Below are positions 1 to 64,000 of a DNA stretch of 64,000 bases, one piece after another. This stretch comes from Sandarakinorhabdus sp. AAP62. Its GTDB lineage: Bacteria > Pseudomonadota > Alphaproteobacteria > Sphingomonadales > Sphingomonadaceae. The notes under the pieces were generated by a model. That model searched no databases. It was not told the origin of the DNA and saw only the letters and a program-made list of their open reading frames with translations. Both the position numbers and the translations under genes were made by a program. Each line of letters begins with the position of its first letter. Position 1 is the stretch's first letter. Location: NCBI RefSeq assembly GCF_000331225.1, contig NZ_ANFY01000004.1:1-64000 (forward strand), read 5' to 3'.

Positions 1-126
1 CCCCCCCAGCCATATCCGTTCCGATTCGCGGCCGGCGCGAATGCCGGCTGCGATCGACTGCATGCGATCCAGCGCTTCGGGATACGCGGTCAGCCCCGGC
101 GAAATTTCCCAAATCGGGTCAGCCAT
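1..126 (-). CDS. lipB: Octanoyltransferase LipB, N-terminal part (cut by window edge)
   Basis: Only the first 42 codons lie in the window. They read from an ATG at 126 and contain a YPEAL..M segment followed by IRAGRESERIWL. This matches the start of LipB, the octanoyl-ACP:protein transferase of lipoate synthesis. The active site (Lys and Cys) would lie outside. The start is 2 bp beyond the stop of the epoxide hydrolase upstream, so it is probably the last gene of that minus-strand run. The final two visible codons are GGG within a run of seven G. The family usually has an EHP segment just after WL, so the very edge may hold a homopolymer error. The assignment rests on a short stretch. Confidence 0.6.
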   Translation of the reverse strand, partial: MADPIWEISPGLTAYPEALDRMQSIAAGIRAGRESERIWLGG

Positions 127-128
127 GC

Positions 129-1271
129 TCACAGGCCGGCGACAAAGGCCCTGAGATCGGCCAGGAACAGCTCGGGCTCCTCAAGGCTGGCGAAATGGCC
201 GCCGCGCGGCATGGTCGTCCAGTGGGCGACATTATAGCCGCGTTCCACCATCGATCGTGGCGGAAAGGCCAGCAGATCGCGCGGGAAGGCTGCCACGCCA
301 ACAGGCACCTCGACGCGCCGATCCGCCGGCATTGCAAAGCCGCCTTCCAGGAACAGCCCACGATAGATCCAGGTCGCGGTGAGAAAGCTGCGCGTGCTCA
401 GATAGATCATGATGTTGGTGAGCATCTGGTCCATCGTGAACGGCGGATCGGTATAGTCGCCGGCCACATCCGACCAGCCGACGAATTTTTCGGCAAACCA
501 GGCGGCCACCCCCATCGGCGAATCCATCATGGCAAAGGCCAGGCTTTGCGGCTTGGTGCCCTGCAGTTGCAGATAGGCGGTTTCGGTTTCGCGCATGGCG
601 ACCGCCTTTTGCATCCAGGCCATTTCATCCGCCGTCTTCGGTGTCATGTCGGCGCTGCGCAGGCCATAGCCGTTGAGGTGGATGGCTTCGACCCGACGTG
701 AATCAAGCCCCATCCAGCCGCCGATCACGCAGCCCCAATCGCCGCCCTGATAGAGGAAGCGATCATAACCCAGCGCGCCCATCAGCGTATCATAGCGGCG
801 GGCTACCTCGCGCGGGCCGATCGGTGCTGAAGGCCGGTCCGACCAGGCATAGCCGGGCAGCGATGGCGCCACGACATGGAAGGCGGGCGCCGCCGGATCT
901 TCCGGTTCGGCCAGGCGCTCCATGATCGCATCGAATTCCAGGATCGATCCCGGCCAGCCATGCGCAATCAGCAGTGGCCGCGCATTGGGCCGGCTGGAGC
1001 GCAGATGCACGCAGTGGAGATGGAAGGGCTGGCCGCCGTCTTCCCCCACCGGCACCCGCACATGCGGCAACCGATTGAGATGCGCCACCGTGCCGGCCCA
1101 ATCGTAGCTGTTCAGCCAGTGCGCCTGCAGGCGCTGCAGATAGTCGCGGTTGGCACCGTGCCGCCAGCCGGCGTTCGGCGGCTCTTCAAACCAGCGGTAG
1201 GCCGCGACACGGTCGCGGATCCAGGCGGACTCGGCCTCGTTCACCGGGATGGTGAAGGGCGTGCTGCTCAT
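129..1271 (-). CDS. Epoxide hydrolase (EHN-domain alpha/beta hydrolase)
   Basis: The 380-residue protein has the N-terminal epoxide-hydrolase (EHN) domain at about residues 4-110, followed by an alpha/beta-hydrolase fold. Visible motifs are HGWPGS (104-109), GGDWG (176-180) with Asp178 as the likely nucleophile, and GGHFASLEEPE near the C-terminus with His359 as the likely base. Such enzymes open epoxides to vicinal diols through a covalent ester intermediate. The length is normal for the family. The ATG at 1271 overlaps the stop of the upstream GMC oxidoreductase by 4 nt, so the two are translationally coupled and may act on one substrate. The substrate cannot be told from the sequence. Confidence 0.88.
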   Translation of the reverse strand: MSSTPFTIPVNEAESAWIRDRVAAYRWFEEPPNAGWRHGANRDYLQRLQAHWLNSYDWAGTVAHLNRLPHVRVPVGEDGGQPFHLHCVHLRSSRPNARPLLIAHGWPGSILEFDAIMERLAEPEDPAAPAFHVVAPSLPGYAWSDRPSAPIGPREVARRYDTLMGALGYDRFLYQGGDWGCVIGGWMGLDSRRVEAIHLNGYGLRSADMTPKTADEMAWMQKAVAMRETETAYLQLQGTKPQSLAFAMMDSPMGVAAWFAEKFVGWSDVAGDYTDPPFTMDQMLTNIMIYLSTRSFLTATWIYRGLFLEGGFAMPADRRVEVPVGVAAFPRDLLAFPPRSMVERGYNVAHWTTMPRGGHFASLEEPELFLADLRAFVAGL

Positions 1272-2905
1272 GCCGCCAGCCCCAGCTTGCGTTCCAGCCT
1301 GGTGCGGGCCGCGATGATGTCGGCGGCCTTTTCAGCGATCATGATGGTCGGAGCGTTGGTGTTGCCCGACACCAGGAACGGCATCACGCTGGCATCGATG
1401 ACGCGCAGGCCTTCGACGCCGTTCACGCGCAACTGGCCATCAACCACGGCGTGTTCATCCACGCCCATCCGGCAGGTGCCGACCGGGTGATAGATGGTTT
1501 CAGCCCAACCACGCATCTTCTCCAACAGCGCCGTCCTGTCGGTCACATCCCGGCCCGGCCAGGCTTCACCATCATTATATGGCGCAAATGCTGACTGTCG
1601 GCCGATTTCGCGTGCCATTTCGACACCGCGCACCAGCGTTTCGACATCTTCTGGCGCCGAAAGATAATTCGGATCAATTGCCGGCGGTGCCAGCGGGTCT
1701 GCCGATTTCAGCCGGATGGTGCCGCGGCTTTCCGGGCGCAGTTGGCAGACGTGCAGCTGGTAGCCATGCCGGCCATCCATCGTGCCGCGGCCATGCGGAT
1801 TGCCGCGCACCGGCATGAAGTGCATCTGGATATCGGGCGCGGCCAGGCCTTCGCGGGTGGAGAGGAACGCCCCCATCGGCGTTGGCATATGGGCGCCGTT
1901 GCCGCTGCGGGTGAACACCCATTTGCCCAGCGCCATCATCTTGTTGATGAACTTCGAATTATTGTTGAGCGTCACCGGCTGGCTGCAATGCCATTGCACG
2001 ATCACATCCAGATGATCCTGCAGATTGCCGCCGACATCCGGGCTGTCGGCCACCACGTCGACGCCGAATTGCCGCAGATGCGCCGCCGGGCCAATGCCGG
2101 ACAGCATCAGCAATTGCGGGCTGTTCACGGCGCCGCCGCACAGGATGATTTCCCGGCCCATCGCGGATTGCACCGACGCGCCCTGTGCATATTCCACGCC
2201 CACCGCGCGCTTGCCTTCCAGCAGTACGCGCCGCGCCTGCACGCCGGTGATGATCTGCAGATTGGGCCGCTTGCGCACTTCGGGCGTCAGGTAGGCCTTG
2301 GCGGCAGAGAAACGCTCGCCATCCTTGATGGTCGCGTCATATTGGCCAACGCCTTCAAACTGCGGCCCGTTGAAATCGTCGGTGCGCTTGTAACCGGCCT
2401 GCACCGCCGATTCGACAAAGGCCGCGTTCAGCGGATTGGGCAGGGCGCCCTTGCGGCTGGTGTGCAGCGGGCCGCCGCTCCCATGGAAATCATCGCTGCC
2501 GCGTTCCGAATCCTCGGCCTTGCGGAAATAGGGCAGCACATCGGCCCAGCCCCAGCCGGTCAGGCCCAATTGGCTCCAGCGGTCATAATCGCTGGCGTGG
2601 CCGCGGATATAGACCATGCCGTTGATTGACGACGAACCGCCCAGTGCCCGCCCACGCGGCCAATAGAGCGGGCGGCCGCCCAGATGCGCCTGCGGCTCTG
2701 TCCAGAAACCCCAATCATAAGGGCTGGGCTTTTCCGGCGGGATGATCTGGGCGATGCCAGCCGGCATCTGGATCAGCATGTTGTTGTCATTGCCGCCGGC
2801 TTCCAGCAGTGCCACCCGCGTGCCGGGATCGGCCGACAGGCGATTGGCCAGAGCGCACCCGGCTGAACCTGCACCCACGATGATGAAATCAAACGCCTCG
2901 GTCAC
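1268..2905 (-). CDS. GMC-family FAD oxidoreductase (choline dehydrogenase-like)
   Basis: The protein has 545 residues. The N-terminal dinucleotide fold carries GAGSAGCALA (11-20). A GMC signature follows at RALGGSSSINGMVY (about 86-99). The C-terminal catalytic region YHPVGTCRMG (472-481) contains active-site His473, and Asn lies in SGNTNAP (about 513-519). GMC enzymes oxidise primary alcohols with FAD; the length matches the bacterial choline/alcohol dehydrogenase branch. The start is GTG at 2905, preceded by AGGGGA. It overlaps the epoxide hydrolase by 4 nt. The substrate is unknown, and pairing with an epoxide hydrolase suggests alcohol or terpenoid-like catabolism rather than osmoprotection (inference). 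Confidence 0.9.
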   Translation of the reverse strand: MTEAFDFIIVGAGSAGCALANRLSADPGTRVALLEAGGNDNNMLIQMPAGIAQIIPPEKPSPYDWGFWTEPQAHLGGRPLYWPRGRALGGSSSINGMVYIRGHASDYDRWSQLGLTGWGWADVLPYFRKAEDSERGSDDFHGSGGPLHTSRKGALPNPLNAAFVESAVQAGYKRTDDFNGPQFEGVGQYDATIKDGERFSAAKAYLTPEVRKRPNLQIITGVQARRVLLEGKRAVGVEYAQGASVQSAMGREIILCGGAVNSPQLLMLSGIGPAAHLRQFGVDVVADSPDVGGNLQDHLDVIVQWHCSQPVTLNNNSKFINKMMALGKWVFTRSGNGAHMPTPMGAFLSTREGLAAPDIQMHFMPVRGNPHGRGTMDGRHGYQLHVCQLRPESRGTIRLKSADPLAPPAIDPNYLSAPEDVETLVRGVEMAREIGRQSAFAPYNDGEAWPGRDVTDRTALLEKMRGWAETIYHPVGTCRMGVDEHAVVDGQLRVNGVEGLRVIDASVMPFLVSGNTNAPTIMIAEKAADIIAARTRLERKLGLAA

Positions 2906-2983
2906 GCACCATCCCCTATCAGATTTTGCTCAAGCTACTCGCCTTGCCGGACGCGCGCAAACCGCCAGCTTGGGGAGGGCGGG

Positions 2984-4102
2984 TCAGGCCTTGATCAACT
3001 CCGGCAGCGCGGCGGCATAGCGTTCGACATCGGCCATGCGCCCGGTCGACACGCGCGACCATTCGGGCCAGGCCGGCCCCCACGCGCCGCGCACCAATAT
3101 GCCGCGTTGGGCCATGGCGGTGGCAAAGCGGTTGGCATCGGCCACTTTCACGAACAGGAAATTGGTCTGGCTGGGCAGGGCAATGGTGCCGGCCCTGGCG
3201 ACACCGGCCTGCAACACCCGGCGTGCGGCCGTGATGGCGGCGCGGCTCTGTGTCTGGAAAGCGTTGTCATCCCAGGCGGCGATGGCAGCGGCGAGGCCGG
3301 GCGCATTCAGGCTGATGGTGACGCGGTGTCGCTTCAGTTCGGCGGCATTGGCGGGCGCGGCGACAGCATAGCCGATGCGCAGGCCAGCCATGCCGAACAA
3401 TTTGGAAAAGGTGCGGGTGACGATGACATTGGCGCCGGCCCGGACCAGCGGCAGCATGGTCGAACCCGACGGATCGTCGGCCAGTTCCATATAGGCTTCA
3501 TCCACCAGCAGGGTAACGCGCGGCGGCAGCGCCTTGGCGAACGCCACCAGATCCGCTGCCTTCAGCATCATGCCGGTCGGGTTGTTGGGATTGCACAGAT
3601 ACACCATCGCCACGTCTGGAGCAGCGGCAGCGCGGGCCAGCGCGCCCAGATCAATGCCCAGATCTGGCGCCATCGCCACCCGGCGATAGTTCAGCCCCTG
3701 GGCCATCGGATAGAGCAAGGGCTCATCAAATTGCAGCGCCGGCAGCAGGATGGTGCCGCGCTTGCCCCACGCCAGCGCCGCACTGGTGATGACTTCCGAA
3801 CTGCCGTGGCCAAGCACAATTTGCGTGGCCGGCACCCCAAGGCGGCTGCCGATCATCGCCGCCAGCCGCGCTTCGGCGTCATCGGCATAATACCAGGCCT
3901 GGCGGGCAAGATCAGCCATGGCCTGCAGTGCCGAAGCCGGCGGTCCCAACGGATTTTCATTATACTTCAGGTGCGCAATGCCCGGCGCCGGTGCAAAGCC
4001 CGTCGGATCGGCGGTGCGGATGGTGATGGCACTGGCCCGCGAAGCGGCTGCCGCGCTTGCCACGCCGGCCAGCCCCAGCCAGCCCCGCCGCGAAATTGCC
4101 AT
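2984..4102 (-). CDS. Tat-exported class I/II aminotransferase (HisC-like)
   Basis: The 372-residue fold-type I PLP enzyme resembles histidinol-phosphate/aromatic aminotransferases. It shows NPNNPTG (171-177), DEAY (201-204) and the PLP lysine in TRTFSKLFG (Lys234). The N-terminus ISRRGWLGLAGVASAAAA is a twin-arginine signal, so the enzyme is probably folded with its cofactor and exported to the periplasm, which is unusual for this family. The ATG at 4102 has GGGGGAG 7 nt upstream. It lies 13 bp after the FAD oxidoreductase stop, so they probably form one transcript. A role in histidine synthesis is unlikely given the export signal and the absence of his genes. Confidence 0.82.
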   Translation of the reverse strand: MAISRRGWLGLAGVASAAAASRASAITIRTADPTGFAPAPGIAHLKYNENPLGPPASALQAMADLARQAWYYADDAEARLAAMIGSRLGVPATQIVLGHGSSEVITSAALAWGKRGTILLPALQFDEPLLYPMAQGLNYRRVAMAPDLGIDLGALARAAAAPDVAMVYLCNPNNPTGMMLKAADLVAFAKALPPRVTLLVDEAYMELADDPSGSTMLPLVRAGANVIVTRTFSKLFGMAGLRIGYAVAAPANAAELKRHRVTISLNAPGLAAAIAAWDDNAFQTQSRAAITAARRVLQAGVARAGTIALPSQTNFLFVKVADANRFATAMAQRGILVRGAWGPAWPEWSRVSTGRMADVERYAAALPELIKA

Positions 4103-4115
4103 TGCCGTCTCCCCC

Positions 4116-5351
4116 TCAGGTCGGATGCCAGGTCTTCAGCAGCGTTTCGGTATCGGCCAGCGCTGCTGTCGGCACCGCAACGCCCTTTTCCACCAAGGCC
4201 TTGCCCTGCACATAGTCGCGCGCGGCGTTGACGCAGTCCAGCGCAATCACCTTGCCGGCCTTCAGATAAATCAGGCTGAAACTGTGCGTGGCCGGATCGC
4301 CGCGCAGCACCGTCTGGTCGTGGCCGATGCTCAGGCCCATGGTTTGCAGCCGCAGATCATATTGGTTCGACCAGAACCACGGCACCGCGTGATAGGGCGC
4401 GGGATCGCCAGTGATGACGCGGGCCACCGTGATGGCCATGTCGGCCGCATTCTGCACCGATTCCAGCCTGATTTCGGCGCCGCCGGCAAAGGCGTTTGCG
4501 TGCAACGCGCAATCACCGATCGCAAACACGTCGGCCAGGCTGGTGCGGCAGTGATCATCCACCCAGACGCCCCCAGGACTTCCAATAGCGCCGCCCCTCG
4601 CACCGGCCGCCAGCAATGGTTCCACGGCGGGCACGATGCCGATGCCGACGATCACCACATCGGCCACGATCTGCCGCCCGTCCGTCAGCGTGGCAAGCCT
4701 GGCGTCGCCGACGGCGGCCAGACTGGCCAGCCCGGCGCCAGTCACGATCTCCACCCCGTGGGCGCGATGTTCGGCTTCATAAAAGGCGGAAAGTTCCGGC
4801 CCGGCCACCCTCGCCAGCACGCGGTCCATGGCCTCGATCACGGTCACCTCATGGCCCAGCTTGCGCAGCACCGCGGCGGATTCCAGCCCGATATAGCCGC
4901 CGCCCACCACCAGAACCCGTGATTCGGGGCGCAGATCGGCCTTCAGCGCATCGACATCGGCGCGGGTGCGGATGGCGTGCAGGCCGGGCAGTTCATGGCC
5001 GGGGCAGTTCAGCTTGCGCGGGTCACCGCCCGCTGCCCACACCAATTGGCCATAGCCGATCTCTCCCGCCGTCGTTGCCAGCGTGTGCGCCGCTGCATCC
5101 ACCGCCGCGACGCGCGTGGCCGTCAACACCTCGACACTGCGCTCCGCCCAGAAGGCCGGTGGACGCAGCAGCATGCGCTCGAAACTCTTCTCGCCGGCCA
5201 GATATTCCTTGGAGAGCGGCGGGCGTTCGTAGGGCAGTTCCGGTTCGGCGGTGATGATGGCCAGGCTGCCGGTGAAGCCCTTCTGCCGCAACTGCGCCGC
5301 CTGTGCTGCGCCGCCATGCCCGCCGCCCACGATGACCACGTCGAATTGCAT
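4116..5351 (-). CDS. NAD(P)H:ferredoxin/rubredoxin reductase-type FAD protein
   Basis: The 411-residue pyridine-nucleotide-disulfide oxidoreductase fold has an FAD-binding VIVGGGHGGAAQAA segment near the N-terminus, an NAD-binding VVGGGYIGLES segment in the middle and VFAIGDCALH before the C-terminal domain. This layout is typical of reductases that pass electrons from NAD(P)H to ferredoxins or rubredoxins of oxygenases. The ATG at 5351 is chosen because GGGAGGA sits just upstream; a longer frame reaching 5384 lacks such a site. No oxygenase or ferredoxin gene lies beside it, so the partner is unknown. Confidence 0.85.
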   Translation of the reverse strand: MQFDVVIVGGGHGGAAQAAQLRQKGFTGSLAIITAEPELPYERPPLSKEYLAGEKSFERMLLRPPAFWAERSVEVLTATRVAAVDAAAHTLATTAGEIGYGQLVWAAGGDPRKLNCPGHELPGLHAIRTRADVDALKADLRPESRVLVVGGGYIGLESAAVLRKLGHEVTVIEAMDRVLARVAGPELSAFYEAEHRAHGVEIVTGAGLASLAAVGDARLATLTDGRQIVADVVIVGIGIVPAVEPLLAAGARGGAIGSPGGVWVDDHCRTSLADVFAIGDCALHANAFAGGAEIRLESVQNAADMAITVARVITGDPAPYHAVPWFWSNQYDLRLQTMGLSIGHDQTVLRGDPATHSFSLIYLKAGKVIALDCVNAARDYVQGKALVEKGVAVPTAALADTETLLKTWHPT

Positions 5352-5450
5352 GATTTCCTCCCGTTTCCACGTGGCATGCGGCAACAGCGCGGCCTTGCCA
5401 AGCCGGGTTGTTGCTTATCCGCCCTTCACATCGCGCGGCGGCGCTGCCAC

Positions 5451-6341
5451 ATGGGAAACATGGATCTCGCCAGCCACCCTGACAGCGCCGCCTATGGGCA
5501 TCTGCAGCCACGCTCGCTGCTGGTGCGCCGGCTGCTGGCGAAGAATCCGTCGCCCTTCACCTTCACCGGCACGGGCACATTCGTCGTGGGGCAAGGCACG
5601 GTCGCGGTGATCGATCCCGGCCCGGATGATCCGGCGCACATCCGCGCGCTGATCGATGCGCTGGCCGGCGAGACGGTGAGCCACATCGTCATCACCCACA
5701 CCCACATGGATCATTCGCCCGCCGCGCCAGCGCTGAAGGCAGCCACCGGTGCCAGCATCGTGGGTTGTGCGCCGCTGGTATTGAGCGACGATGGCCCGCG
5801 TGCTGATGCCGGGTTCGATGCGACCTACGCGCCCGATCGCGTGCTTGCCGATGGCGAAAGCGTGGCGGGCCCCGGCTGGACGCTCACCGCCGTTGCCACC
5901 CCCGGCCACACCAGCAATCACCTGTGCTTTGCCCTTGCCGAGGAGAAGGCGCTGTTCACGGGTGACCATGTCATGGGCTGGAGCACCACCGTGGTCGCGC
6001 CGCCCGATGGCGACATGGCCGATTACATGGCGAGCCTCGAAAAGCTGATGGCCCGTGATGATGTTATCTATCACCCCACCCACGGCGAGGCGGTGACCGA
6101 TCCGCAGCGTTTCGTGAAGCATCTGCTTGGCCATCGCCGCCAGCGCGAAACGCAGGTGCTGCGCGCGATTGGCGAAGGCCTCACCAGCATTCCGCAGATG
6201 GTGGCGGCCATGTATGCCATGGTGGACAAGCGCCTGCACCCGGCCGCCGGCCGCAGCGTGCTGGCGCATCTGATTGATCTGGAACGGCGCGGCAAGGTGA
6301 TCCGCGCTGGGGACCACTGGCAGACCCAAGGAGAGGCGTGA
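5451..6341 (+). CDS. MBL-fold metallo-hydrolase (LACTB2-like)
   Basis: The 296-residue metallo-beta-lactamase-fold protein has the metal motif HTHMDH (83-88), a later PGHTSNH histidine and a GDH segment ([12 protein letters not shown]). The C-terminal extension is a winged-helix-like region ([14 protein letters not shown] onward), as in LACTB2-type hydrolases/nucleases. Two starts are possible (5451 and 5460). The stop TGA overlaps the nadA ATG by one base, so it is probably co-transcribed with nadA-nadC. Its substrate is not known; a role in NAD metabolism is only suggested by position. Confidence 0.82.
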
Positions 6342-7333
6342 TGGACGCGCGATTGAACCCGCTCGGCAGCGGCCCGGCCATCGATCTGAAGGCCGAAATC
6401 CTGCGCCTGAAAAAGGAGCGCAACGCCGTCATCCTGGCGCATTATTATCAGGATCCGGAAATCCAGGACATTGCCGATTATGTCGGCGACAGCCTTGATC
6501 TGTCGAAGAAGGCCGCGGCAACCGATGCCGATGTGATCGCCTTCTGTGGCGTCAAGTTCATGGCCGAAGTGGCCAAGATCCTTTCCCCGCAGAAGACCGT
6601 GGTGCTGCCCGATCTGAAGGCCGGCTGCAGCCTGGAAGACAGCTGCCCGCCGGAAGCCTTCGCGAAATTCCGCCGCGCCCACCCGGATCACATCAGCCTC
6701 ACCTACATCAACTGTTCGGCGGCGGTGAAGGCGGAGAGCGACATCATCGTCACCTCCTCGTCGGCGGAAAAGATCATCAACCAGCTGCCGGCCGATCAGA
6801 AGATCCTGTTCGCGCCCGACAAGCATCTGGGCGCCTGGCTCAACCGCAAGACCGGCCGCGACATGCTGTTGTGGGATGGCACCTGCATGGTGCACGAGAA
6901 ATTCTCGGTGACCGAATTGCTCAAGCTGAAGGCCCAGTATCCCGCCGCGCCGGTGCTCGCTCACCCCGAATGCCCGGCAGCGATCCTTGATCTGGCGCAT
7001 TATGTCGGCGCGACCAGCGGCATCCTGAACTATGCGCTGAATTCGCCCGAACCCACCATCATCGTGGCGACCGAGCCCAATATCATCCACCAGATGCAGA
7101 AGGCGGCCCCGCACAAGAATTTCATCGGCGCGCCGGGTGCTGACGGCAACTGTGGCTGCAACATGTGCCCCTACATGGCGCTCAACACGATGCAGAAACT
7201 CTATCTGTCCCTGCGCGATCTGAAGCCGCAGATCGAGTTGGACGAAGACGTGCGGGTGAAGGCCAAGCGCAGCCTTGATCGCATGCTGGAAATGGCCGGC
7301 AATGTCTCGCCGGTGCCGGTGCGCGGTGATTGA
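6341..7333 (+). CDS. nadA: Quinolinate synthase NadA
   Basis: The 330-residue protein condenses iminoaspartate with dihydroxyacetone phosphate to quinolinate, the committed step of de novo NAD synthesis, using a [4Fe-4S] cluster. The expected cluster cysteines are Cys125 (YINCSA), Cys211 (AHPECP) and one in CGCNMCPYM (Cys276 best placed). The ATG at 6341 has AAGGAG 8 nt upstream and overlaps the previous stop by one base; the GTG at 6338 is less likely. nadC follows with an 8-nt overlap. L-aspartate oxidase (nadB), the usual source of iminoaspartate, is not in the window. Confidence 0.96.
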
Positions 7334-8156
7334 CGGGTTCGACATCGAAGCCTTTGTCGCCGCTACCCTGGCCGAGGATATGGGGCAGGGCGGTGACATC
7401 ACGTCCGCTGCCGTCATCCCGGCTAATGCACGGCTGACGGCAGTGATGGACAGCCGCGACCCCATCGTGGTGGCGGGCCTGCCGCTGGCGGCCGCGTTCT
7501 TCCGGGCGCTCGATCCGGGCTGCACCATCACCCTGCTCGCCAGCGATGGCGATGCGGTGCCGGCCGGCACCGATCTGATGCGCATCGAAGGCAATGCGCG
7601 TGCCCTGCTCACCGCCGAACGCTCGGCGCTCAACACGGTGCAGCATCTCACCGGCATCGCCACCATGACGCGGCAATATGTCGATGCCATCGCCGGCACC
7701 GGCGCCGTGCTGCTGGACACGCGCAAGACCCTGCCGGGCCTGCGCGCGCTGGAAAAATATGCGACGCGGATGGGCGGCGCCACCAACCACCGCATGCGGC
7801 TGGATGATGGCGTGATGATCAAGGACAATCACATCGCCGTGGCGGGCGGCGTGGAACCGGCCGTGCGCGCCGCCAAGGCCGCCGGCCTGCAGGGGGTGGT
7901 GGTGGAAGTGGACCGCATCGATCAGATCGAACCGGCGCTGGCTGCCGGAGCCGATCGCCTGCTGCTCGACAACATGGATGTGCCCACGCTGAAGGCGGCC
8001 GTTGCCCTGATCGCCGGCCGGGTGCCCACCGAAGCCTCGGGCGGTGTCCGGCTCGACACGATCCGCGGCATTGCCGAAACCGGTGTCACCTTCATCAGCG
8101 TTGGCCGCATCACCCAGAGTGCGCCGGCCGCCGATATCGGCCTGGATTTCGCCTGA
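7326..8156 (+). CDS. nadC: Nicotinate-nucleotide pyrophosphorylase (carboxylating) NadC
   Basis: The 276-residue protein converts quinolinate and PRPP to nicotinate mononucleotide with loss of CO2. Visible family segments are DMGQGGDIT near the N-terminus, [11 protein letters not shown], the [15 protein letters not shown] region that binds phosphate and quinolinate, and the LLDNMD and ASGGV barrel strands. The GTG at 7326 gives a family-length protein and overlaps the end of nadA by 8 nt, which suggests coupled translation. Its stop abuts the stop of the convergent DUF4112 gene with no spacer; the junction reads TGATCA. Confidence 0.95.
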
Positions 8157-8537
8157 TCAGCGCTGGTCGAGCAGCCGCTTGACCAGTTTCAGGTTGCGGC
8201 TGTTGGACCGGAAGAACAGGTCGAACAGGTCGCCGGCAATCGGCACGCTGCCGATCGCCGTATCCACGCCGACATTGGCCAGCATGCGCAGCAACGTGCC
8301 GCGCGACGCGCCGAGATTGCGGGCTTCCCAGATCAGATAGAGGCCAAGCGCGGCAGTCGCGGCATCGCCGAGCCCGGGCGCCAGTCCGATGATCGCATCA
8401 AGACCGATCCGGCGCCCGATGAGCGGCACTTTGACCAGGCCCTCAAGCACATGCTCCAGCGCCACGATCCGGGCGCGGGTGCGGTCACGCGGGCTCAGGC
8501 CAGTAATCGACACAGGGGCAGAGGCATGGTTGATCAA
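8157..8537 (-). CDS. DUF4112 domain protein
   Basis: From a TTG at 8537 the protein has 126 residues. It shows the features of the DUF4112 family: RIGLDAIIGLAPGLGD, YLIWEARNLG and IPIAGDLFDLFFRSN. Two hydrophobic stretches suggest a small inner-membrane protein. The function is unknown. The frame stays open upstream to 8699, but residues upstream of 8537 look unlike the family and no ATG is well placed. GGAG lies about 11 nt before the TTG. The start is uncertain; the C-terminal 110 residues are secure. Confidence 0.75.
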   Translation of the reverse strand: MINHASAPVSITGLSPRDRTRARIVALEHVLEGLVKVPLIGRRIGLDAIIGLAPGLGDAATAALGLYLIWEARNLGASRGTLLRMLANVGVDTAIGSVPIAGDLFDLFFRSNSRNLKLVKRLLDQR

Positions 8538-8699
8538 TTCAGGGGAAACTCCGGCGGCCGGGAGCCGCGACAGATGAGAATCTGGCCCCGGCCACCGGAA
8601 TTGCAAGAGCGGCTCACTGCTTCCCGCGCATGCCCATGATTCGTGCGCCGGCTTCTGAATGCCCGAGCAGACCATCGCCTTGTTACAGCAGCGCGGCAA

Positions 8700-10940
8700 T
8701 CAGCCGTTCAGCATCGCCGGCAGCCGCGTTTCGTGGATTGTGCGCAGTTCGGCCAGGGCCACACGCTGCTCGCCGCCACGCCCGGGCAGATCGAACACCA
8801 GGTCGCTGCCGCCGGTCACACCGATCGGCACCGGGTTCACGCCTGCGCTGCGCGCTTGCGCCATCACCGCGGCGGCATCGCTGGTGCTGACGATATAGCG
8901 GCCCTGGTCTTCGCCAAACAGCGTCGCTGCCGGGTTGGCGATCTGCGGCACGATGGTCATCGTCATGCCGATGCCGCTGGCCAGCGCCATTTCTGCGAGC
9001 GCGACCGCGGCCCCGCCGTCGCTCACATCATGCACGGCGCTCACCATGCCGGCGGCAATCAGCGCACTGACCAGCTCACCAGCCCGGCGTTCGGCCGCCA
9101 GGTCAACCGGCGGTGGCGGGCCATCCTCGCGGCCATGCACTTCGCGCAGCCACAGCGATTGGCCAACATGGCCGTCACTGTGGCACAGCAGGATCACCGT
9201 CTCGCCCGCGGCCTTGAAGGCCAGATCCATCTGCTTCTCGTAATCGGCCAGCAGGCCCACGCCGCCAATCGCGGGCGTCGGCAGGATGGCGTTGCCACCA
9301 CCCGTTGCCCTGCTCTCGTTGTAGAGGGAGACGTTGCCCGAAACGACCGGGTAATCCAGCGCCCGGCAGGCTTCGGCGATGCCTTCGATGCAGCCGACCA
9401 GCTGCCCCATGATCACCGGATTCTGCGGGCTGGCGAAGTTCAGGCAGTTGGTGATGGCCAGCGGCTTGCCGCCCACCGCGATGATGTTGCGCCAGGTCTC
9501 CGCCACCGCCTGCTTGCCGCCCTCGTGCGGATCGGCAAAGCAATAGCGCGGCGTGCAATCGGTGGCGATCGCCAGCGCCTTCTTCGTGCCGTGCACCCGC
9601 ACCACGGCGGCGTCGCCGCCCGGGCGCTGCACGGTGTCGGCGCCCACCATGTGGTCATATTGTTCCCAGATCCACCGCCGCGAGCAGAGATCGGCGCTGC
9701 CCAGCAGTGTTTTCAGATCGCCGACGATATCGGTGCCCATCGGCACATCGGCCAGCGGCGCGCGCTTGGGCGTGGGCACATGCGGCCGGTCATATTTCGG
9801 CGCGGCATCGGCCAGCGGATCGAGCGGGATGCGGCCCACGGTCTCGCCGTGGAAGGTCATGATCAGATCGCCGCCTTCAACCACTTCGCCGATCACGGCG
9901 AAATCCAGTTCCCATTTGCGGAAGATCGCAGCTGCGAAATCCTCGCGGCCCGGCTTCAGCACCATCAGCATCCGTTCCTGGGATTCGGACAGCATCATTT
10001 CATAGGGCGTCATTCCGGTCTCGCGGCACGGCACCTTGTCCAGATCGAGACGGATGCCCACGCCGCCCTTCGACGCCATTTCCACGCTGCTGCTGGTCAG
10101 GCCAGCGGCGCCCATGTCCTGAATGGCGACGATCGCATCCGATGCCATCAGTTCCAGACAGGCTTCGATCAGCAATTTTTCGGTGAACGGGTCGCCAACC
10201 TGCACGGTGGGGCGCTTTTCATCGCTGTTCTCGTCGAACTCGGCGCTGGCCATGGTGGCACCGTGGATGCCATCGCGCCCGGTCTTGGAGCCGACATAGA
10301 CGACCGGATTGCCCACACCGGCGGCAGCCGAATAGAAAATCTTGTCGGCCTTCGCCAGGCCCACGGTCATCGCGTTGACGATGATGTTGCCGTTGTAGCT
10401 GGGGTGGAAGATCGTCTCGCCGCCCACCGTCGGCACGCCGACGCAATTGCCATAACCGCCGATGCCGCCAACGACGCCCTTCACCAGGTGGCGCATCCTG
10501 GGGGCATCAATGTCGCCGAAACGCAGCGCGTTCATGTTGGCGACGGGCCGCGCGCCCATGGTGAACACGTCGCGCAGGATGCCGCCCACACCGGTGGCCG
10601 CGCCCTGATAGGGCTCGATATAGCTCGGGTGATTGTGGCTCTCCATCTTGAAGATGGCAGCGTCGCCGTCGCCGATGTCGATCACGCCGGCATTCTCGCC
10701 CGGCCCCTGAATCACCCAGGGTGCCTTGGTCGGCAGCTTGGCGAGGTGCAGGCGCGAGGACTTGTAGGAGCAATGCTCCGACCACATCACCGAAAAAATA
10801 CCGAGTTCCAGCAGGTTGGGTTCCCGCCCCATCGCGCCCAGCACGCGGGCATATTCCTCTGGCGTGAAACCGTGGGCGGCAACGATGTCGGGGGTGATGC
10901 TCATAGCGGCGCGCATAGCCTGCGGCAGCGGCTTTGTCAT
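8700..10940 (-). CDS. purL: Phosphoribosylformylglycinamidine synthase, PurL subunit
   Basis: The 746-residue small-type PurL is the ATP-dependent synthase subunit that aminates FGAR to FGAM in purine synthesis, with PurQ and PurS. It has the N-terminal [18 protein letters not shown] segment, [12 protein letters not shown], and the duplicated AIRS-like domains with [17 protein letters not shown] and DCTPRYC. The ATG at 10940 overlaps the TSUP stop by 4 nt. An internal ATG at 10904 (MSITPDIV) fits the family N-terminus as well and may be the true start. purS and purQ lie about 10 kb away at 20.4-21.3 kb, so the complex is encoded at two sites. Confidence 0.96.
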
Positions 10941-11836
10941 GCACCAGCAGCTGCATTTTCGCGTTCGGCCCGCCGGCTTGCCGCCGCCGCGCGCAGCATC
11001 ACGATCCCGGTGTAGATGATCACCACGCTCACCAGCCAGCGCAGGGACACCAGTGGCAACGATTTGACCACCAGCGCCGCCACCAGCACCGCCGGGATGC
11101 CGGCCAGCACCATGGCCCCGGCAATCCGCAGATCAATCTTGCCGTCGTGCATCTGGCGCCCGCCGATCACCGCCCCGGTGAAGGAGGCGCCGGCCGCCAT
11201 GATCGGAAAGCACAGGCGCGGATCCAGCCCCATCAGGCTGAGCAGCGCCAGCGTGGGCGCATAATTGCCCACGCCAAAATTGAGCAGCACGCCAAAGCCG
11301 AAGTTCATGAGGATGGCCACGATCGTCAGCCCCGGCGGCAGGCTGCTCGCCGTGCCGCCCAGTGGCATCAGATCGAGATTGGAGAGGATGTAGAAGGTGG
11401 CCGCCAGCAGCAGCGCCGCCGCCACCAGCGCCTGCACCACCCACAGCCGCGCGCGCGACACCAGCGGGATGCCGCACCAGCCACCGGCCAGCAGCGCCAG
11501 GATACAGCCGATCAGCAGCACCGGATCGACCGACACGCCAAGCAGCTGCAGGAAGATCAGCCCTTCCACCACCGTGGGCAACGTCAAGCCGGCAATCATC
11601 GTGTGCGGGATCAGTTGATCGGGCACCATCTTGCGGAACTTGAACCAGGCCATGGTGGGCGCCATCGAACCGATGCCCAGCGTGTCGAGGAAATTCACCA
11701 CCGCGCCCAGCACGGCCGCTTCGGCCCGTGGCCACGCCCGCTGCGCGATCGCTGCCCGCACCATCACGATGGCGTTGCCGCCTGCAAACAGCAGCAGCAG
11801 GCCCAGCAGCACCATCAGCATCACAACATCCCCCAC
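10937..11836 (-). CDS. TSUP-family (TauE/SafE) membrane transporter
   Basis: The 299-residue protein is very hydrophobic, with about eight membrane spans in two halves, as in the TSUP family that exports sulfite, sulfonates or related anions. Typical features are [12 protein letters not shown] early and [16 protein letters not shown] in the second half, the place of the conserved family motif. The start is a GTG at 11836; later in-frame ATGs (such as 11821) are possible. It ends in a 4-nt overlap with purL. The substrate is unknown, and the link with purL is probably only shared transcription. Confidence 0.85.
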
Positions 11837-12097
11837 CCGACTTCACGCCATGCCACCCAAGGCCATCCATCTGGCCGCCGTCAAGCGTGGCGGGCGCACA
11901 ATTGTCGCGCGCGCATCGCAACTTCGCTGGACAGCAGCGGCGCGGGCGCGCTCGACATCATCGACGATCGCCAAATCCGCGAGTTGCGCCTGCGCCATCG
12001 CGCTCTGGCCGCACTTCGCCACCGATTGCGTTGCTTGCCCGCTTCCGCTCATCGTCCGAGGCGGCTAAGGGGCAGTGCAACAGCTTGAAGGGCGGCC

Positions 12098-13429
12098 ATG
12101 CCACGCACGCGCGCAGACGGAAAGAAAACGCAGATCGTCGTCGTTGGCGGCGGGGCCGGCGGGCTGGAGCTTGTCACCCGGCTGGGCGCGCATTTTCCGC
12201 GCGATGATTTCGACATCATCCTGGTCGATCGCAACCCCACCCATATCTGGAAGCCGCTGCTGCACGAAGTCGCCGCCGGCAGCCTTGATGCCAATCTGGA
12301 CGAAGTTGGCTATCGCGGCCACGCCTATCGCTGGGGCTATCGCTATTTCGATGGCGCGCTGGAAGCGATCGACCGCGAGGCCAGGCAGATCGTCATTGCG
12401 CCGATCATCGATGAAGATGGCAGCGAAGTGATCGGCCGCCACCGCATCCGCTACGATTTCCTCGTGCTGGCGGTGGGCAGCATTTCCAACGATTTCGGCA
12501 TCCCGGGCGTGAAGGATCATTGCCTCGCGCTGGAAACCCGCAACGATGCCGATCGTTTCCGCCGCAAATTGCTCAACCAGTGCCTGCGCGTTTCGCGCGC
12601 GATGGTCGCCGATGCCGGCAGCGATGCCACGGTGAAAGTGGTGATCGTTGGCGGCGGTGCGACCGGCGTCGAACTCGCGGCCGAGCTTTATTCCGCTGCC
12701 GATGCGCTGGGCTTCTATGGCCTTGAAGTGTTTGATCGCCTGCGCCTGCAGGTCACCCTGCTCGAAGCCGGGCCGCGCATCCTGCCGATGCTGCCGGAAA
12801 AACTGGCGGCTGCCGCACATGCCGAACTGGAAAATCTGGGTGTGAAGGTGCTGCCGAACACGCAGGTCACCGCCGCCACCGCAGATGCGATCACGGTCAA
12901 GGATGGCACCATCATCCCGGCCGACATCAAGGTGTGGGCGGCCGGCGTGAAGGGTGCCGATTTCCTGTCGGGCATTGGCGGGCTGGAAACCACCCGCACC
13001 AACCAGTTGCTGGTGCGCGACACGCTGCAGACGACGCTGGACGACCACATCTTCGCCATCGGTGATTGCGCCAGCTACACGCCGCCCGGGGAAGCGCGCC
13101 CGATTCCGCCGCGCGCCCAGGCCGCGCACCAGATGGCGCAGACGGTGTTTGCCAACATCAAGGCCACGCTGAAAGGCAAACCGCTGAAACCCTTCGTCTA
13201 TCAGGACAAGGGCGCGCTCGTGAATCTCGCGCGCTATTCCACCGTGGGCAGCCTGATGGGCAATCTGGTTGGCGGCAAGATGGCCATCGAAGGCCGGCTG
13301 GCGCGGTTCGTCTATACCTCGCTCTACCGCCTGCACCTGATCGCCATTCACGGCTGGCTGAAAGGCCTGTTCCTGATCGTGATGGGCCATGTGAACCAGG
13401 TGGTGCGACCGAAGCTGAAGCTGCATTGA
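12098..13429 (+). CDS. ndh: Type II NADH:quinone oxidoreductase (NDH-2)
   Basis: The 443-residue protein has an FAD-binding VVVGGGAGGLELVTRLG at 14-30, an NAD-binding VVIVGGGATGVELAAEL in the middle and HIFAIGDCASY towards the C-terminus, the order seen in NDH-2. The C-terminal segment (LYRLHLIAIHGWLKGLFLIV) is amphipathic/hydrophobic and would anchor it on the inner face of the membrane. It oxidises NADH and reduces quinone without pumping protons. AAGG lies just upstream of the ATG. The 261 bp before it (11837-12097) hold no gene I can support. Confidence 0.9.
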   Translation: MPRTRADGKKTQIVVVGGGAGGLELVTRLGAHFPRDDFDIILVDRNPTHIWKPLLHEVAAGSLDANLDEVGYRGHAYRWGYRYFDGALEAIDREARQIVIAPIIDEDGSEVIGRHRIRYDFLVLAVGSISNDFGIPGVKDHCLALETRNDADRFRRKLLNQCLRVSRAMVADAGSDATVKVVIVGGGATGVELAAELYSAADALGFYGLEVFDRLRLQVTLLEAGPRILPMLPEKLAAAAHAELENLGVKVLPNTQVTAATADAITVKDGTIIPADIKVWAAGVKGADFLSGIGGLETTRTNQLLVRDTLQTTLDDHIFAIGDCASYTPPGEARPIPPRAQAAHQMAQTVFANIKATLKGKPLKPFVYQDKGALVNLARYSTVGSLMGNLVGGKMAIEGRLARFVYTSLYRLHLIAIHGWLKGLFLIVMGHVNQVVRPKLKLH

Positions 13430-13454
13430 GCGGTTGAAGAGGCAGAGAAGGGGG

Positions 13455-13682
13455 CCTCCGGCGGGCAGGGGTGAGGCCTCTGCACGCTTTTGTTGGGTTG
13501 GCCTGTTGTCGCCACGTGCGTGTCATGCTGGCGCAGGCCAGCATCCATCATGGCGTCTCGGGCAACCGCTGTAACCCTGGCACCACCGTGGATGCTGGCC
13601 TGCGCCAGCATGACATGCGCTTTCGGGAGAGGAATCGCCTCAAAGCAGACGGGCGCAGGGACGAGTCCCTGCCCGCCGGAGG
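13455..13682. repeat. Nested palindromic intergenic repeat, copy 1 (complete)
   Basis: Outer arms are 13455-13470 (CCTCCGGCGGGCAGGG) and its exact reverse complement at 13667-13682. Inner arms are 26 nt, 13522-13547 (starting GTCATGCTGGCGCAGG) and the exact reverse complement at 13589-13614. Copies with the same outer and inner sequences are at 20208-20353 and 63828 to the window end. The structure is that of REP/BIME-like or non-autonomous mobile elements. It lies between two plus-strand genes. Confidence 0.9.
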
Positions 13683-13714
13683 CTGCCTTCTTTCCTCTGC
13701 AGGCAGCCACGCAC

Positions 13715-13728
13715 TTGATCCAGATCAA
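13715..13728. promoter_or_regulatory. FNR/FnrL box upstream of hemN
   Basis: The sequence is TTGAT-CCAG-ATCAA, a perfect match to the Crp/Fnr-family consensus TTGAT-N4-ATCAA. It ends 35 bp before the hemN start. Oxygen-independent hemN is a classic target of FNR-type regulators in alphaproteobacteria, so low-oxygen activation is likely. Confidence 0.85.
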
Positions 13729-13763
13729 CGCCGGCGCAGCCATCGCGGCCATACAGTCCCGCC

Positions 13764-15071
13764 ATGGCCACTTTCCATCCCGATCTCGCTGCGCTGCCGG
13801 TGCCGCGCTACACCAGCTACCCGACGGCAGCGCAGTTTCACGAGGGCGTTGGCGCGGCTGATCAGGCGCGAGCGCTGGTCGCCATCCCTGCGGGCGCGCC
13901 GGTATCGCTCTATCTCCATGTGCCATTCTGCCGGCAGATCTGCTGGTATTGCGGCTGCAACACCGGGGTGGCGGCGGGCGATCGGCTGCGCCGTTATGAA
14001 AAGGCGCTTCTGGCCGAAATCGCCACGGTGTCCGGCCGGATGAAAGGCCGCGTGATTTCCGTGCAGTTCGGCGGCGGCAGCCCCAATGCGCTGGCGGCAC
14101 CGGTGCTGGCCCGCATCATCGCCGCGCTGCGCGGCCATTTCGATATGGCGGATATGTGCGAAATCGCCATGGAGCTTGATCCGCGCGCCATCCAGCCCGG
14201 CGATGCCGCTGTGCTGGCCGCGGCGGGCGTCAATCGCATCAGCCTGGGCGTGCAGACCTTTGCGCCGCACGTGCAGAAACTGATCAACCGGCTGCAGTCT
14301 TTCGATACCATCATGAGCGCGGTGGAGCAGTTCCGGGCTGCCGGTATCAGCGCCATCAATTTCGATCTGATGTACGGCCTGCCCGGCCAGAGTGTCGTTG
14401 ATCTCACCGAGACCATCGAACAGGCGTTGCTGTTGCGGCCTGATCGCGTCGCCGTGTTCGGCTATGCCCATATGCCATCGGCGATTGCGCGGCAGCGGAT
14501 GATCTCCGATCTTGATCTGCCGGGCCTGGCGGCACGTTTTGCCATGAGCACGGTGGCGCACCGGCTGTTCACCGCCGCCGGCTATGCCGCCATCGGCTTC
14601 GATCATTTTGCGAAGCCCCACGACAGCCTGGCGCAGGCTGCGGCTTCGGGTGAGATGATCCGCAACTTTCAGGGCTATGCCACGCAGGCGGGTGTCGCGC
14701 TGATCGGTCTGGGTGCCACCGCCATCAGCCAGTTCCCCGGCCTGATCGTCCAGAACGAAAAACATCTGGGCCAATGGGAAGCCGCGGTGAATGGCGGGCG
14801 TCTGGCCGGCGGGCGCGGTGTGGCGGTGACGGACGATGACGCCCAGCGCAGTGACATGATTGCCCGGCTGCTGTGTGACGGCCGGGTGGATGTGCCGGAA
14901 CCGATGGTCGATGCGCTGCCCAGCCTTGCCAAACATGCCGCGCGCGGATTGGTGCAGCTGCATGGCCGGCACGTGGCGCTCACGCCTGATGGCTGGCCCT
15001 ATGCCAGGCTGATCGCGTCGGCCTTCGATGCCCACCAGCACGCAGCAAGGCGTCATTCAACTTCTGTGTAG
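13764..15071 (+). CDS. hemN: Oxygen-independent coproporphyrinogen III oxidase HemN
   Basis: The 435-residue radical SAM enzyme decarboxylates coproporphyrinogen III to protoporphyrinogen IX without oxygen. The cluster motif CX3CX2CXC is present as CRQICWYCGC (Cys56, Cys60, Cys63, Cys65), preceded by YLHVPFC. The SAM-binding FGGGSPN follows, and GVQTF and YGLPGQ segments are typical of true HemN. The length fits HemN rather than the shorter HemW. An FNR box lies directly upstream, indicating anaerobic or microaerobic control. It is not in an operon with the gene upstream, from which it is separated by a repeat. Confidence 0.95.
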   Translation: MATFHPDLAALPVPRYTSYPTAAQFHEGVGAADQARALVAIPAGAPVSLYLHVPFCRQICWYCGCNTGVAAGDRLRRYEKALLAEIATVSGRMKGRVISVQFGGGSPNALAAPVLARIIAALRGHFDMADMCEIAMELDPRAIQPGDAAVLAAAGVNRISLGVQTFAPHVQKLINRLQSFDTIMSAVEQFRAAGISAINFDLMYGLPGQSVVDLTETIEQALLLRPDRVAVFGYAHMPSAIARQRMISDLDLPGLAARFAMSTVAHRLFTAAGYAAIGFDHFAKPHDSLAQAAASGEMIRNFQGYATQAGVALIGLGATAISQFPGLIVQNEKHLGQWEAAVNGGRLAGGRGVAVTDDDAQRSDMIARLLCDGRVDVPEPMVDALPSLAKHAARGLVQLHGRHVALTPDGWPYARLIASAFDAHQHAARRHSTSV

Positions 15072-15138
15072 GAGCCGGCAAAAAACAAGCGCGGCCGCCG
15101 TTGCCGGCAGCCGCGCCCATTGTCGGACTTCAGGTGAT

Positions 15139-16353
15139 TCAGGCAGCGACCGTGCGGCGGCGCCGACGCATCGCGGCACCTGTGAGGCCGAAGCCGGCGA
15201 TCAACATCGCCCACGTCGACGGTTCCGGCACACCCAGATCATAGCCCATGGTATCGAACGCGATCAGATCGAAACGCGAGATCTGCATGAACGGGCGGGT
15301 GCCACCCGGGCCGGTCGCGGTCGGATCCATGATCCCCAGCGGCAGGTTGCCGGTGATGATATCGTCCTTCCAGTGGCTGGCCTGGCGGCCGTCACCATTG
15401 AACGCACCGGTTGACAGCAGCGCAAGGCAGCTCTTGCCGGCATTGACCGAGAAGCAGGGGTTGCCGCCGATCGACCAGTCCAGCGCCGTCTGGCCGCCGA
15501 AGCTGCCATAGCGCTGCAGATCGTGCACCGTGCCCCAGCCCAGGTTGTTCAGGCCGCGCGCGCCGTTGGGCGCCTGCCGGTTTGGCAAGGCATTGGCATC
15601 GGCCAGATCGACCCCGGAACGGAAGCCCAGCGCGTGGCCGATTTCGTGCGCGGCCACGCCGACGAAATCGATGGTGCCCGGCGTGATGCCGTCAGTCGGG
15701 TCAAAGTCCCAATTGAACAATGTGCTGAACGACACCGACCCGTCGCGGCCAAGCGGATTGGTGGTGGCGTTATAAAGCGGGTTCAGGCCAAGTGCCTTCA
15801 CCTGCGCGGTGTTGATCTGGATGTTGTTGTTGTCGAAGCTGTTGTTGTTGTCGAGGAAGCGCAAGCGCGCATCTATGGCGCCGGTCGTCGGCGGTTCGTT
15901 GCTCACGAACGACAGCGGGCCGGTCTGCAATGAGCCAACAGCCTTGGCATCCCAAGTGGAGGACGCGTCGGAAGCCAGCAGGCCGCGCAGACCAGCATAG
16001 TCCACGGTATTGGTTGTTGAACCGGTGGATCCCAGGATGTTCGGACCCAGAGCGGCAAAGCGCACGTCGAGGCGAATGGTGATCGGGTCCTTGAGCACCC
16101 GTGACCACATGTTGGCGGCCATTTCAAAGCCTGCACGCGCCTGGGTGCCCGCACCCACGCCGCCCAGATCGTTCAAGATGAAGGTCATCTTTTGCGGCGT
16201 CGACTGGCTGGCTGCGTTGGCGACAAGCGAGCCAACGGTGAGTACGCCCTGGTCTTCCACAAATTGGTGACCGCAGGTGATGGTGTGAACATGCTGAGCC
16301 TGAGCGGCGACAGACGTTGCCATGGCGGCCATGGCGATGATACGATACAACAT
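15139..16353 (-). CDS. Secreted zinc metalloprotease with PEP-CTERM sorting signal
   Basis: The 404-residue protein starts with a signal peptide (MLYRIIAMAAMATSVAAQAQ). It has a zincin motif HEIGHALGFRSGVD at 236-249 (His236, Glu237, His240) and ends with the PEP-CTERM signal: PEPSTWAM at about 376, a hydrophobic helix, then RRRRR. Such signals direct export, membrane retention and processing by an exosortase; no exosortase is in the window. An Asn-rich stretch at 169-177 precedes the active site. The ATG at 16353 is preferred over 16374 because AGGGGG lies 6 nt before it. It is monocistronic, with an AT-rich palindrome upstream. Confidence 0.87.
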   Translation of the reverse strand: MLYRIIAMAAMATSVAAQAQHVHTITCGHQFVEDQGVLTVGSLVANAASQSTPQKMTFILNDLGGVGAGTQARAGFEMAANMWSRVLKDPITIRLDVRFAALGPNILGSTGSTTNTVDYAGLRGLLASDASSTWDAKAVGSLQTGPLSFVSNEPPTTGAIDARLRFLDNNNSFDNNNIQINTAQVKALGLNPLYNATTNPLGRDGSVSFSTLFNWDFDPTDGITPGTIDFVGVAAHEIGHALGFRSGVDLADANALPNRQAPNGARGLNNLGWGTVHDLQRYGSFGGQTALDWSIGGNPCFSVNAGKSCLALLSTGAFNGDGRQASHWKDDIITGNLPLGIMDPTATGPGGTRPFMQISRFDLIAFDTMGYDLGVPEPSTWAMLIAGFGLTGAAMRRRRRTVAA

Positions 16354-16416
16354 TAGAAACCCCCTGTACTCCAAACACTTAGGGTGAGTTAGGGAGAAAG
16401 CGTTCTGTCGACAAGC

Positions 16417-16438
16417 GTAAAATTCATATAAATTTTAC
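16417..16438. promoter_or_regulatory. AT-rich perfect palindrome upstream of the PEP-CTERM protease
   Basis: GTAAAATT-N6-AATTTTAC has perfect 8-nt arms in a short AT-rich stretch 64-85 bp upstream of the start at 16353, in DNA that is otherwise GC-rich. The position fits an operator or activator site for the protease gene. It also lies 32 bp past the end of the polymerase gene, so a weak terminator role is possible, although the stem is AT-only. Confidence 0.5.
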
Positions 16439-16469
16439 TTTTTTGGTCATGTTTGTGGCCCCTTGTGCG

Positions 16470-17750
16470 TCATTCGTCGAATTCGGCCAATTCCGGGATT
16501 CGCGTGAAAGCAATCGCCGGCCCGCGCGACCGCGTGGCGCCGCCTTCGTGATGGCCCAGCGTCACGGCATCCCGGCCAAAGCGCTGGTTCATCCGGTCCA
16601 TCGCCTGGGAGAGCGCCAGCCGGCGCCCATCGGTGCGGGCGCACAGCAGCGCATCATTATCGAACAGATCGGCCTGCGCCGCATGGGCGGACGTCAGGTC
16701 GGCCAGCACCACCCCCACCTGCAGCAGGCGGCGGTGCGGAAACTCGGCTGCCATCCGGGCCCACAGCCGCTCCATCGCTTCCACCAGGCTGATCGAATCC
16801 ATCACCTGGGGCAGCTTCAGGCCGGCCTTCCACTTGCTGCCGCGCGTTTCGCCTTTCACCATCAATCCCAGCCAGCCTGCCCGGCGTTCGGCGCGGCGCA
16901 GGCGGGTGCCGGCCTTCATCACCAGCCGCCGCGCCACCAGCCGTGCCACCGGCAGCGGCCGCTTTTCGGGACCAAGCACATGGCTGTGGCCAATACTGTG
17001 CTGCTGGGTATCGAGATCGGCCACTTCATGGCCATGCAACTGACGGTGCAAACGCTCCCCCCAGACGCTGCCCCAGGCCAGGCGGGCCTGAGCCGGGCTC
17101 ATGGCAAATAGCTGCGCCATCGTCACCAGCCCGGCGGCCGCCAGCCGCTTTTCCATGGCGCGGCCCACGCCGGGAATGTCCGACAGCTGAAGCGCCTCCA
17201 GCCGGGCGCGGCGCACATCCTCGGTCAGGATGGTCAGCCCGTCGGGCTTCTGCATGTCGGCTGCCATCTTTGCCAGCAGCCGGTTGGAAGCGACGCCAAT
17301 GGAGGCGGTGAGGCATTCACCTACATTGGCGGCCAGCCCGGCCTTGATCGCCGTTGCGAGGGCGGCGACCGAAGCCGGGCTGTTCTCATTGTCCATCAGG
17401 CAGCATGCCACTTCGTCGATGGAGCAGACCTTGGTGACCGGCACGTGCCGGTTCACTTCCGCGATCACCTGATGGTGAAAGCGCACATATTCGTCGTGGC
17501 GGCCCGGCACCACGACCAGATCGCGGCACATGGCTTTCGCCTGCCAGATCCTGGTGCCGGTGCGGATGCCATAGGCCTTCGCCTCATAGCTCGCCGCGAT
17601 CGCGCTGGTGCTGTCGGTTGCCACCGGCGCCACCACCACCGGCCGGCCCCGCAGCGCCGGATTCAACTGCTGCTCAACGCTGGCGAAGTAGCTGTTGAGA
17701 TCGAGATAGAGCCAACGGAGCGGAGGCGACTGGGGCAGCGAATCAGCCAT
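16470..17750 (-). CDS. Y-family translesion DNA polymerase (UmuC/DinB type)
   Basis: The 426-residue protein starts the palm domain at LYLDLNSYFASVEQQ (metal-binding Asp17) and has the second catalytic motif CSIDEVACCL (Asp112, Glu113). A helix-hairpin-helix stretch SDIPGVGRAMEKRLAAAG follows, then the little-finger domain. All three acidic residues are present, so it should be an active lesion-bypass polymerase, unlike ImuB-type proteins that lose them. It lacks an imuA/dnaE2 neighbour. A GTTC-N7-GTTC LexA box lies 22 bp upstream of the ATG at 17750, so it is probably SOS-induced. Confidence 0.9.
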   Translation of the reverse strand: MADSLPQSPPLRWLYLDLNSYFASVEQQLNPALRGRPVVVAPVATDSTSAIAASYEAKAYGIRTGTRIWQAKAMCRDLVVVPGRHDEYVRFHHQVIAEVNRHVPVTKVCSIDEVACCLMDNENSPASVAALATAIKAGLAANVGECLTASIGVASNRLLAKMAADMQKPDGLTILTEDVRRARLEALQLSDIPGVGRAMEKRLAAAGLVTMAQLFAMSPAQARLAWGSVWGERLHRQLHGHEVADLDTQQHSIGHSHVLGPEKRPLPVARLVARRLVMKAGTRLRRAERRAGWLGLMVKGETRGSKWKAGLKLPQVMDSISLVEAMERLWARMAAEFPHRRLLQVGVVLADLTSAHAAQADLFDNDALLCARTDGRRLALSQAMDRMNQRFGRDAVTLGHHEGGATRSRGPAIAFTRIPELAEFDE

Positions 17751-17771
17751 GCAGAGTCTCTACCACAAAGA

Positions 17772-17786
17772 GAACAAAAAGAGAAC
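17772..17786 (-). promoter_or_regulatory. LexA (SOS) box upstream of the Y-family polymerase
   Basis: Read on the minus strand the site is GTTC-TCTTTTT-GTTC, an exact match to the alphaproteobacterial LexA consensus GTTC-N7-GTTC. It lies in the 83-bp gap between the polymerase (minus) and the yhhQ-like gene (plus), 22 bp from the polymerase start. Confidence 0.85.
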
Positions 17787-17833
17787 AAAATTGCTGCGTC
17801 ATCCGGCACCTTCCGTCTGCCACCGCAGCCTGT

Positions 17834-18628
17834 ATGGTGCAGCGCATGTCGATCGATCGCGAAACGCAAGACCTTCTGGCCGAAGCCGCCGCCCATGAAC
17901 CGGCGGGCGTGCGCGCCGTCGCGGCCGAAGCGCTCGCCGGTCGCCAGCTGCGCTATTATGATTTCTGCATGGCGGCCTTTGCCGTCATCCTGATCTGCTC
18001 CAACCTTATTGGCGCCAGCAAGCCGGCGCAGATCGACGTGCCGATCTGGGGCACGGTCACCTTCGGCGCTGGCATCTTGTTCTTCCCGCTGTCCTATGTG
18101 CTCGGCGACGTGCTCACCGAAGTCTATGGCTATGCCCGGGCCCGGCGGGTTGTGTGGGTCGGCTTTGCCGCGTCGTTGTTTGCCGCCACCATGAGCTTTG
18201 TCGTCGTGTCGCTGCCGCCAGATCCCACGTGGCAGGGCCAGGCGGCGCTGGCCGAGATATTCGGCCAGGTGCCGCGTATCTTCCTCGCCTCCATCCTCGC
18301 CTTCTGGGCGGGGGAAATGGCCAATGCCTTCGTGCTGGCGAGGCTGAAATTGCTCACCGGCGGCCGCATGTTGTGGACGCGGACCATCGGTTCAACCGTG
18401 GTGGGGCAGGGGGTGGACAGCCTGATCTTCTATCCGCTGGCGTTCTGGGGCATCTGGGAACCGGCGCTGGTGTTCAGCGTGATGGCCACCAACTATGCGC
18501 TGAAAGTCTTGTGGGAAGCGCTGCTGACGCCCGTTACCTATCGGGTGGTGGCGTGGTTCAAGGCTGTGGAAGGTCTGGACGTGTTCGACGCGGGCACGGA
18601 TTTCACCCCGTTCAAGACACGGGTTTAG
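17834..18628 (+). CDS. yhhQ: Queuosine precursor transporter (YhhQ / VUT family)
   Basis: The 264-residue integral membrane protein has about six spans. Family segments are ICSNLIGASK, FPLSYVLGDVLTEVYGY and GQGVDSLIFYPLAF with ATNYALKVLWEALLTPVTY near the end. Members of this family import queuosine precursors (preQ0/preQ1) for tRNA modification. The N-terminal 40 residues are soluble and longer than usual. Starts at 17834 or 17846 are both possible. It is divergent from the SOS polymerase and does not appear to share its operator. Confidence 0.88.
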   Translation: MVQRMSIDRETQDLLAEAAAHEPAGVRAVAAEALAGRQLRYYDFCMAAFAVILICSNLIGASKPAQIDVPIWGTVTFGAGILFFPLSYVLGDVLTEVYGYARARRVVWVGFAASLFAATMSFVVVSLPPDPTWQGQAALAEIFGQVPRIFLASILAFWAGEMANAFVLARLKLLTGGRMLWTRTIGSTVVGQGVDSLIFYPLAFWGIWEPALVFSVMATNYALKVLWEALLTPVTYRVVAWFKAVEGLDVFDAGTDFTPFKTRV

Positions 18629-18660
18629 CGCTGCAATCAGCCGGGATTCTCAGCCGGGTT

Positions 18661-18942
18661 TCAACGCAGGACGCGCGTACGCCAGCGGCGGACGGGTTGG
18701 CCCGGGCGCACGGCATCAACAGCCATCAACAGCGGCTCGGTGACCAGCATCACCACCAGCATGACGGCAGCAAAGAGCACCATCGCCAGCCAGAGCGGCG
18801 CGGTGACGATGGCGAGGCCGATTCGGCCCAGCCCAGTCAACAGCATATTGGGGTGAATCTGCGGCATTGCCGGCAGCATGGCGTTGCTGTGGGCCAGAGC
18901 CGAGCCGGGCAGGGTTTCGCCATGAAAAGCCTGAATGGGCAT
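18661..18942 (-). CDS. Small hypothetical membrane protein
   Basis: The 93-residue protein starts at the ATG at 18942 with GGGGGAG 8 nt upstream. The first 40 residues are polar. One long hydrophobic segment at about residues 38-68 (LGRIGLAIVTAPLWLAMVLF and onward) would span the membrane once or as a hairpin, and a basic tail RRWRTRVLR follows. I do not recognise a family. The 280 bp upstream are unusually AT-rich for this chromosome and may carry its control region. Confidence 0.6.
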   Translation of the reverse strand: MPIQAFHGETLPGSALAHSNAMLPAMPQIHPNMLLTGLGRIGLAIVTAPLWLAMVLFAAVMLVVMLVTEPLLMAVDAVRPGQPVRRWRTRVLR

Positions 18943-19222
18943 GATGCAGTCTCCCCCGCAGCGCCTCGATCGAGTGACTGCGAGCGCAATATCTACCGTT
19001 TGCTGGGGCCCCATTCAATCGAAAAAATAACTTTAGAGTTAATTTTCTATGGATATCGAGAATGTGCTTCCTGGCCGTTAAGATGCAAATATCTGATATT
19101 GCAAAATATTCTGGATTCTCGGCGGCAGCGGTTACGCCGGAATGGATGCACTTGCCGGCGGTATGCCACTGAATCGGAGGTGATTTTCAGCAGTGCAGCG
19201 GACTTTGCCAACGCAAGGGCGT
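18943..19222. other. AT-rich intergenic segment
   Basis: The stretch 19015-19110 is much richer in A and T than its surroundings. It contains the small palindrome TAACT-TTAG-AGTTA (19028-19041) and a GCAAATATC/GATATTGC near-palindrome at about 19085-19102. It lies upstream of the small membrane protein gene and after the end of the MBL gene. No gene is seen in it. Confidence 0.5.
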
Positions 19223-20146
19223 TCAGAGCGCCAGGCGCATCAGATCGCGGCCAACGACGATTGATCCCGAAAACGCCCGCGCGGCCGAATCGCGCCACAT
19301 TTCATCGGTCACGCTGGCATCGCCGCCCGGCACGAAATGGCTGAGCACCAGCGTCTTTACCCCGGCCGCCGCCGCAATCTCGCCGGCCTGCTCCGCCAGC
19401 GTGTGGCTGGCCAGCAGATGCGCGCGCAAGCTCGGCGCGTTGGATTCGGCTTGGATCAACCGCTCCATCGCCGGCAGATACATCACTTCCTGCACCAGAT
19501 AATCCGCCCCCTGCGCCAGATCGATCAACGCCTGGCACGGCCGCGTGTCGCCAGACCACACCACCGATTTGCCCGCCCAGTCGAACCGGTAGGCGAAACT
19601 GTCGAACAACGGCGGATGCTCCACCCGCGCCGCCGCCACCTTCAGGCCACCCGCATCCAGCTGCACCCCCGGCTGCACCTCGGCCACGCTGATCATCTTG
19701 CGCAAATCCGGGCGGCCCTCATCGGCCATGCGCGTCTCGATATCCACCCGCGCAAAGCGCAGCCAATCCCGCGCCATCTGCTTCATGCCCCTGGGCCCAT
19801 GCACCGTCACCGGCGTGGTCAGCGCCCCACTCCACGCCAGCCACGGCAGGGTGAAGGCATCGGCCACATGATCATTGTGCAGATGCGTGATCCACACATG
19901 CGCCAGGTTCTTCAGCGGCAACCCCGCCAACGCCGCCTGCCGCGCCACGCCATTGCCGGCATCAATGATGTGCAACTGCCCGCCAATCATCAATGCCATC
20001 GCCGGCGCCGCCCTGAGCGCCTTGGGAGTCGGCCCGCCACCGGTGCCGAGCAGCACCAGCTGATCGGGCACGGGCTGGGCGGCGAGACGTCGCGGCACCA
20101 ATGCGGCGCCGGCGGCCATGGCGATCAATTGTCGGCGCGTGTGCAT
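19223..20146 (-). CDS. Tat-exported MBL-fold metallo-hydrolase
   Basis: The 307-residue protein begins with a twin-arginine-like signal (MHTRRQLIAMAAGAALVPRR), so it probably acts in the periplasm. The fold shows LGTGGGPTP, the metal motif THLHNDH (87-93), VVWSGDTRPC and a C-terminal LVLSHFVPG histidine. The pattern is RNase Z/arylsulfatase-like MBL. The ATG at 20146 is chosen because GGGGAGG lies 7 nt before it; the frame runs open further upstream but there crosses the intergenic repeat. A second exported relative with a similar active site lies at 55.4-56.4 kb. Confidence 0.84.
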   Translation of the reverse strand: MHTRRQLIAMAAGAALVPRRLAAQPVPDQLVLLGTGGGPTPKALRAAPAMALMIGGQLHIIDAGNGVARQAALAGLPLKNLAHVWITHLHNDHVADAFTLPWLAWSGALTTPVTVHGPRGMKQMARDWLRFARVDIETRMADEGRPDLRKMISVAEVQPGVQLDAGGLKVAAARVEHPPLFDSFAYRFDWAGKSVVWSGDTRPCQALIDLAQGADYLVQEVMYLPAMERLIQAESNAPSLRAHLLASHTLAEQAGEIAAAAGVKTLVLSHFVPGGDASVTDEMWRDSAARAFSGSIVVGRDLMRLAL

Positions 20147-20207
20147 GTTGCTGCCTCCCCATTGGCAGGTTGGGGGAGGGCGCAATGGGAGGCAAGAAAT
20201 TAGTGTG

Positions 20208-20353
20208 CCTCCGGCGGGCAGGGTCGCAGACCCTGCACCCGTCTGTTGTCGGGCGGCCCTGCTCAATAATCGCGCGTCATGCTGGCGCAGGCTAAATGGT
20301 TTGAGGCCGCGCAAAATCAAACGGGTGCAGGGGTCACCCCTGCCCGCCGGAGG
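20208..20353. repeat. Nested palindromic intergenic repeat, copy 2 (inner arm deleted)
   Basis: Outer arms 20208-20223 and 20338-20353 are identical to those of copy 1. Of the inner palindrome only the first 17 nt of the left arm remain (20276-20292); the right inner arm is missing. It lies between the MBL gene and purQ. Confidence 0.88.
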
Positions 20354-20372
20354 TATCACTCTTCCTTGAACT

Positions 20373-21038
20373 TCAGCCCAGCGCCGCCTGCACAGCCTCG
20401 AACAGCCGCCGCCCATCGGTGCCGCCCTGGGCGGCTTCGATCAGGCGTTCCGGGTGGGGCATCATGCCGAGCACGTTGCCGGCATCGTTGAGGATGCCGG
20501 CGATGGCGCGGGCCGAGCCGTTCACTGCTTCGGCGTAGCGGAAGGCGACGCGGCCTTCGCCTTCAAGGCGGTTCAGCGTGTCTTCGTCGGCGAAATAATT
20601 GCCGTCGTGGTGGGCGACGGGGATGGTGACGGTTTCGCCCTGCGCATAGCGGCTGGTGAAGATGGACTGGCTGTTGGCGACTTCGAGGCGCACGTCGCGG
20701 CAGACGAAGCCCAAGCCGGCGTTGCGCATCAGGGCGCCGGGCAGCAGGCCGGTTTCGGTGAGCACCTGGAAGCCATTGCAGATGCCGAGCACGGTGCGGC
20801 CTTCGCCAGCGGCCTGGACGACGGCCTGCATGACGTGGGAGCGGGCGGCCATGGCGCCGGAGCGCAGATAATCGCCATAGGAAAAGCCGCCGGGGATGCC
20901 GATGAAATCAAGGCCTTCCGGCAGGGTGGTTTCGGCGTGCCAAACCATCTGGGGCGCGGTGCCGGTCACCTTGGTGATGGCATCGGCCAGATCCCGATCG
21001 CAGTTGGAACCGGGGAAGACGATGACCGCGGCCTTCAC
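20373..21038 (-). CDS. purQ: Phosphoribosylformylglycinamidine synthase, PurQ (glutaminase)
   Basis: The 221-residue class I glutamine amidotransferase supplies ammonia to PurL. It has [12 protein letters not shown] at the start, [14 protein letters not shown], the nucleophile Cys87 in [10 protein letters not shown], and the catalytic pair His195/Glu197 in MPHPERL. The ATG at 21038 overlaps the purS stop by 4 nt. The length is normal for the three-subunit FGAM synthase found with small-type PurL. Confidence 0.97.
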
Positions 21039-21265
21039 GGCATTTCGATCCGGAAATTCTCGATCACTGTGTTGGCGAGCAGCTGGCGGGCCATGGCTTC
21101 GACGGTTTCGCGGGAGGTGCCTTCGGCCAGTTCCAGCTCGATGATCTTGCCGGCGCGGACGTCGCCGACCCCGTCGAAACCCAGCCCCTTCAGGGCCGAT
21201 TCAATGGCCCGGCCCTGCGGGTCGAGCACGCCATTTTTCAGGGTGACGGTGACGGTGACTTTCAT
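21035..21265 (-). CDS. purS: Phosphoribosylformylglycinamidine synthase, PurS
   Basis: The 76-residue protein has the compact PurS pattern: [18 protein letters not shown], then [15 protein letters not shown] and the C-terminal [10 protein letters not shown]. PurS bridges PurL and PurQ and helps pass ammonia. The ATG at 21265 matches the family start; an ATG at 21277 is also in frame, and neither has a strong ribosome site. It is coupled to purQ by a 4-nt overlap. Confidence 0.95.
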
Positions 21266-21317
21266 GGGCGCGGCCATAGGCCGAACGGGCTGCGGGTGCA
21301 AGCGGGGAGGGGTGGAA

Positions 21318-22856
21318 TTACCCCAGCAGCACGACGGCCGCTGCCCCCAGCCCGGCCGCCAGCAGCAGCCAAGGCGTGGACCAGCCGCCCGCGCGCTTTT
21401 CCGGCAGCGGCGGCAGCGGCGGCTGCGGCGGCGCGGCGCCGGGCATGGGATTTTCGGCGATCCACTGGCGGAAGATGCGCGGCAACTGGCTGAGCGCGCG
21501 GGCATTGAGCACCAGCCGATCGGCGATCACGGCTTCCGGTCCCATTTCGTCGCGCACCCAGTCGCGCACATAGGGCTCGGCCACTTCCCACATGTTCACA
21601 TGCGGATCGATGGTGAGCGCCACGCCTTCCACCATCACCATGGTTTTCTGCAGCAGCAAGAGGTGCGGCTGCACCGGCATGTCGAAACTGCGGGTGATGG
21701 AGAACAGGCCTTCGAGCAGATCGGTGATGGCGATGTCTTTCGCCTGGCGGCCGCGGATGGGTTCGCCCACGGCGCGCAGGGCGGTGGCAAAGGCGGCCGG
21801 GTTGTGGTGCGGCGGCACATAGCCGGCCTCGAAATGGATTTCGGCGACGCGAGCATAATTGCCGGTGACGAGGCCGTGCAGGATTTCGGCCAGATAGAGG
21901 CGGGCGCGGCGGTTGATGCGGCCCATGATGCCGAAATCGATGACACCGATGCGGGCATGATCGCAGCGCTCGTCCGGCGGGATGACGAACAGATTGCCCT
22001 GGTGCAGATCGGCGTGGAAGAAGCCCTTGGCAATGGCCTGGGCGAGGAAGCCGTTGACCAGCACGCGGCCCAGCCTGGCGCGATCGATATCCAGCGCCGC
22101 CAGCGCCGCCCGGTCCGACACTTTCACGCCGTCGATCCAGTCGATCACCAGGATGCGGCGGGTGGAGCGTTGCCAGTCCACGCCGGGCACGACGAAATCG
22201 GGTTCGCCCGCCAGCGTTTCGCCCAGTTCCGAGGCGTTGGCGGCTTCGCGGCGCAGATCGAGTTCGGCTTCGATCCAGCTTTTGAAGGTGGCGATGACGG
22301 CGCGTGGCCGCAGCCGGGCAAATTCGCCGCCCAGCGTTTCGAGATGGCCGGCGCCCCATTCATAGGTGGCGAGCGCCGCTGTCACGTCGGCCTCGATGCC
22401 GGGCCGCAGCAGCTTGATGGCGACCGTGCGGCCATCGCTGGTGACGCCCTTGTGGACTTGCGCGATGGAGGCAGCGGCGACGGCCACCGGGTCGATTTTG
22501 GTAAAGCGGCTTTTCCAGTCACCGCCATAGGCCGCGTTCAGGACAGGCTCGATCTGGCTGAACGGGGCTGGTGGCACGGCGTCCTGCAGGCGGGCCAGAT
22601 CGGTGGCGGCTTCCAGCCCGATCAGATCGGGGCGGGTGGCGAGCGCCTGGCCCAATTTGATGGCGGCCGGGCCAACGGCGGCCAAGCCGGCAGCGAAATC
22701 CGGGGTTGTGGGGGCGCCGGTACCGAAACGCGCGACTTTCGCCAGCAGGCGTACAGCAAACGGCAGCCGCCGGTCCTCAAACGGACGCAGACCGCCACTG
22801 CGCGCCAGCCGCCGGCCCCATTTCAACAGCCGCCACAGGTGGACGATGGCGATCAA
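21318..22856 (-). CDS. ubiB: Ubiquinone biosynthesis kinase-like protein UbiB
   Basis: The 512-residue UbiB/ABC1 atypical kinase-like protein is needed for ubiquinone synthesis, probably in lipid access or ATPase-driven extraction of intermediates. It shows KLGQALATRPD (family KxGQ motif), the nucleotide-binding region with AIKLL, DLHQGN and VIDFGIMGR, and a C-terminal transmembrane helix (STPWLLLAAGLGAAAVVLLG). It starts at a TTG at 22856, 1 bp after the ubiE stop, with GGAAGG in the end of ubiE as a likely ribosome site. Confidence 0.94.
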   Translation of the reverse strand: MIAIVHLWRLLKWGRRLARSGGLRPFEDRRLPFAVRLLAKVARFGTGAPTTPDFAAGLAAVGPAAIKLGQALATRPDLIGLEAATDLARLQDAVPPAPFSQIEPVLNAAYGGDWKSRFTKIDPVAVAAASIAQVHKGVTSDGRTVAIKLLRPGIEADVTAALATYEWGAGHLETLGGEFARLRPRAVIATFKSWIEAELDLRREAANASELGETLAGEPDFVVPGVDWQRSTRRILVIDWIDGVKVSDRAALAALDIDRARLGRVLVNGFLAQAIAKGFFHADLHQGNLFVIPPDERCDHARIGVIDFGIMGRINRRARLYLAEILHGLVTGNYARVAEIHFEAGYVPPHHNPAAFATALRAVGEPIRGRQAKDIAITDLLEGLFSITRSFDMPVQPHLLLLQKTMVMVEGVALTIDPHVNMWEVAEPYVRDWVRDEMGPEAVIADRLVLNARALSQLPRIFRQWIAENPMPGAAPPQPPLPPLPEKRAGGWSTPWLLLAAGLGAAAVVLLG

Positions 22857-22857
22857 C

Positions 22858-23589
22858 TCAGACCTTCCATCCCGAATGGATGGCCACCGCGCCGCCCAGG
22901 ATCGGCGTGTAGCGCACCTGGGTGAAGCCAGCCGCGCTGATCATCGCGGCAAAGTCCGGCATGGTGGGAAAGCGGCGGATCGATTCGATCAGATAGCGAT
23001 AGGAATCGCCATCCTTGGCCACCATCTCGCCGATGCGCGGCACCAGCTTTTCCGAATAGACATCATAGACTTCGGCAAAGCCCGGCCAGGTCGTCGTGGA
23101 AAATTCGAGGCAGAAGAAACGCCCGCCAAAGCGCAGCACGCGGTGGGCTTCCTTCAGGGCGGCGGGAATATCGGTGACGTTCCGGATGCCAAAGGCAATC
23201 GTGTAGGCATCAAAGCTAAAGCTTGGAAAACTCAGAGTTTCGGCATTTTCCTCGCGCCAGATCAGGCTGGTCAGCCCCTGTTCGGCGGCGCGCTCCATGC
23301 CGACTTCCAGCATGGCGGGGTTGATGTCGGCCACGGTGATGTTGGCACCGGATTTCTCAATGCGGAAAGCAATATCGCCGGTGCCGCCGGCCATGTCGAG
23401 AATATCCTCACCAGGGCGCGGGTTCACGCGGCGGACGAAATCATCCTTCCACAGCCGGTGCATGCCCGCCGACATCAGATCGTTCATGATGTCATAGCGC
23501 TTGGCCACCGAACGGAAGACTTCGCCCACCCGGCGGGTCTTTTCCTCGGGGGCAACCTGTTCATAGCCAAAGCTGACGGTGTCGGTCAT
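22858..23589 (-). CDS. ubiE: Ubiquinone/menaquinone C-methyltransferase UbiE
   Basis: The 243-residue class I SAM methyltransferase has [18 protein letters not shown], the SAM loop [20 protein letters not shown] and the UbiE signature near [15 protein letters not shown]. It methylates the quinone ring carbon. The ATG at 23589 (MTDTVSFGY) is preferred over an upstream in-frame ATG at 23640 because AAGGA precedes it and the family starts here. It is divergent from mutM (71 bp apart). Confidence 0.96.
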
Positions 23590-23660
23590 CGTCTGTCCTT
23601 CTTGTGGGCGCGGCTTAGCCGAGGCTTGGCGGCCATGCAAACGCCGCCTATGTCGCGGGG

Positions 23661-24500
23661 ATGCCTGAATTGCCCGAAGTCGAAACCGTGATGCGTGGCC
23701 TGACCCCGGTGTGGGAAGGCCAGCGCTTCACCCGTGTTGTCGCCCATCGCCCCGATTTGCGCCGGCCACTGCCCGAAGCGCTGGGCCAGCGGCTCACTGG
23801 AGCAACCGTCGTGCGGCTGGGCCGGCGCGCCAAATATGGGCTGGTGGAAACCGATCGCGGCGACACGCTGATCATCCACCTCGGCATGTCGGGTCGGATG
23901 CGGGTTGATCCCGACGAACGGGAAAAGCACGATCATGTCGTATTCGAAACCGCCAATGGCCGCGTGGTGGCGTTCAACGACGCGCGGCGGTTCGGCAGCC
24001 TTGATCTGGTCGCAACAGAAGCCGCGGCGGCCCACCCGCTGCTCGCCGGCATCGGCCCCGAACCGCTCGGGCCCGATTATGGCCCCGCGCTCCTCAAACG
24101 CATCTTTGGCGACCGGTTGGCGCCGGCCAAGGCGATCCTGCTCGATCAGCGATTGATTGCCGGCCTGGGCAATATCTATGTTTGCGAAGCCTTGTTCCGA
24201 GCCGGCATTCACCCCGAAATGCCAGGTGGGCAGGTAACGGCGGCGCAGCTGAAACGGCTGCAGAGCGCCATCCCGGCCGTTCTGGAAGAGGCGATCGCGG
24301 CGGGCGGCTCCACCTTGCGCGACCACGCGGCCCCTGATGGCACGCTCGGCTATTTCCAGAAGGATTTTGCTGTCTACGGCCGGGATGGGAGTGGCTGCAT
24401 GGTGTGTGCCACTCCTGTCGAACGCATTGTCCAATCTGGCCGCTCCAGTTTCTTCTGTCCTGCATGCCAGCCAAAGGCAGGTCCACGCCGAAAGACTTGA
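23661..24500 (+). CDS. mutM: Formamidopyrimidine-DNA glycosylase MutM
   Basis: The 279-residue base-excision enzyme removes 8-oxoguanine and related lesions. It begins [13 protein letters not shown], with Pro2 as the catalytic nucleophile and Glu3 as the acid. It has [22 protein letters not shown] and a C-terminal four-cysteine zinc finger (CMVC...FFCPAC). The order mutM-rpsT-dnaA is common in related alphaproteobacteria. Confidence 0.97.
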
Positions 24501-24593
24501 CCGCAGGCGAGGCCTCGCTTATGGCGCTCACCTTCCGGCGCGGCCCCGCAAGGGCTTGTGCCTGTCCATCATTGAACAGACTTGCAGGAAATC

Positions 24594-24863
24594 ATGGCCA
24601 ACACGCCCCAGGCTGAAAAGCGTATCCGCCGCAACGACCGACGTGCCGCGATCAACAAGGCGCGCGTCAGCCGCATTCGCACCTTCGTGAAGAAGGTTGA
24701 ATCGAGCCTTGCCGCCGGCGATGCCGCCGCTGCTGCCGAAGCGCTGAAGGCGGCCCAGCCGGAGATGATGCGTGGCGTTGCCAAGGGCGTGCTCCACAAG
24801 AACACCGTGTCGCGCAAGATCAGCCGCCTCGCAGCGCGCGTGAAGGGCCTGGCTACCGCCTGA
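24594..24863 (+). CDS. rpsT: 30S ribosomal protein S20
   Basis: The 89-residue basic, helical protein starts [17 protein letters not shown] and has the S20 pattern [13 protein letters not shown] and [19 protein letters not shown]. It binds 16S rRNA in the small subunit. The ATG at 24594 has AGGAA upstream. A strong intrinsic terminator follows 41 bp after the stop. Confidence 0.98.
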
Positions 24864-24904
24864 GCTGTTCCGGCCTGCCGATGGCGCGCCGACTTGCCGA
24901 ATTG

Positions 24905-24942
24905 AAACGGAGTGCTGCCGACAGGCGGCGCTCCGTTTTCGT
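24905..24942 (+). terminator. Intrinsic terminator of rpsT
   Basis: Arm 24905-24919 pairs with 24925-24939 region around a GACA-type loop: AAACGGAGTGCTGCC against GGCGGCGCTCCGTTT, a 15-bp stem with two G-T pairs, followed by a T-rich tail (TTTTCGTTT). Confidence 0.88.
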
Positions 24943-25119
24943 TTGGGGCTGCGAACAGCCGTTCCCGATGTCGCGCCATGCCGTGACCGATTCGCTGTCT
25001 GCAGCGGTGATTCGCAGCCACAGGGGCTGATTCGCCCTTGTTGTCGGTCGATAAGTGGACCCAAAGGGGAACAAGCCGCTTCTTGCTGCAACGAAGGGGT
25101 GAATTGCTGCGCTGCAAAA

Positions 25120-25166
25120 TGACAGCGTCAATGTCAGCAACGTCATCAAAGCGTCATTGGACTGAC
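25120..25166. promoter_or_regulatory. Cluster of GTCA half-sites upstream of dnaA
   Basis: Within 47 bp there are four GTCA (25127, 25133, 25142, 25152) and two TGAC (25120, 25163), including the palindrome TGAC-AGC-GTCA. The cluster lies about 415 bp before the dnaA start. It could bind a regulator in tandem; no known site is claimed. Confidence 0.35.
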
Positions 25167-25580
25167 ACAAAAAATCCAAGCGCTTAGCTGCCGCCGGCCT
25201 TCGAGCGCTTCGACCGTCAGCAATGATTCGGTGCGTAAATCCAGAGTGTTACGACGCCCTCCACGGTAAGTCTCCAGATGGGCTGTCAACAGCTTTATTT
25301 GGCTGTGGATGGAAATTGGTCGCTTGCAGCCCTGTGCCTGCCCTGCTTATTTGGCGGTGGGTTTGGGGCGGCCGGCGTGTTGAACGTCAAACGTCCCGAT
25401 CACGCAACAAGCGACGCCGGCTGTGCCTTGGTTGAGGTGCGGAGGGGCTACTGCGTTCGGCTGAAAACGGCCGGCTGGCATCGCGTGCGCAAGGAAGAGC
25501 GACCCTCGGTGCGGGGGTTTGGGTCAATTGCCGGGGTCGGCGGAAGGGTGGGGTGCGTGTCGACGGCTGTTGCATCAGTT

Positions 25581-26951
25581 ATGCCTTCCGGTTTTCAGCC
25601 GGTGCCGCAGGGTGGTCCGATCGATTTTTCCGCTACTGAACGCGACGTGTGGACCCGGGTGCGCGCGGCCCTGAAGGTGGATGCCGGTGATCACAGCTAT
25701 GAAGCCTGGCTGGCGCCATTGGTGCTGGTCGGCTGCGATGGTGACACGCTGCGCCTGGCCGCGCCGTCGGCCTTTGCCGCGGATTGGGTGACCAGCAATT
25801 ATGCCGATCTGCTGCGTCGCCACTGGTCGCAGCATCAGCCATCGATCCGCCGTGTGACCGTGCAGCAGGGCCAGGCCATGGCGGCAGCGCCGGTGGCCAA
25901 GGTTGCAGCACCTGCCGTCAGCCAGCCGCTGCCGGTCGATGCGCGCTACAGCTTTGACAATTTCATCGTCGGCAAGTCGAACGAGCTGGCCTACAACGCG
26001 GCGCTGGCCATGGCGGAACCCGGCGCGCCCGGTTTCAACCCGCTGTTCCTGCATGGCACCACCGGCCTCGGCAAGACCCACCTGATGCACGCCATTGGCA
26101 ATGCCTATCTGGCCCACCATCCCAGCGCCCGCGTCGCCTATCTGTCGGCCGAGAAATTCATGGTCGAATTCATGGCCGCCATGCGCGCCAAGGACACGAT
26201 CAGCTTCAAGCAACGGCTGCGCTCGGTCGACCTGTTGATGATCGACGATGTGCAGTTCATCGCCGGCAAGGAATCGACCCAGGAAGAATTTTTCCACACG
26301 ATGAACGAGATCATCGGTGCCGGAAAGCGTCTGGTGATCACCGCTGACCGCTCGCCGCAAAACCTCGAAGGCATTCAGGAACGCATCCTGTCGCGCATGG
26401 CGTGGGGCCTGGTCGCCGATATCAACCCGGCCGATTACGAGCTGCGCTTGAATATCCTGCACGCCAAGGTGGCGGCGCTGGGCAGCCGCGCCCATGTGCC
26501 CGACGACGTGATCGAGTTCCTGGCCCGCAAGATCACCGCCAATGTGCGGGAACTGGAAGGGGCGCTGAATCGCGTCACCGCCTTCGCGCTGCTGGTGAAC
26601 AAGCCGATCAGCCTGGACTTCACCCGCGAAACCCTGGCCGATCTGCTGCGGGCCCACGAGAAGAAACTCACCATCGACGAGATCCAGCGCAAGGTGGCCG
26701 ATTATTATGGCCTGAAGGTTGCCGATCTCCTGTCGGAACGCCGGGCCCGCGAAGTCGCCCGGCCGCGCCAGATCGCCATGTATCTGGCAAAGAAGATGAC
26801 GCCGCGCTCGCTGCCGGAAATCGGCCGCCGCTTTGGCAAGCGCGATCACACCACCGTGATGCACGCGGTGAAGCGGGTGGAGCAACTGCGTGCCGACGAT
26901 CGCGAGATCGACAGCGACGTCGCCACCCTCACGCGCCTGCTCGACGGCTGA
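25581..26951 (+). CDS. dnaA: Chromosomal replication initiator DnaA
   Basis: The 456-residue AAA+ protein starts replication by binding DnaA boxes and melting the origin. It has an N-terminal domain I (about 15-90), the FDNFIVGKSNELAYNAAL segment, Walker A GTTGLGKTH, Walker B LLMIDDVQF, and the C-terminal DNA-binding KRDHTTVMHAVKRVE. The frame is open far upstream, but homology begins near the ATG at 25581, giving the usual length. The preceding gene is rpsT, as in many Sphingomonadales. Confidence 0.97.
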   Translation: MPSGFQPVPQGGPIDFSATERDVWTRVRAALKVDAGDHSYEAWLAPLVLVGCDGDTLRLAAPSAFAADWVTSNYADLLRRHWSQHQPSIRRVTVQQGQAMAAAPVAKVAAPAVSQPLPVDARYSFDNFIVGKSNELAYNAALAMAEPGAPGFNPLFLHGTTGLGKTHLMHAIGNAYLAHHPSARVAYLSAEKFMVEFMAAMRAKDTISFKQRLRSVDLLMIDDVQFIAGKESTQEEFFHTMNEIIGAGKRLVITADRSPQNLEGIQERILSRMAWGLVADINPADYELRLNILHAKVAALGSRAHVPDDVIEFLARKITANVRELEGALNRVTAFALLVNKPISLDFTRETLADLLRAHEKKLTIDEIQRKVADYYGLKVADLLSERRAREVARPRQIAMYLAKKMTPRSLPEIGRRFGKRDHTTVMHAVKRVEQLRADDREIDSDVATLTRLLDG

Positions 26952-26990
26952 GGCTTCTCAGCCCGTTTCCAAGCGGGTATCGGCGATGGT

Positions 26991-27851
26991 GTGCAGCGCC
27001 TGAAAAACTCCGGCCCGTTCTGGTTCGTCCTGTCCTGCTGCGCGTTCGCGTCGATGTGGGTGATGATCCGCTTCGCCGCGCGCGAATTGCACAGCTTCGA
27101 AATCGTCTTCTTCCGGAATTTCCTCGGCCTGCTCTTCCTGCTGCCGATGATCCTGCGCTCCCCCGGCCTTATTCGGCTGGATCGGATGAAGGTGCATCTC
27201 GGCCGCGCCACCTCGGGCTTCATCGCCACGATGGGCACCTTCTACGCAGTGGCCAACGCGCCGCTCGCCACCACGCTGGCCATCAACTACACGGCACCGC
27301 TGTTCGGCACGCTTGGGGCCGTGCTGGTGTTGGGGGAGCGCATCCGCGCCCGGCGCATCGCGGCGCTGGCCGTCGGCTTTGTCGGCATGCTGTTGGTGCT
27401 GCGGCCCGGCCAGCTGCCGCTAACCCCCGGCATCGCGGCCGGCATCATCTCGGCGGTGTCCACCGGTTACTCGATCGTGGCCATGCGCAGCCTGGTGGGG
27501 GTCGATGATGCCCGCGCGGTGGCGGCTTGGACCTTCATCCTGACAACGATCCCCAGCCTCGCTGTCGCACTGTTCGTCTGGCAAACGCCGCCGCTGATGG
27601 TGTGGCCGCTGCTGGCCGGCATTGGTGCGGCCGCCGCCATCGGCCAGCTCACCCTCACCCGGGCCTTCTCGCTGGCCGAAGCCTCTGCCGTGCTGCCGTT
27701 GGATTTCGTCCGCTTTGGCCTGATCACCGCAGCCGGTATCCTGCTGTTTGACGAGACTTATGATGCGCTCACGCTGGCGGGCGGGGCGCTGATCCTTGGT
27801 TCCACCATCTATCTGGCCTGGCGCGAGGCGCAGCTGAAGAAATTGGGCTGA
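26991..27851 (+). CDS. EamA/DMT-family transporter
   Basis: The 286-residue protein has ten hydrophobic segments in two EamA repeats, as in drug/metabolite transporters. Family-like features are FFRNFLGLLFLLPM and YTAPLFGTLGAVLVLGERI in the first half and PLDFVRFGLITAAGILLFDE in the second. It starts at a GTG at 26991, 39 bp after dnaA. The substrate cannot be inferred. Confidence 0.88.
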   Translation: MQRLKNSGPFWFVLSCCAFASMWVMIRFAARELHSFEIVFFRNFLGLLFLLPMILRSPGLIRLDRMKVHLGRATSGFIATMGTFYAVANAPLATTLAINYTAPLFGTLGAVLVLGERIRARRIAALAVGFVGMLLVLRPGQLPLTPGIAAGIISAVSTGYSIVAMRSLVGVDDARAVAAWTFILTTIPSLAVALFVWQTPPLMVWPLLAGIGAAAAIGQLTLTRAFSLAEASAVLPLDFVRFGLITAAGILLFDETYDALTLAGGALILGSTIYLAWREAQLKKLG

Positions 27852-27926
27852 TTGTTTGGAAAGGTTGCGGGCGCTGGCAGCGCTGCTCATAAGCGGTCAT
27901 CACATTTCACACATGGGGAGGTTCAC

Positions 27927-28706
27927 ATGAATCTGGAAGGTTGTTCGGCGGTCGTTACCGGCGGTGCATCGGGTCTTGGCGCTGCAACGGCGCGGCTGCT
28001 GGCAAGCCATGGCGTCAAGGTCGCCATTTTCGACATGAATGCCGAGAAGGGCGAAGCCATGGCGGCCGAAATCGGCGGCGTGTTCTGCAACGTCAACGTC
28101 ACCGATGATGCGTCAGTGGATGCCGGTTTCGCCAAGGCCCGCGCCGCCATCGGACAGGAGCGGATCCTGATCAACTGCGCCGGCACCGGCAACGCCATCA
28201 AGACCGCCAGCCGTTCCAAGGAGGACGGCAGCATCAAGCATTTCCCGCTGGATGCCTTTGATCGCATCATCCAGATCAACCTGGTCGGCACCTTCCGTTG
28301 CATCGCCAAGTCGGCCGCTGGCATGATGAGCCTGCCGCCGATGGAAAACGGCGAACGTGGCGCCATCGTCAACACCGCTTCGGTCGCTGCCGAAGACGGC
28401 CAGATCGGCCAGGCGGCTTACTCCGCGTCGAAGGGCGGCGTCGTCGGCATGACGCTCCCCATTGCCCGCGACCTGTCGAGCGAGGGCATTCGCGTCAACA
28501 CCATCCTGCCCGGCATCTTCAACACCCCGCTGCTGCAGGGTGCGCCGGACAATGTGAAGGCGGCGCTGGCGGCCACCGTGCTGTTCCCCAAGCGTCTGGG
28601 CGGCCCGGAGGAATATGCCTCGCTGGCCGTCGAGATGTGCCGGAATTCCTATTTCAACGGCGAGGATGTGCGGTTGGATGGCGGGATCCGGATGGCGCCG
28701 CGGTAA
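27927..28706 (+). CDS. SDR-family dehydrogenase (17beta-HSD10 / 3-hydroxyacyl-CoA type)
   Basis: The 259-residue short-chain dehydrogenase has the NAD motif TGGASGLGAAT, NCAG, the catalytic serine in NTASVAAEDG and the YSASK tetrad (Tyr and Lys). The stretch GMTLPIARDLSSEGIRVNT is characteristic of type II 3-hydroxyacyl-CoA/17beta-hydroxysteroid dehydrogenases. Fatty acyl or steroid oxidation is likely. The ATG at 27927 has GGGGAGG 5 nt upstream. A multi-hairpin 3' element follows the stop. Confidence 0.9.
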   Translation: MNLEGCSAVVTGGASGLGAATARLLASHGVKVAIFDMNAEKGEAMAAEIGGVFCNVNVTDDASVDAGFAKARAAIGQERILINCAGTGNAIKTASRSKEDGSIKHFPLDAFDRIIQINLVGTFRCIAKSAAGMMSLPPMENGERGAIVNTASVAAEDGQIGQAAYSASKGGVVGMTLPIARDLSSEGIRVNTILPGIFNTPLLQGAPDNVKAALAATVLFPKRLGGPEEYASLAVEMCRNSYFNGEDVRLDGGIRMAPR

Positions 28707-28720
28707 TCGCAGCCGGGCGT

Positions 28721-28890
28721 GAAAATAGCAGCGCTATTTTCCGACTCCGGCAAGATCGGACGGCGAGCGAAAAGGGCGGGGCACTTCCCCGCCCTTTTTG
28801 ACTCGTCCGACGGCGCGGCTTTGCCGCGCTCATTCTTCTTTTGTCTGACACCTCAAGCGGACTCGGCGGCCTTGCCGCCGGCCGCGCCCA
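28721..28890 (+). repeat. Multi-hairpin 3' element, left copy
   Basis: Four hairpins follow the SDR stop: 28721-28741 (GAAAATAGC/GCTATTTTC), the terminator 28771-28799, 28813-28829 (GCGCGGC/GCCGCGC) and 28865-28879 (GGCGGC/GCCGCC). The linkers (for example CGGACGGCGAGCGAAA and GACTCGTCCGACGGCG) recur in inverted orientation at 31087-31268, where hairpin stems differ but still pair. Confidence 0.85.
28771..28799 (+). terminator. Intrinsic terminator of the SDR gene
   Basis: AAAGGGCGGGG (28771-28781) pairs with CCCCGCCCTTT (28787-28797) around CACTT, followed by T residues. It is hairpin 2 of the element and would also work in the opposite direction (A-run before the stem). Confidence 0.88.
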
Positions 28891-29115
28891 AACAGCGCCC
28901 TTTTCCCTTCAATTTTCAAAGAACCAATTGTTCGGTACAGCGCAGCCAGATTTGACACTTTTTCCGCATTATGGGCGTTTTCAGACATGTTCACCGAGTC
29001 GTCCGGCCCGACGTCAAAACCCCGGCTCGGTGGCCAGCATGACAGGCCTTGCCCCTGTAGGACAGAGGCCGCTCATTCATCATCCCGCAACACATCGCGC
29101 CCCAAAGTCGTTCCC

Positions 29116-29997
29116 ATGAAACACGCCCTGCTTCCCGCCGCCCTCCTCGCCGCTCTGATCGCGGCGCCCGCCTTTGCCCAGACCCCGCCCGCCAGCATCG
29201 GCCAGCCCTTCATCCCGGCGCCGTGGTGGATGAAAGACCCGGTGATCGCATCGATGGGCCATGTCCGCACCGAAGTGCCGGCCAATCGCGCCCATTTTGC
29301 CGCCCGCTTCTCCGCCGTCGAGAAGACCGCGGCCGGCGCCACCACCGCGGCGACCGTCAAGGCGAAGGAACTCGATGCGGCGCTCGCCGCGCTCGGCAAG
29401 GAACGGGTGCGGCTGACCACCAGCCTTTCCACCCGGCCGCTGTATGACCAGTATCGCCAGAAGGATGGCACGCTGGTCGAAAATAGCCGCGCCGACATGA
29501 TCGAGGCTTATGAGGTGACGGCGGTGCTCAGCGTGGAAGTGCGCGACACTGCGCTGCTGGAGCGCGCCTATCGCCTGGCCGTGGCGGCCCGGCCATCGGC
29601 CATCGACACGCCTGCCTTCCAGCTGGAGCCGGAAAACGAGTTGAAGACCTGGCTGTTTGAAGCCGCCGTGAAGGATGCCGCGCGCCGCGCCCGCCTCGCC
29701 ACGGTGGCGGCCGGCAGCCGGCTTGGGATGGTGAAGCTGATCGATCCATCGGGCGGCGTCTGCCAGACGCAGGTGCTGGCCGGCTGGCCCAGCTATGCCG
29801 GCGAAAGCCCGGCCACCGATGTGCAGGTGTCGGGTTCGATGGCGCGCCATGCCGATGCCGCACCAGCGATGATGGCCGCGCCGCCGCCGCCGGGATTGGA
29901 GAAACTGGCCGGGGCTGTGCAGGTGACGCTGCAGCCGCCGCTCCATTCGCTCACCGCCCAGGCCTGTGTGATCTATGGCCTGCTGCCACCCGGTTGA
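29116..29997 (+). CDS. SIMPL (DUF541) domain periplasmic protein
   Basis: The 293-residue protein has a clear signal peptide (MKHALLPAALLAALIAAPAFAQ). The body resembles the SIMPL/DUF541 family: an N-terminal strand-helix unit with VRTEVPANRAHFAARFSAVEKTA, a central YEVTAVLSVEVRD and late beta strands. Proteins of this family are periplasmic or outer-membrane associated and mostly of unknown function. Four Cys-poor, Pro-rich residues (APPPPG) link to the last strand. The family call is moderate. Confidence 0.65.
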   Translation: MKHALLPAALLAALIAAPAFAQTPPASIGQPFIPAPWWMKDPVIASMGHVRTEVPANRAHFAARFSAVEKTAAGATTAATVKAKELDAALAALGKERVRLTTSLSTRPLYDQYRQKDGTLVENSRADMIEAYEVTAVLSVEVRDTALLERAYRLAVAARPSAIDTPAFQLEPENELKTWLFEAAVKDAARRARLATVAAGSRLGMVKLIDPSGGVCQTQVLAGWPSYAGESPATDVQVSGSMARHADAAPAMMAAPPPPGLEKLAGAVQVTLQPPLHSLTAQACVIYGLLPPG

Positions 29998-30052
29998 CGG
30001 CATGGAATCAGCGTTATAGCTTCAGCAGCGATTAAGGGGAGGAGAAGCGCAA

Positions 30053-30232
30053 ATGGCTCACAAGTTCGAAATCTACAAGGACAAGGCCGGCGAGTTTCGC
30101 GTGCGCTTTATGTACAACAGCGAGGTGATGTTCTCCACGCAGGGCTATTCGTCGAAGGCCTCGGCGGTGAACGCCATCGAATCGATCAAGAAGAACGGCC
30201 CCGGCGCGCCGACGGTCGAACAGGAAGATTGA
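30053..30232 (+). CDS. DUF1508 / YegP-like small protein
   Basis: The 59-residue protein is a single YegP-type repeat: FEIYKDKAGEFRVRFMYNSE, a turn, then YSSKASAVNAIESIKKN. Such proteins occur as one- or two-repeat forms and are of unknown cellular role. The ATG at 30053 has GGGGAGGAG about 8 nt upstream and the gene is followed by its own terminator, so it is a real monocistronic gene. Confidence 0.9.
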   Translation: MAHKFEIYKDKAGEFRVRFMYNSEVMFSTQGYSSKASAVNAIESIKKNGPGAPTVEQED

Positions 30233-30255
30233 TCCACCGCGATTGTGATTGACGG

Positions 30256-30282
30256 GGGCGGTGCCGCAAGGTGCCGCCCTTG
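30256..30282 (+). terminator. Intrinsic terminator after the YegP-like gene
   Basis: GGGCGGTGCC (30256-30265) pairs with GGTGCCGCCC (30270-30279) around GCAA, with two G-T pairs; T-rich sequence follows. Confidence 0.8.
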
Positions 30283-30303
30283 TTGATTCTGGGCATGAGC
30301 GGC

Positions 30304-30609
30304 TCAGTCCTGATGCAAGAGACGCTGGCTCAGCAGCGCGTTGATCGCCTTCGCCAGCCGCACATCGCGCGCCGAAAGCCCGCCGGCATCATGCGTGGTC
30401 AGTGCGATCTCCACCTTGTTGTACACATTGAACCATTCGGGGTGATGATCCTGTGCCTCGGCCAGCAGCGCCACCCGGTTCATGAAGCCCCAGGCCGCGC
30501 TGAAGTCCTTGAATCGGAAGCTGCGTTTCAGATGTTCGCCGTCCACTTGCCAGCCCGGCACCTGGTGGCCCAGGGCGGCGCGGGCGGTCTCATCCAGCTT
30601 CTCGACCAT
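30304..30609 (-). CDS. phhB: Pterin-4a-carbinolamine dehydratase
   Basis: The 101-residue protein has the family pattern [20 protein letters not shown] followed by the active-site motif [21 protein letters not shown]. It dehydrates 4a-hydroxytetrahydropterin so that the cofactor of aromatic amino-acid hydroxylases can be recycled. No phenylalanine hydroxylase is adjacent. The ATG at 30609 lies 27 bp from the divergent zincin gene. Confidence 0.93.
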
Positions 30610-30636
30610 GGCCGGCTTCCCCTCTATGGTGGCTGC

Positions 30637-31032
30637 ATGTTGCTTGCCCCCTCCCTTGCCGATATCGAACGCCTCGCACAAGCCGCCGTGGAGCGCTTGC
30701 CCGACCAGTTCCGTCGCCACCTCGCCAGCGTCATTCTGAAGGTCGAGGATTTCCCCGACGAAACGGTGATGGCCGAAATGAACCTCGAGACGGAATGGGA
30801 TCTGCTCGGCCTCTATTGGGGCCGGCATGTCGGCATGAAGGGCGATGTGCCGACCGGCGCGCTGCCGGACATGATCTTCCTCTATCGCCGGCCGATGCTC
30901 GATGTGTGGGCCGAAAGCGGCGAGACGCTGGAACTGCTGGTGACCCATGTGCTGGTGCACGAAGTGGGGCATCATTTCGGGTTGAGCGACGAGGCGATGG
31001 ACGAGATCGAGAGCAGCGCGGCGAGCGAATAG
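30637..31032 (+). CDS. Zincin-like metallopeptidase family protein
   Basis: The 131-residue protein belongs to the short zincin-like family found widely in alphaproteobacteria. The zinc motif [18 protein letters not shown] is near the C-terminus, with [10 protein letters not shown] before it. It has no signal peptide and is probably cytosolic. The stop codon lies inside a hairpin (31025-31045, GCGAATAGC/GCTATTCGC). Function unproven. Confidence 0.85.
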
Positions 31033-31086
31033 CGCAGCTATTCGCAGACTAGCGCAAGCTCGGCCGAGGGCGCCCACGAAAATGCC

Positions 31087-31268
31087 ATTTTGGCCACGGC
31101 CGGCGGCGGAGCCGCCGAGTCCGTTTGGGGTGAGCAGGAAGTGAGCAAGACAGTGCGTGGCGGAGCCACGCCGTCGGACGAGTCAAAAAGGGCGGCCCTG
31201 AGGGGCCGCCCTTTTCGCTCGCCGTCCGTGCTTGTGCGAGTCGGTGGCTAACGCTGCGCGTTAGCCAC
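31087..31268 (-). repeat. Multi-hairpin 3' element, right copy (inverted)
   Basis: Read in the direction of the TonB receptor gene, its order is hairpin 31244-31268 (GTGGCTAACG/CGTTAGCCAC), terminator 31186-31215, hairpin 31155-31171 (GCGTGGC/GCCACGC) and hairpin 31102-31116 (GGCGGC/GCCGCC). This is the same order as in the left copy after the SDR gene. Linkers are nearly identical, while stems carry paired changes. Confidence 0.85.
31186..31215 (-). terminator. Intrinsic terminator after the TonB receptor gene
   Basis: AAAAGGGCGGCCC (31186-31198) pairs with GGGCCGCCCTTTT (31203-31215) around a TGAG loop. A/T runs on both sides make it usable in both directions, but it follows the receptor gene on the minus strand. 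Confidence 0.85.
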
Positions 31269-31280
31269 GCGCCGCACTGC

Positions 31281-33614
31281 TCAGAAATTCACCCGGCCCG
31301 TGATGCCGAAATAGCGATCCGCTTCACGTGGGATCAGGTAACGGAACGCCCCACCGGGGCCGCCATTGGTGATCTGCGCCGCAAAGCTCTGATCAAACAG
31401 GTTCTTGACGATGAAGGTCAGGCGGAACCTGTCATCCTTTTCTACCAGGCCGAACTGCAGATCAACCAGGCTGTAGGGCCGGATCGTGCCGGCATCGCGG
31501 ATCGCCTGGCTGGCATCGAACAACGACAGCTGGCTCGACTGGGTCGAGACGTTGCCGGCGAGGGTGAAATCAACTGCGCCGCCGGTGCGATAGCGGTAAT
31601 CCATACCCAGGCTGCCCTTCCACTTGGGCGCAAAGCCCAGCGGGGTGCCGGCCGGGATCACGGCAGCGCCCGGCGGTGCACGGAAGGCATCAACCTGCGC
31701 ATCGGTGTAGGCAAGGCCGCCCACGAAATTCAGATCCTTGGCCGGGCGCCACACGAAGTCCAGTTCAACGCCGCGGGTCGACACGTCACCAGCGTTGGTG
31801 AAGCGGGTCACCACCACGCCAGCCACCAGATCCGGGTTGTTGGCCTGGAAATTCTTGTACTTCGCATAGAAGGCAGCGAGGTTCAGCGTCAGCGAGCCGC
31901 CGAACAGCGTGTTCTTCAGGCCGATTTCATAGGAATCGGCGATTTCCGCCGCGATGACGTTGGTGCCAGTCGGGTTGAGGTTGAAGAAGGTGTTGTAGGC
32001 CGGGCCCTTGTAGCCGCGGCTGTAGGTACCATAGGCCATCACATCGTCACTGAAATCATACTGCAGGCCCAGCTTGCCCGACAGGTTGGTGGCGCTGGTC
32101 TTGGCGCGGAACGGCGTGCCATTGCTGAGGGTCGGATCGCCGTTGTTCTGCCCGAAGTTCGAGCTGTCATAAACGCCCTGATCGAAGTTGCGGGCAATGC
32201 CGGGCAGGCCGCCGATGTTGGGCGAGGCGACGCGGCTGTGGAAGATCGACAGTTCATCCGCCGTGAAGCGCAGGCCGACAATGGCGCGGAGCCGGTCGTT
32301 GAAGGCATAGGTGCCCTGGCCGAACAGCGCATAGTTGTCGAAGGCCGAACCGAAGGTTGCGGTGCCGCTGACATTTTCGGCCGGGAAGCCGGGCGAACCG
32401 CAGGTGACCAGCGCCACCGGCGACGGCGCGTTGCCGCAGCGGGTGACAAAGCGGCTGAAGGTGCGTTCGGTGACGGCGCGGCTGAAGAAGGCGCCGGCCA
32501 CATAGGTGAAGGCCTGATCAGCCGGCGAGGTCAGCCGCAGTTCCTGGCTGAAGGTGGTGCCGGTTTGCGGACCATCATCGTGCAGCTGGGCCAGGCCGGC
32601 AAAGGCGCCGCCCACCCAATCGCCTTCACGGATTTCGCGGTTGTCATAGCGACGCCAGGCGCTGATCCAGGTCAACGTGTGGGTGCCGACTTCGGCATCC
32701 ACCTGGGCCGAGATGCCATAGCTTTCTTCTTCAGTGCGGGTAACGAGATTGTGCCGCACGGTGCGGGTTTCATCGCCCTGGAAATTGATGCCGGCCAGCG
32801 CCAGTGCGGCCACGCCGGTGGGCGTGGTGCCGATCACTTCGGCGCAGCAATCGTCGTTGGCCTTGCGCCAATCGGCGATCACCGTCAGCTTCACTGTCTC
32901 GGTCAGGTCGGCTTCGATGATGCCGCGCACGCCGTAACGGTCATAGCCGTTGACGCGGCGGTTCACGCCGGCAGCATCGTTGAAGATGTTGCCGTCATAA
33001 TTGCTGTAGAAGGCGGTCAGGCGGGTGCGGACGTTGTCGCTCAGCGGCACGTCAACGCCGGCGCGCACGCGATATTCATTGCCGTTGCCAAAGAACCAGC
33101 CGCCTTCGGCATAGCCACCGAGTTTATCGCCCGGGCGCTTGGAGACGATGTTGACCACGCCGGCCGAGGAGTTCTTGCCGAACAGCGTGCCTTGCGGGCC
33201 GCGCAGCACTTCGATGCGATCAATGTCGACCAGATCGGAGAAGGCTTCGCCGGCGCGGGCCAGTACGACGCCATCAAGCACGGTGGAGATCGACGGTTCG
33301 CCGGCCAGTGAGAAGGTCGCCGTGCCAACGCCGCGAATATAGAGCGACTGGTTGATGCTGGTGCCCGACTTGCGGAAGTTCAGCGACGGCACAAGATATT
33401 GGGCGTTTTCAAGGTTGAGCGCGCCCTGGCGGGCGAGCTGGTCTCCACCCACCACCGACACGGCGAGCGGAATGTCCTGCAGCTTTTCACTGCGCTTTTG
33501 CGCGGTGACGATGATTTCGACTGATTCATTGTCTTCGGCCACGGTCTGGGCCAGGGCCGGTGCGGCGGCCAAGGCGAACAAGGCGGCGCTGCTCATCAGG
33601 ATGCTGCGGATCAT
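31281..33614 (-). CDS. TonB-dependent outer-membrane receptor
   Basis: The 777-residue protein has a signal peptide (MIRSILMSSAALFALAAAPALAQ), a TonB-box-like ESVEIIVTAQKR, a plug domain with GDQLARQGALN and RIEVLRGPQGTLFGKNSSAGVVNI, and a 22-strand barrel ending in an aromatic residue (GRVNF). It imports a bulky ligand across the outer membrane. The many sphingomonad paralogues take up sugars, siderophores or aromatics; the ligand here is unknown. The ATG at 33614 has GGGGAG 7 nt upstream. A Crp/Fnr-type palindrome lies 86 bp before the start. Confidence 0.93.
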   Translation of the reverse strand: MIRSILMSSAALFALAAAPALAQTVAEDNESVEIIVTAQKRSEKLQDIPLAVSVVGGDQLARQGALNLENAQYLVPSLNFRKSGTSINQSLYIRGVGTATFSLAGEPSISTVLDGVVLARAGEAFSDLVDIDRIEVLRGPQGTLFGKNSSAGVVNIVSKRPGDKLGGYAEGGWFFGNGNEYRVRAGVDVPLSDNVRTRLTAFYSNYDGNIFNDAAGVNRRVNGYDRYGVRGIIEADLTETVKLTVIADWRKANDDCCAEVIGTTPTGVAALALAGINFQGDETRTVRHNLVTRTEEESYGISAQVDAEVGTHTLTWISAWRRYDNREIREGDWVGGAFAGLAQLHDDGPQTGTTFSQELRLTSPADQAFTYVAGAFFSRAVTERTFSRFVTRCGNAPSPVALVTCGSPGFPAENVSGTATFGSAFDNYALFGQGTYAFNDRLRAIVGLRFTADELSIFHSRVASPNIGGLPGIARNFDQGVYDSSNFGQNNGDPTLSNGTPFRAKTSATNLSGKLGLQYDFSDDVMAYGTYSRGYKGPAYNTFFNLNPTGTNVIAAEIADSYEIGLKNTLFGGSLTLNLAAFYAKYKNFQANNPDLVAGVVVTRFTNAGDVSTRGVELDFVWRPAKDLNFVGGLAYTDAQVDAFRAPPGAAVIPAGTPLGFAPKWKGSLGMDYRYRTGGAVDFTLAGNVSTQSSQLSLFDASQAIRDAGTIRPYSLVDLQFGLVEKDDRFRLTFIVKNLFDQSFAAQITNGGPGGAFRYLIPREADRYFGITGRVNF

Positions 33615-33699
33615 GTCACTCCCCTTCAATTGACCGGACGATTGCCGGCTTCATCGCGCAGCTTCACTGCGGCGTGTTGCATTGCCAAGACAGGCTTTC

Positions 33700-33713
33700 T
33701 TGACCGAGGTCAA
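33700..33713. promoter_or_regulatory. Crp/Fnr-family box upstream of the TonB receptor
   Basis: TTGAC-CGAG-GTCAA is a perfect palindrome fitting TTGA-N6-TCAA, the FnrL/FixK-type consensus. It lies 86 bp upstream of the receptor start and 71 bp past the end of the Gfo/Idh gene. It differs from the hemN box only at the two inner positions and the spacer. Confidence 0.6.
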
Positions 33714-33783
33714 TCTGGGTTGGGAACGTTCTTGTGCAGTTCCGGCCACGCTGTGGTAACAGAGTCACACTCGAAACGGCGCG

Positions 33784-34869
33784 CTACAGGCCAAGTTCCG
33801 CCATGGTCACGGCGCGGTGTTCCTTTGCCGAAATTTCGGCGGCAAGGCCGATGGCGACGGCGCGCAGGCCATCATCGGCGGTCACGATCACCGGGCCGTT
33901 GCCCCGCACGGCCGCCGCAAAATGGCGGTGCTGGAAGAAGGTGGAACCATGGTGCTGCCCGGCGGCCAGCGCATCAGGCGGGGTTTCGACATGCCAGCGC
34001 GTCGCCTGCTTGGGATTCATGAAGCCAACGCGGGGGCTGTGGATGATGTCGCCAGCCGGGATCAGCACGTCCAGGCGCGCCTTGTCGCCGGTGGCGAGGA
34101 TTTCTTCCTGCTGCTCGGCGCCATCGGCGAACATGCACAGATCGAGCATGGCGCGCACGCCATTGGCGAAATCCACCACCGTATAGCTGTTGTCGATGAT
34201 GTCGGGCGTCTTGCCGTCGTAGCGTTCATCCTTGTGGTTCACGTCCATCGCGCCGCTGCAATAGACCCGCACCGGTTCGGCCTGCACGATGTGGCGCATC
34301 AGATCGAAGAAGTGGCAGCATTTTTCGACCATCGTGCCGCCGCTGTTGACCGAGAAGCGGTTCCAGTCGCCCACCTTCACCAGGAAGGGAAAGCGATGTT
34401 CGCGGATGGAGAGCATCTGCAGCGTGCCGACCTTGCCGGCGTGGATGTGCGACACGAACTCGCTGACCGGCGGCATGAAGCGATATTCCATCGCGGTCCA
34501 GAAGGTCTTGTCATAGCCCGCCACGGAAGCTGCCACGGCCTTGGCGTCTTCCAGCGTCGTCGCCAGCGGCTTTTCGCACAGGATATGCAGGCCAGCGTCC
34601 ATCAGAGGCCCCAGCACGGCGCGATGGGTGAAATTGGGCGAGGCGACGACAACCGCATCGCACAGGCCCGACGCCGCCAGCGCCGCTGCATCAGGAAAAC
34701 GTGCCACGGCGTGCCCAATGGCCTTTTCCGCCCGATCGAGGCAGGCGGGCACCGGATCGGCGATGGCCGTGATGCTGCCGCCGCCCAGCAGCTGGATATT
34801 GGCGACATGTTCCAGCGCCATCATGCCGGTGCCCACAATGCCCCAGCGGATCGTATCGGTGCTTCCCAT
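33784..34869 (-). CDS. Gfo/Idh/MocA-family oxidoreductase
   Basis: The 361-residue NAD(P)-dependent dehydrogenase has the N-terminal Rossmann segment GIVGTGMMALEHVANIQLLG, VVVASPNFTHRAVLGPLMDAG, EKPLATT and a C-terminal catalytic domain (the region with GDWNRFSVNSGGTMVEKCCHFFDL). The family acts on sugars and polyols. It is divergent from an aldo/keto reductase 29 bp away and precedes the TonB receptor on the same strand, consistent with carbohydrate use. Substrate unknown. Confidence 0.88.
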   Translation of the reverse strand: MGSTDTIRWGIVGTGMMALEHVANIQLLGGGSITAIADPVPACLDRAEKAIGHAVARFPDAAALAASGLCDAVVVASPNFTHRAVLGPLMDAGLHILCEKPLATTLEDAKAVAASVAGYDKTFWTAMEYRFMPPVSEFVSHIHAGKVGTLQMLSIREHRFPFLVKVGDWNRFSVNSGGTMVEKCCHFFDLMRHIVQAEPVRVYCSGAMDVNHKDERYDGKTPDIIDNSYTVVDFANGVRAMLDLCMFADGAEQQEEILATGDKARLDVLIPAGDIIHSPRVGFMNPKQATRWHVETPPDALAAGQHHGSTFFQHRHFAAAVRGNGPVIVTADDGLRAVAIGLAAEISAKEHRAVTMAELGL

Positions 34870-34898
34870 TTGCCAGTTCCTCGCGCTATCAGACCAAA

Positions 34899-35834
34899 AT
34901 GTCGCAGATAGCCCTTAGCCCCAATCGCCGCCCGCTGGGCAAGTCCGAATTTCAGGTGAGCCCGTTGGCCTGGGGGATGTGGCGCTTTGCCGGCGATGAT
35001 GTTGCCGCCGCCCAGGCCCGCTGCGAGGCGGCGCTGGCGGCAGGGATCAATTTCTTCGATACGGCCGATATTTACGGGCCCGACAATGACGAGCCGTTCG
35101 GCGCTTCCGAAGCACTGCTGGGCCGCGTGTTCAAGGCCGCCCCGGCCCTGCGCGGGCAGATCGTGCTGGCCTCGAAGGGCGGCATCAGCATGGGTGTTCC
35201 CTACGACTCGTCGCCCGAATATCTGGTTTCCGCCATTGATGCCTCGCTCACGCGGCTGGGCGTCGAACGTATCGATCTGTGGCAGATCCACCGGCCCGAC
35301 ATGCTTACCCACTGGGCCGATGTCGCCGCCACGCTCGACGAGCAGGTGCAGGCCGGCAAGATCGGCGCGGTCGGCGTCTCCAACTTCACCCCGGCGCAGA
35401 CGCGCGCGCTGGCGGCGCATCTGAAAGCGCCGCTGGTTTCCACGCAGCCGGAATTCTCGGTGCTGGCGTTGGCGCCCTTGTTCGACGGCACGCTCGATCT
35501 CGCCATGGAAATGGGTCAGGCCGTGCTCGGTTGGTCGCCGCTGGGCCAGGGCCGGCTGGGCGATGGCGATCCGCGCCCGGGACGCAGACAAGCCGAGGAT
35601 GACCGCTTGATCCGCGTCAAGGCGGCGCTTGCCGCCCACGGGCAGAAGTTCGGCGTGAGCATCGCCGCCACGGCCTATGCGTGGGTGCTGGCGCATCCGG
35701 CCGGCATCACGCCGATCGTGGGCAGCCAGAACCCGGCCCGCATTGCCGAAGCGGCCGATGCTTTCAAGGTGACGTTCACGCGGGCGGAATGGTACGCCAT
35801 CCTGGTCGCATCGCTTGGGGAGAATTTGCCGTGA
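34899..35834 (+). CDS. Aldo/keto reductase
   Basis: The 311-residue (beta/alpha)8 NADPH-dependent reductase has FFDTADIYG (catalytic Asp and Tyr), VLASKGG (Lys), DLWQIHRPD (His) and a C-terminal GITPIVGSQN nucleotide region. It resembles YdhF/YajO-type reductases. The stop overlaps the start of the LLM monooxygenase by 4 nt (GTGA), so the two are coupled. Confidence 0.9.
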   Translation: MSQIALSPNRRPLGKSEFQVSPLAWGMWRFAGDDVAAAQARCEAALAAGINFFDTADIYGPDNDEPFGASEALLGRVFKAAPALRGQIVLASKGGISMGVPYDSSPEYLVSAIDASLTRLGVERIDLWQIHRPDMLTHWADVAATLDEQVQAGKIGAVGVSNFTPAQTRALAAHLKAPLVSTQPEFSVLALAPLFDGTLDLAMEMGQAVLGWSPLGQGRLGDGDPRPGRRQAEDDRLIRVKAALAAHGQKFGVSIAATAYAWVLAHPAGITPIVGSQNPARIAEAADAFKVTFTRAEWYAILVASLGENLP

Positions 35835-36889
35835 GTGGGCCCGAAATCAGCTGGTTCTCCGCGCTGTGCGACGATGATTATGAGTTTCTGGGCGTGCCTG
35901 ATCCGGGCCTGCGCTCCAGCTGGGAACATTGCCGCAATATCGTGCTGACCGCCGAAAAGGGCGGGTTCGACAATATATTGCTGCCGTCCGGCTATCAGCT
36001 CGGCATCGACACGCAGATGTTTGCCGGCGCCATCGCTGCGCTCACCACGCGCATCCGCCTGCTGATGGCGATCCGCGTCGGTGAAACCTGGCCGCCGCAG
36101 CTGGCTCGCCAGATCGCCACGCTCGACCAGATCCTGGGTGGCCGCCTCACCGTCAACATCATCTCGTCTGACATGCCGGGCGAAGTGCTGGCTTCCAAGC
36201 CGCGCTATGATCGCACGGTCGAAGTGATGAAGATTCTTAAAGTCCTGCTCAACGGCAACGCGCTCGACCACCAGGGCGAGTTCTACAAGCTGCAGCTGCC
36301 GCCGCCCAATGTGAAGACCGTTTCCGGCAAATGCCCGCCGCTCTATTTCGGTGGCCTGTCCGAAGACGCGCGCGAGGCCGCCGCCGAAGCCGCTGACGTC
36401 TATCTGATGTGGCCCGACACGATGGACAAGGTGAAGGAAGTCGTCGCCGACATGACCGCCCGCGCCGCCAAGCGTGGCCGCACGCTGAAGTTCGGCTACC
36501 GCGTCCACGTCATCGTGCGCGAGACGGAGGCTGAGGCCCGGAACGCCGCCGATCACCTGCTGTCCAAGCTCGACGCCGCCACCGGTGACGCCATCCGCGC
36601 CAAGTCGCTCGACAGCCAGTCCGTCGGCGTCCAGCGCCAGGCCGAGCTGCGCGACAAGGCGTCGGACGGCTATGTCGAGGACAATCTGTGGACCGGCATC
36701 GGCCGTGCCCGGTCGGGCTGCGGCGCCGCGCTGGTCGGCGATCCCGATCAGATCGTCGCCAAGCTGCAGGCCTACCAGGCCGCCGGCATGGAAGCCTTCA
36801 TCCTCTCCGGCTACCCCCATGCCCGTGAAGCTGATCTGTTCAGCCGGCATGTGCTGCCGAAACTGGCACACGGCCCGCTGGTGATGTGA
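35831..36889 (+). CDS. LLM-class flavin-dependent monooxygenase (SsuD-like)
   Basis: The 352-residue bacterial-luciferase-like protein starts at GTG 35831. It shows FDNILLPSGYQLGIDTQMF, RIRLLMAIRVGETWPPQLAR and LTVNIISSDMPGEV, typical of alkanesulfonate monooxygenase-like proteins using FMNH2 and oxygen. No flavin reductase is next to it. Coupled translation with the aldo/keto reductase suggests a joint pathway, perhaps sulfonate or aldehyde handling (inference). A 20-bp perfect hairpin (36895-36914) follows the stop without a T-tail. Confidence 0.87.
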   Translation: MSGPEISWFSALCDDDYEFLGVPDPGLRSSWEHCRNIVLTAEKGGFDNILLPSGYQLGIDTQMFAGAIAALTTRIRLLMAIRVGETWPPQLARQIATLDQILGGRLTVNIISSDMPGEVLASKPRYDRTVEVMKILKVLLNGNALDHQGEFYKLQLPPPNVKTVSGKCPPLYFGGLSEDAREAAAEAADVYLMWPDTMDKVKEVVADMTARAAKRGRTLKFGYRVHVIVRETEAEARNAADHLLSKLDAATGDAIRAKSLDSQSVGVQRQAELRDKASDGYVEDNLWTGIGRARSGCGAALVGDPDQIVAKLQAYQAAGMEAFILSGYPHAREADLFSRHVLPKLAHGPLVM

Positions 36890-37288
36890 GCGGCGCGCTG
36901 GCTGAGGCCAGCGCCTGGGCGCATGTGCAGCCAGACTGAACCGCCCGGGCCGCGCCTGTCGCGGCACGCGCTTGGACAGGTGCGCTCTTCGACAGGTTCA
37001 GGATGAGCGCATTCTTCGATTCACCCAGGACACAAGCGCGCCCGACCTGATCCGCCGCGAAAATTGCACAAATGTGACAGTTGGTTGCGGAATCGGGCCT
37101 GAATGTGGCGTGATGAAAATCTTAACAGGCAGCGACGTTGAAGATATTGGCGACCCAGTGCCAATTTCTCGAAGAATCCCCGCAACACGTCCCGAATTCT
37201 GCAGCACATCTGCTGTCGCCGTTACTGCAAGCTCGACTGCTTGACTCCAACTGGCGAATCACGGACACTTCGGTTGTGGGGAATTTTC
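36890..37288. other. Intergenic leader of the unknown five-gene cluster
   Basis: It begins with a hairpin GCGCTGGC/GCCAGCGC (36895-36914). A stretch near 36978-37010 (TTCGACAGGTTCAGGATGAG) resembles a sequence often dispersed in related genomes. From about 37050 to 37288 the DNA is less GC-rich than its flanks and probably holds the promoter of the 37.3-40.1 kb cluster. No gene is supported here. Confidence 0.55.
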
Positions 37289-37579
37289 ATGCCGCAACTG
37301 CACAATCAGTTTGCTGACCATTTTGGTGCCGATGTCTCGGCCGCCGCAGAAGGTCGTGCGATGTGCCTCGTCATTGGCCACCGTTCGCCGCTTGCCGCCA
37401 TCAATATGGTGGGCGGCACCGCCGTTGCGGCTCTGCCGAACCATCGCGTGGTCGCCATCGTCGATCTGCGGAACCTGCCGCTGTTGCAGCGGCATGAGGA
37501 TGTGCGGGTGGCCGGCCCGATCTCGATCGATCCGCAGCGTTTTGCAGCTTTTCAGAAACTTGTGGGTGCCCGGCCCTGA
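37289..37579 (+). CDS. Unknown protein, first gene of a five-gene cluster
   Basis: The 96-residue protein from ATG 37289 is not recognised. It alternates hydrophobic strands (AMCLVIGH, VVAIVDLRNLPLL, VRVAGPISI) with polar turns, suggesting a small alpha/beta domain. There is no signal peptide or membrane span. It is followed after 42 bp by the first of three related genes and runs in the same direction, so it is probably part of the same transcript. GTGGGGA lies upstream of the start. Its role could be regulatory or structural; nothing in the sequence decides. Confidence 0.65.
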   Translation: MPQLHNQFADHFGADVSAAAEGRAMCLVIGHRSPLAAINMVGGTAVAALPNHRVVAIVDLRNLPLLQRHEDVRVAGPISIDPQRFAAFQKLVGARP

Positions 37580-37621
37580 TCCCGGCACGCATTCGCGTTT
37601 GACAGTGAAGGAGCAGTGATC

Positions 37622-38149
37622 ATGGCAAGTGTCGGACAAGAACTACTTGATGTGCCCCTGCCGGAAATGGTGCTGAAGCTGGCGCTGGGCATCGCCGAGG
37701 CGCAGCGCGCGCTGGACACCAACAGCATCGAAACCGCCAAGGCGCTGGCGGAAGAGAAGATCGAGATCATTCCGCAGATCACCGAAACCATCGCGGCCAA
37801 TGGCAATGTCAGCTTTGTGACGGCGCCGGCGGTGGAAATGTCGCTGATGCAGGTCGGCCTGTTCCCGACCTTCTACCAATTTGCCGAAGCCACCATCGAA
37901 GTGACGATGGACATCAAGACTTCGCTCAACACCGAGACCAGCATCAAGGTGGGGACCAAGGCCAAGGTGGGCTTTGCGATGTGGAGCGCCAGCGTACGGG
38001 TCGATGTGGCGCACAACCGCAAATTTTCCAAGGAAGTGCGTGGCACCAGCCGGCTGCTCACCCGCATGGTGCCGGTGCCGCCGCCAGCCCGGCTGTTTCC
38101 GCAGATCAAGACGGTGGATAATCGCGTCGCCACGCCGCCGACACCCTGA
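37622..38149 (+). CDS. Unknown cluster protein A (paralogue 1)
   Basis: The 175-residue protein starts at ATG 37622 with AAGGAG 8 nt upstream. It has a helical N-terminus with GIAEAQRALDTNS, an IPQITETIAANGN strand, a PTFYQFAEATIEVTMDI core and a C-terminal SRLLTRMVPVPPPARL. The next gene shares this whole order of motifs (GIADAQLALD, MPTFYQFREATVEVSMDV, SRLTAVLVPVPSPIRI). Protein A carries an extra segment of about 20 residues (NTETSIKVGTKAKVGF) between core and tail. No signal peptide or catalytic motif is seen. I do not know a function for this family; a self-assembling or scaffold role is a guess. Confidence 0.75.
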   Translation: MASVGQELLDVPLPEMVLKLALGIAEAQRALDTNSIETAKALAEEKIEIIPQITETIAANGNVSFVTAPAVEMSLMQVGLFPTFYQFAEATIEVTMDIKTSLNTETSIKVGTKAKVGFAMWSASVRVDVAHNRKFSKEVRGTSRLLTRMVPVPPPARLFPQIKTVDNRVATPPTP

Positions 38150-38160
38150 GGGATCGAACC

Positions 38161-38706
38161 ATGGCGGTCCCACCGATCAAGCGGGGGGTGCCCGGCTTTC
38201 GGGCCCCGTTGGTATCCCCCGCCCAACCCCTGCCGGAAGTGGCCAACGTCAGCTTTGGCGATCTCGTGCGCATGCTCGCCGAAGGCATCGCCGATGCCCA
38301 GCTGGCATTGGATCGATCCAGTGCGGAAATGGCGCTGGAACTGGCCCAATCCCAGGTCGAAATCGTTCCCGCGATCATCGAGACGGTGGATGCCGACGGC
38401 AACATCAAGTTCAGCAGGGCCGAAACCCAGACAGTCTCGCTGCTGGAAATCGGCATCATGCCGACCTTCTATCAGTTCCGCGAAGCCACGGTCGAAGTAT
38501 CGATGGATGTGCACATCGTCGAGAGCGAGAATGAGCAGACCAAGCAGAAGCGGCTGGGCCTGTTCGCCTCCACGCGCGAAGTGCAACTCGATCGGCGCTT
38601 CAACCGCGAAACCAGGGTGGCATCGCGCCTGACCGCCGTTCTGGTGCCAGTGCCATCGCCGATCCGCATCGAACCGGAGCGGCGCACCACGCGGGAGGAT
38701 GGCTGA
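38161..38706 (+). CDS. Unknown cluster protein B (paralogue 2)
   Basis: The 181-residue protein lies 11 bp after protein A. After a Pro-rich N-terminus it repeats A's architecture: GIADAQLALDRSSAEMALEL, VEIVPAIIETVDADGN, PTFYQFREATVEVSMDV and SRLTAVLVPVPSPIRI. By eye roughly 45% of residues match A in the conserved core. A charged segment ESENEQTKQKRLG replaces A's insert. Its stop overlaps the next start by one base (TGATG). The duplication suggests a hetero-oligomer of A and B (inference). Confidence 0.75.
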   Translation: MAVPPIKRGVPGFRAPLVSPAQPLPEVANVSFGDLVRMLAEGIADAQLALDRSSAEMALELAQSQVEIVPAIIETVDADGNIKFSRAETQTVSLLEIGIMPTFYQFREATVEVSMDVHIVESENEQTKQKRLGLFASTREVQLDRRFNRETRVASRLTAVLVPVPSPIRIEPERRTTREDG

Positions 38707-39230
38707 TGCCGACCGTCAATCTCGATGCATTGATGCGGGCCGCCGGCGCATCGCTGGGCGACGCGCAGGTGGGACTGATCGGCAATGCGCCGCAAGCGCC
38801 GACCCGCATGGCGATCGCCGAAGCGACGATGGACATGATGGTGACGGTGGAAGGCACCAGGGGCGAAGCCTTGCAGGTCGCCGCCGTCAACGCTGCCCTG
38901 GCCCGCACCGGCACGGTCAATGCCGAGGCGCTGTCGCGGGTGACCATGCGTTTTGTGGCGATGTCGGATCCACTGGGCGCTGCTGCGCCCGCACCCGGTC
39001 CAACGTCCGCCTCGCCGCCATCGGGCGGCACAGCGCCGCCCCGCCGGCCGCTCACGCGGGCGGAGATGCAGGCGCAGATGCTGAAACTGCCCGACGTGTC
39101 GCCCGTGCTGGCGGCCGGCAAGGAGGTGCGCCTGGATTATACCGCCATCAGTGCCGATCGCACGTTGGTCCGGGCGCTGTCGGACCAGGGTGAAATATTG
39201 GCCGTGCGCCTGCTCGATGGATTGAAGTGA
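38706..39230 (+). CDS. Unknown cluster protein C (diverged paralogue 3 with extra domain)
   Basis: The 174-residue protein keeps shortened versions of the A/B motifs in the same order: GASLGDAQVGL, MAIAEATMDMMVTVEG and ALSRVTMRFVAMSDPL. It has lost the central helix pair. After an Ala/Pro/Ser linker (about 95-118) it has a separate C-terminal piece, LTRAEMQAQMLKLPDV to the end, not found in A or B. It overlaps B and D by one base each, so expression of the three must be linked. The relation to A/B is weak but ordered. Confidence 0.65.
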   Translation: MPTVNLDALMRAAGASLGDAQVGLIGNAPQAPTRMAIAEATMDMMVTVEGTRGEALQVAAVNAALARTGTVNAEALSRVTMRFVAMSDPLGAAAPAPGPTSASPPSGGTAPPRRPLTRAEMQAQMLKLPDVSPVLAAGKEVRLDYTAISADRTLVRALSDQGEILAVRLLDGLK

Positions 39231-40108
39231 TGGCCAGGAAGCCGACCAGACCGCCCACGAAGGCGCCGGCCCAGCCGTTGCCTGCCCGCCCTGCCGCTGC
39301 CGGCAAGGCGCCGCCCGCGGCACCGGCTGCCGCACCCAGGCCTGTGGCTGCCACGCCCGCACCGGCAGCGGCGCCCGCCAAACCGGCCGTGACAGCGGCA
39401 GCGCCCGCTGCCGTACCCGCCAGGGAGCCGGCCAAGCCCGCCGTGAAGCCCGTGGTCCCGCTTTCCGACCGCACTTCGGCACCGGCCAGCGCCGGCTTGA
39501 TGTCGGCGGCGGATGTGATGCTGCTGCGCGACCGGCTGGATGCGGTGATCAAGGGCGTCGCAACGCCCGATACGGGCAAGGCCGCCGATCCGATTGTCGC
39601 GCTGGTGGCCCGCAGCCTGACCGAGGTGCGCGCCGAACATCAATCGCGCCTCGCCGCACTGGAAAAGGATCTGGCGGCGGCGCGGCAGGCCAGTGAAACC
39701 TCGGTCGCCGGCCTGCGCGCCAGCCTGGCGGACGCGCTGGCGGCCATGGATGCCACGGTGAAGGAATTGGCCGCGGCGCGGGCCCGGGAATCCGGGCTGA
39801 ACGAGGAACTGGCGCGCGCGGCCAGGGCGTTGGCCCGGGCCGAGGCCCGCATTGCCGAACTGGCCGAAAAGCCGGCCGCCGATGGCACGCAGCCGGTGGG
39901 TGCCGAGGCCTTTGCCGAGCTGGTGGACAAGTTCGTCGGCAGCCTCAACAGCCGGATGGGCTCCCTCAGCCTTGCCGGCGGAGAAATGGTGCTGAAGGCC
40001 GGCGTGGCAGCCACAGCCACGGGCGCGCGCTTCGTGCTGCCTTCGGCGACGGGGCCTGCCCCTGGCGTGTTGCAGGAACTGCGCTTGCGGCTCGACCCGA
40101 AAAGCTGA
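39230..40108 (+). CDS. Unknown cluster protein D (Ala/Pro-rich linker and coiled coil)
   Basis: The 292-residue protein has a disordered N-terminus of about 75 residues made of Ala, Pro and Lys, then MSAADVMLLRDRLDAVIKG. A long heptad-like helix follows at about 125-220 (runs of LAALEKDLAAARQ, ELAAARARESGLNEELARAA), with a C-terminal region ending VLQELRLRLDPKS. It looks like a coiled-coil tether or scaffold. The ATG at 39230 forms TGATG with the C stop. No enzyme motif or membrane span is seen. It is the last gene of the unknown cluster; the amidase begins 90 bp later. Confidence 0.72.
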   Translation: MARKPTRPPTKAPAQPLPARPAAAGKAPPAAPAAAPRPVAATPAPAAAPAKPAVTAAAPAAVPAREPAKPAVKPVVPLSDRTSAPASAGLMSAADVMLLRDRLDAVIKGVATPDTGKAADPIVALVARSLTEVRAEHQSRLAALEKDLAAARQASETSVAGLRASLADALAAMDATVKELAAARARESGLNEELARAARALARAEARIAELAEKPAADGTQPVGAEAFAELVDKFVGSLNSRMGSLSLAGGEMVLKAGVAATATGARFVLPSATGPAPGVLQELRLRLDPKS

Positions 40109-40198
40109 GGCAAGGGCAGCGCTTGCGCCCACTCCCATAACTGCGCACAGTCTGTGCCGCAGCAGCGGCCCGGTTGGGCCCGTGGCGCGAGGGGCAGC

Positions 40199-41728
40199 AT
40201 GGGGATGTTTGACAGCACGCGCAGGCAATTCATGGCGCAGGCAGGCGCGCTTGCGCTGGCACCGGCGGCGGTCGCCCAGCCGCGCAAGCCGCTCGATCCG
40301 CTGCTGGCCATGCCGGGCCGCCACCTGGCGGCGCTGATCGCGGCGCGCAAGGCCAGTGCCGAAGAAGTGATGCGCGCCGTGCTGGCGCAGATTGGCGCGC
40401 ACAATCCGGCGCACAATGCCATTGTCGCGCTGCAGGATGGTGACCAATTGCTGGCGCAGGCGCGGGCGATGGATGCGCGGCTGGGCGCAGGCGAGACGCC
40501 GGGGCCATTGTTCGGCCTGCCCTGGGCGGTGAAGGACCTTGCGGAGGTGATCGGCATCCGCTCGACCGGCGGCTCGCTGGTCAACAAGGACAGGATCCCC
40601 ACCTGTGAAGGCATCATGGTGCAGCGGCTGCGCCGCGCCGGCGCCATCTTCATCGGCAAGACCAACGCGCCCGAATTCGGCTTTGGCTCCCACACCATCA
40701 ACCGCGTCTATGGCCCGACCCGCAACAGTTTCGATCCCAGCAAATCGGCTGGCGGCAGCAGTGGCGGCGCAGGCGTGGGCCTGGCGCTCAGGATGCTGCC
40801 GCTCGCCGACGGGTCGGATTTCGGCGGCAGCCTGCGCAACCCGGCGGCGTGGAACAATGTGTTCGGCTTTCGCACCGGCACCGGGGTGATCCCGCCCGAA
40901 GGCAATGAGCAATGGATTGGCCGGATGGGCGTGCCGGGCCCGATGGCGCGGCATGTTGCCGATCTGGGCCTGGTGCTGTCGGTGATGGCGGGCAAGCACC
41001 CGCAGTCGCTGCAATCGATCAATGTTGATGCACGGGCCTTTGCCGGGCCGCTCGATGCGGATTTGAAGGGCGTGCGCATCGGCTGGTTGGGTGATTGGGG
41101 CGGGCGCGTGCCGCATGAGCCCGAGGTGCTGCGGATTTGCGAGGCGGCGCTGCCGGCGTTCCGCAGCATCGGTTGCACGGTCGATGTGGCGCAAGTGGAT
41201 CATGAGATCGAGCCCGTGTGGCAGGCGCTGCTGGTGCTGCGCAGCTGGATGTCGGGCACCGGCCTGCAGCGACTGGCCGATGATCCGGCGACGCGCGACC
41301 TGATCGGCAGCCAGGCGCATTGGGAAATCGCCAACAGCCGCACCATCACCGGCGCGCAGGTGTTGAATGCGTCGGCCGTGCGCAGCGCGTGGACCCGGGC
41401 AGTGGACCGCCTGTTCGAGCGCCATGATTTCCTGATCGCGCCGGCGGTGCAGTTGTTGCCCTTCCCGGTGGCGCAGAATTGGCCCACCGAAGTGGCCGGG
41501 AAACGCATGCGCACCTATCACGAATGGATGCTCGGCACCTTCCTGGTGACGATGACCGGGCTGCCCGCACTCGCCGCGCCGGCGGGCTTCTCGGCGGACG
41601 GCCTGCCGGCGGGTATCCAGATCATCGGCCGACGCGGTGCGGAACTGGCCTGCCTGAAACTGGCGCACGCCTATGAACAGGCGGCGAGCGCCGTGGTGCG
41701 GCAGCGGCCGCCCGGATTGGCGGCCTGA
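40199..41728 (+). CDS. Tat-exported amidase (amidase-signature family)
   Basis: The 509-residue protein has a twin-arginine signal (FDSTRRQFMAQAGALALA) and the Ser-cisSer-Lys triad of the amidase-signature family: Lys112 (AVKDL), Ser187/188 in AGGSSGGAG and nucleophile Ser211 in GSDFGGSLRNPA. It should hydrolyse an amide in the periplasm. Its stop overlaps madL by one base, so it is coupled to a malonate transporter. This suggests that it releases malonate from malonamate or a malonamide (inference from context). The ATG at 40199 has GAGGGG upstream. Confidence 0.87.
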   Translation: MGMFDSTRRQFMAQAGALALAPAAVAQPRKPLDPLLAMPGRHLAALIAARKASAEEVMRAVLAQIGAHNPAHNAIVALQDGDQLLAQARAMDARLGAGETPGPLFGLPWAVKDLAEVIGIRSTGGSLVNKDRIPTCEGIMVQRLRRAGAIFIGKTNAPEFGFGSHTINRVYGPTRNSFDPSKSAGGSSGGAGVGLALRMLPLADGSDFGGSLRNPAAWNNVFGFRTGTGVIPPEGNEQWIGRMGVPGPMARHVADLGLVLSVMAGKHPQSLQSINVDARAFAGPLDADLKGVRIGWLGDWGGRVPHEPEVLRICEAALPAFRSIGCTVDVAQVDHEIEPVWQALLVLRSWMSGTGLQRLADDPATRDLIGSQAHWEIANSRTITGAQVLNASAVRSAWTRAVDRLFERHDFLIAPAVQLLPFPVAQNWPTEVAGKRMRTYHEWMLGTFLVTMTGLPALAAPAGFSADGLPAGIQIIGRRGAELACLKLAHAYEQAASAVVRQRPPGLAA

Positions 41729-42087
41729 TGCCCATCTATGGCGTGGCGCTGCTGGCCGCCTGCACGCTGGTTGGCCTGTTCGTTGGCGATCTGATCGGGG
41801 CCACAATGGGCCTGGAGGCCAATGTTGGTGGGGTTGGCATCGCCATGCTGCTGCTGATCACCCTCACCAACCTGCCGGGGCGGCGGCTGGAGCCAGGTTC
41901 GCCCACGGGCAGCGGCGTCCAATATTGGAGCCTGCTCTATATCCCGATCATCGTTGCCATGGCGGCCAGGCAGAATGTGTTTGCGGCGGTTTCAGGCGGG
42001 GTGATGGCGATCACGGCAGGCGCGCTGGCCGTGCTGGCGGCGTTTGCGCTGGTGCCGGTGCTCAGCCGCTGGGCCCAAAGGCCTTGA
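41728..42087 (+). CDS. madL: Malonate transporter subunit MadL
   Basis: The 119-residue membrane protein has four hydrophobic spans and the MadL pattern: MPIYGVALLAACTLVGLFVGDLIG, NVGGVGIAMLLLI and YWSLLYIPIIVAMAA. MadL and MadM together import malonate with sodium ions. It starts in a TGATG overlap with the amidase. The decarboxylase genes (mdc/mad) usually found with it are not in this window. Confidence 0.88.
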   Translation: MPIYGVALLAACTLVGLFVGDLIGATMGLEANVGGVGIAMLLLITLTNLPGRRLEPGSPTGSGVQYWSLLYIPIIVAMAARQNVFAAVSGGVMAITAGALAVLAAFALVPVLSRWAQRP

Positions 42088-42097
42088 TGGTGCGATC

Positions 42098-42859
42098 ATG
42101 ACGGCACGGCTGGCTGATTTTGCTGGCGACAACGGCCTGCTGGTCGCGTTCGTCTTCGTGGGCCTGGTCATGGCAGTGGCCTACGCTCTGTCCCGCCATG
42201 TCGCGCGGGGCACGGTGCATGGTTCGGCCATCGCCATCGCGCTGGGGTTGCTGCTGGCCTTCTGGGCGGGTGCCGATACCGGCGGCACGAATGGCGTGGC
42301 GGATTGGCCGCTGCTGGCTGGTATCGGCGTGCTGGGCGGCAACATGTTTCGCGATTTCGCCATTGTCGCCACGGCATTTGGCGTGCGGCTGGCGGATCTG
42401 CGCGCCGCCGGGCTGGTGGGCGCCCTTTCCATCCTGATCGGCGTCGTGCTGTCGTTCGCGGTGGGGGCCGCAGTCGCCATCGGTTTCGGCATCACCGATC
42501 CGGCCGAGATCGCCACCATCGGCGCTGGCGCGGCCACCTATATCGTCGGCCCCGTCACCGGCGCGTCACTGGGCGTCTCGTCCAGCATCATCTCGCTCAG
42601 CATCGCCGCCGGGCTGGTGAAGGCGGTGCTGGTGATGGTGACAACGCCGCTGGTCGCCCGCCGCATCGGCCTCGACAATCCGGCCAGTGCGATGATCTAT
42701 GGCGGGCTGATGGGCACGACCAGCGGCGTCACCGGCGGGCTGGCGGCGACCGACCCCAGGCTGGTGCCCTATGGCGCGATGACCTCCACCTTCTACACCG
42801 GCCTTGGCTGCCTGATGGCGCCATCGGTGCTGTATCTGGCGGTGAAGGCGCTGGTTTAA
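42098..42859 (+). CDS. madM: Malonate transporter subunit MadM
   Basis: The 253-residue membrane protein has about seven spans and typical MadM stretches: VLGGNMFRDFAIVATAFGV, ATIGAGAATYIVGPVTGASLG and YGGLMGTTSGVTGGLAATDP. It works with MadL. The start ATG at 42098 lies 10 bp after madL. The 3' end overlaps the convergent enoyl-CoA hydratase by 4 nt. Confidence 0.9.
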   Translation: MTARLADFAGDNGLLVAFVFVGLVMAVAYALSRHVARGTVHGSAIAIALGLLLAFWAGADTGGTNGVADWPLLAGIGVLGGNMFRDFAIVATAFGVRLADLRAAGLVGALSILIGVVLSFAVGAAVAIGFGITDPAEIATIGAGAATYIVGPVTGASLGVSSSIISLSIAAGLVKAVLVMVTTPLVARRIGLDNPASAMIYGGLMGTTSGVTGGLAATDPRLVPYGAMTSTFYTGLGCLMAPSVLYLAVKALV

Positions 42860-43683
42860 CTGCCGGTGTAACGCGGAGCGCGCTTTTCGCGGTAGCTGCT
42901 GAAGGCTTCGCGGAAGTCGTTGGTGCCGGTGGCCAGATGCTGTTCCTTGTCGGCAGCGGCAAAGCCAGTCGCATAGTCCTCGTCCAGCGCCGTCCACACT
43001 TGCGCCTTCATCGCTGCGAGGCTGCGCGGGGCGCTGAAGGTGGCGATGCTGCGGGCATAGTCCATCACGTGCGGCAGCAGCGCCTCGTCGTCGAACACGT
43101 CGTTCACCAGCCCCAGCGCCTTGGCCTCCGTGCCGTCGAACCGCCGGGCAGTGTAGAGCAGGTCCATGGCCTTCGCCTGACCGATGTGCCGTGTCAGCAG
43201 CCAGGCCGAACCCTTTTCGCCGGGCACGCCGATGCGGGCGAAGGTGGCGTTGAACAGGGCCGAGGTGCTGGCGAAGCGGATGTCGCAGTGGAGCGACAGG
43301 ATGAAGCCCCAGCCGAACGCCGGGCCATTCACCGCCGCGATGGTGGGCTTGCGGCAGGTGATCAGGGCGGGCCAGCCGCCGCTGTAATAGGGGGCCAGCG
43401 CCGGGCCGATGTCGTCACCCCATTGCGGCGCGGTGTCGGGAAACGGGTTCACATCGCCGCTGCCGCCGCCACCGATGATGGCCAGATCAAGCCCGGCGCA
43501 GAAGCTGCGGCCGGCGCCGGTGACCACGATCACCCTGGCTTCGGGATCAGCGCCGGCCCTTGCCACCGCCGCGAAGAAATCGGTCAGCATGGCGGGCGTG
43601 AGCGCGTTCAACTTGTCTGGCCGGTTCAGCGTGATCGTCGCCACCCCGTCGGCCAGATCATAGCGGATCGGGGTGTCGCTCAT
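42856..43683 (-). CDS. Enoyl-CoA hydratase/isomerase (crotonase family)
   Basis: The 275-residue crotonase-fold protein has the oxyanion-hole segments SFCAGLDLAIIGG and NGPAFGWGFILSLHCDIRFAS, then VPGEKGSAWLLTR. It hydrates or isomerises enoyl-CoA esters. The ATG at 43683 overlaps the nitronate monooxygenase stop by 4 nt, so the two are coupled. Sequence details resemble hydratases of branched or aromatic acyl-CoA catabolism more than FadB, but the substrate is not known. Confidence 0.87.
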   Translation of the reverse strand: MSDTPIRYDLADGVATITLNRPDKLNALTPAMLTDFFAAVARAGADPEARVIVVTGAGRSFCAGLDLAIIGGGGSGDVNPFPDTAPQWGDDIGPALAPYYSGGWPALITCRKPTIAAVNGPAFGWGFILSLHCDIRFASTSALFNATFARIGVPGEKGSAWLLTRHIGQAKAMDLLYTARRFDGTEAKALGLVNDVFDDEALLPHVMDYARSIATFSAPRSLAAMKAQVWTALDEDYATGFAAADKEQHLATGTNDFREAFSSYREKRAPRYTGS

Positions 43684-44654
43684 GCGACCAGCTTCTGCAG
43701 CCGGCCGCGGATGATCTCTTCGGCCTCGCGCACCATGGTTTCGATCAGATGCTTGCAGGTCGGGATATCGTGGATCAGGCCCACCACCTGGCCGCACGAC
43801 CAGCCGCCGGCATCCATGTCGCCGTCCTTCATGATCTTGGGATAGACGCCGGCGACTTCGGCGATGATGTCTTCGAACTTCAGGTCGGCGCCCTTGGTGC
43901 GCTCCTTTTCCAGCAGGCGCTCGACAGCGGCGTTGTTGAGCACGCGCTCGGTGTTCCTGAGCGGGCGCATGATCAGGCGGGTATCAAGTTCGGTGGCGGC
44001 GACCAGCGCGTCCTTCACATTCTGGTGCACAGGGGCTTCCTTGGTGGCGATGAAGCGGGTGCCCATGTTGACGCCATCGGCGCCCATGCACAGGGCGGCG
44101 GCCAGTTGCTTGCCGTTGGCGACACCGCCGCTGGCCACGAAGGGGATCTTCAGCTCCTCGGCGGCGCGCGGCAGCAGCACCCAGTTGCCGACATCATCCT
44201 CGCCGGGGTGGCCGCCGCATTCGAAACCGTCCACCGAAACGGCGTCACAACCGATGGCTTCGGCCTTCAGGCTGTGGCGCACGCTGGTGCATTTGTGGAT
44301 GACCTTGATGCCATGTTCCTTCAGCACCGGCAGCCATTTCGCCGGGTTGTTGCCGGCGGTTTCCACCACCTTCACGCCGCCTTCGATGATCGATTTGATC
44401 AGGCCGGGATAATCGGGCGGCGTCACGCTGGGCAGGAAGGTGAGGTTCACGCCGAACGGCTTGTCGGTCATCTCACGGCAGCGGGCAATTTCGGCGGCCA
44501 GCTTTTCCGACGTGCCCAGGGTGAGGCCGGTAATGACGCCCAGCCCGCCGGCGTTGGAGACGGCGGCGGCCATTTCGGCAAAGCCGACATAATGCATGCC
44601 GCCCTGGATGACCGGATGTTCAATGCCGAACAATTCAGTGATGCGCGTCTTCAT
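43680..44654 (-). CDS. NAD(P)H-dependent flavin oxidoreductase / nitronate monooxygenase
   Basis: The 324-residue FMN TIM-barrel protein has GIEHPVIQGGMHYVG at the start, VNLTFLPS, KCTSVRHSLKAEAIGCDAV, the FECGGHPGEDD loop with the active-site His and ASGGVANGKQL. It belongs to the 2-nitropropane dioxygenase-like family; many members reduce or oxidise other substrates. The ATG at 44654 has GGGGA 9 nt upstream. It forms a two-gene unit with the enoyl-CoA hydratase. Confidence 0.87.
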   Translation of the reverse strand: MKTRITELFGIEHPVIQGGMHYVGFAEMAAAVSNAGGLGVITGLTLGTSEKLAAEIARCREMTDKPFGVNLTFLPSVTPPDYPGLIKSIIEGGVKVVETAGNNPAKWLPVLKEHGIKVIHKCTSVRHSLKAEAIGCDAVSVDGFECGGHPGEDDVGNWVLLPRAAEELKIPFVASGGVANGKQLAAALCMGADGVNMGTRFIATKEAPVHQNVKDALVAATELDTRLIMRPLRNTERVLNNAAVERLLEKERTKGADLKFEDIIAEVAGVYPKIMKDGDMDAGGWSCGQVVGLIHDIPTCKHLIETMVREAEEIIRGRLQKLVA

Positions 44655-44738
44655 GGCGTGGTTCCCCAAGTGAATATGGCCAAAAGCTAACCCGCGCTCA
44701 GGCTGGCAGCAATGCCGCGAATGTGGGAGGGTTGGAAC

Positions 44739-44846
44739 GTGATCGAATTCGGCGTGTTGAGCATCACATTGTTGGTCGGCACGGCGCAGGGACTCGTGCT
44801 GGCACTGATGCTGTGGCGTGCGCCGGTCAACCGGGCGGCGCGGTGA
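44739..44846 (+). pseudogene. Possible remnant of an AraC-type regulator N-terminus
   Basis: A GTG at 44739 with GGGAGGG upstream opens a 35-codon frame containing VLSITLLVGTAQGLVLALML and ending RAPVNRAAR. This resembles the first membrane helix and the following R..NRAA segment that begins membrane-linked AraC-family regulators in sphingomonads. The rest of the gene is absent, since the frame stops at once and other frames do not continue it. It may equally be a genuine 35-residue membrane peptide. Confidence 0.35.
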
Positions 44847-44992
44847 CATTGGTTGCCGATGGCATGGGCGGGGAAAATGGCCGCAAGCTGATGGTGCGCG
44901 AGATCTGCCGTTCATCATGCGCCACAGCTATCAGTTGCGGCCCGCCGCCTGAAGGGTTGGCACCCCGCCCGCTGACATGGCAAGACACGGGG

Positions 44993-46129
44993 ATGCAGGC
45001 TGGCACGACCATTTTCGAACATATGTCGGGCCTGGCCCGCGCCCATGACGCCATCAACCTGGGCCAGGGCTTTCCGGATTTCGGCTGGCCCGCCGAAGTG
45101 CTTGCAGCTGGCGCCACGGCGATCACCACCGGATACAACCAATATCCGCCGATGCGTGGCCTGCCCGAACTGCGCCGCGCGGTGGCGGATTTCTACCGGC
45201 GCCGGCAGGGGCTGGCAGTGACGCCGGAGCAGGTGATCGTCACCTCCGGCGCCACCGAGGCGCTGGCGGCCAGCATCATGGCGGTGGCCGGCACCGGCGA
45301 CGAGGTGATCCTGTTTGCGCCGGCCTATGATGCCTATGCGCCGCTGGTGCGCCGCGCCGGGGCGCAGCCGGTGTGGGTCGATCTGCAGCCGCCGGATTGG
45401 CAGGCCAGTGCCGAAGCCATTGCAGCGGCCATCACGCCGGCGACGCGCGCGCTGGTGATCAACACGCCGCACAATCCCACCGGCGGCATTGCCAGCCCGG
45501 CGATGCTGGCCGCCATCGCCAGTCTTGCCCGCGCGCACGATCTCACCATCATCAGCGACGAAGTGTGGGAGGAAGTGATCATCGGCGCCGCGCCGCACAT
45601 CTCGCCCTTCAGCCTGGCCCCCGAACGCACCATCAAGATCGGTTCGGCTGGCAAACTGCTGGCGCTGACCGGCTGGAAGGTCGGCTGGGTGGTGGCCGAG
45701 CCGGCACTGGCCGAGCGTGTGGCGCAGGTGCACCAGTTCCTTACCTTCACCACGCCGCCGCCGTTGCAGGTGGCGGTCGCCACCGGGCTCGATCTGCCCG
45801 ACGCCTGGTATGATGCCGGCCGCGCGCGCTTTGTGGTGGCGCGGGACCGGCTGGCCGCCGCGCTCACCACCGGTGGCTGGGTGCTGCTGCCGACAGCGGG
45901 CAGCTATTTCCTCATGGCCGATCTGGCCGCGTCCGGCATTGGCCTTGGCGATCATGATTTCTGTGAGGCGGCGGTGGCCCAGGCCGGCGTTGCGGCCATT
46001 CCGCTTTGCGCCTTCATGCCCAATGCGGCGCAGACACGGTTCATCCGGCTGTGCTTTGCCAAGTCCGACGCGGTGCTGGATGCCGGGGCCGAACGGTTGA
46101 ACGCGGCGCGGCGGCAGTTCGGAACTTGA
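44993..46129 (+). CDS. Methionine/aromatic aminotransferase (YbdL-like)
   Basis: The 378-residue fold-type I aminotransferase has INLGQGFPDF, YNQYPPMRGLPELRRAVA, TSGATEAL, HNPTGG, ISDEVWEE and the PLP lysine in IGSAGKLLALTGWKVGW. This pattern is that of YbdL/kynurenine aminotransferase-like enzymes that act on methionine or glutamine with 2-oxo acids. The frame runs open upstream, but the family start (TTIFEHMSGLA) is just after the ATG at 44993. Confidence 0.9.
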   Translation: MQAGTTIFEHMSGLARAHDAINLGQGFPDFGWPAEVLAAGATAITTGYNQYPPMRGLPELRRAVADFYRRRQGLAVTPEQVIVTSGATEALAASIMAVAGTGDEVILFAPAYDAYAPLVRRAGAQPVWVDLQPPDWQASAEAIAAAITPATRALVINTPHNPTGGIASPAMLAAIASLARAHDLTIISDEVWEEVIIGAAPHISPFSLAPERTIKIGSAGKLLALTGWKVGWVVAEPALAERVAQVHQFLTFTTPPPLQVAVATGLDLPDAWYDAGRARFVVARDRLAAALTTGGWVLLPTAGSYFLMADLAASGIGLGDHDFCEAAVAQAGVAAIPLCAFMPNAAQTRFIRLCFAKSDAVLDAGAERLNAARRQFGT

Positions 46130-46178
46130 CTGTATTGCAACGCTAAGTCACTATTTCTTCAGGATCGGGAGAGACGAC

Positions 46179-46346
46179 ATGGCCGAACAGCGCCTGCGCA
46201 GTGGGGAAGTGGTGCGGACCGGCATTGGCCTCGGCTCGGCGCTCGCCGTCACCATCAGCTGGAGCCTGCACAAGAGCCTGCTGTGGGCCATCTTCCATGG
46301 CCTTTTGTCGTGGTTCTACGTGATCTATTACGCCATCACGCGCTGA
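46179..46346 (+). CDS. Small membrane protein (55 residues)
   Basis: The protein starts at ATG 46179 with CGGGAGAG upstream. A polar N-terminus (MAEQRLRSGEVVRTG) is followed by two hydrophobic stretches, IGLGSALAVTISWSL and LLWAIFHGLLSWFYVIYYAI. It probably forms a hairpin in the membrane. The stop abuts the stop of the convergent glycosyltransferase (TGATCA). Function unknown. Confidence 0.72.
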   Translation: MAEQRLRSGEVVRTGIGLGSALAVTISWSLHKSLLWAIFHGLLSWFYVIYYAITR

Positions 46347-47513
46347 TCAGGCGGCGCGGCGGCCTTCCAGCACGCCGGCAAAGCCGCTGAACAGGGCTTC
46401 GAAATGGGCGTCGATGGTGCGTGCCGATGGGGCCGCGGCAATGGCCCGGCTGCGCATCGCCGGCAGTTGCGGAATGGCCTCGGCAATGGTGCTGGCGAGA
46501 CTGGCGGCATCGAGCGACTTGAAGGCCAGGCCCAGGCCGGGCTCCAGCTGGTCGTACGCTGCGCCTTCGTCGGGCACGATCAGCGGCAGCCCGCTGGCCC
46601 GGGCTTCGGCGCAGGCGATGCCGAAGGTTTCGGCCGGGGCGCCGTGCACCATCATGTCGGCACTGGCCAGGATGCGGGCGAATTCCGGGCGATCCCGCAC
46701 CGGCGCGATCAGCTGGATATGCGGATTTTCGCCCACCGCGCGCACCACGGCGGCGCGGGCATGGCCATCGCCCAGGATGATCAGACCCATGGGCCGGCCA
46801 TAGCTGGCAGCGGTCACCCCGGCGATCACCATCGGCCATTGTTTTTCATGGCTGTGGCGGCCCACACCGATCAGAAGCGTGGCTTCGGGCGGCAGGCTGC
46901 ACTGGGCCAGCAGGCGGGCGCGCAGTTCTTCATCGCGGTTGGCGGGCGAGAAGACACCGGGGTCCACGCCCAGCGCGTTATCGACCACATGGGTCAGCCC
47001 ACCATCACGCAGCCGTTTCGACAGGCTGGGCGCCGCCGAAATCACCTGATCATAGCGGGCATCCAGCCGACGCAGGTAGCGCCAGAACCAATCGAAGCTG
47101 CGATCGATCGTCTGGCGCGGCAGGAAGCCATCGAGATAGCGATAGACCCAGGCCGACAGCGGTTCGGCGTGCATGAACAGGCTGCGCGGCGCTGCGCCCG
47201 GCCAATCGGCGACGGCCGCCGCACTGCCCCACGGCGAGGAACATTCGATGAAATCAGGCTGATGCTCGTCCAGCGCGGCGTGGATGATCCGGTCGCTGGC
47301 GAAATAGAAATAATTGCGGTCGAGCGGGAAGCGCGGGCTCTTGATGCTGATCAGCCGCGCCTTGCCGACTTCGCGCACATTGTCCTCCGCGCCGGGCACC
47401 ACCACGGTCAGGCGCACGCCGTGCTTTTCCGCCACTTCCAGTTTGCGGTGGGTATAGGTGCGGATGCCGCCGCCCTGCGGGGAATAGAGCGCCGAGATGT
47501 CGACGAGATGCAT
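46347..47513 (-). CDS. Glycosyltransferase family 4-type protein
   Basis: The 388-residue GT-B protein starts MHLVDISALYSPQGGGIRTY. It has an acceptor-side helix RKLEVAEKHGVRLTVVVPG, LLIGVGRHSHEKQWPMVI and the donor motif AETFGIACAEARASGLPLIVP. It transfers a sugar from an activated donor, probably in envelope glycolipid or polysaccharide synthesis. Starts at 47543 or 47555 are possible, but 47513 matches the family start. It is the last gene of a minus-strand run with DUF2141 and LPG_synthase_TM genes. Confidence 0.86.
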   Translation of the reverse strand: MHLVDISALYSPQGGGIRTYTHRKLEVAEKHGVRLTVVVPGAEDNVREVGKARLISIKSPRFPLDRNYFYFASDRIIHAALDEHQPDFIECSSPWGSAAAVADWPGAAPRSLFMHAEPLSAWVYRYLDGFLPRQTIDRSFDWFWRYLRRLDARYDQVISAAPSLSKRLRDGGLTHVVDNALGVDPGVFSPANRDEELRARLLAQCSLPPEATLLIGVGRHSHEKQWPMVIAGVTAASYGRPMGLIILGDGHARAAVVRAVGENPHIQLIAPVRDRPEFARILASADMMVHGAPAETFGIACAEARASGLPLIVPDEGAAYDQLEPGLGLAFKSLDAASLASTIAEAIPQLPAMRSRAIAAAPSARTIDAHFEALFSGFAGVLEGRRAA

Positions 47514-47611
47514 CGCGGTGAAATCACTCCTCACCCGCGCCATTGCGGGCTGCATTCACCGTCAATCCGCCGGGTCGGCCCCGTGGTCAAGACCAGATTG
47601 CGCTTGCCGCC

Positions 47612-48160
47612 TCAATCGCGTTCGCGCAGCGGGCCGAAACTCAGCAGCCCCTTGCGGTAATTCAGGCGGATGCTGATCGGCGTCAGCCCCGGCCCGGTCT
47701 GGAAGCGTGCTGCCGCAGCCTTTGGCTTGCTCAGCCCCAGGCGCGGGTTGCCCGGAAAGCCGACGCCATCGGTGGACAGGCCGAACTTGCGGTTGGCATC
47801 GCGGTCGTGCAGCAGCGACAGCGTGTAGGCCCCGGGGCCCGGCGTGCGGATGCACAAGGTCACGGCACCGGATGCCGGCACCGGCATTTCCACGCGGCGG
47901 AAGGTCTTGCCTTCGTTGATCAGGATATTGTCATCCTGCAGGAAATCCTTGTCATTGTCCGGATAGAGCTCGGCCCGCAGCACGCCGCGCCGATCCTTCA
48001 GGCCAACCGCGGTGATCAGCACGGCGGGGCCGGCCTCACCCGCCCGGCACTGGCCTTCGGCCTTGCCCAGATTGGGATTGGATTCGACCTGGGCCAGCAC
48101 CGCAGAAGCGATGGTGAAGGGGGCCAGCGCCAGCAGCGCCGCCAACCGGATTTTCGTCAT
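47612..48160 (-). CDS. DUF2141 domain exported protein
   Basis: The 182-residue protein has a signal peptide (MTKIRLAALLALAPFTIASAVLAQ) and a beta-sandwich-like DUF2141 pattern: RGVLRAELYPDND, FRRVEMPVPASGAVTLCIRTP, YTLSLLHDRDANRKF and GVGFPGNPRLGLSKP. It is probably periplasmic. Its function is unknown; in sphingomonads it is often encoded near envelope genes. The ATG at 48160 overlaps the upstream membrane gene by 4 nt. Confidence 0.85.
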   Translation of the reverse strand: MTKIRLAALLALAPFTIASAVLAQVESNPNLGKAEGQCRAGEAGPAVLITAVGLKDRRGVLRAELYPDNDKDFLQDDNILINEGKTFRRVEMPVPASGAVTLCIRTPGPGAYTLSLLHDRDANRKFGLSTDGVGFPGNPRLGLSKPKAAAARFQTGPGLTPISIRLNYRKGLLSFGPLRERD

Positions 48161-49098
48161 TTCTTTCGCCATCCAAAGGCTTCTCCGCCCACCAGCAGCA
48201 GCCCCAAACCAAGATGCGTGGCCAGCAGCAGGCTGGCCATCATCGCCATCAGCGCGCCAACCTGCGCATCCTGCCCGATCATGAACACGGCCAGTGCGGC
48301 GAACACCACATCCTTGTTGGGCAGGAAGGGCAGGCGCGACAGCAACATGCGCATCGCCGAGAGCAGCACCCACAATTCCACCGATTCCGCCGGCAGCGCC
48401 AGGTGCCAGCACAGGCCGGTAAGCACCAGCGTGGCGATCACGCGCGCCGTCTGGATGCCGGTGACATACCAGAGATCGGGCGCCGGCAGGCTGAAGAGCT
48501 TCTTGCGGAACAGCAGCACGCCGCTCGAAATCACCAGCATCAGCGCAACCGAACCGAAGAAGGCGGTGGTATCGATACCCAGCCGCAGCTGATCGAGCAG
48601 CGGATAGGCCAGCAGCATCAGCACCATGGTGATGGCATTGGCGGCCATCGCCGACAGGATGGCGACATCCTTCACCGCGCCGAACGGCGCCGAGATCATG
48701 GCCGTCCGCTGCCGCGCCCAGGTGTAGAAATAGAGATCGCCAACATAGCCGGTGACCAGCTCGTTGCCGATCAGCTTGCGCAGCAGGGCGAAGAAGCCAG
48801 CCGCCGGGATCTGCCACAGGCGGCGGAAAATGACGAAATCGCCCAGCACGCCGGCGAAATAGGACAGGGCAAACACGATCCAGAAGGCCGGCGACGACGG
48901 CACAACGGCGGCAACCTGCGCCAGATCGAGCTGGGCAAGCTGCGTCAGCGCCGCCACCAGCACGGCCAGCGTGATGGCGGTGCCAACCCACCAGGTCCAG
49001 CCACGTTCGGTGCGCGGCAGGGCGGGCAGGCCAGTTGGCAAGCCTTCGGGCAGGCCTTCGGGGCCTGCCGGGGCAGTGGCAGCATCGCTTCGAAGCAT
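48157..49098 (-). CDS. LPG_synthase_TM (UPF0104-type) membrane protein
   Basis: The 313-residue protein has about eight membrane spans and resembles the transmembrane half of lysylphosphatidylglycerol synthases, without the C-terminal transferase half. Such stand-alone proteins are thought to move lipids. Marker stretches are SYFAGVLGDFVIFRRLW, LVTGYVGDLYFYTWARQR and RMLLSRLPFLPNKDVVFAAL. A longer start at 49176 is possible. It is coupled to DUF2141 by a 4-nt overlap. Confidence 0.78.
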   Translation of the reverse strand: MLRSDAATAPAGPEGLPEGLPTGLPALPRTERGWTWWVGTAITLAVLVAALTQLAQLDLAQVAAVVPSSPAFWIVFALSYFAGVLGDFVIFRRLWQIPAAGFFALLRKLIGNELVTGYVGDLYFYTWARQRTAMISAPFGAVKDVAILSAMAANAITMVLMLLAYPLLDQLRLGIDTTAFFGSVALMLVISSGVLLFRKKLFSLPAPDLWYVTGIQTARVIATLVLTGLCWHLALPAESVELWVLLSAMRMLLSRLPFLPNKDVVFAALAVFMIGQDAQVGALMAMMASLLLATHLGLGLLLVGGEAFGWRKK

Positions 49099-49211
49099 CT
49101 CGGGGGCCAAATTCCTAACTCTCGCCGGCCCTAGAGGCCCAATATGGCAATTTGACGACCGCACGGCGGCGGGCAAATTGGGGATATCGCCTTGTTTCCC
49201 TCATGCGTGGT

Positions 49212-49943
49212 TCATCCCAGCAGCGGCGCGATAGCGGCCAGCAACGCCGGCGCGCGGGCCTGGTGGCAGATCAGGATGTCCGGTGTGAGTGGACGCGGCT
49301 GGTTGAACACCAGCGGGCTGCCATCGACACGGCTGACCCACAGGCCGGCGGCTTGCGCCACGGCAGCGGGGGCGCCGCTGTCCCATTCGTGCATGTCGCC
49401 CTGGTGCAGATAGACGTCAGCCTCGCCGCGCAGCACCGCCAGCGTCTTGGCTCCGGCACTGCCCATCGGCACCAGTTCGCAGCCGATGCGGGCGGCCAGC
49501 GCATCGGCACACGCGGCCGGGCGGCTGCGCGAGACGACGATGCGTAAAGGTGCGGCTTCGGCATGAAGTGCGGGCGGGTGCTGGGTGCAGATGGTCTGAT
49601 TCAAGGCGGGCTGCGCGACCGCGCCATCGGCAATGCGGCCATCGATGCTGAGTGCGACATGCACGGCCCAATCATCGCGGCGCTCGCCATATTCGCGGGT
49701 GCCGTCCAATGGATCGACCAGCCAGACGCGGCGATATTGCAGCCGCGCGAGATCGGGGGCCTCTTCTTCCGACAGGATCGCATCATCCGGCCGCAGCCGG
49801 CGCAACTCGGCGACAAGGAAGGCGTTGCTGATGCGGTCGCCTTCGGCACCCAGCGCCTTCCCTTCCGCCGGGCCGCTGCGCAGGTCCAGCAGCATTTGCC
49901 CGGCAGCTTGGGCGAGGTGGCGGGCGAGTTCGGCGTCAGTCAT
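49212..49943 (-). CDS. cysQ: 3'(2'),5'-bisphosphate nucleotidase CysQ / inositol phosphatase family
   Basis: The 243-residue Mg2+-dependent phosphatase has ILSEEE, the metal motif WLVDPLDGTREY and HEWDSGAPAAVAQAAG near the C-terminus. This matches CysQ, which removes toxic PAP from sulfate assimilation. An inositol monophosphatase role cannot be ruled out from sequence alone. The gene follows the succinate-semialdehyde dehydrogenase by 37 bp on the same strand. Confidence 0.85.
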   Translation of the reverse strand: MTDAELARHLAQAAGQMLLDLRSGPAEGKALGAEGDRISNAFLVAELRRLRPDDAILSEEEAPDLARLQYRRVWLVDPLDGTREYGERRDDWAVHVALSIDGRIADGAVAQPALNQTICTQHPPALHAEAAPLRIVVSRSRPAACADALAARIGCELVPMGSAGAKTLAVLRGEADVYLHQGDMHEWDSGAPAAVAQAAGLWVSRVDGSPLVFNQPRPLTPDILICHQARAPALLAAIAPLLG

Positions 49944-49980
49944 GCGGGCTCCCTGCCAGCGTGCGGCGCTGGCGGCAAGA

Positions 49981-51414
49981 TCAATGCTGGTGGATGGCCT
50001 TCACCACTTGAAAGGCGCGCATGCCTTCCGGCCCGTCCTCGCTGCCGTGGCCGCTGTCCTTCACCCCACCAAAGGGGGCATCAACCGCGCTCATGCCCAT
50101 CGTGTTGATACCGATCATGCCGGCCTCCACCGCGTCAGACAGGAGATTGGCGGTGCGGGCATTTTCGGTGAACAGATAAGCGGCAAGGCCGAACGGCAGG
50201 CGATTGGCTTCGGCGATGGCGTCATCCAGTGTGGCGACGCGCTGCACGGTGGCGACCGGGCCGAACGGCTCCTCGTTCATCAGGCGGGCGGAAAGCGGCA
50301 CATCCGCCAGGATGGTGGGTGCCCAGAAATTGCCGGGACCGCTGATACGCTCGCCGCCGGCCAGCAGGATGGCGCCCTGGGTCAGCGCATCACCGATCAG
50401 GCCTTCCATGGCGACCGGCCGGCGCGGGTTGGCGAGCGGGCCCATCTGGGTGGCCGCATCAAGGCCAGGGCCGACGGTGAGGGCCTTGGCGCGATCGGCC
50501 AGCGCAGCGGCGAAGCGGTCGGCAATGGCTTCGTGCACGATGAGGCGGGTGGGGGAGACGCAGACCTGCCCGGCGTTGCGCCACTTGAACGCCGAAACCA
50601 TGGTGACGGTCTTTTCGAGGTCGCAATCATCCCAGACGATGACGGGGCCGTGGCCGCCCAGTTCCATGGTGGTGCGCTTGGCGCCATCGGCGGCCAGCCG
50701 CATCAGATGCTTGCCCACCGGCACCGAGCCGGTGAAGCTGATCTTGCGGATGATCGGGCTGGCAATCAGGTGGCGCGAGACGGTGTCGGGCACGCCGAAC
50801 ACCATCGAGGCGACGCTGGCGGGCAGGCCGGCATCAAGGAAGCATTGCAGTACCAATATGGCCGTGCCCGGCGCTTCTTCGGGCGGCTTGACGATCATCG
50901 AACAGCCGGCGGCCAGCGCAGGGGCGAGCTTGCGCGCCGGGTTGAGGATGGGGAAGTTCCACGGGCACAGCGCCAATGATGGCCCCACCGGTTCGTGGAT
51001 GACCAGACTGCGCTGCCCGGTGGGGCGGGCCAGCACGCGGCCATAGTTGCGGCGCACCTCGCCGGCGTAGAAATCGACCAGGGCGGCGGTGTAGGCGAGT
51101 TCGCCCTTCGCTTCGGCCAGCGGCTTGCCCTGTTCCAGCGTGGCGGTGGTGGCGATGGTCTCCACGCGTTCGCGCAGCAATCGGGCCGCGCCGGCCAGCA
51201 CGGCGGCCTTTTCATCCACCGATGTCGTCCGCCACAATTTATATCCCCGCGCGGCGGCATCCAGCGCGGCATCGAGATCGGCCGCAGTGGCCAGCGGCAG
51301 TTCGGCCAGTACGGCGCCGGTGGCGGGATTGACCACCTGGTGCGTGGCGCGGCCTTCGCCATGCAGCCAGCGGCCATCGATGAACAGGGCAGGGCGGACG
51401 GGATAAGCGGTCAT
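49981..51414 (-). CDS. gabD: NAD(P)-dependent succinate-semialdehyde dehydrogenase
   Basis: The 477-residue aldehyde dehydrogenase has PWNFP, KPPEEAPG, FTGSVPVGK, the catalytic Glu251 in MELGGHGPVI and catalytic Cys285 in NAGQVCVSPTR. The gene order of motifs and the TYxP-like substrate region match succinate-semialdehyde dehydrogenases. It oxidises the semialdehyde to succinate. Other aldehydes are possible because the paralogues are close. Confidence 0.85.
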   Translation of the reverse strand: MTAYPVRPALFIDGRWLHGEGRATHQVVNPATGAVLAELPLATAADLDAALDAAARGYKLWRTTSVDEKAAVLAGAARLLRERVETIATTATLEQGKPLAEAKGELAYTAALVDFYAGEVRRNYGRVLARPTGQRSLVIHEPVGPSLALCPWNFPILNPARKLAPALAAGCSMIVKPPEEAPGTAILVLQCFLDAGLPASVASMVFGVPDTVSRHLIASPIIRKISFTGSVPVGKHLMRLAADGAKRTTMELGGHGPVIVWDDCDLEKTVTMVSAFKWRNAGQVCVSPTRLIVHEAIADRFAAALADRAKALTVGPGLDAATQMGPLANPRRPVAMEGLIGDALTQGAILLAGGERISGPGNFWAPTILADVPLSARLMNEEPFGPVATVQRVATLDDAIAEANRLPFGLAAYLFTENARTANLLSDAVEAGMIGINTMGMSAVDAPFGGVKDSGHGSEDGPEGMRAFQVVKAIHQH

Positions 51415-51525
51415 GGCAGCGACTCCTTTGCATCCTCTCTAATGCAAGCAGCTTGCCAGCCAAGAGCGGCGCAGGCAGGCTGCGCCAAACGCGGTGGAAA
51501 TCGGCCGCATTCTGGGGAGATGGGG

Positions 51526-52824
51526 ATGGAGGGTTTGCCAGCCACCCGGCACCCACGGCTTTTGCTGTGGACGCTGTTGGTCGTCTATATCTTCAACTTC
51601 ATCGATCGGCAGATTGTCGCCATCCTGGCCGAACCGATCTCGCGCGATCTGCATCTGTCTGACAGCCAGCTCGGCCTGCTCACCGGGCTGGCCTTTGCGC
51701 TCTTCTATGCCACGCTGGGCGTACCGATCGCGCGGGTGGCCGATAATGGCCGCAGCAACCGCAGCCGGATGATCGCCCTGTTCGTGGCGGTGTGGTCGGT
51801 GATGACGGCGCTGTGCGGGGTGGCGCAGAATTTCTGGCAATTGCTGCTCGCCCGCATCGGCGTTGGCGTTGGCGAGGCGGGCTGCACGCCCACTGCCCAC
51901 GCACTGATTGCCGACAGCCTGCCCCCCGAAAAGCGCGCCGGCGGCATTGCCTTTTTCGGGCTGGGCATCCCCATTGGCGGCCTGATGGGCACGCTGATCG
52001 GCGGCGGCATGGCCGAAGCGCTGGGTTGGCGCGAAGCCTTTTGGGTGGTGGGCATCCCCGGGCTGTTGCTGGCGGTGTTCGTGTGGTTTTTCCTGAAGGA
52101 CCCGCGCCTGGGTCGGGCGGCGCCGGCCAATGCGCCACCGCGGCTTTCGATGTGGGCGAGTCTCAAACTGCTGGCAACCTCGCCGGCCTATTGCCTGGTG
52201 CTGTCGGGTGCGTCGCTGGTGGCGTTCCTCAGCTATGGCAAGGGCGTGTGGGTGCTGATCTATTTCCAGCGCACGCACAAATTGTCGGTGGGGCAGACGG
52301 CGCTGTGGGTGGGCGTGATATTGGGGATTGCCGGGATCGTCGGCACATGGCTCGGCGGCTGGGCGGCCGACAAGTTCGGATCCAGGGATCGCCGTCACAT
52401 GCTCACCCTGCCGGCCTGGGCGATGGTGCTGGCAGCGCCAGTGCTCTTTGCCGGCTATATGGTCGATGATTGGCGGCTGGCGATTGCGCTGCTGATCCTG
52501 CCCACCGTGGCCAACAGCGCCTATTACGGCCCGGCCTATGGCGCGGCGCAGGTGCTGGCCAGGCCCGACACGCGGGCGATGGCGGCAGCGTGGATGGTGT
52601 TTGCGCAGAATCTGATCGGGCTGGGCCTGGGGCCGCTGCTGTTCGGTGCATTGTCTGACATGCTGAAGCCCGAATATGGCATCCAGTCGGTGCGCATGGT
52701 GCTCTATTTCGCCGCCTGGGCCGGGCTGGTGCCGGCGTTGCTGTTCTGGCTTGGCGCGCGGGCGCTGGGCCGCGAAGCCAATGGAAAGGACATGACTGAT
52801 GCAGGTGTTGCGCACGCCGGATGA
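51526..52824 (+). CDS. MFS transporter (spinster-like family)
   Basis: The 432-residue protein has twelve hydrophobic segments. Its first loop has [21 protein letters not shown] and [17 protein letters not shown]; later come [21 protein letters not shown] and [17 protein letters not shown]. This is the spinster/MFS_1 subgroup abundant in sphingomonads. The ATG at 51526 has GGGGAG 6 nt upstream. The last 26 nt overlap the dehalogenase gene. A substrate such as a halogenated or fatty compound is suggested only by the neighbour. Confidence 0.88.
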
Positions 52825-53704
52825 AGCCTTTGCCGGCATCACCGATTATCCCTTTGCCCCGCATTATCTGGCGCTGACGGACCGCGCGACCGGCACGCCG
52901 CTTCGCCTGCACTATGTTGATGAAGGCAATCGCGAAGCCGCGCCCGTGCTGTTGATGCATGGTGAGCCGAGCTGGTCCTACCTCTATCGCAAGTTCGTGC
53001 CGCCGCTGGTTGCCGCCGGGCATCGTGTTGTCGCGCCCGATCTGATCGGCTTCGGCAAGTCAGACAAGCCAGCGGACCGCAATGATTACACCTATGAACG
53101 CCATGTCGAATGGATGAGCGACTGGCTGACGGCGCTGGACCTCACCGACATCACCCTGTTCTGCCAGGATTGGGGCGGGCTGATCGGCCTCCGGTTGGTG
53201 GCGGCCTTTCCGGAGCGGTTTGCGCGGCTGGTCATCGGCAACACCGGCCTTCCCATCGGCACCGGCTGGTCCGAAGGCTTCAAGGCGTGGCTGGAATTCA
53301 GCCAGAAGGTGGAGACCTTCCCCGTTGGCTTCATCGTCAACGGTGGCTGCACCCGCGATCTGACGCCGGCCGAAGTGGCGGCCTATGATGCGCCCTTCCC
53401 GGACGAGACGTTCAAGGAAGGCGCCCGCCAGTTCCCCACCCTGGTGCCGATCACGCCCGAACATGCCAGCGTCGCCGAAAACAAGGCGGCGTGGGAGGTG
53501 CTGAGCCGCTTCGGGAAACCGGTGGTGACCTGCTTTTCCGACAGGGATGCGGTGACCCACGGCGGCGAGAAGGTCTTCATCGAACGCGTGCCGGGCGCAC
53601 ACGGCCAGCCGCACACCATCGTGAAGGGCGGCGGGCACTTCCTGCAGGAAGATGCCCCCGAAGAACTGGTGCGCATCATCCTTGACCACATCAACCGGGG
53701 TTGA
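52799..53704 (+). CDS. Haloalkane dehalogenase (HLD-I type)
   Basis: The 301-residue alpha/beta hydrolase has [12 protein letters not shown] (54-65), the nucleophile Asp124 with halide-binding Trp125 in [10 protein letters not shown], an acid in [12 protein letters not shown] and the His of GGGHFLQED (about 280). This is the haloalkane dehalogenase layout. Enzymes of this type cleave carbon-halogen bonds, and some family members are epoxide or ester hydrolases. It starts inside the MFS gene (26-nt overlap) and precedes DUF1330. Confidence 0.86.
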
Positions 53705-53708
53705 AACC

Positions 53709-54119
53709 ATGCAGGTGAAGAACGAAACCGCGCCGCGACCGGAACTGGCCCAGGCCTTTTTCAGCGATGCCGATCATGGCCCGATGGTGATGGTCAACCT
53801 GCTGAAGTTCAAGGACAAGGCAACCTATCCCGATGGCCGCGATCACGAACTTTCGGGCCGTGAGGCCTATGATCGCTATGGCGCCGGCGTGGTGGCCTGT
53901 CTTGAAAAGGTCGGCGGCCGGGTGGTCTATTCCGGGCCGGTCTCGGGCATCATCCTCGGCGATGTCGAGGAGCTGTGGGATGCCGTCGCGCTGGCCTATT
54001 ATCCCAGCCCGCAGGCCATGCTGCAGATGGTGGCGCTGCCGGAATATCAGGCCATCGAGATCCACCGCTATGCCGGGCTGGCCGGGCAATTGAACATCCG
54101 CACGAAAGCGCCACAATGA
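53709..54119 (+). CDS. DUF1330 domain protein
   Basis: The 136-residue protein resembles the dimeric ferredoxin-like DUF1330/EthD class: MVMVNLLKFKDKATYP, then RYGAGVVACLEKVGGRVVYSG and ILGDVEELWDAVALAYYPSPQAMLQMV. It may be an auxiliary enzyme of catabolism. The function is unknown. It sits 4 bp after the dehalogenase and its stop overlaps the next start. Confidence 0.82.
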   Translation: MQVKNETAPRPELAQAFFSDADHGPMVMVNLLKFKDKATYPDGRDHELSGREAYDRYGAGVVACLEKVGGRVVYSGPVSGIILGDVEELWDAVALAYYPSPQAMLQMVALPEYQAIEIHRYAGLAGQLNIRTKAPQ

Positions 54120-54766
54120 GCCTCAATTTCGACCTCTTCTGGTCGTTCCGCTCGCCCTATTCCTATCTGCTGCTGCCGCGCGTGGTGGAACTGGTGGCGG
54201 CGCACGACGTCGTCTGCAACGTGCGCATCGTCTATCCGATCGCGGTGCGGCAGGCGGATTTCTTTCAGAAGGTCGATCCGCTGTGGGTCTTCTACCTGAT
54301 GCGGGACACCTACCGGGAGGCGGAATATCTGGGCATGCCCTATCGCTGGCCCAAGCCCGACCCGGTGTACATGGACCCGGCAACCCGGCTCTATCCGCCG
54401 GAACAGCCGCACATCCACCGCCTGTCGCATCTTGGCATCGCGGCGACCGAAGCCGGGCGCGGCCTGGCATTCATCCGCGAAGTGTCCCACACCATCTGGT
54501 CGGGCACCGTCGATGACTGGCACGAAGGCGACCATCTGGCTGAAGCTGCCGCCCGCGCCGGGCTTGATCTGGCCGCCCTGGATGCCGCCATTGCCGCAAA
54601 TCCCGATCATTATCGGGCCGCCATCGAGACCAATCAGGAGGCGCAGCGCGCCGCCGGCCATTATGGCGTGCCGCTGATGGCGCTGGATGGCGAACCCTTC
54701 TTCGGCCAGGACCGCTTTGATCAGCTGGTGTGGCGGCTCAAGCAGAAGGGGCTGGAGGCGCGTTAG
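54116..54766 (+). CDS. DsbA-family isomerase (2-hydroxychromene-2-carboxylate isomerase-like)
   Basis: The 216-residue thioredoxin-fold protein begins FDLFWSFRSPYSYLL, with Ser13 in the catalytic position of glutathione-dependent 2-hydroxychromene-2-carboxylate isomerases. It has a helical insertion and ends YGVPLMALDGEPFFGQDRFDQLVW. Homologues work in naphthalene or other aromatic breakdown. It is the last gene of the MFS-dehalogenase-DUF1330 run and overlaps a convergent gene by 4 nt. Confidence 0.8.
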   Translation: MSLNFDLFWSFRSPYSYLLLPRVVELVAAHDVVCNVRIVYPIAVRQADFFQKVDPLWVFYLMRDTYREAEYLGMPYRWPKPDPVYMDPATRLYPPEQPHIHRLSHLGIAATEAGRGLAFIREVSHTIWSGTVDDWHEGDHLAEAAARAGLDLAALDAAIAANPDHYRAAIETNQEAQRAAGHYGVPLMALDGEPFFGQDRFDQLVWRLKQKGLEAR

Positions 54767-55386
54767 AGATCAATCAGCACGGCCAGCCCCGCCGCCACCG
54801 CCGCCGCCACGCCGAGATTGGCCAGCCCCAGCAGCGGCCAGGCCAGCGCCCCGGCCACGGCGCCGCCGATCATCGCCAGCCACAGCAGCAGCCACGGCAG
54901 GAAGGCCAACACTGGCCCACCGGCGAAGGCGAGGGCGATGCGCTGGCCGATCTTGACCAGATTGCCGGTCATGAAGGTCAGGCTGATCCGTACGTCGCCG
55001 CCGGCTTCAAACACGCAATTTTCCGCGCCCATCGCCATCGCCGCCAGCAGCAGCCCCGGCCAGGTGAAGCCCGATTGGCCCAGCCCGAAGCCGCCGGCCA
55101 GCAGCGCCGCCACCAGCAGCAACTGCCCCCGCCTTCGGTGGCTGTTCAGCCGGCGGCCGAACAACGTGGCCAGCGTCACCCCGGCCACGAACGCCGCCAG
55201 CAGGCTGCCGGCCAGCGCCGCGATCTCGCGCGCTTGCGCCAGGCCAATGCCCAGCCGCGTGCTGTTGCCGCTCATGAAGCTGACGAACAGGCCGCCGGTG
55301 GCGATGAAGCCGACAGCATCGACATAGCCGGCAAGGCCCGCCAGCGCGGCGGCAATCGCCTGATCGCGGCGCGGGTGATCGTGCAT
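54763..55386 (-). CDS. DUF1275 (YoaK-like) membrane protein
   Basis: The 207-residue protein has six or so spans and the DUF1275 stretches AALAGLAGYVDAVGFIATGG, FVSFMSGNSTRLGIGLA and RISLTFMTGNLVKIGQRIA. The function is unknown. The ATG at 55386 is 1 bp from the end of the MBL gene and follows it on the same strand. Confidence 0.87.
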   Translation of the reverse strand: MHDHPRRDQAIAAALAGLAGYVDAVGFIATGGLFVSFMSGNSTRLGIGLAQAREIAALAGSLLAAFVAGVTLATLFGRRLNSHRRRGQLLLVAALLAGGFGLGQSGFTWPGLLLAAMAMGAENCVFEAGGDVRISLTFMTGNLVKIGQRIALAFAGGPVLAFLPWLLLWLAMIGGAVAGALAWPLLGLANLGVAAAVAAGLAVLIDL

Positions 55387-55387
55387 G

Positions 55388-56437
55388 CTACAGCGTGTCT
55401 TCGGCGATGGCTGTGCTGCCGGCCGGCAGGTGCAGCACGCTGCCGTCACGCGCCATGCGGATGGGGCCGCTGAACCGTGCCGGCGCATCGCCCAGGAAAG
55501 CGGCTTCAAAGAAGCGGTTCGGCACCTGCGGCACGATGTGGGTGAGCATCAGCATCTGCACACCCGCTTGCGCGGCGACGGTGGCGGCCTGTTCGGGGGT
55601 GGCGTGATAGGTGAGGATGTCGCGGGTGATCTGCGCGGTGCGGGGCTGGTTGGCATTGGCCAGCCCGCGGGTGATGGCGGCGACAAGGCGCGGTTGCAGG
55701 GCTTCGTGCACCAGCACGTCGGCACCTCTGGCTGCCTGCGCAATGGCAGGCGTCGCCGCTGTGTCGCCGCTCACCACCACGGTGCGGCCCTTGTAGCTGA
55801 TGCGATAGCCATAGGCCGGGGCGACCGGTGCGTGATTGACGGCAAAGGCGGTGATCACCAGGCCACCTGCATTCCACACCACGCCGGGGCCCAGATCCCG
55901 CCCGGCAAATTGCCCGCCGCCGGTGGGCACGATGGCTTCGCCATGATGGGCGGTGCGATAGGTGGCATCGGCCTTCAGCATGAGATTGTAACCGGCGGCA
56001 ACGTCGCTGGTGCCGGGCGGGCCGATCAGCAGCAGCGGGTTGGTGGCGGCACCGCCGGCCCAACGCAGCAGCAGCGCCGGGGCCAGGCCTTCGATATGAT
56101 CGCTGTGCAGATGCGTCAGCAGCACCCCATCAAGCCCGTCGAGCGCCACGCCCAGCCCCGCGAGCTTGCGCACGCCGCCATCGCCGCCATCGATCAGCAG
56201 CAGCGTGTCGCCGGCTTTGACTGCCAGGCACGCTTCGGCCCGGTTCGGATCAGGCACCGGAGAGCCGGTGCCGCAGAAGATCAGGGTGAGGCCATCGCCA
56301 TAACCGGCCAGCGCGTTGCGCCCGGCGCGGCTCTCTGCCATGCGGCCATACAATGCTTCGCCCAGCGGCGCGCGCTGCCACCACAGGCCGCCAAGGGCAA
56401 CGACGAGGATCAGCAGGAGCAGCAGGAAACGGCGCAT
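55388..56437 (-). CDS. Membrane-anchored MBL-fold metallo-hydrolase
   Basis: The 349-residue protein has an N-terminal membrane anchor (MRRFLLLLLILVVALGGLWW) and an MBL core with FCGTGSPVPDP, LTHLHSDHIEG, VVVSGDTAATP and LMLTHIVPQ. It resembles the arylsulfatase/RNase Z-like branch and the Tat-exported protein at 19.2-20.1 kb. It probably faces the periplasm. Substrate unknown. A start at 56473 is possible, but the anchor supports 56437. Confidence 0.83.
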   Translation of the reverse strand: MRRFLLLLLILVVALGGLWWQRAPLGEALYGRMAESRAGRNALAGYGDGLTLIFCGTGSPVPDPNRAEACLAVKAGDTLLLIDGGDGGVRKLAGLGVALDGLDGVLLTHLHSDHIEGLAPALLLRWAGGAATNPLLLIGPPGTSDVAAGYNLMLKADATYRTAHHGEAIVPTGGGQFAGRDLGPGVVWNAGGLVITAFAVNHAPVAPAYGYRISYKGRTVVVSGDTAATPAIAQAARGADVLVHEALQPRLVAAITRGLANANQPRTAQITRDILTYHATPEQAATVAAQAGVQMLMLTHIVPQVPNRFFEAAFLGDAPARFSGPIRMARDGSVLHLPAGSTAIAEDTL

Positions 56438-56536
56438 GGATGGAACGCTAAGCCCAAGCCGACCTTGTGACAATGGAGTGGTTTCGCGGCGCGCGCGTCC
56501 TGCTAGCGTGCCCGCTTACATCGGGAGGGACGGGCA

Positions 56537-56911
56537 ATGGCAGGCGTGATGCGGGTGGTGATCGGATTGATCGGTGCGTTCAATATCGCCATCGGCCTGG
56601 GTTTCCTGCTCAATCCGGCGCAATTGGCCGGGCAATTCTTCCTGTCACCGCTGGGCAGCCAGGGTCTGGCGACGCTGCGCGCCGATTTCCCCGGCTTTTT
56701 CATCACCGGCGGCACCTTCGCGCTGATCGGCGCAGTGAAGAAGGATGGCAACGCGCTGCTGGTGCCGCTGCTGCTGCTCGCCATCGCCATCATCGGCCGC
56801 GGCGTTTCGCTGGCCATGGACGGCACTGCACCCACCGCCTATCCGCCGATGATGATCGAAGCCGTGATGATCGCGGCGCTGTTGCTGGCGCGGCGCAGCT
56901 TTGCGCGCTGA
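56537..56911 (+). CDS. DUF4345-type small membrane protein
   Basis: The 124-residue protein has four hydrophobic spans: VVIGLIGAFNIAIGLGFLL, the FFITGGTFALIG segment, LLVPLLLLAIAIIGRGVSL and MIEAVMIAALLLARR. The pattern fits DUF4345-like proteins of unknown function. GGGAGGGACGGG lies before the ATG. Confidence 0.7.
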   Translation: MAGVMRVVIGLIGAFNIAIGLGFLLNPAQLAGQFFLSPLGSQGLATLRADFPGFFITGGTFALIGAVKKDGNALLVPLLLLAIAIIGRGVSLAMDGTAPTAYPPMMIEAVMIAALLLARRSFAR

Positions 56912-57053
56912 ACCTGGGCGCTCAATCGGTCGCGCTTTCGTCTCTGCCGGGCGCGCTGGACGCTGTTGCAGGGCATTTGGTAATATTTGGCAGGTGGCAT
57001 CGTGCGGGCGGCAATGGCAGGCTGGCCGCCAATTTAATTCGGGGGCATGAAGC

Positions 57054-57635
57054 GTGCCAGAAGCTGCGGAGATTGATGGTCGGCGCCTGCGCTCGGTGGC
57101 GAGCCGGGATCGCATCATCAACGCCGTGATCGAGTTGGTCGATGAAGACCAGGGCATCCCCGGAGCCGAGGTGATTGCCGCCCGCGCCGGCGTGGGCCTG
57201 CGATCGGTATTCCGCCATTTCGGCGATATGGACGGGCTGTATGTCGCCGTCATCGATCGCATCGGCCGGCGCTACACCCATCTTTCCCGGCCCTATGAAG
57301 CGACCGATTGGCAAGGCCAGGTGCGCGAGGCGATGGCCCGGCGCATGGAGATGTTTGAAACCGTGCTGCCCTATCGCCGCGCTGCCGACATGCATCGCCA
57401 GCGCTCACCGCTGCTCGATCATGGCCTGGATGCGCTCACGCTGATGCTGCGGGTCCGGCTGGAAACCGCGGTGGGGGCAGAATTACGGGCGGATGATCTG
57501 TGGTTTGAGCAACTGGATCTGTGGCTCAGTCTCGAAGCCTATGGGCGGCTGCGCGATCGCCAGCGGCAGGATCATGCCGGAGCGGCACGGGTGATCGAAG
57601 CGGCCGTATCCGCACTGTTGGCGGCCAAGCGCTGA
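57054..57635 (+). CDS. TetR-family transcriptional regulator
   Basis: The 193-residue protein has an N-terminal helix-turn-helix (about 15-60) with SRDRIINAVIELVDED and ARAGVGLRSVFRHFGDMDGLY, as in TetR repressors, and a helical ligand domain. It starts at GTG 57054. The regulated genes are unknown; the preceding DUF4345-type gene and purE are in the same direction but not clearly linked. Confidence 0.82.
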   Translation: MPEAAEIDGRRLRSVASRDRIINAVIELVDEDQGIPGAEVIAARAGVGLRSVFRHFGDMDGLYVAVIDRIGRRYTHLSRPYEATDWQGQVREAMARRMEMFETVLPYRRAADMHRQRSPLLDHGLDALTLMLRVRLETAVGAELRADDLWFEQLDLWLSLEAYGRLRDRQRQDHAGAARVIEAAVSALLAAKR

Positions 57636-57726
57636 CCGGCTGATTTTCTTTGCGCCATTTGGGGCTGGCGGTTAAAGCGTGGCGCTTTCCACAGGTCCGG
57701 TTCCGGGTGAGAAGGGCGAAAAGGCC

Positions 57727-58230
57727 ATGGCAAGCGAAGCGGCGCCGCTGGTTGGCATCATCATGGGCAGCCAGTCTGACTGGCAGACGATGGTGCACGC
57801 CGCCGATATTCTCGTGGCGCTGGGCGTGCCCCATGAAGCCCGCATTGTTTCCGCTCACCGCACCCCGGATCGCCTTTTCGATTACGCCAGGGGCGCTGCC
57901 GCCAAGGGCCTGCAGGTGATCATCGCTGGCGCCGGCGGCGCGGCGCATCTGCCCGGCATGGCAGCCAGCATGACATCGCTGCCGGTGCTGGGCGTGCCGG
58001 TGGAATCGCGCACGCTGAAGGGCATCGACAGCCTGCTTTCCATTGTCCAGATGCCGGCCGGCGTGCCGGTGGGCACCTTTGCCATCGGCAAGGCCGGCGC
58101 GGTGAACGCGGCCTTGCAGGCAGCGGCCATCCTGGCGCTGAACGACGTGGCGCTGGCCGGGCGGCTGGCGGCGTGGCGGCAGGCGCAAACGGATGCGGTG
58201 GCGCTGGCGCCCTCGGACGATCTGCCCTGA
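57727..58230 (+). CDS. purE: N5-carboxyaminoimidazole ribonucleotide mutase PurE
   Basis: The 167-residue class I PurE moves the carboxyl group of N5-CAIR to C4 in purine synthesis. It has [37 protein letters not shown] and [20 protein letters not shown]. The ATG at 57727 is preferred over a GTG at 57679. The stop overlaps the start of purK by one base. Confidence 0.96.
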
Positions 58231-59294
58231 TGCTGGCGCCGGGATCGACCATCGGTATCCTTGGCGGCGGCCAGCTCGGCCGCATGCTGGCGCTGGCTGC
58301 AGCCGAGCTGGGCTATCGCTGCCATATCTTCGCACCGGAAGCCGATACGCCGGCCAGCGAGGTCGCGGCTGTCACCACGCGCGCCGAATATGGTGATGCA
58401 GCAGCGCTGCAGGCCTTTGCCGCGGCGGTGGATGTCGTCACGCTGGAATGGGAAAATGTCGACCGCGAGGCGGTGCGGCAGCTGGCGGCGCATGTGCCCG
58501 TGCATCCCGGCGCGCACAGCCTTGAGGTGGCGCAGGACCGCATGGCGGAAAAACAGTTCGTCGAATGGCTGGGCGGGCGTACCGCCACTTGGGCGCAGGT
58601 CGACAGCCGCGAGGCGCTGGATGCGGCCATCGCCCATGTGGGCCTGCCGGCGATCCTGAAGACGCGGCGGTTCGGCTATGACGGCAAGGGCCAGGCGCGG
58701 CTGATGGTGGCCGGCGATGCCGATGCGGCGTGGGCGGCGATTGGCGGCCAGCCGGCGATCCTCGAAGGCTTCGTGAATTTTGCCCATGAATATAGCGTGA
58801 TCCTGTGCCGCGGGCAGGATGGCAGCATCGTCGATTGGCCGGTGCCGGTGAATTTGCACAAGGGCGGCATTCTCGCCACCTCCACGCTGCCGCCACCGGC
58901 ACTGGTGCGCGCGCAAGCCGGCGAAGCTGTGCAGCTGGCCCGCACCGTGGCGGAAAAACTCGGCCATGTCGGTGTGCTGACCTGCGAATTCTTCGCCTGC
59001 AAGGATGGCCCGCGCTTCAACGAGATGGCGCCGCGCGTGCACAACAGCGGCCACTGGACGATCGAGGGCAGTGCCACCAGCCAGTTCGAAAATCACATCC
59101 GCGCCGTGGTGGGCCTGCCGTTGCGCCCGACGTCCTTGACCTCAAGCCGGGTCGAAATGACCAACCTGATTGGCGACGATGTCGCTGCCTGGCCGCGCCT
59201 GATGGCCGAACCCACGGCCCATGTGCATCTTTACGGCAAGGCCGAGGCTCGGCCCGGCCGCAAGATGGGGCATGTCACCCGGCTGGGGAAATAG
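58230..59294 (+). CDS. purK: 5-(carboxyamino)imidazole ribonucleotide synthase PurK
   Basis: The 354-residue ATP-grasp enzyme makes N5-CAIR from AIR, bicarbonate and ATP. It has GILGGGQLGRMLALAAAELGY, VTLEWENV, TRRFGYDGKGQARL, EGFVNFAHEYSVI and EMAPRVHNSGHWTIEG. It is coupled to purE by TGATG and ends 3 bp before the convergent M28 peptidase gene. Confidence 0.96.
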   Translation: MLAPGSTIGILGGGQLGRMLALAAAELGYRCHIFAPEADTPASEVAAVTTRAEYGDAAALQAFAAAVDVVTLEWENVDREAVRQLAAHVPVHPGAHSLEVAQDRMAEKQFVEWLGGRTATWAQVDSREALDAAIAHVGLPAILKTRRFGYDGKGQARLMVAGDADAAWAAIGGQPAILEGFVNFAHEYSVILCRGQDGSIVDWPVPVNLHKGGILATSTLPPPALVRAQAGEAVQLARTVAEKLGHVGVLTCEFFACKDGPRFNEMAPRVHNSGHWTIEGSATSQFENHIRAVVGLPLRPTSLTSSRVEMTNLIGDDVAAWPRLMAEPTAHVHLYGKAEARPGRKMGHVTRLGK

Positions 59295-59297
59295 GGC

Positions 59298-60962
59298 TCA
59301 GCGTGGTTTGACTACCGGCGCCTTTGGCGCATTCGGGGCGAATGCGGTGCCGAAATAATCGCCTTCATACCAGCGCGGCGCGGTGCGGCCGTTGGCGAGA
59401 TTGCGGATGATCGCGGTGTTGAGCCGAGTCCATTTCGCCGCCGCCGCCCAGTCGAACGGCAGATCAAGCTGGTCGGAAACTTCATGATAGCTGTTGAGGC
59501 GGAACGTCCGTTCGGCATCCTTGCAGGCCATGCCGCCCTTGGTGTCGGTCCAGCCGGTTTTCAGGAACACGCTGGGCACGCCCTTGCGCACGAAGGGATA
59601 ATGATCCGACCGGGTGAACACCGCTTCTTCCGGCTGCGGATCGGGGGACAGGCCCAGTTTCATCGCCTTGGCAGCGGCGGCCACCACCGGGCCGATGGTG
59701 GAACGATCGCCGCCAAAGGCCACGACATCGCCGAAATCGCAGGTGAGGATCGGCATGTCGATGTTCACGTCGGCCACGATGCGGCGCATGTCCACGGTTG
59801 GCTGGCGCGAGAAATAATCGGCGCCGAGCAGGCCCGATTCCTCCGCCGTGGTGGCAAAGAACAGCACGGAGCGTTTCGGCGGTGCCTTCACCAGCGCCGT
59901 GGCGGCCTCCATCATGGTGGCGGTGCCGCTGGCATTGTCCATGGCGCCGTTGAAGATGCGGTCTTCACCCGGCTTGGGATTGGCCTTCACGCCCACATGG
60001 TCGCTGTGGGCGGAAATCACCACGATTTCGGCGGCCAGTGTCTTGTCGGTGCCGGGCAGCAGACCGAGCACGTTGGGGCTGGAAATACGCTCCAGCCGGG
60101 TGGCGCGGTTGATCTTGAAGCGGCCCTGCAACGGGAAGCCCTTCAACGGGCCTTTGGCGGCAGCAGCCTGCACGTCGGCAAAGCTCATGGCGGAACCGGC
60201 GAAGATGGCGGCGGCGGCGGCATCATCGATGCTGGCGCGCACCTTCAGGCCGGCGCCATCGCCCAGCGCCTGGCCATCCGGGCCCAGCAGCACCCGGCGC
60301 GGCAAGCGGGCGCGGGCTGAGAATTTTTCCCACGGCAAACGCGCCGCTTCCTTCAGGGTGCGCACGGTGATGAGGCCAACGGCGCCGGCCTGCAGCGCCG
60401 CGATGCCCTTGGAGGTGCGGGCGAGGTGCGCCGCGACTTCGCTGTTCATGCTGTCGGGCGCGCCGGCCAGCACCACGGCATATTTGCCTTTCAGATCCAT
60501 GCCGGCGAAATCATCGATGCCTTGGCTTTTGTCCTGCAGGCCGTAACCCACGAACACCATCTCGCCGCTGATGCTTTCCGGGCCGGCGAGGTCACCGGGC
60601 GCCAGCACCAGGCCGACACCATTCTCGAGCGTGAGCGTCTTGCCCGCCGCGGTTTCGATCACCGCTGTCTCGCGCTCGCTGGCGAAGCGGCTTTCGGCGA
60701 AGTTCACGCGCTGAAACCACGTCCCGTTGTCGCCGGCCGGTTGCAGGCCGAGGCGGGCGAAATGCTGGGCGATGTAATTGGCGGCAATCTCGTGGCCTGG
60801 CGTGCCGATGCCGCGGCCTTCCAGAAGATCATCGGCCAGAAAGGCGACATGGGCGCGGAACGAGGCCGCCAGCGGATCGGCTCCAGTGCCTTTGGTTGGG
60901 GCGGGAGCGGCTGCGGCGATCAGCGGCAGGGCGGCGATGAGGGGGAGAAAGCGCTTGTTCAT
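59298..60962 (-). CDS. M28-family exported metallopeptidase
   Basis: The 554-residue protein has a signal peptide (MNKRFLPLIAALPLIAAAAP), a PA-type insert domain and the M28 zinc site: SAHSDHVG, GAMDNASGTA, TTAEESGLLG, VNIDMP and RSDHYPFVRKG. It is a zinc aminopeptidase or carboxypeptidase of the periplasm or surface, and some such proteins act on glutaminyl peptides. It is divergent from the M16 peptidase gene, 59 bp away. Confidence 0.88.
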   Translation of the reverse strand: MNKRFLPLIAALPLIAAAAPAPTKGTGADPLAASFRAHVAFLADDLLEGRGIGTPGHEIAANYIAQHFARLGLQPAGDNGTWFQRVNFAESRFASERETAVIETAAGKTLTLENGVGLVLAPGDLAGPESISGEMVFVGYGLQDKSQGIDDFAGMDLKGKYAVVLAGAPDSMNSEVAAHLARTSKGIAALQAGAVGLITVRTLKEAARLPWEKFSARARLPRRVLLGPDGQALGDGAGLKVRASIDDAAAAAIFAGSAMSFADVQAAAAKGPLKGFPLQGRFKINRATRLERISSPNVLGLLPGTDKTLAAEIVVISAHSDHVGVKANPKPGEDRIFNGAMDNASGTATMMEAATALVKAPPKRSVLFFATTAEESGLLGADYFSRQPTVDMRRIVADVNIDMPILTCDFGDVVAFGGDRSTIGPVVAAAAKAMKLGLSPDPQPEEAVFTRSDHYPFVRKGVPSVFLKTGWTDTKGGMACKDAERTFRLNSYHEVSDQLDLPFDWAAAAKWTRLNTAIIRNLANGRTAPRWYEGDYFGTAFAPNAPKAPVVKPR

Positions 60963-61021
60963 TGGCGTTGCGTATCAGGCAGGCTAAGCCGGTGCAAACT
61001 GCAAGATATGGTGAGGATGTG

Positions 61022-63820
61022 ATGAATTTCCGCAAGCTGCTGGTGGCCTTGGCTGCTGCAACCATGTTGGTGCAGCCGGTGCTGGCGCAAGCGCCTGCCC
61101 AACCGGCCAGCATCGCTGCGCTGGTGCGCCAGGTGAACGTGCCCTACGAACAATTCACCCTGCCCAACGGCTTGCGCGTCATCGTACACACCGATCGCAA
61201 GGCGCCGATCGTGGCGGTCAGTGTCTGGTATCACATCGGTTCCAAGGATGAGCCCAAGGGCAAGACCGGCTTTGCCCATCTGTTCGAACATCTGATGTTC
61301 TATGGCAGCGAGAACAACGACGGCGTGTTCTTCAAGAAGCTGGAGGATGTGGGCGCCACCAACGCCAACGGCACCACCTGGTTTGACCGCACCAACTATT
61401 ACGAGAATGTTCCGACGCAGGCGCTCGACCTGGCGCTGTTCCTCGAATCCGATCGCATGGGCTGGCTGCTGGGCGCCGTCACGCAGGCCAAGCTCGATGC
61501 CCAGCGCGGCGTGGTGCAGAACGAAAAGCGCGAGGGTGACAACGCGCCCTTTGGCCTCACTGGCTATGCCACGCTGAAGGCGCTGTTTCCCGATGGGCAC
61601 CCCTATGCCCACGATGCCATCGGCTCGATGACCGATCTCAACGCCGCCAGCCTTGCCGATGTGCAGAGCTGGTTCCGCGCCAATTATGGGCCAAACAACG
61701 CGGTGCTGGTGCTGGCGGGCGATATCGATGCCGCCACGGCGCGCCCGCTGGTGGAAAAATATTTCGGCGCGATTGCGCGCGGACCGGACGTGATGCGCCT
61801 GCCGGCCCCGGTGCCGCGCTGGACGCAGGAACGTCGCGAGACCCTGTACGACAAGGTGCCGACGCCGCGCGTGTCGCTGCACTGGCCGGTGCCGGGCCGC
61901 AACGACCGCGATGCCGTGCTGACCGATGTGGCGCTGACCGTGCTGGCCGGCGGCGCCTCCTCGCGGCTGTACAACGAACTGGTGCGCACGAAGAAACTGG
62001 CCGTGGCGGTGAGCGGCGGGGTGCAGGCGTTCGAGAAGGTCTCCCTGGCCGAGATCGAGGTGACGCTGGCGCCCGGCGTGAAGCCGGAGGCCGTCGAAGC
62101 CGCCGTGAAGCAGGCGCTGGCCGATTTCATCGCCAGCGGCCCGAGCGCCGATGAAGTGAGCCGGGTCGCGACCCGCAATGTCGCCAGCACCATCCGTGGG
62201 CTGGAAGCCGTGGGCGGTGGCGGCGGCAAGGCGGCGGCGCTGGCCGAAGGCCTCGTCTATGCCGGCAATCCCGAACAATATCGCATCGAACTGGGCTGGT
62301 ATGCCAACGCCGCACCAGCCGACGTGCAGGCCGCCGCGCGGGCGTGGCTGACGGCCAGCGCCTATGTGCAGACCGTGCTGCCGGGCGAGCGCCCGGCCGC
62401 CGAAGACGTGCCGCCGCCGCCGAAAGTCGCTGCGGTTGCCGCGCCAGCCAAGGGCCCGGCCCGCATGGCCGAACCCGCGGTGGGCCAGCCGCCGCTGCTG
62501 CAATGGCCGGCGATCGAGCGCTTCACCCTGGCCAATGGCCTGAAAGTCGAACTCGCCCGCCGCACCACGGTGCCACTGGTGCGGATGCTGCTCAGCGTCG
62601 ATGCCGGCATGGCAGCCGATGAGCGCAGCCGGCTGGGCATCCAGTCGCTGGCGCTGAACCTGATGGACGAAGGCGCCGCCGGCCAGAGCGGCCCGCAGAT
62701 TGCCGAGCTGCGCGAGCGGCTGGGCGCCGGCATCGGCGCGTCGCCAGGCATGGACCGCACGCGGCTGAGCCTTGATGCGCTGAAATCCAATCTGGGCCCG
62801 TCGCTGCAGCTGTTTGCCAATGTCGTGCAACGCCCTGATTTCCCGCCCGCCGAAATCGAGCGGGTGCGCGGCCAGATGCTCACCGCCCTGCAACAGGAAG
62901 CCAGCTCTCCAGTGGGCATCGCCCGGCGCATCCTGTCCCCCGCCCTCTATGGCCCCAACCATCCCTATGGCGCGCCGCCGAGCGGGCTTGGCACCGCCGA
63001 CAGCCTGAAAGCCATCACCCGCGACGAACTGGTGGCCTGGCACAAGCGCTGGATCCGCCCGGATCGCGCCACTCTGTTCGTGGCTGGCGATATCACCGCG
63101 GCCGAACTGAAGCCGCTGCTCGATGCCGAATTCGGCCAGTGGCAGGCCGATGCGTCGGTCGCCGCCGGCACCGTGGCCGATGTCGCCCCCGCCGCCCCCC
63201 AGCCGGCGCGCATCATCCTGGTGGATCGCCCCAACAGCCCGCAAAGCCTGATCCTGGCCGGCACGCTGCTGCCGATCACCGGCAGCCAGGATCTGATCGC
63301 CGAACGCGCCGCCGCCGATGTGCTGGGCGGGCTGTCTACCAGCCGCATCAACATGGACATCCGCGAAGAAAAGAACTGGGCCTATGGCGCCTTCGCCGGC
63401 CTGACCGATGGCAAGGGGCCGCTGACCAGCCTGATCTATGCGCCCGTCCAGACCGACCGCACCGCCGACAGCATCAAGGCGATGATCGCCGATATCGCCG
63501 CCATCCGCGGACCCAAGCCGATCAGCGATGAAGAACGCGGTCGCAGCATCGCCAATTCGGTGCTGGCCCTGCCCGGCGAATTCGAACGCGGCAGCGCCTT
63601 TGTGTCGGCGATGGAACGCAACCAGCTGCTCCGCCGGCCCGACGATTATTACGTCACCGCCGCCCGCCGCCTGGGCGCGCTGACCACGGCCGATCTCAAT
63701 CGCGCGGTGCAGTTGTTCGATACGGATAAATTGCTGTGGATCGTGGTGGGGGATCGGGCGAAGGTAGAGCCGCAGCTGAAGGCGCTTGGGCTACCGCTGG
63801 AGGTGCGCAGCGCGCCGTAG
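61022..63820 (+). CDS. M16-family zinc metallopeptidase, two-domain
   Basis: The 932-residue protein has a signal peptide (MNFRKLLVALAAATMLVQP). The first domain carries the inverted zinc motif HLFEH (His86, Glu89, His90) followed by the usual distal Glu region. The second, inactive-looking domain begins near FTLANGLKVELARR. This is the pitrilysin/M16 layout in one chain. It is probably a periplasmic oligopeptidase. A start at 60962 is possible, but the ATG at 61022 has GAGGA upstream and opens the signal peptide. Confidence 0.9.
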   Translation: MNFRKLLVALAAATMLVQPVLAQAPAQPASIAALVRQVNVPYEQFTLPNGLRVIVHTDRKAPIVAVSVWYHIGSKDEPKGKTGFAHLFEHLMFYGSENNDGVFFKKLEDVGATNANGTTWFDRTNYYENVPTQALDLALFLESDRMGWLLGAVTQAKLDAQRGVVQNEKREGDNAPFGLTGYATLKALFPDGHPYAHDAIGSMTDLNAASLADVQSWFRANYGPNNAVLVLAGDIDAATARPLVEKYFGAIARGPDVMRLPAPVPRWTQERRETLYDKVPTPRVSLHWPVPGRNDRDAVLTDVALTVLAGGASSRLYNELVRTKKLAVAVSGGVQAFEKVSLAEIEVTLAPGVKPEAVEAAVKQALADFIASGPSADEVSRVATRNVASTIRGLEAVGGGGGKAAALAEGLVYAGNPEQYRIELGWYANAAPADVQAAARAWLTASAYVQTVLPGERPAAEDVPPPPKVAAVAAPAKGPARMAEPAVGQPPLLQWPAIERFTLANGLKVELARRTTVPLVRMLLSVDAGMAADERSRLGIQSLALNLMDEGAAGQSGPQIAELRERLGAGIGASPGMDRTRLSLDALKSNLGPSLQLFANVVQRPDFPPAEIERVRGQMLTALQQEASSPVGIARRILSPALYGPNHPYGAPPSGLGTADSLKAITRDELVAWHKRWIRPDRATLFVAGDITAAELKPLLDAEFGQWQADASVAAGTVADVAPAAPQPARIILVDRPNSPQSLILAGTLLPITGSQDLIAERAAADVLGGLSTSRINMDIREEKNWAYGAFAGLTDGKGPLTSLIYAPVQTDRTADSIKAMIADIAAIRGPKPISDEERGRSIANSVLALPGEFERGSAFVSAMERNQLLRRPDDYYVTAARRLGALTTADLNRAVQLFDTDKLLWIVVGDRAKVEPQLKALGLPLEVRSAP

Positions 63821-63827
63821 AAGGGGG

Positions 63828-63987
63828 CCTCCGGCGGGCAGGGACTCGTCCCTGCACCCGTTTGATTTGCGCTAGCCCTTCATTGTTTAGGCCTGTCATG
63901 CTGGCGAAGGCCAGCATCCACTGCCGTGCCAGGAATCTGACGGGAGCTTCGCGCGACACAGTAGATGCTGGCCTGCGCCAGCATGGC
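63828..63987. repeat. Nested palindromic intergenic repeat, copy 3 (cut by window end)
   Basis: Outer left arm 63828-63843 is identical to copies 1 and 2. The inner palindrome is at 63895-63920 and about 63962-63987 (one mismatch from copy 1 in the left arm, GCGAAGG). The right outer arm would lie beyond the window. It begins 8 bp after the M16 stop. Confidence 0.85.
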
Positions 63988-64000
63988 CGGGCTTGTTGAC

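What the first reader, a model, noticed from the sequence alone, without database searches (positions are those of the whole stretch)
37289..40108. Five-gene cluster of unknown function with scaffold-like proteins
Five co-directional genes are packed with 42, 11, -1 and -1 bp junctions, so they are probably one transcript. None has a signal peptide, membrane span or catalytic motif that I recognise. The set is a small alpha/beta protein, three related proteins (A, B, C) and a protein (D) with a long Ala/Pro linker and coiled coil. Related subunits plus a coiled-coil tether are what one expects of a multi-subunit assembly. The neighbours (LLM monooxygenase upstream, amidase-madLM downstream) do not explain it. 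This is my best candidate for an undescribed system in the window.
Basis: partly seen in the sequence, partly recalled or inferred. Interest (0 to 1): 0.85.

Follow-up and report, generated by a model that had tools for sequence, protein, structure and literature searches.

The report
Mobile five-gene cassette of unknown function
Five neighbouring genes of unknown function recur together as a set in distantly related bacteria, and in part in an archaeon; four of their five proteins seem to be built around versions of one small module, so they may form a multi-part assembly that nobody has studied.

Summary
In detail: five same-strand genes (P1, A, B, C, D; 37289-40108), junctions 42, 11, -1, -1 bp. 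No library family reaches its cut-off; D has weak coiled-coil hits. In 38 compact loci from one capped genome scan (80 of 168 relatives kept), BLAST clusters find A/B in 38, C in 34, P1 in 33, D in 29. Hosts span 11 phyla by record title. The site is empty in 4 of 4 sister genomes examined; Ka/Ks of P1, A, B, C is 0.11-0.30.

Profile comparison links A to DUF2589 (96%). C and D join only through proteins of a related larger gene set (93-94%); C's link to Trypco2 adaptors is weaker (64-68%); no shuffle reached 2%. AlphaFold gives A a helix and long hairpin, outer part at low confidence. Its tip is uncharged with Gly and an aromatic residue in 31 of 31 A hairpins, but not in B. In 24 of 24 long proteins of the larger set the A profile is split around that tip by a 361-554-residue insert; OmpA in 21 of 23 scanned.

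Best reading: a hetero-oligomer pointing hairpins at the envelope. Assembly, membrane contact and function are untested.

The parts
37289..37579 (+). P1: 96-aa protein, no recognised domain; consensus core 'FGA.V....GLFLV......P...V...GG.VV.........LA.L.......L.....I..VGPV..D..RF'
   Evidence: first gene of the cassette in 31 of 33 loci with P1, between A and B in 2; Ka/Ks 0.21; no profile link to the other four proteins (under 1% against A, B, C and the D C-terminus)
37622..38149 (+). A: helix 15-46, then a long beta hairpin (strands 86-111 and 130-154, numbering of the 177-aa form that starts at 37616); tip VGFAMWSASV; remote relative of DUF2589
   Evidence: AF2 mean pLDDT 78, but about 40-55 over residues 101-140; hhalign 96% with DUF2589; tip count; Ka/Ks 0.11
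38161..38706 (+). B: paralogue of A (45% identity), shorter hairpin, tip not consistently uncharged
   Evidence: Ka/Ks 0.18
38706..39230 (+). C: N-terminal helix plus three strands (Trypco2-like order), linker, small C-terminal alpha-beta-beta-beta domain
   Evidence: AF2 mean pLDDT 78, pTM 0.44; hhalign 94% with large-type paralogue AL1, 64-68% with Trypco2; Ka/Ks 0.30
39230..40108 (+). D: Ala/Pro-rich N-terminus, coiled-coil stretch, C-terminal module like that of the large-type coiled-coil/PASTA protein
   Evidence: C-terminus compared by eye with 29 D homologues; hhalign of the D C-terminus 93% with the coil-PASTA module; weak library matches all within residues 96-255
36891..40181 (.). 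block absent at the same site in sister genomes: P1-D with about 400 bp upstream
   Evidence: window positions 36890 and 42863 lie 9 bp apart in two sisters; 36893 and 42863 lie 135 bp apart in a third; 36902 and 40182 lie 27 bp apart in a fourth

Best explanation
The cassette encodes a self-contained hetero-oligomer made in the cytosol. A, B, C and the C-terminus of D seem to carry versions of one small module (a helix followed by long antiparallel beta strands), so the subunits probably pair through these modules into a ring, barrel or sheet; D's coiled coil would act as spacer or tether and P1 as an accessory. The long hairpins of A point away from the body with an uncharged Gly/aromatic tip that meets the cell envelope. 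In the related larger gene set the same tip carries an insert with an OmpA-type domain, which elsewhere grips peptidoglycan (recalled). I therefore think the assembly docks on, or inserts into, the membrane from inside and reaches towards the wall, perhaps to permeabilise or bridge it when triggered. SHOWN by computation: conserved cassette, presence/absence at one site, purifying selection (P1, A, B, C), A-B-DUF2589 homology, uncharged tip of A, large insert at the tip in the larger set. LIKELY: C and D in the same superfamily (transitive links). INFERRED: co-assembly (about 0.65), tip at the membrane or wall (about 0.35), pore or lysis-like action (about 0.2).
For: Cassette in 38 compact loci: A/B 38, C 34, P1 33, D 29 (L034-L037 are four near-identical Nitrospira MAGs). 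Apart from antisense ORFs and shadow frames of the cassette, the next same-strand cluster is a TPR-like gene in 6 loci, four of them these Nitrospira. hhalign with ten column shuffles each: A-DUF2589 96%, B-DUF2589 79%, C-AL1 94%, C-coil-PASTA module 94%, C-bigX 93%, D C-terminus-coil-PASTA module 93%; highest shuffle 1.7%. A DUF2589 profile finds A of Thiomicrorhabdus by hmmsearch at 2e-12 and 3e-10 (databases of 25-26 frames). AF2 of A: a 32-residue helix and strands of 26 and 25 residues. Longest uncharged run in the middle third of the hairpin in 31 of 31 A, 19 of 22 AL1, 30 of 30 AL3, and its mean longer than in all 200 composition shuffles for these three. In 24 of 24 long A-like proteins the A profile is split by a 361-554-residue insert; in 12 the break is sharp, and in all it lies between profile positions 94 and 142, which hold the tip. 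Pfam OmpA in 21 of 23 scanned; an OmpA-type motif falls inside the insert in 11 of 24. DUF2589 loci: 5 of 13 have a same-strand gene of a wall- or chitin-hydrolase family (GH19 twice, Amidase_3, Muramidase, Phage_lysozyme).
Against: Direct links of A or B to C are weak (6% and 13%) and to the D C-terminus absent (under 2%); the one-module claim for D runs D - coil-PASTA - C - AL1 - A. No PDB sequence or fold matches (nothing at E <= 0.001), so neither ring nor barrel has a template; aerolysin and the PA pore appear only at E 2.5 and above. AF2 confidence is low exactly in the outer hairpin and tip, and only monomers were modelled. B lacks the uncharged tip (15 of 28 central; 200 of 200 shuffles as long), AL2 does not beat shuffles (175 of 200 as long) and DUF2589 barely does (8 of 9 central; 13 of 200 as long). 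PASTA domains of the larger set lie at the C-terminus, on the base side. Halobaculum, an archaeon without murein (recalled), has P1, A, B and a D-like gene with a PASTA-like stretch (by eye; profiles), so wall binding cannot be general. No hydrolase family is among the 25 families shown for neighbours of compact cassettes (133 of 158 families not shown). The hydrolase count for DUF2589 has no background rate.
Confidence: 0.4

Rival explanations
1. Adaptor hub of a conflict (defence or cell-death) system: the modules work like Trypco2 or effector-associated domains, bringing effectors encoded elsewhere together by like-with-like contacts; no membrane insertion.
For: C, the coil-PASTA module and bigX match Trypco2 profiles at 64-71%. 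Trypco2 was named as a trypsin-co-occurring domain in conflict systems, and an effector-associated domain there is associated with lysozyme-like and papain-like wall enzymes (PMC7159879, passages). The cassette is accessory and patchy, as defence genes often are.
Against: No effector enzyme recognised among the five, and none among the recurring neighbour families shown (25 of 158 shown) or in BLAST clusters outside the four near-identical Nitrospira loci. PADLOC gives only D hits in the coiled coil for the five proteins. A-Trypco2 and DUF2589-Trypco2 are about 2%.
Confidence: 0.25
2. A cytosolic structural polymer (filament, tube or shell scaffold) unrelated to the envelope.
For: Several strand-rich paralogues, a coiled-coil partner, no enzyme recognised. 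Long strands would suit edge-to-edge polymerisation (inference).
Against: Uncharged aromatic tip in 31 of 31 A hairpins; OmpA-bearing insert at the tip in the larger set. No fold match.
Confidence: 0.2
3. A remnant or domesticated part of a phage tail or contractile device.
For: D matches a tape-measure family weakly (phrog_1535, E 0.0014); fold hits at E 3-6 to phage collar and tail proteins; one unnamed viral predicted structure at E 6.5e-5, TM 0.44.
Against: A has no match in 50,697 phage records; 12 pattern matches in IMG/VR, none a relative; the D match lies in the coiled coil; no tail gene that I recognise in the recurring clusters.
Confidence: 0.06
4. Accessory subunits of the neighbouring LLM monooxygenase or amidase/malonate genes.
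For: Same strand; 45 bp before the amidase ORF.
Against: One sister genome has LLM and the amidase block without the cassette, three have LLM without either; in L009 the cassette has no amidase block behind it.
Confidence: 0.02

Closest known systems
DUF2589 (Pfam PF11655)
   Same: Profile homology with A over 132 columns: helix with an 'AQ' motif, then '(V)PLL..(P)' against 'SLL..G..PTFY', then a strand pair; a Gly/aromatic uncharged run in 7 of 9; often two genes close together; a C-like gene in one such operon (L152, E 4e-4).
   Different: A and B are below detection by the Pfam model (none at E <= 1). No P1 or D profile match in the two DUF2589 loci tested (L106, L152). 5 of 13 DUF2589 loci have a wall/chitin-hydrolase family gene. 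Function unknown.
Trypco2 (Pfam PF19631), adaptor of VMAP-type conflict systems
   Same: C aligns with it over 83-85 columns at 64-68%; helix followed by three strands, as in the AF2 model of C.
   Different: No Trypco2 match by HMM; C has an extra C-terminal domain; no trypsin partner seen among the families shown.
The larger gene set described here (Myxococcus, Fluviicola, Amphritea, Neptuniibacter and others)
   Same: Several A/B paralogues and a coiled-coil protein with the D-type module in one run of genes.
   Different: Adds TPR, L7/L12-like, Big_1-like, OmpA and PASTA parts; P1 shows no link to its L7/L12-like protein (about 1%). Ten Fluviicola proteins got no NCBIfam match over a cut-off.

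Membership tests
DUF2589 (PF11655) | Match to the Pfam model above its cut-off | tested here: not met
   no DUF2589 match up to E = 1 for A, B or for the 8 members of A1; none in the window's genome while 6 other genomes ring
DUF2589 (PF11655) | Profile-level homology over most of the domain | tested here: met
   A 96% over 132 columns, highest of ten shuffles 1.05%; 97.5% over 168 columns with 7 sequences; B 79%
DUF2589 (PF11655) | Two paralogues close together (common, not a rule) | tested here: met
   A-B adjacent. DUF2589: two genes in 4 of 6 genomes (in G539 both matches lie in one ORF, G313 has one) and in 4 of 4, two genomes being shared by both calls
DUF2589 (PF11655) | Neighbouring wall/chitin hydrolase (seen in part of the family) | tested here: inconclusive
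   5 of 13 DUF2589 loci; none among the 25 families shown of 158 for compact-cassette neighbours
Trypco2 (PF19631) | Match to the Pfam model | tested here: not met
   no Trypco2 match up to E = 1 for the five proteins; none in the window's genome
Trypco2 (PF19631) | Profile homology | tested here: inconclusive
   C 64-68%, D C-terminus 8.5-10%, A and B about 2%, from 8 Trypco2 sequences
Trypco2 (PF19631) | Trypsin-like peptidase or VMAP/MoxR genes alongside | tested here: inconclusive
   none recognised in the BLAST clusters or the 25 families shown (133 not shown); two vWA-like genes follow the cassette in Pseudanabaena (by eye)
Contractile injection system / phage tail | Tail tube, sheath, baseplate or ATPase genes in the cassette | tested here: not met
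   none among the five proteins (the weak tape-measure match of D is in its coiled coil)
Beta-barrel pore formers (aerolysin-like) | Structural match | tested here: not met
   Foldseek best aerolysin hit E 2.5
Beta-barrel pore formers (aerolysin-like) | Membrane insertion or permeabilisation | not testable with these tools
   needs an experiment or a multimer model

The most novel reading that the evidence does not exclude
A new class of envelope-spanning nanomachine: proteins made without signal peptides assemble in the cytosol through one shared helix-hairpin module and push a ring of beta hairpins through the membrane, tip towards the cell wall. The window carries the minimal five-gene form, the larger form carries OmpA domains on the hairpin tips, and the DUF2589 form is paired with exchangeable wall hydrolases. 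DUF2589 and Trypco2 would be offshoots of this superfamily.
Probability: 0.18. Interest if true: 0.92.

Novelty: categorically new. Interest (0 to 1): 0.72.

Why it matters
A gene set conserved in content and mostly in order across 11 bacterial phyla by record title, partly present in a haloarchaeon, with four genes under purifying selection and yet present or absent among sister species, presumably does something useful and portable. In the one annotated plasmid copy all five are called hypothetical. Linking it to DUF2589 and, less surely, to Trypco2 would give orphan families one structural origin and make their function testable in one small operon.

Tried and rejected
Rejected or weakened: phage origin; dependence on the neighbours; defence-library membership; C's C-terminal domain being PASTA (hhalign under 1%, although the long C of L017 seems by eye to carry a PASTA-like stretch); P1 being an L7/L12-like repeat (about 1%). 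P1 resembling a peptidase-inhibitor I9 fold is recalled by pattern only and was not tested. Foldseek gave nothing reliable for A or C against the PDB; one unnamed viral prediction matched A at E 6.5e-5, TM 0.44 and was not followed.

A failed control: the shuffled DUF2589 controls equalled the real values, most likely because old output files were read; I discarded those rows and redid all comparisons with fresh output. Trypco2 depth stayed low (8 sequences). Drops: the genome scan kept 80 of 168 relatives; L001-L006 were left out of ORF clustering as short duplicates; L035-L037, near-copies of L034, count but not in the alignments. The 45 'large' loci include Halobaculum L045, which by profile is closer to the compact kind. 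The window's D and the D of L009 are outside the BLAST cluster of 29 and were assigned by position and C-terminal sequence. A5 holds 117 of the 130 neighbour ORFs; 13 were dropped (all three of L009, others at contig edges, short, or parts of the cassette). A6 holds 23 of the 24 long proteins (L059 left out, at a contig edge). A2 holds 94 rows I picked. Tip count: hairpins not found by my pattern, and duplicates, were dropped (A 31 of 33, B 28 of 32, AL1 22, AL2 35, AL3 30 of 39 each, DUF2589 9 of 24). For DUF2589 loci I Pfam-tested only neighbours that looked promising, so 5 of 13 may be low; L106 (M15-like, E 0.31) and L152 did not pass, and L104 has a DUF922 gene.

Papers: PMC7159879 and PMC10907252, passages found with 'trypco' and a few other words; PMC3949148, one passage; none read whole. 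Searches: 'DUF2589' 1 paper, 'trypco2' 2, 'PF11655' 0, and two word combinations 0 and 1; only open-licence papers are held, and the cassette itself has no name to search for.

Full report
WHAT IS THERE. Five + strand ORFs fill 37289-40108: P1 (96 aa), A (175-177), B (181), C (174), D (292-293). Junctions are 42, 11, -1 and -1 bp with ATG starts. No library family reaches its cut-off: Pfam (best C 0.03, D 0.14), NCBIfam (D 0.005, P1 0.02), PHROGs (D to a tape-measure family at 0.0014), PADLOC (D 0.0004). The D matches lie in its coiled-coil stretch. Profiles of the A/B family, C and P1 find no PDB sequence below E 0.2. GC of the cassette (0.668) is like the window's (0.656), so composition does not mark it as foreign.

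IT IS A CONSERVED CASSETTE. A single-sequence search of 296 genomes of the order found relatives of B in 3, the window's own included. One scan of 84,980 species genomes with an 8-sequence alignment gave 168 relatives; the best 80 were kept. They fall into two kinds. The compact kind (38 loci with the window) has A and B side by side; BLAST clustering finds C in 34, P1 in 33 and D in 29. The window's own D and that of L009 are outside the cluster but share its C-terminal sequence. Profiles add P1 in L042 and L043, C in L041 and the D module in L041 and L043. L015 and L025 end before D, L013 and L040 begin after P1, L044 ends in A; L017 has no separate D and L041 no P1. P1 comes first in 31 of 33 loci and between A and B in 2 (L029, L031). 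Apart from antisense and shadow frames of the cassette, the next same-strand cluster is a TPR-like gene in 6 loci, four of them near-identical Nitrospira (in L034 and L035 it overlaps the end of D by 4 bp); a regulator that reads like GntR by eye is in 5 loci (1 on the same strand) and an ilvD-like gene in 4 (3 on the same strand). In the tree of 33 A proteins the hosts fall into 11 phyla by record title: Pseudomonadota, Chloroflexota, Bacillota, Actinomycetota, Chlorobiota, Nitrospirota, Cyanobacteriota, Gemmatimonadota, Kiritimatiellota, Thermodesulfobacteriota, Thermomicrobiota. Many are MAGs, so single labels may be binning errors; isolates include Rhodoferax sp. OV413, Parerythrobacter, Sphaerotilus and Pelovirga. 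The phylum labels need 13 changes where 10 is the least possible and shuffles need 19.7: some transfer is likely, not proven. The haloarchaeon Halobaculum litoreum (complete chromosome) has P1 (1e-13), A (2e-36, apparently frame-broken), B (4e-44) and a D-like coil-PASTA frame (2e-4).

IT IS ACCESSORY. In the genus, A/B relatives of the compact kind are in 2 of 24 genomes, of the large kind in 4, and one more has a single borderline match. At the window's locus I looked at four of the other 23 genomes: two join window positions 36890 and 42863 with 9 bp between, a third joins 36893 and 42863 with 135 bp, and a fourth joins 36902 and 40182 with 27 bp. So the cassette is a discrete indel beside the LLM gene and the amidase block behind it a separate one. 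L009 has the cassette at the same place without the amidase block. In a Sphaerotilus sulfidivorans plasmid the five genes are annotated as hypothetical proteins. P1, A, B and C evolve under purifying selection (Ka/Ks 0.21, 0.11, 0.18, 0.30).

THE LARGER KIND. In 45 loci (one of them Halobaculum) the A/B family appears as several paralogues with a Big_1-like protein (42 loci), a TPR protein (38), an L7/L12-like repeat protein (38), a coiled-coil protein ending in PASTA (32) and a long A-like protein (25). One example of each was checked against Pfam: PASTA, OmpA and TPR pass their cut-offs; L7/L12 (24.2 bits, cut-off 25.9) and Big_1 (20.7, cut-off 34.9) do not. Of ten Fluviicola proteins none has an NCBIfam match over a cut-off.

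ONE SUPERFAMILY. hhalign with ten column shuffles per comparison: A-DUF2589 96% over 132 columns, B 79%, AL1 89%, AL2 74%, AL3 21%; C-AL1 94%, C-coil-PASTA module 94%, C-bigX 93%; D C-terminus-coil-PASTA module 93%, D C-terminus-C 41%; Trypco2 with C 64-68%, coil-PASTA 65%, bigX 71%, D C-terminus 8.5-10%. Weak or absent: A-C 6%, B-C 13%, A or B with the D C-terminus under 2%, DUF2589-C 6-16%, DUF2589-Trypco2 and A-Trypco2 about 2%. The highest shuffle was 1.7%. P1, TPR and L12-like proteins stay below 1% against DUF2589 and Trypco2. A DUF2589 profile finds A directly in Thiomicrorhabdus (2e-12, 3e-10) and L041 (4e-7) (databases of 25-48 frames, so the E-values are generous). I take A-B-DUF2589 as established, C and D in the same superfamily as likely through chains, and Trypco2 as suggestive.

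SHAPE. AF2 models A (pLDDT 78, pTM 0.57) as a 32-residue helix and a hairpin of 26- and 25-residue strands; residues 101-140, the outer hairpin, are at pLDDT about 40-55, so the length of the hairpin is uncertain. C (pLDDT 78, pTM 0.44) is helix-beta-beta-beta plus a small second domain. No PDB fold reaches E 0.001. In 31 of 31 A hairpins the longest uncharged run lies in the middle third and holds Gly and an aromatic residue; the mean run (11.2) exceeds all 200 composition shuffles. AL1 (19 of 22 central) and AL3 (30 of 30) also exceed all shuffles, with Gly and aromatic in 20 of 22 and 16 of 30. AL2 (31 of 35 central) and B (15 of 28) do not exceed shuffles; DUF2589 (8 of 9) is equalled or exceeded by 13 of 200. 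In 24 of 24 long A-like proteins the A profile is split by an insert of 361-554 residues; the break lies between profile positions 94 and 142 and is sharp in 12, at about 103-120. The modelled tip is residues 112-129. Pfam finds OmpA in 21 of 23 scanned, and an OmpA-type motif (pattern recalled) lies within the insert in 11 of 24.

WHAT IT MAY DO. Three things point to the envelope: the uncharged tip of A, the OmpA-bearing insert at that tip in the larger kind, and genes of wall- or chitin-hydrolase families near DUF2589 in 5 of 13 loci on the same strand (GH19 in L102 and L105, Amidase_3 in L103, Muramidase about 2 kb away in L114, Phage_lysozyme in L115). By eye these hydrolases start without a signal peptide. 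Against it: PASTA lies at the C-terminal base side, Halobaculum has no murein (recalled), B lacks the tip, and no hydrolase is among the 25 of 158 neighbour families shown for compact cassettes. I commit to a cytosol-made hetero-oligomer whose A hairpins contact the envelope, at 0.4 overall, with the membrane-spanning form as the bold case at 0.18. The main rival is an adaptor hub like Trypco2 in conflict systems, where wall enzymes also occur as effectors (PMC7159879, passages).

VERDICT. Added here: a cassette shared across phyla and present or absent at one site among sisters, its tie to DUF2589, a larger relative with OmpA at the hairpin tip, and a possible tie to Trypco2. Its function remains unknown in the strict sense. 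I rate it categorically new because I know of no described kind of system with these parts; only open-licence literature could be searched, and by a few words.

Noticed in passing
window 40154-42859: The amidase block after the cassette is itself an indel: absent in three sister genomes (L148, L149, L150) and in L009, present without the cassette in L151.
   Followed up: partly
window 42859-43797 (- strand): This 313-aa ORF reads by eye like an enoyl-CoA hydratase; the family has 13-24 matches in each of the 24 genomes of the genus, 23 in the window's own.
   Followed up: no
window 36972-37244: The stretch before P1 translates to RQVQDERILRFTQD-like text, which from memory resembles interspersed repeats of sphingomonads; not tested.
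   Followed up: no
L009:2596-3533: D of the Sandarakinorhabdus MAG is split between two reading frames after the Ala/Pro-rich part (real frameshift or assembly error).
   Followed up: partly
L038:1-7129: In Pseudanabaena the cassette is followed by two vWA-like genes, the second with a membrane span and a C-terminal OmpA-like stretch, and preceded by a TPR-like gene (by eye).
   Followed up: partly
L101-L106, L113-L117, L152, L153: Genes of four wall/chitin-hydrolase Pfam families lie near DUF2589 genes in 5 of 13 loci; the one passage on DUF2589 that I found (PMC3949148) does not mention this.
   Followed up: partly
L045:7586-10676: Halobaculum litoreum carries a D-like gene (PASTA-like stretch and helix-hairpin-helix-like tail by eye), P1, A (apparently frame-broken) and B, in the order D-P1-A-B.
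   Followed up: partly
L012, L014, L019, L024: An ilvD-like (dihydroxy-acid dehydratase) gene clusters near the compact cassette in these 4 loci; an annotated ilvD also follows it in the Sphaerotilus plasmid.
   Followed up: no
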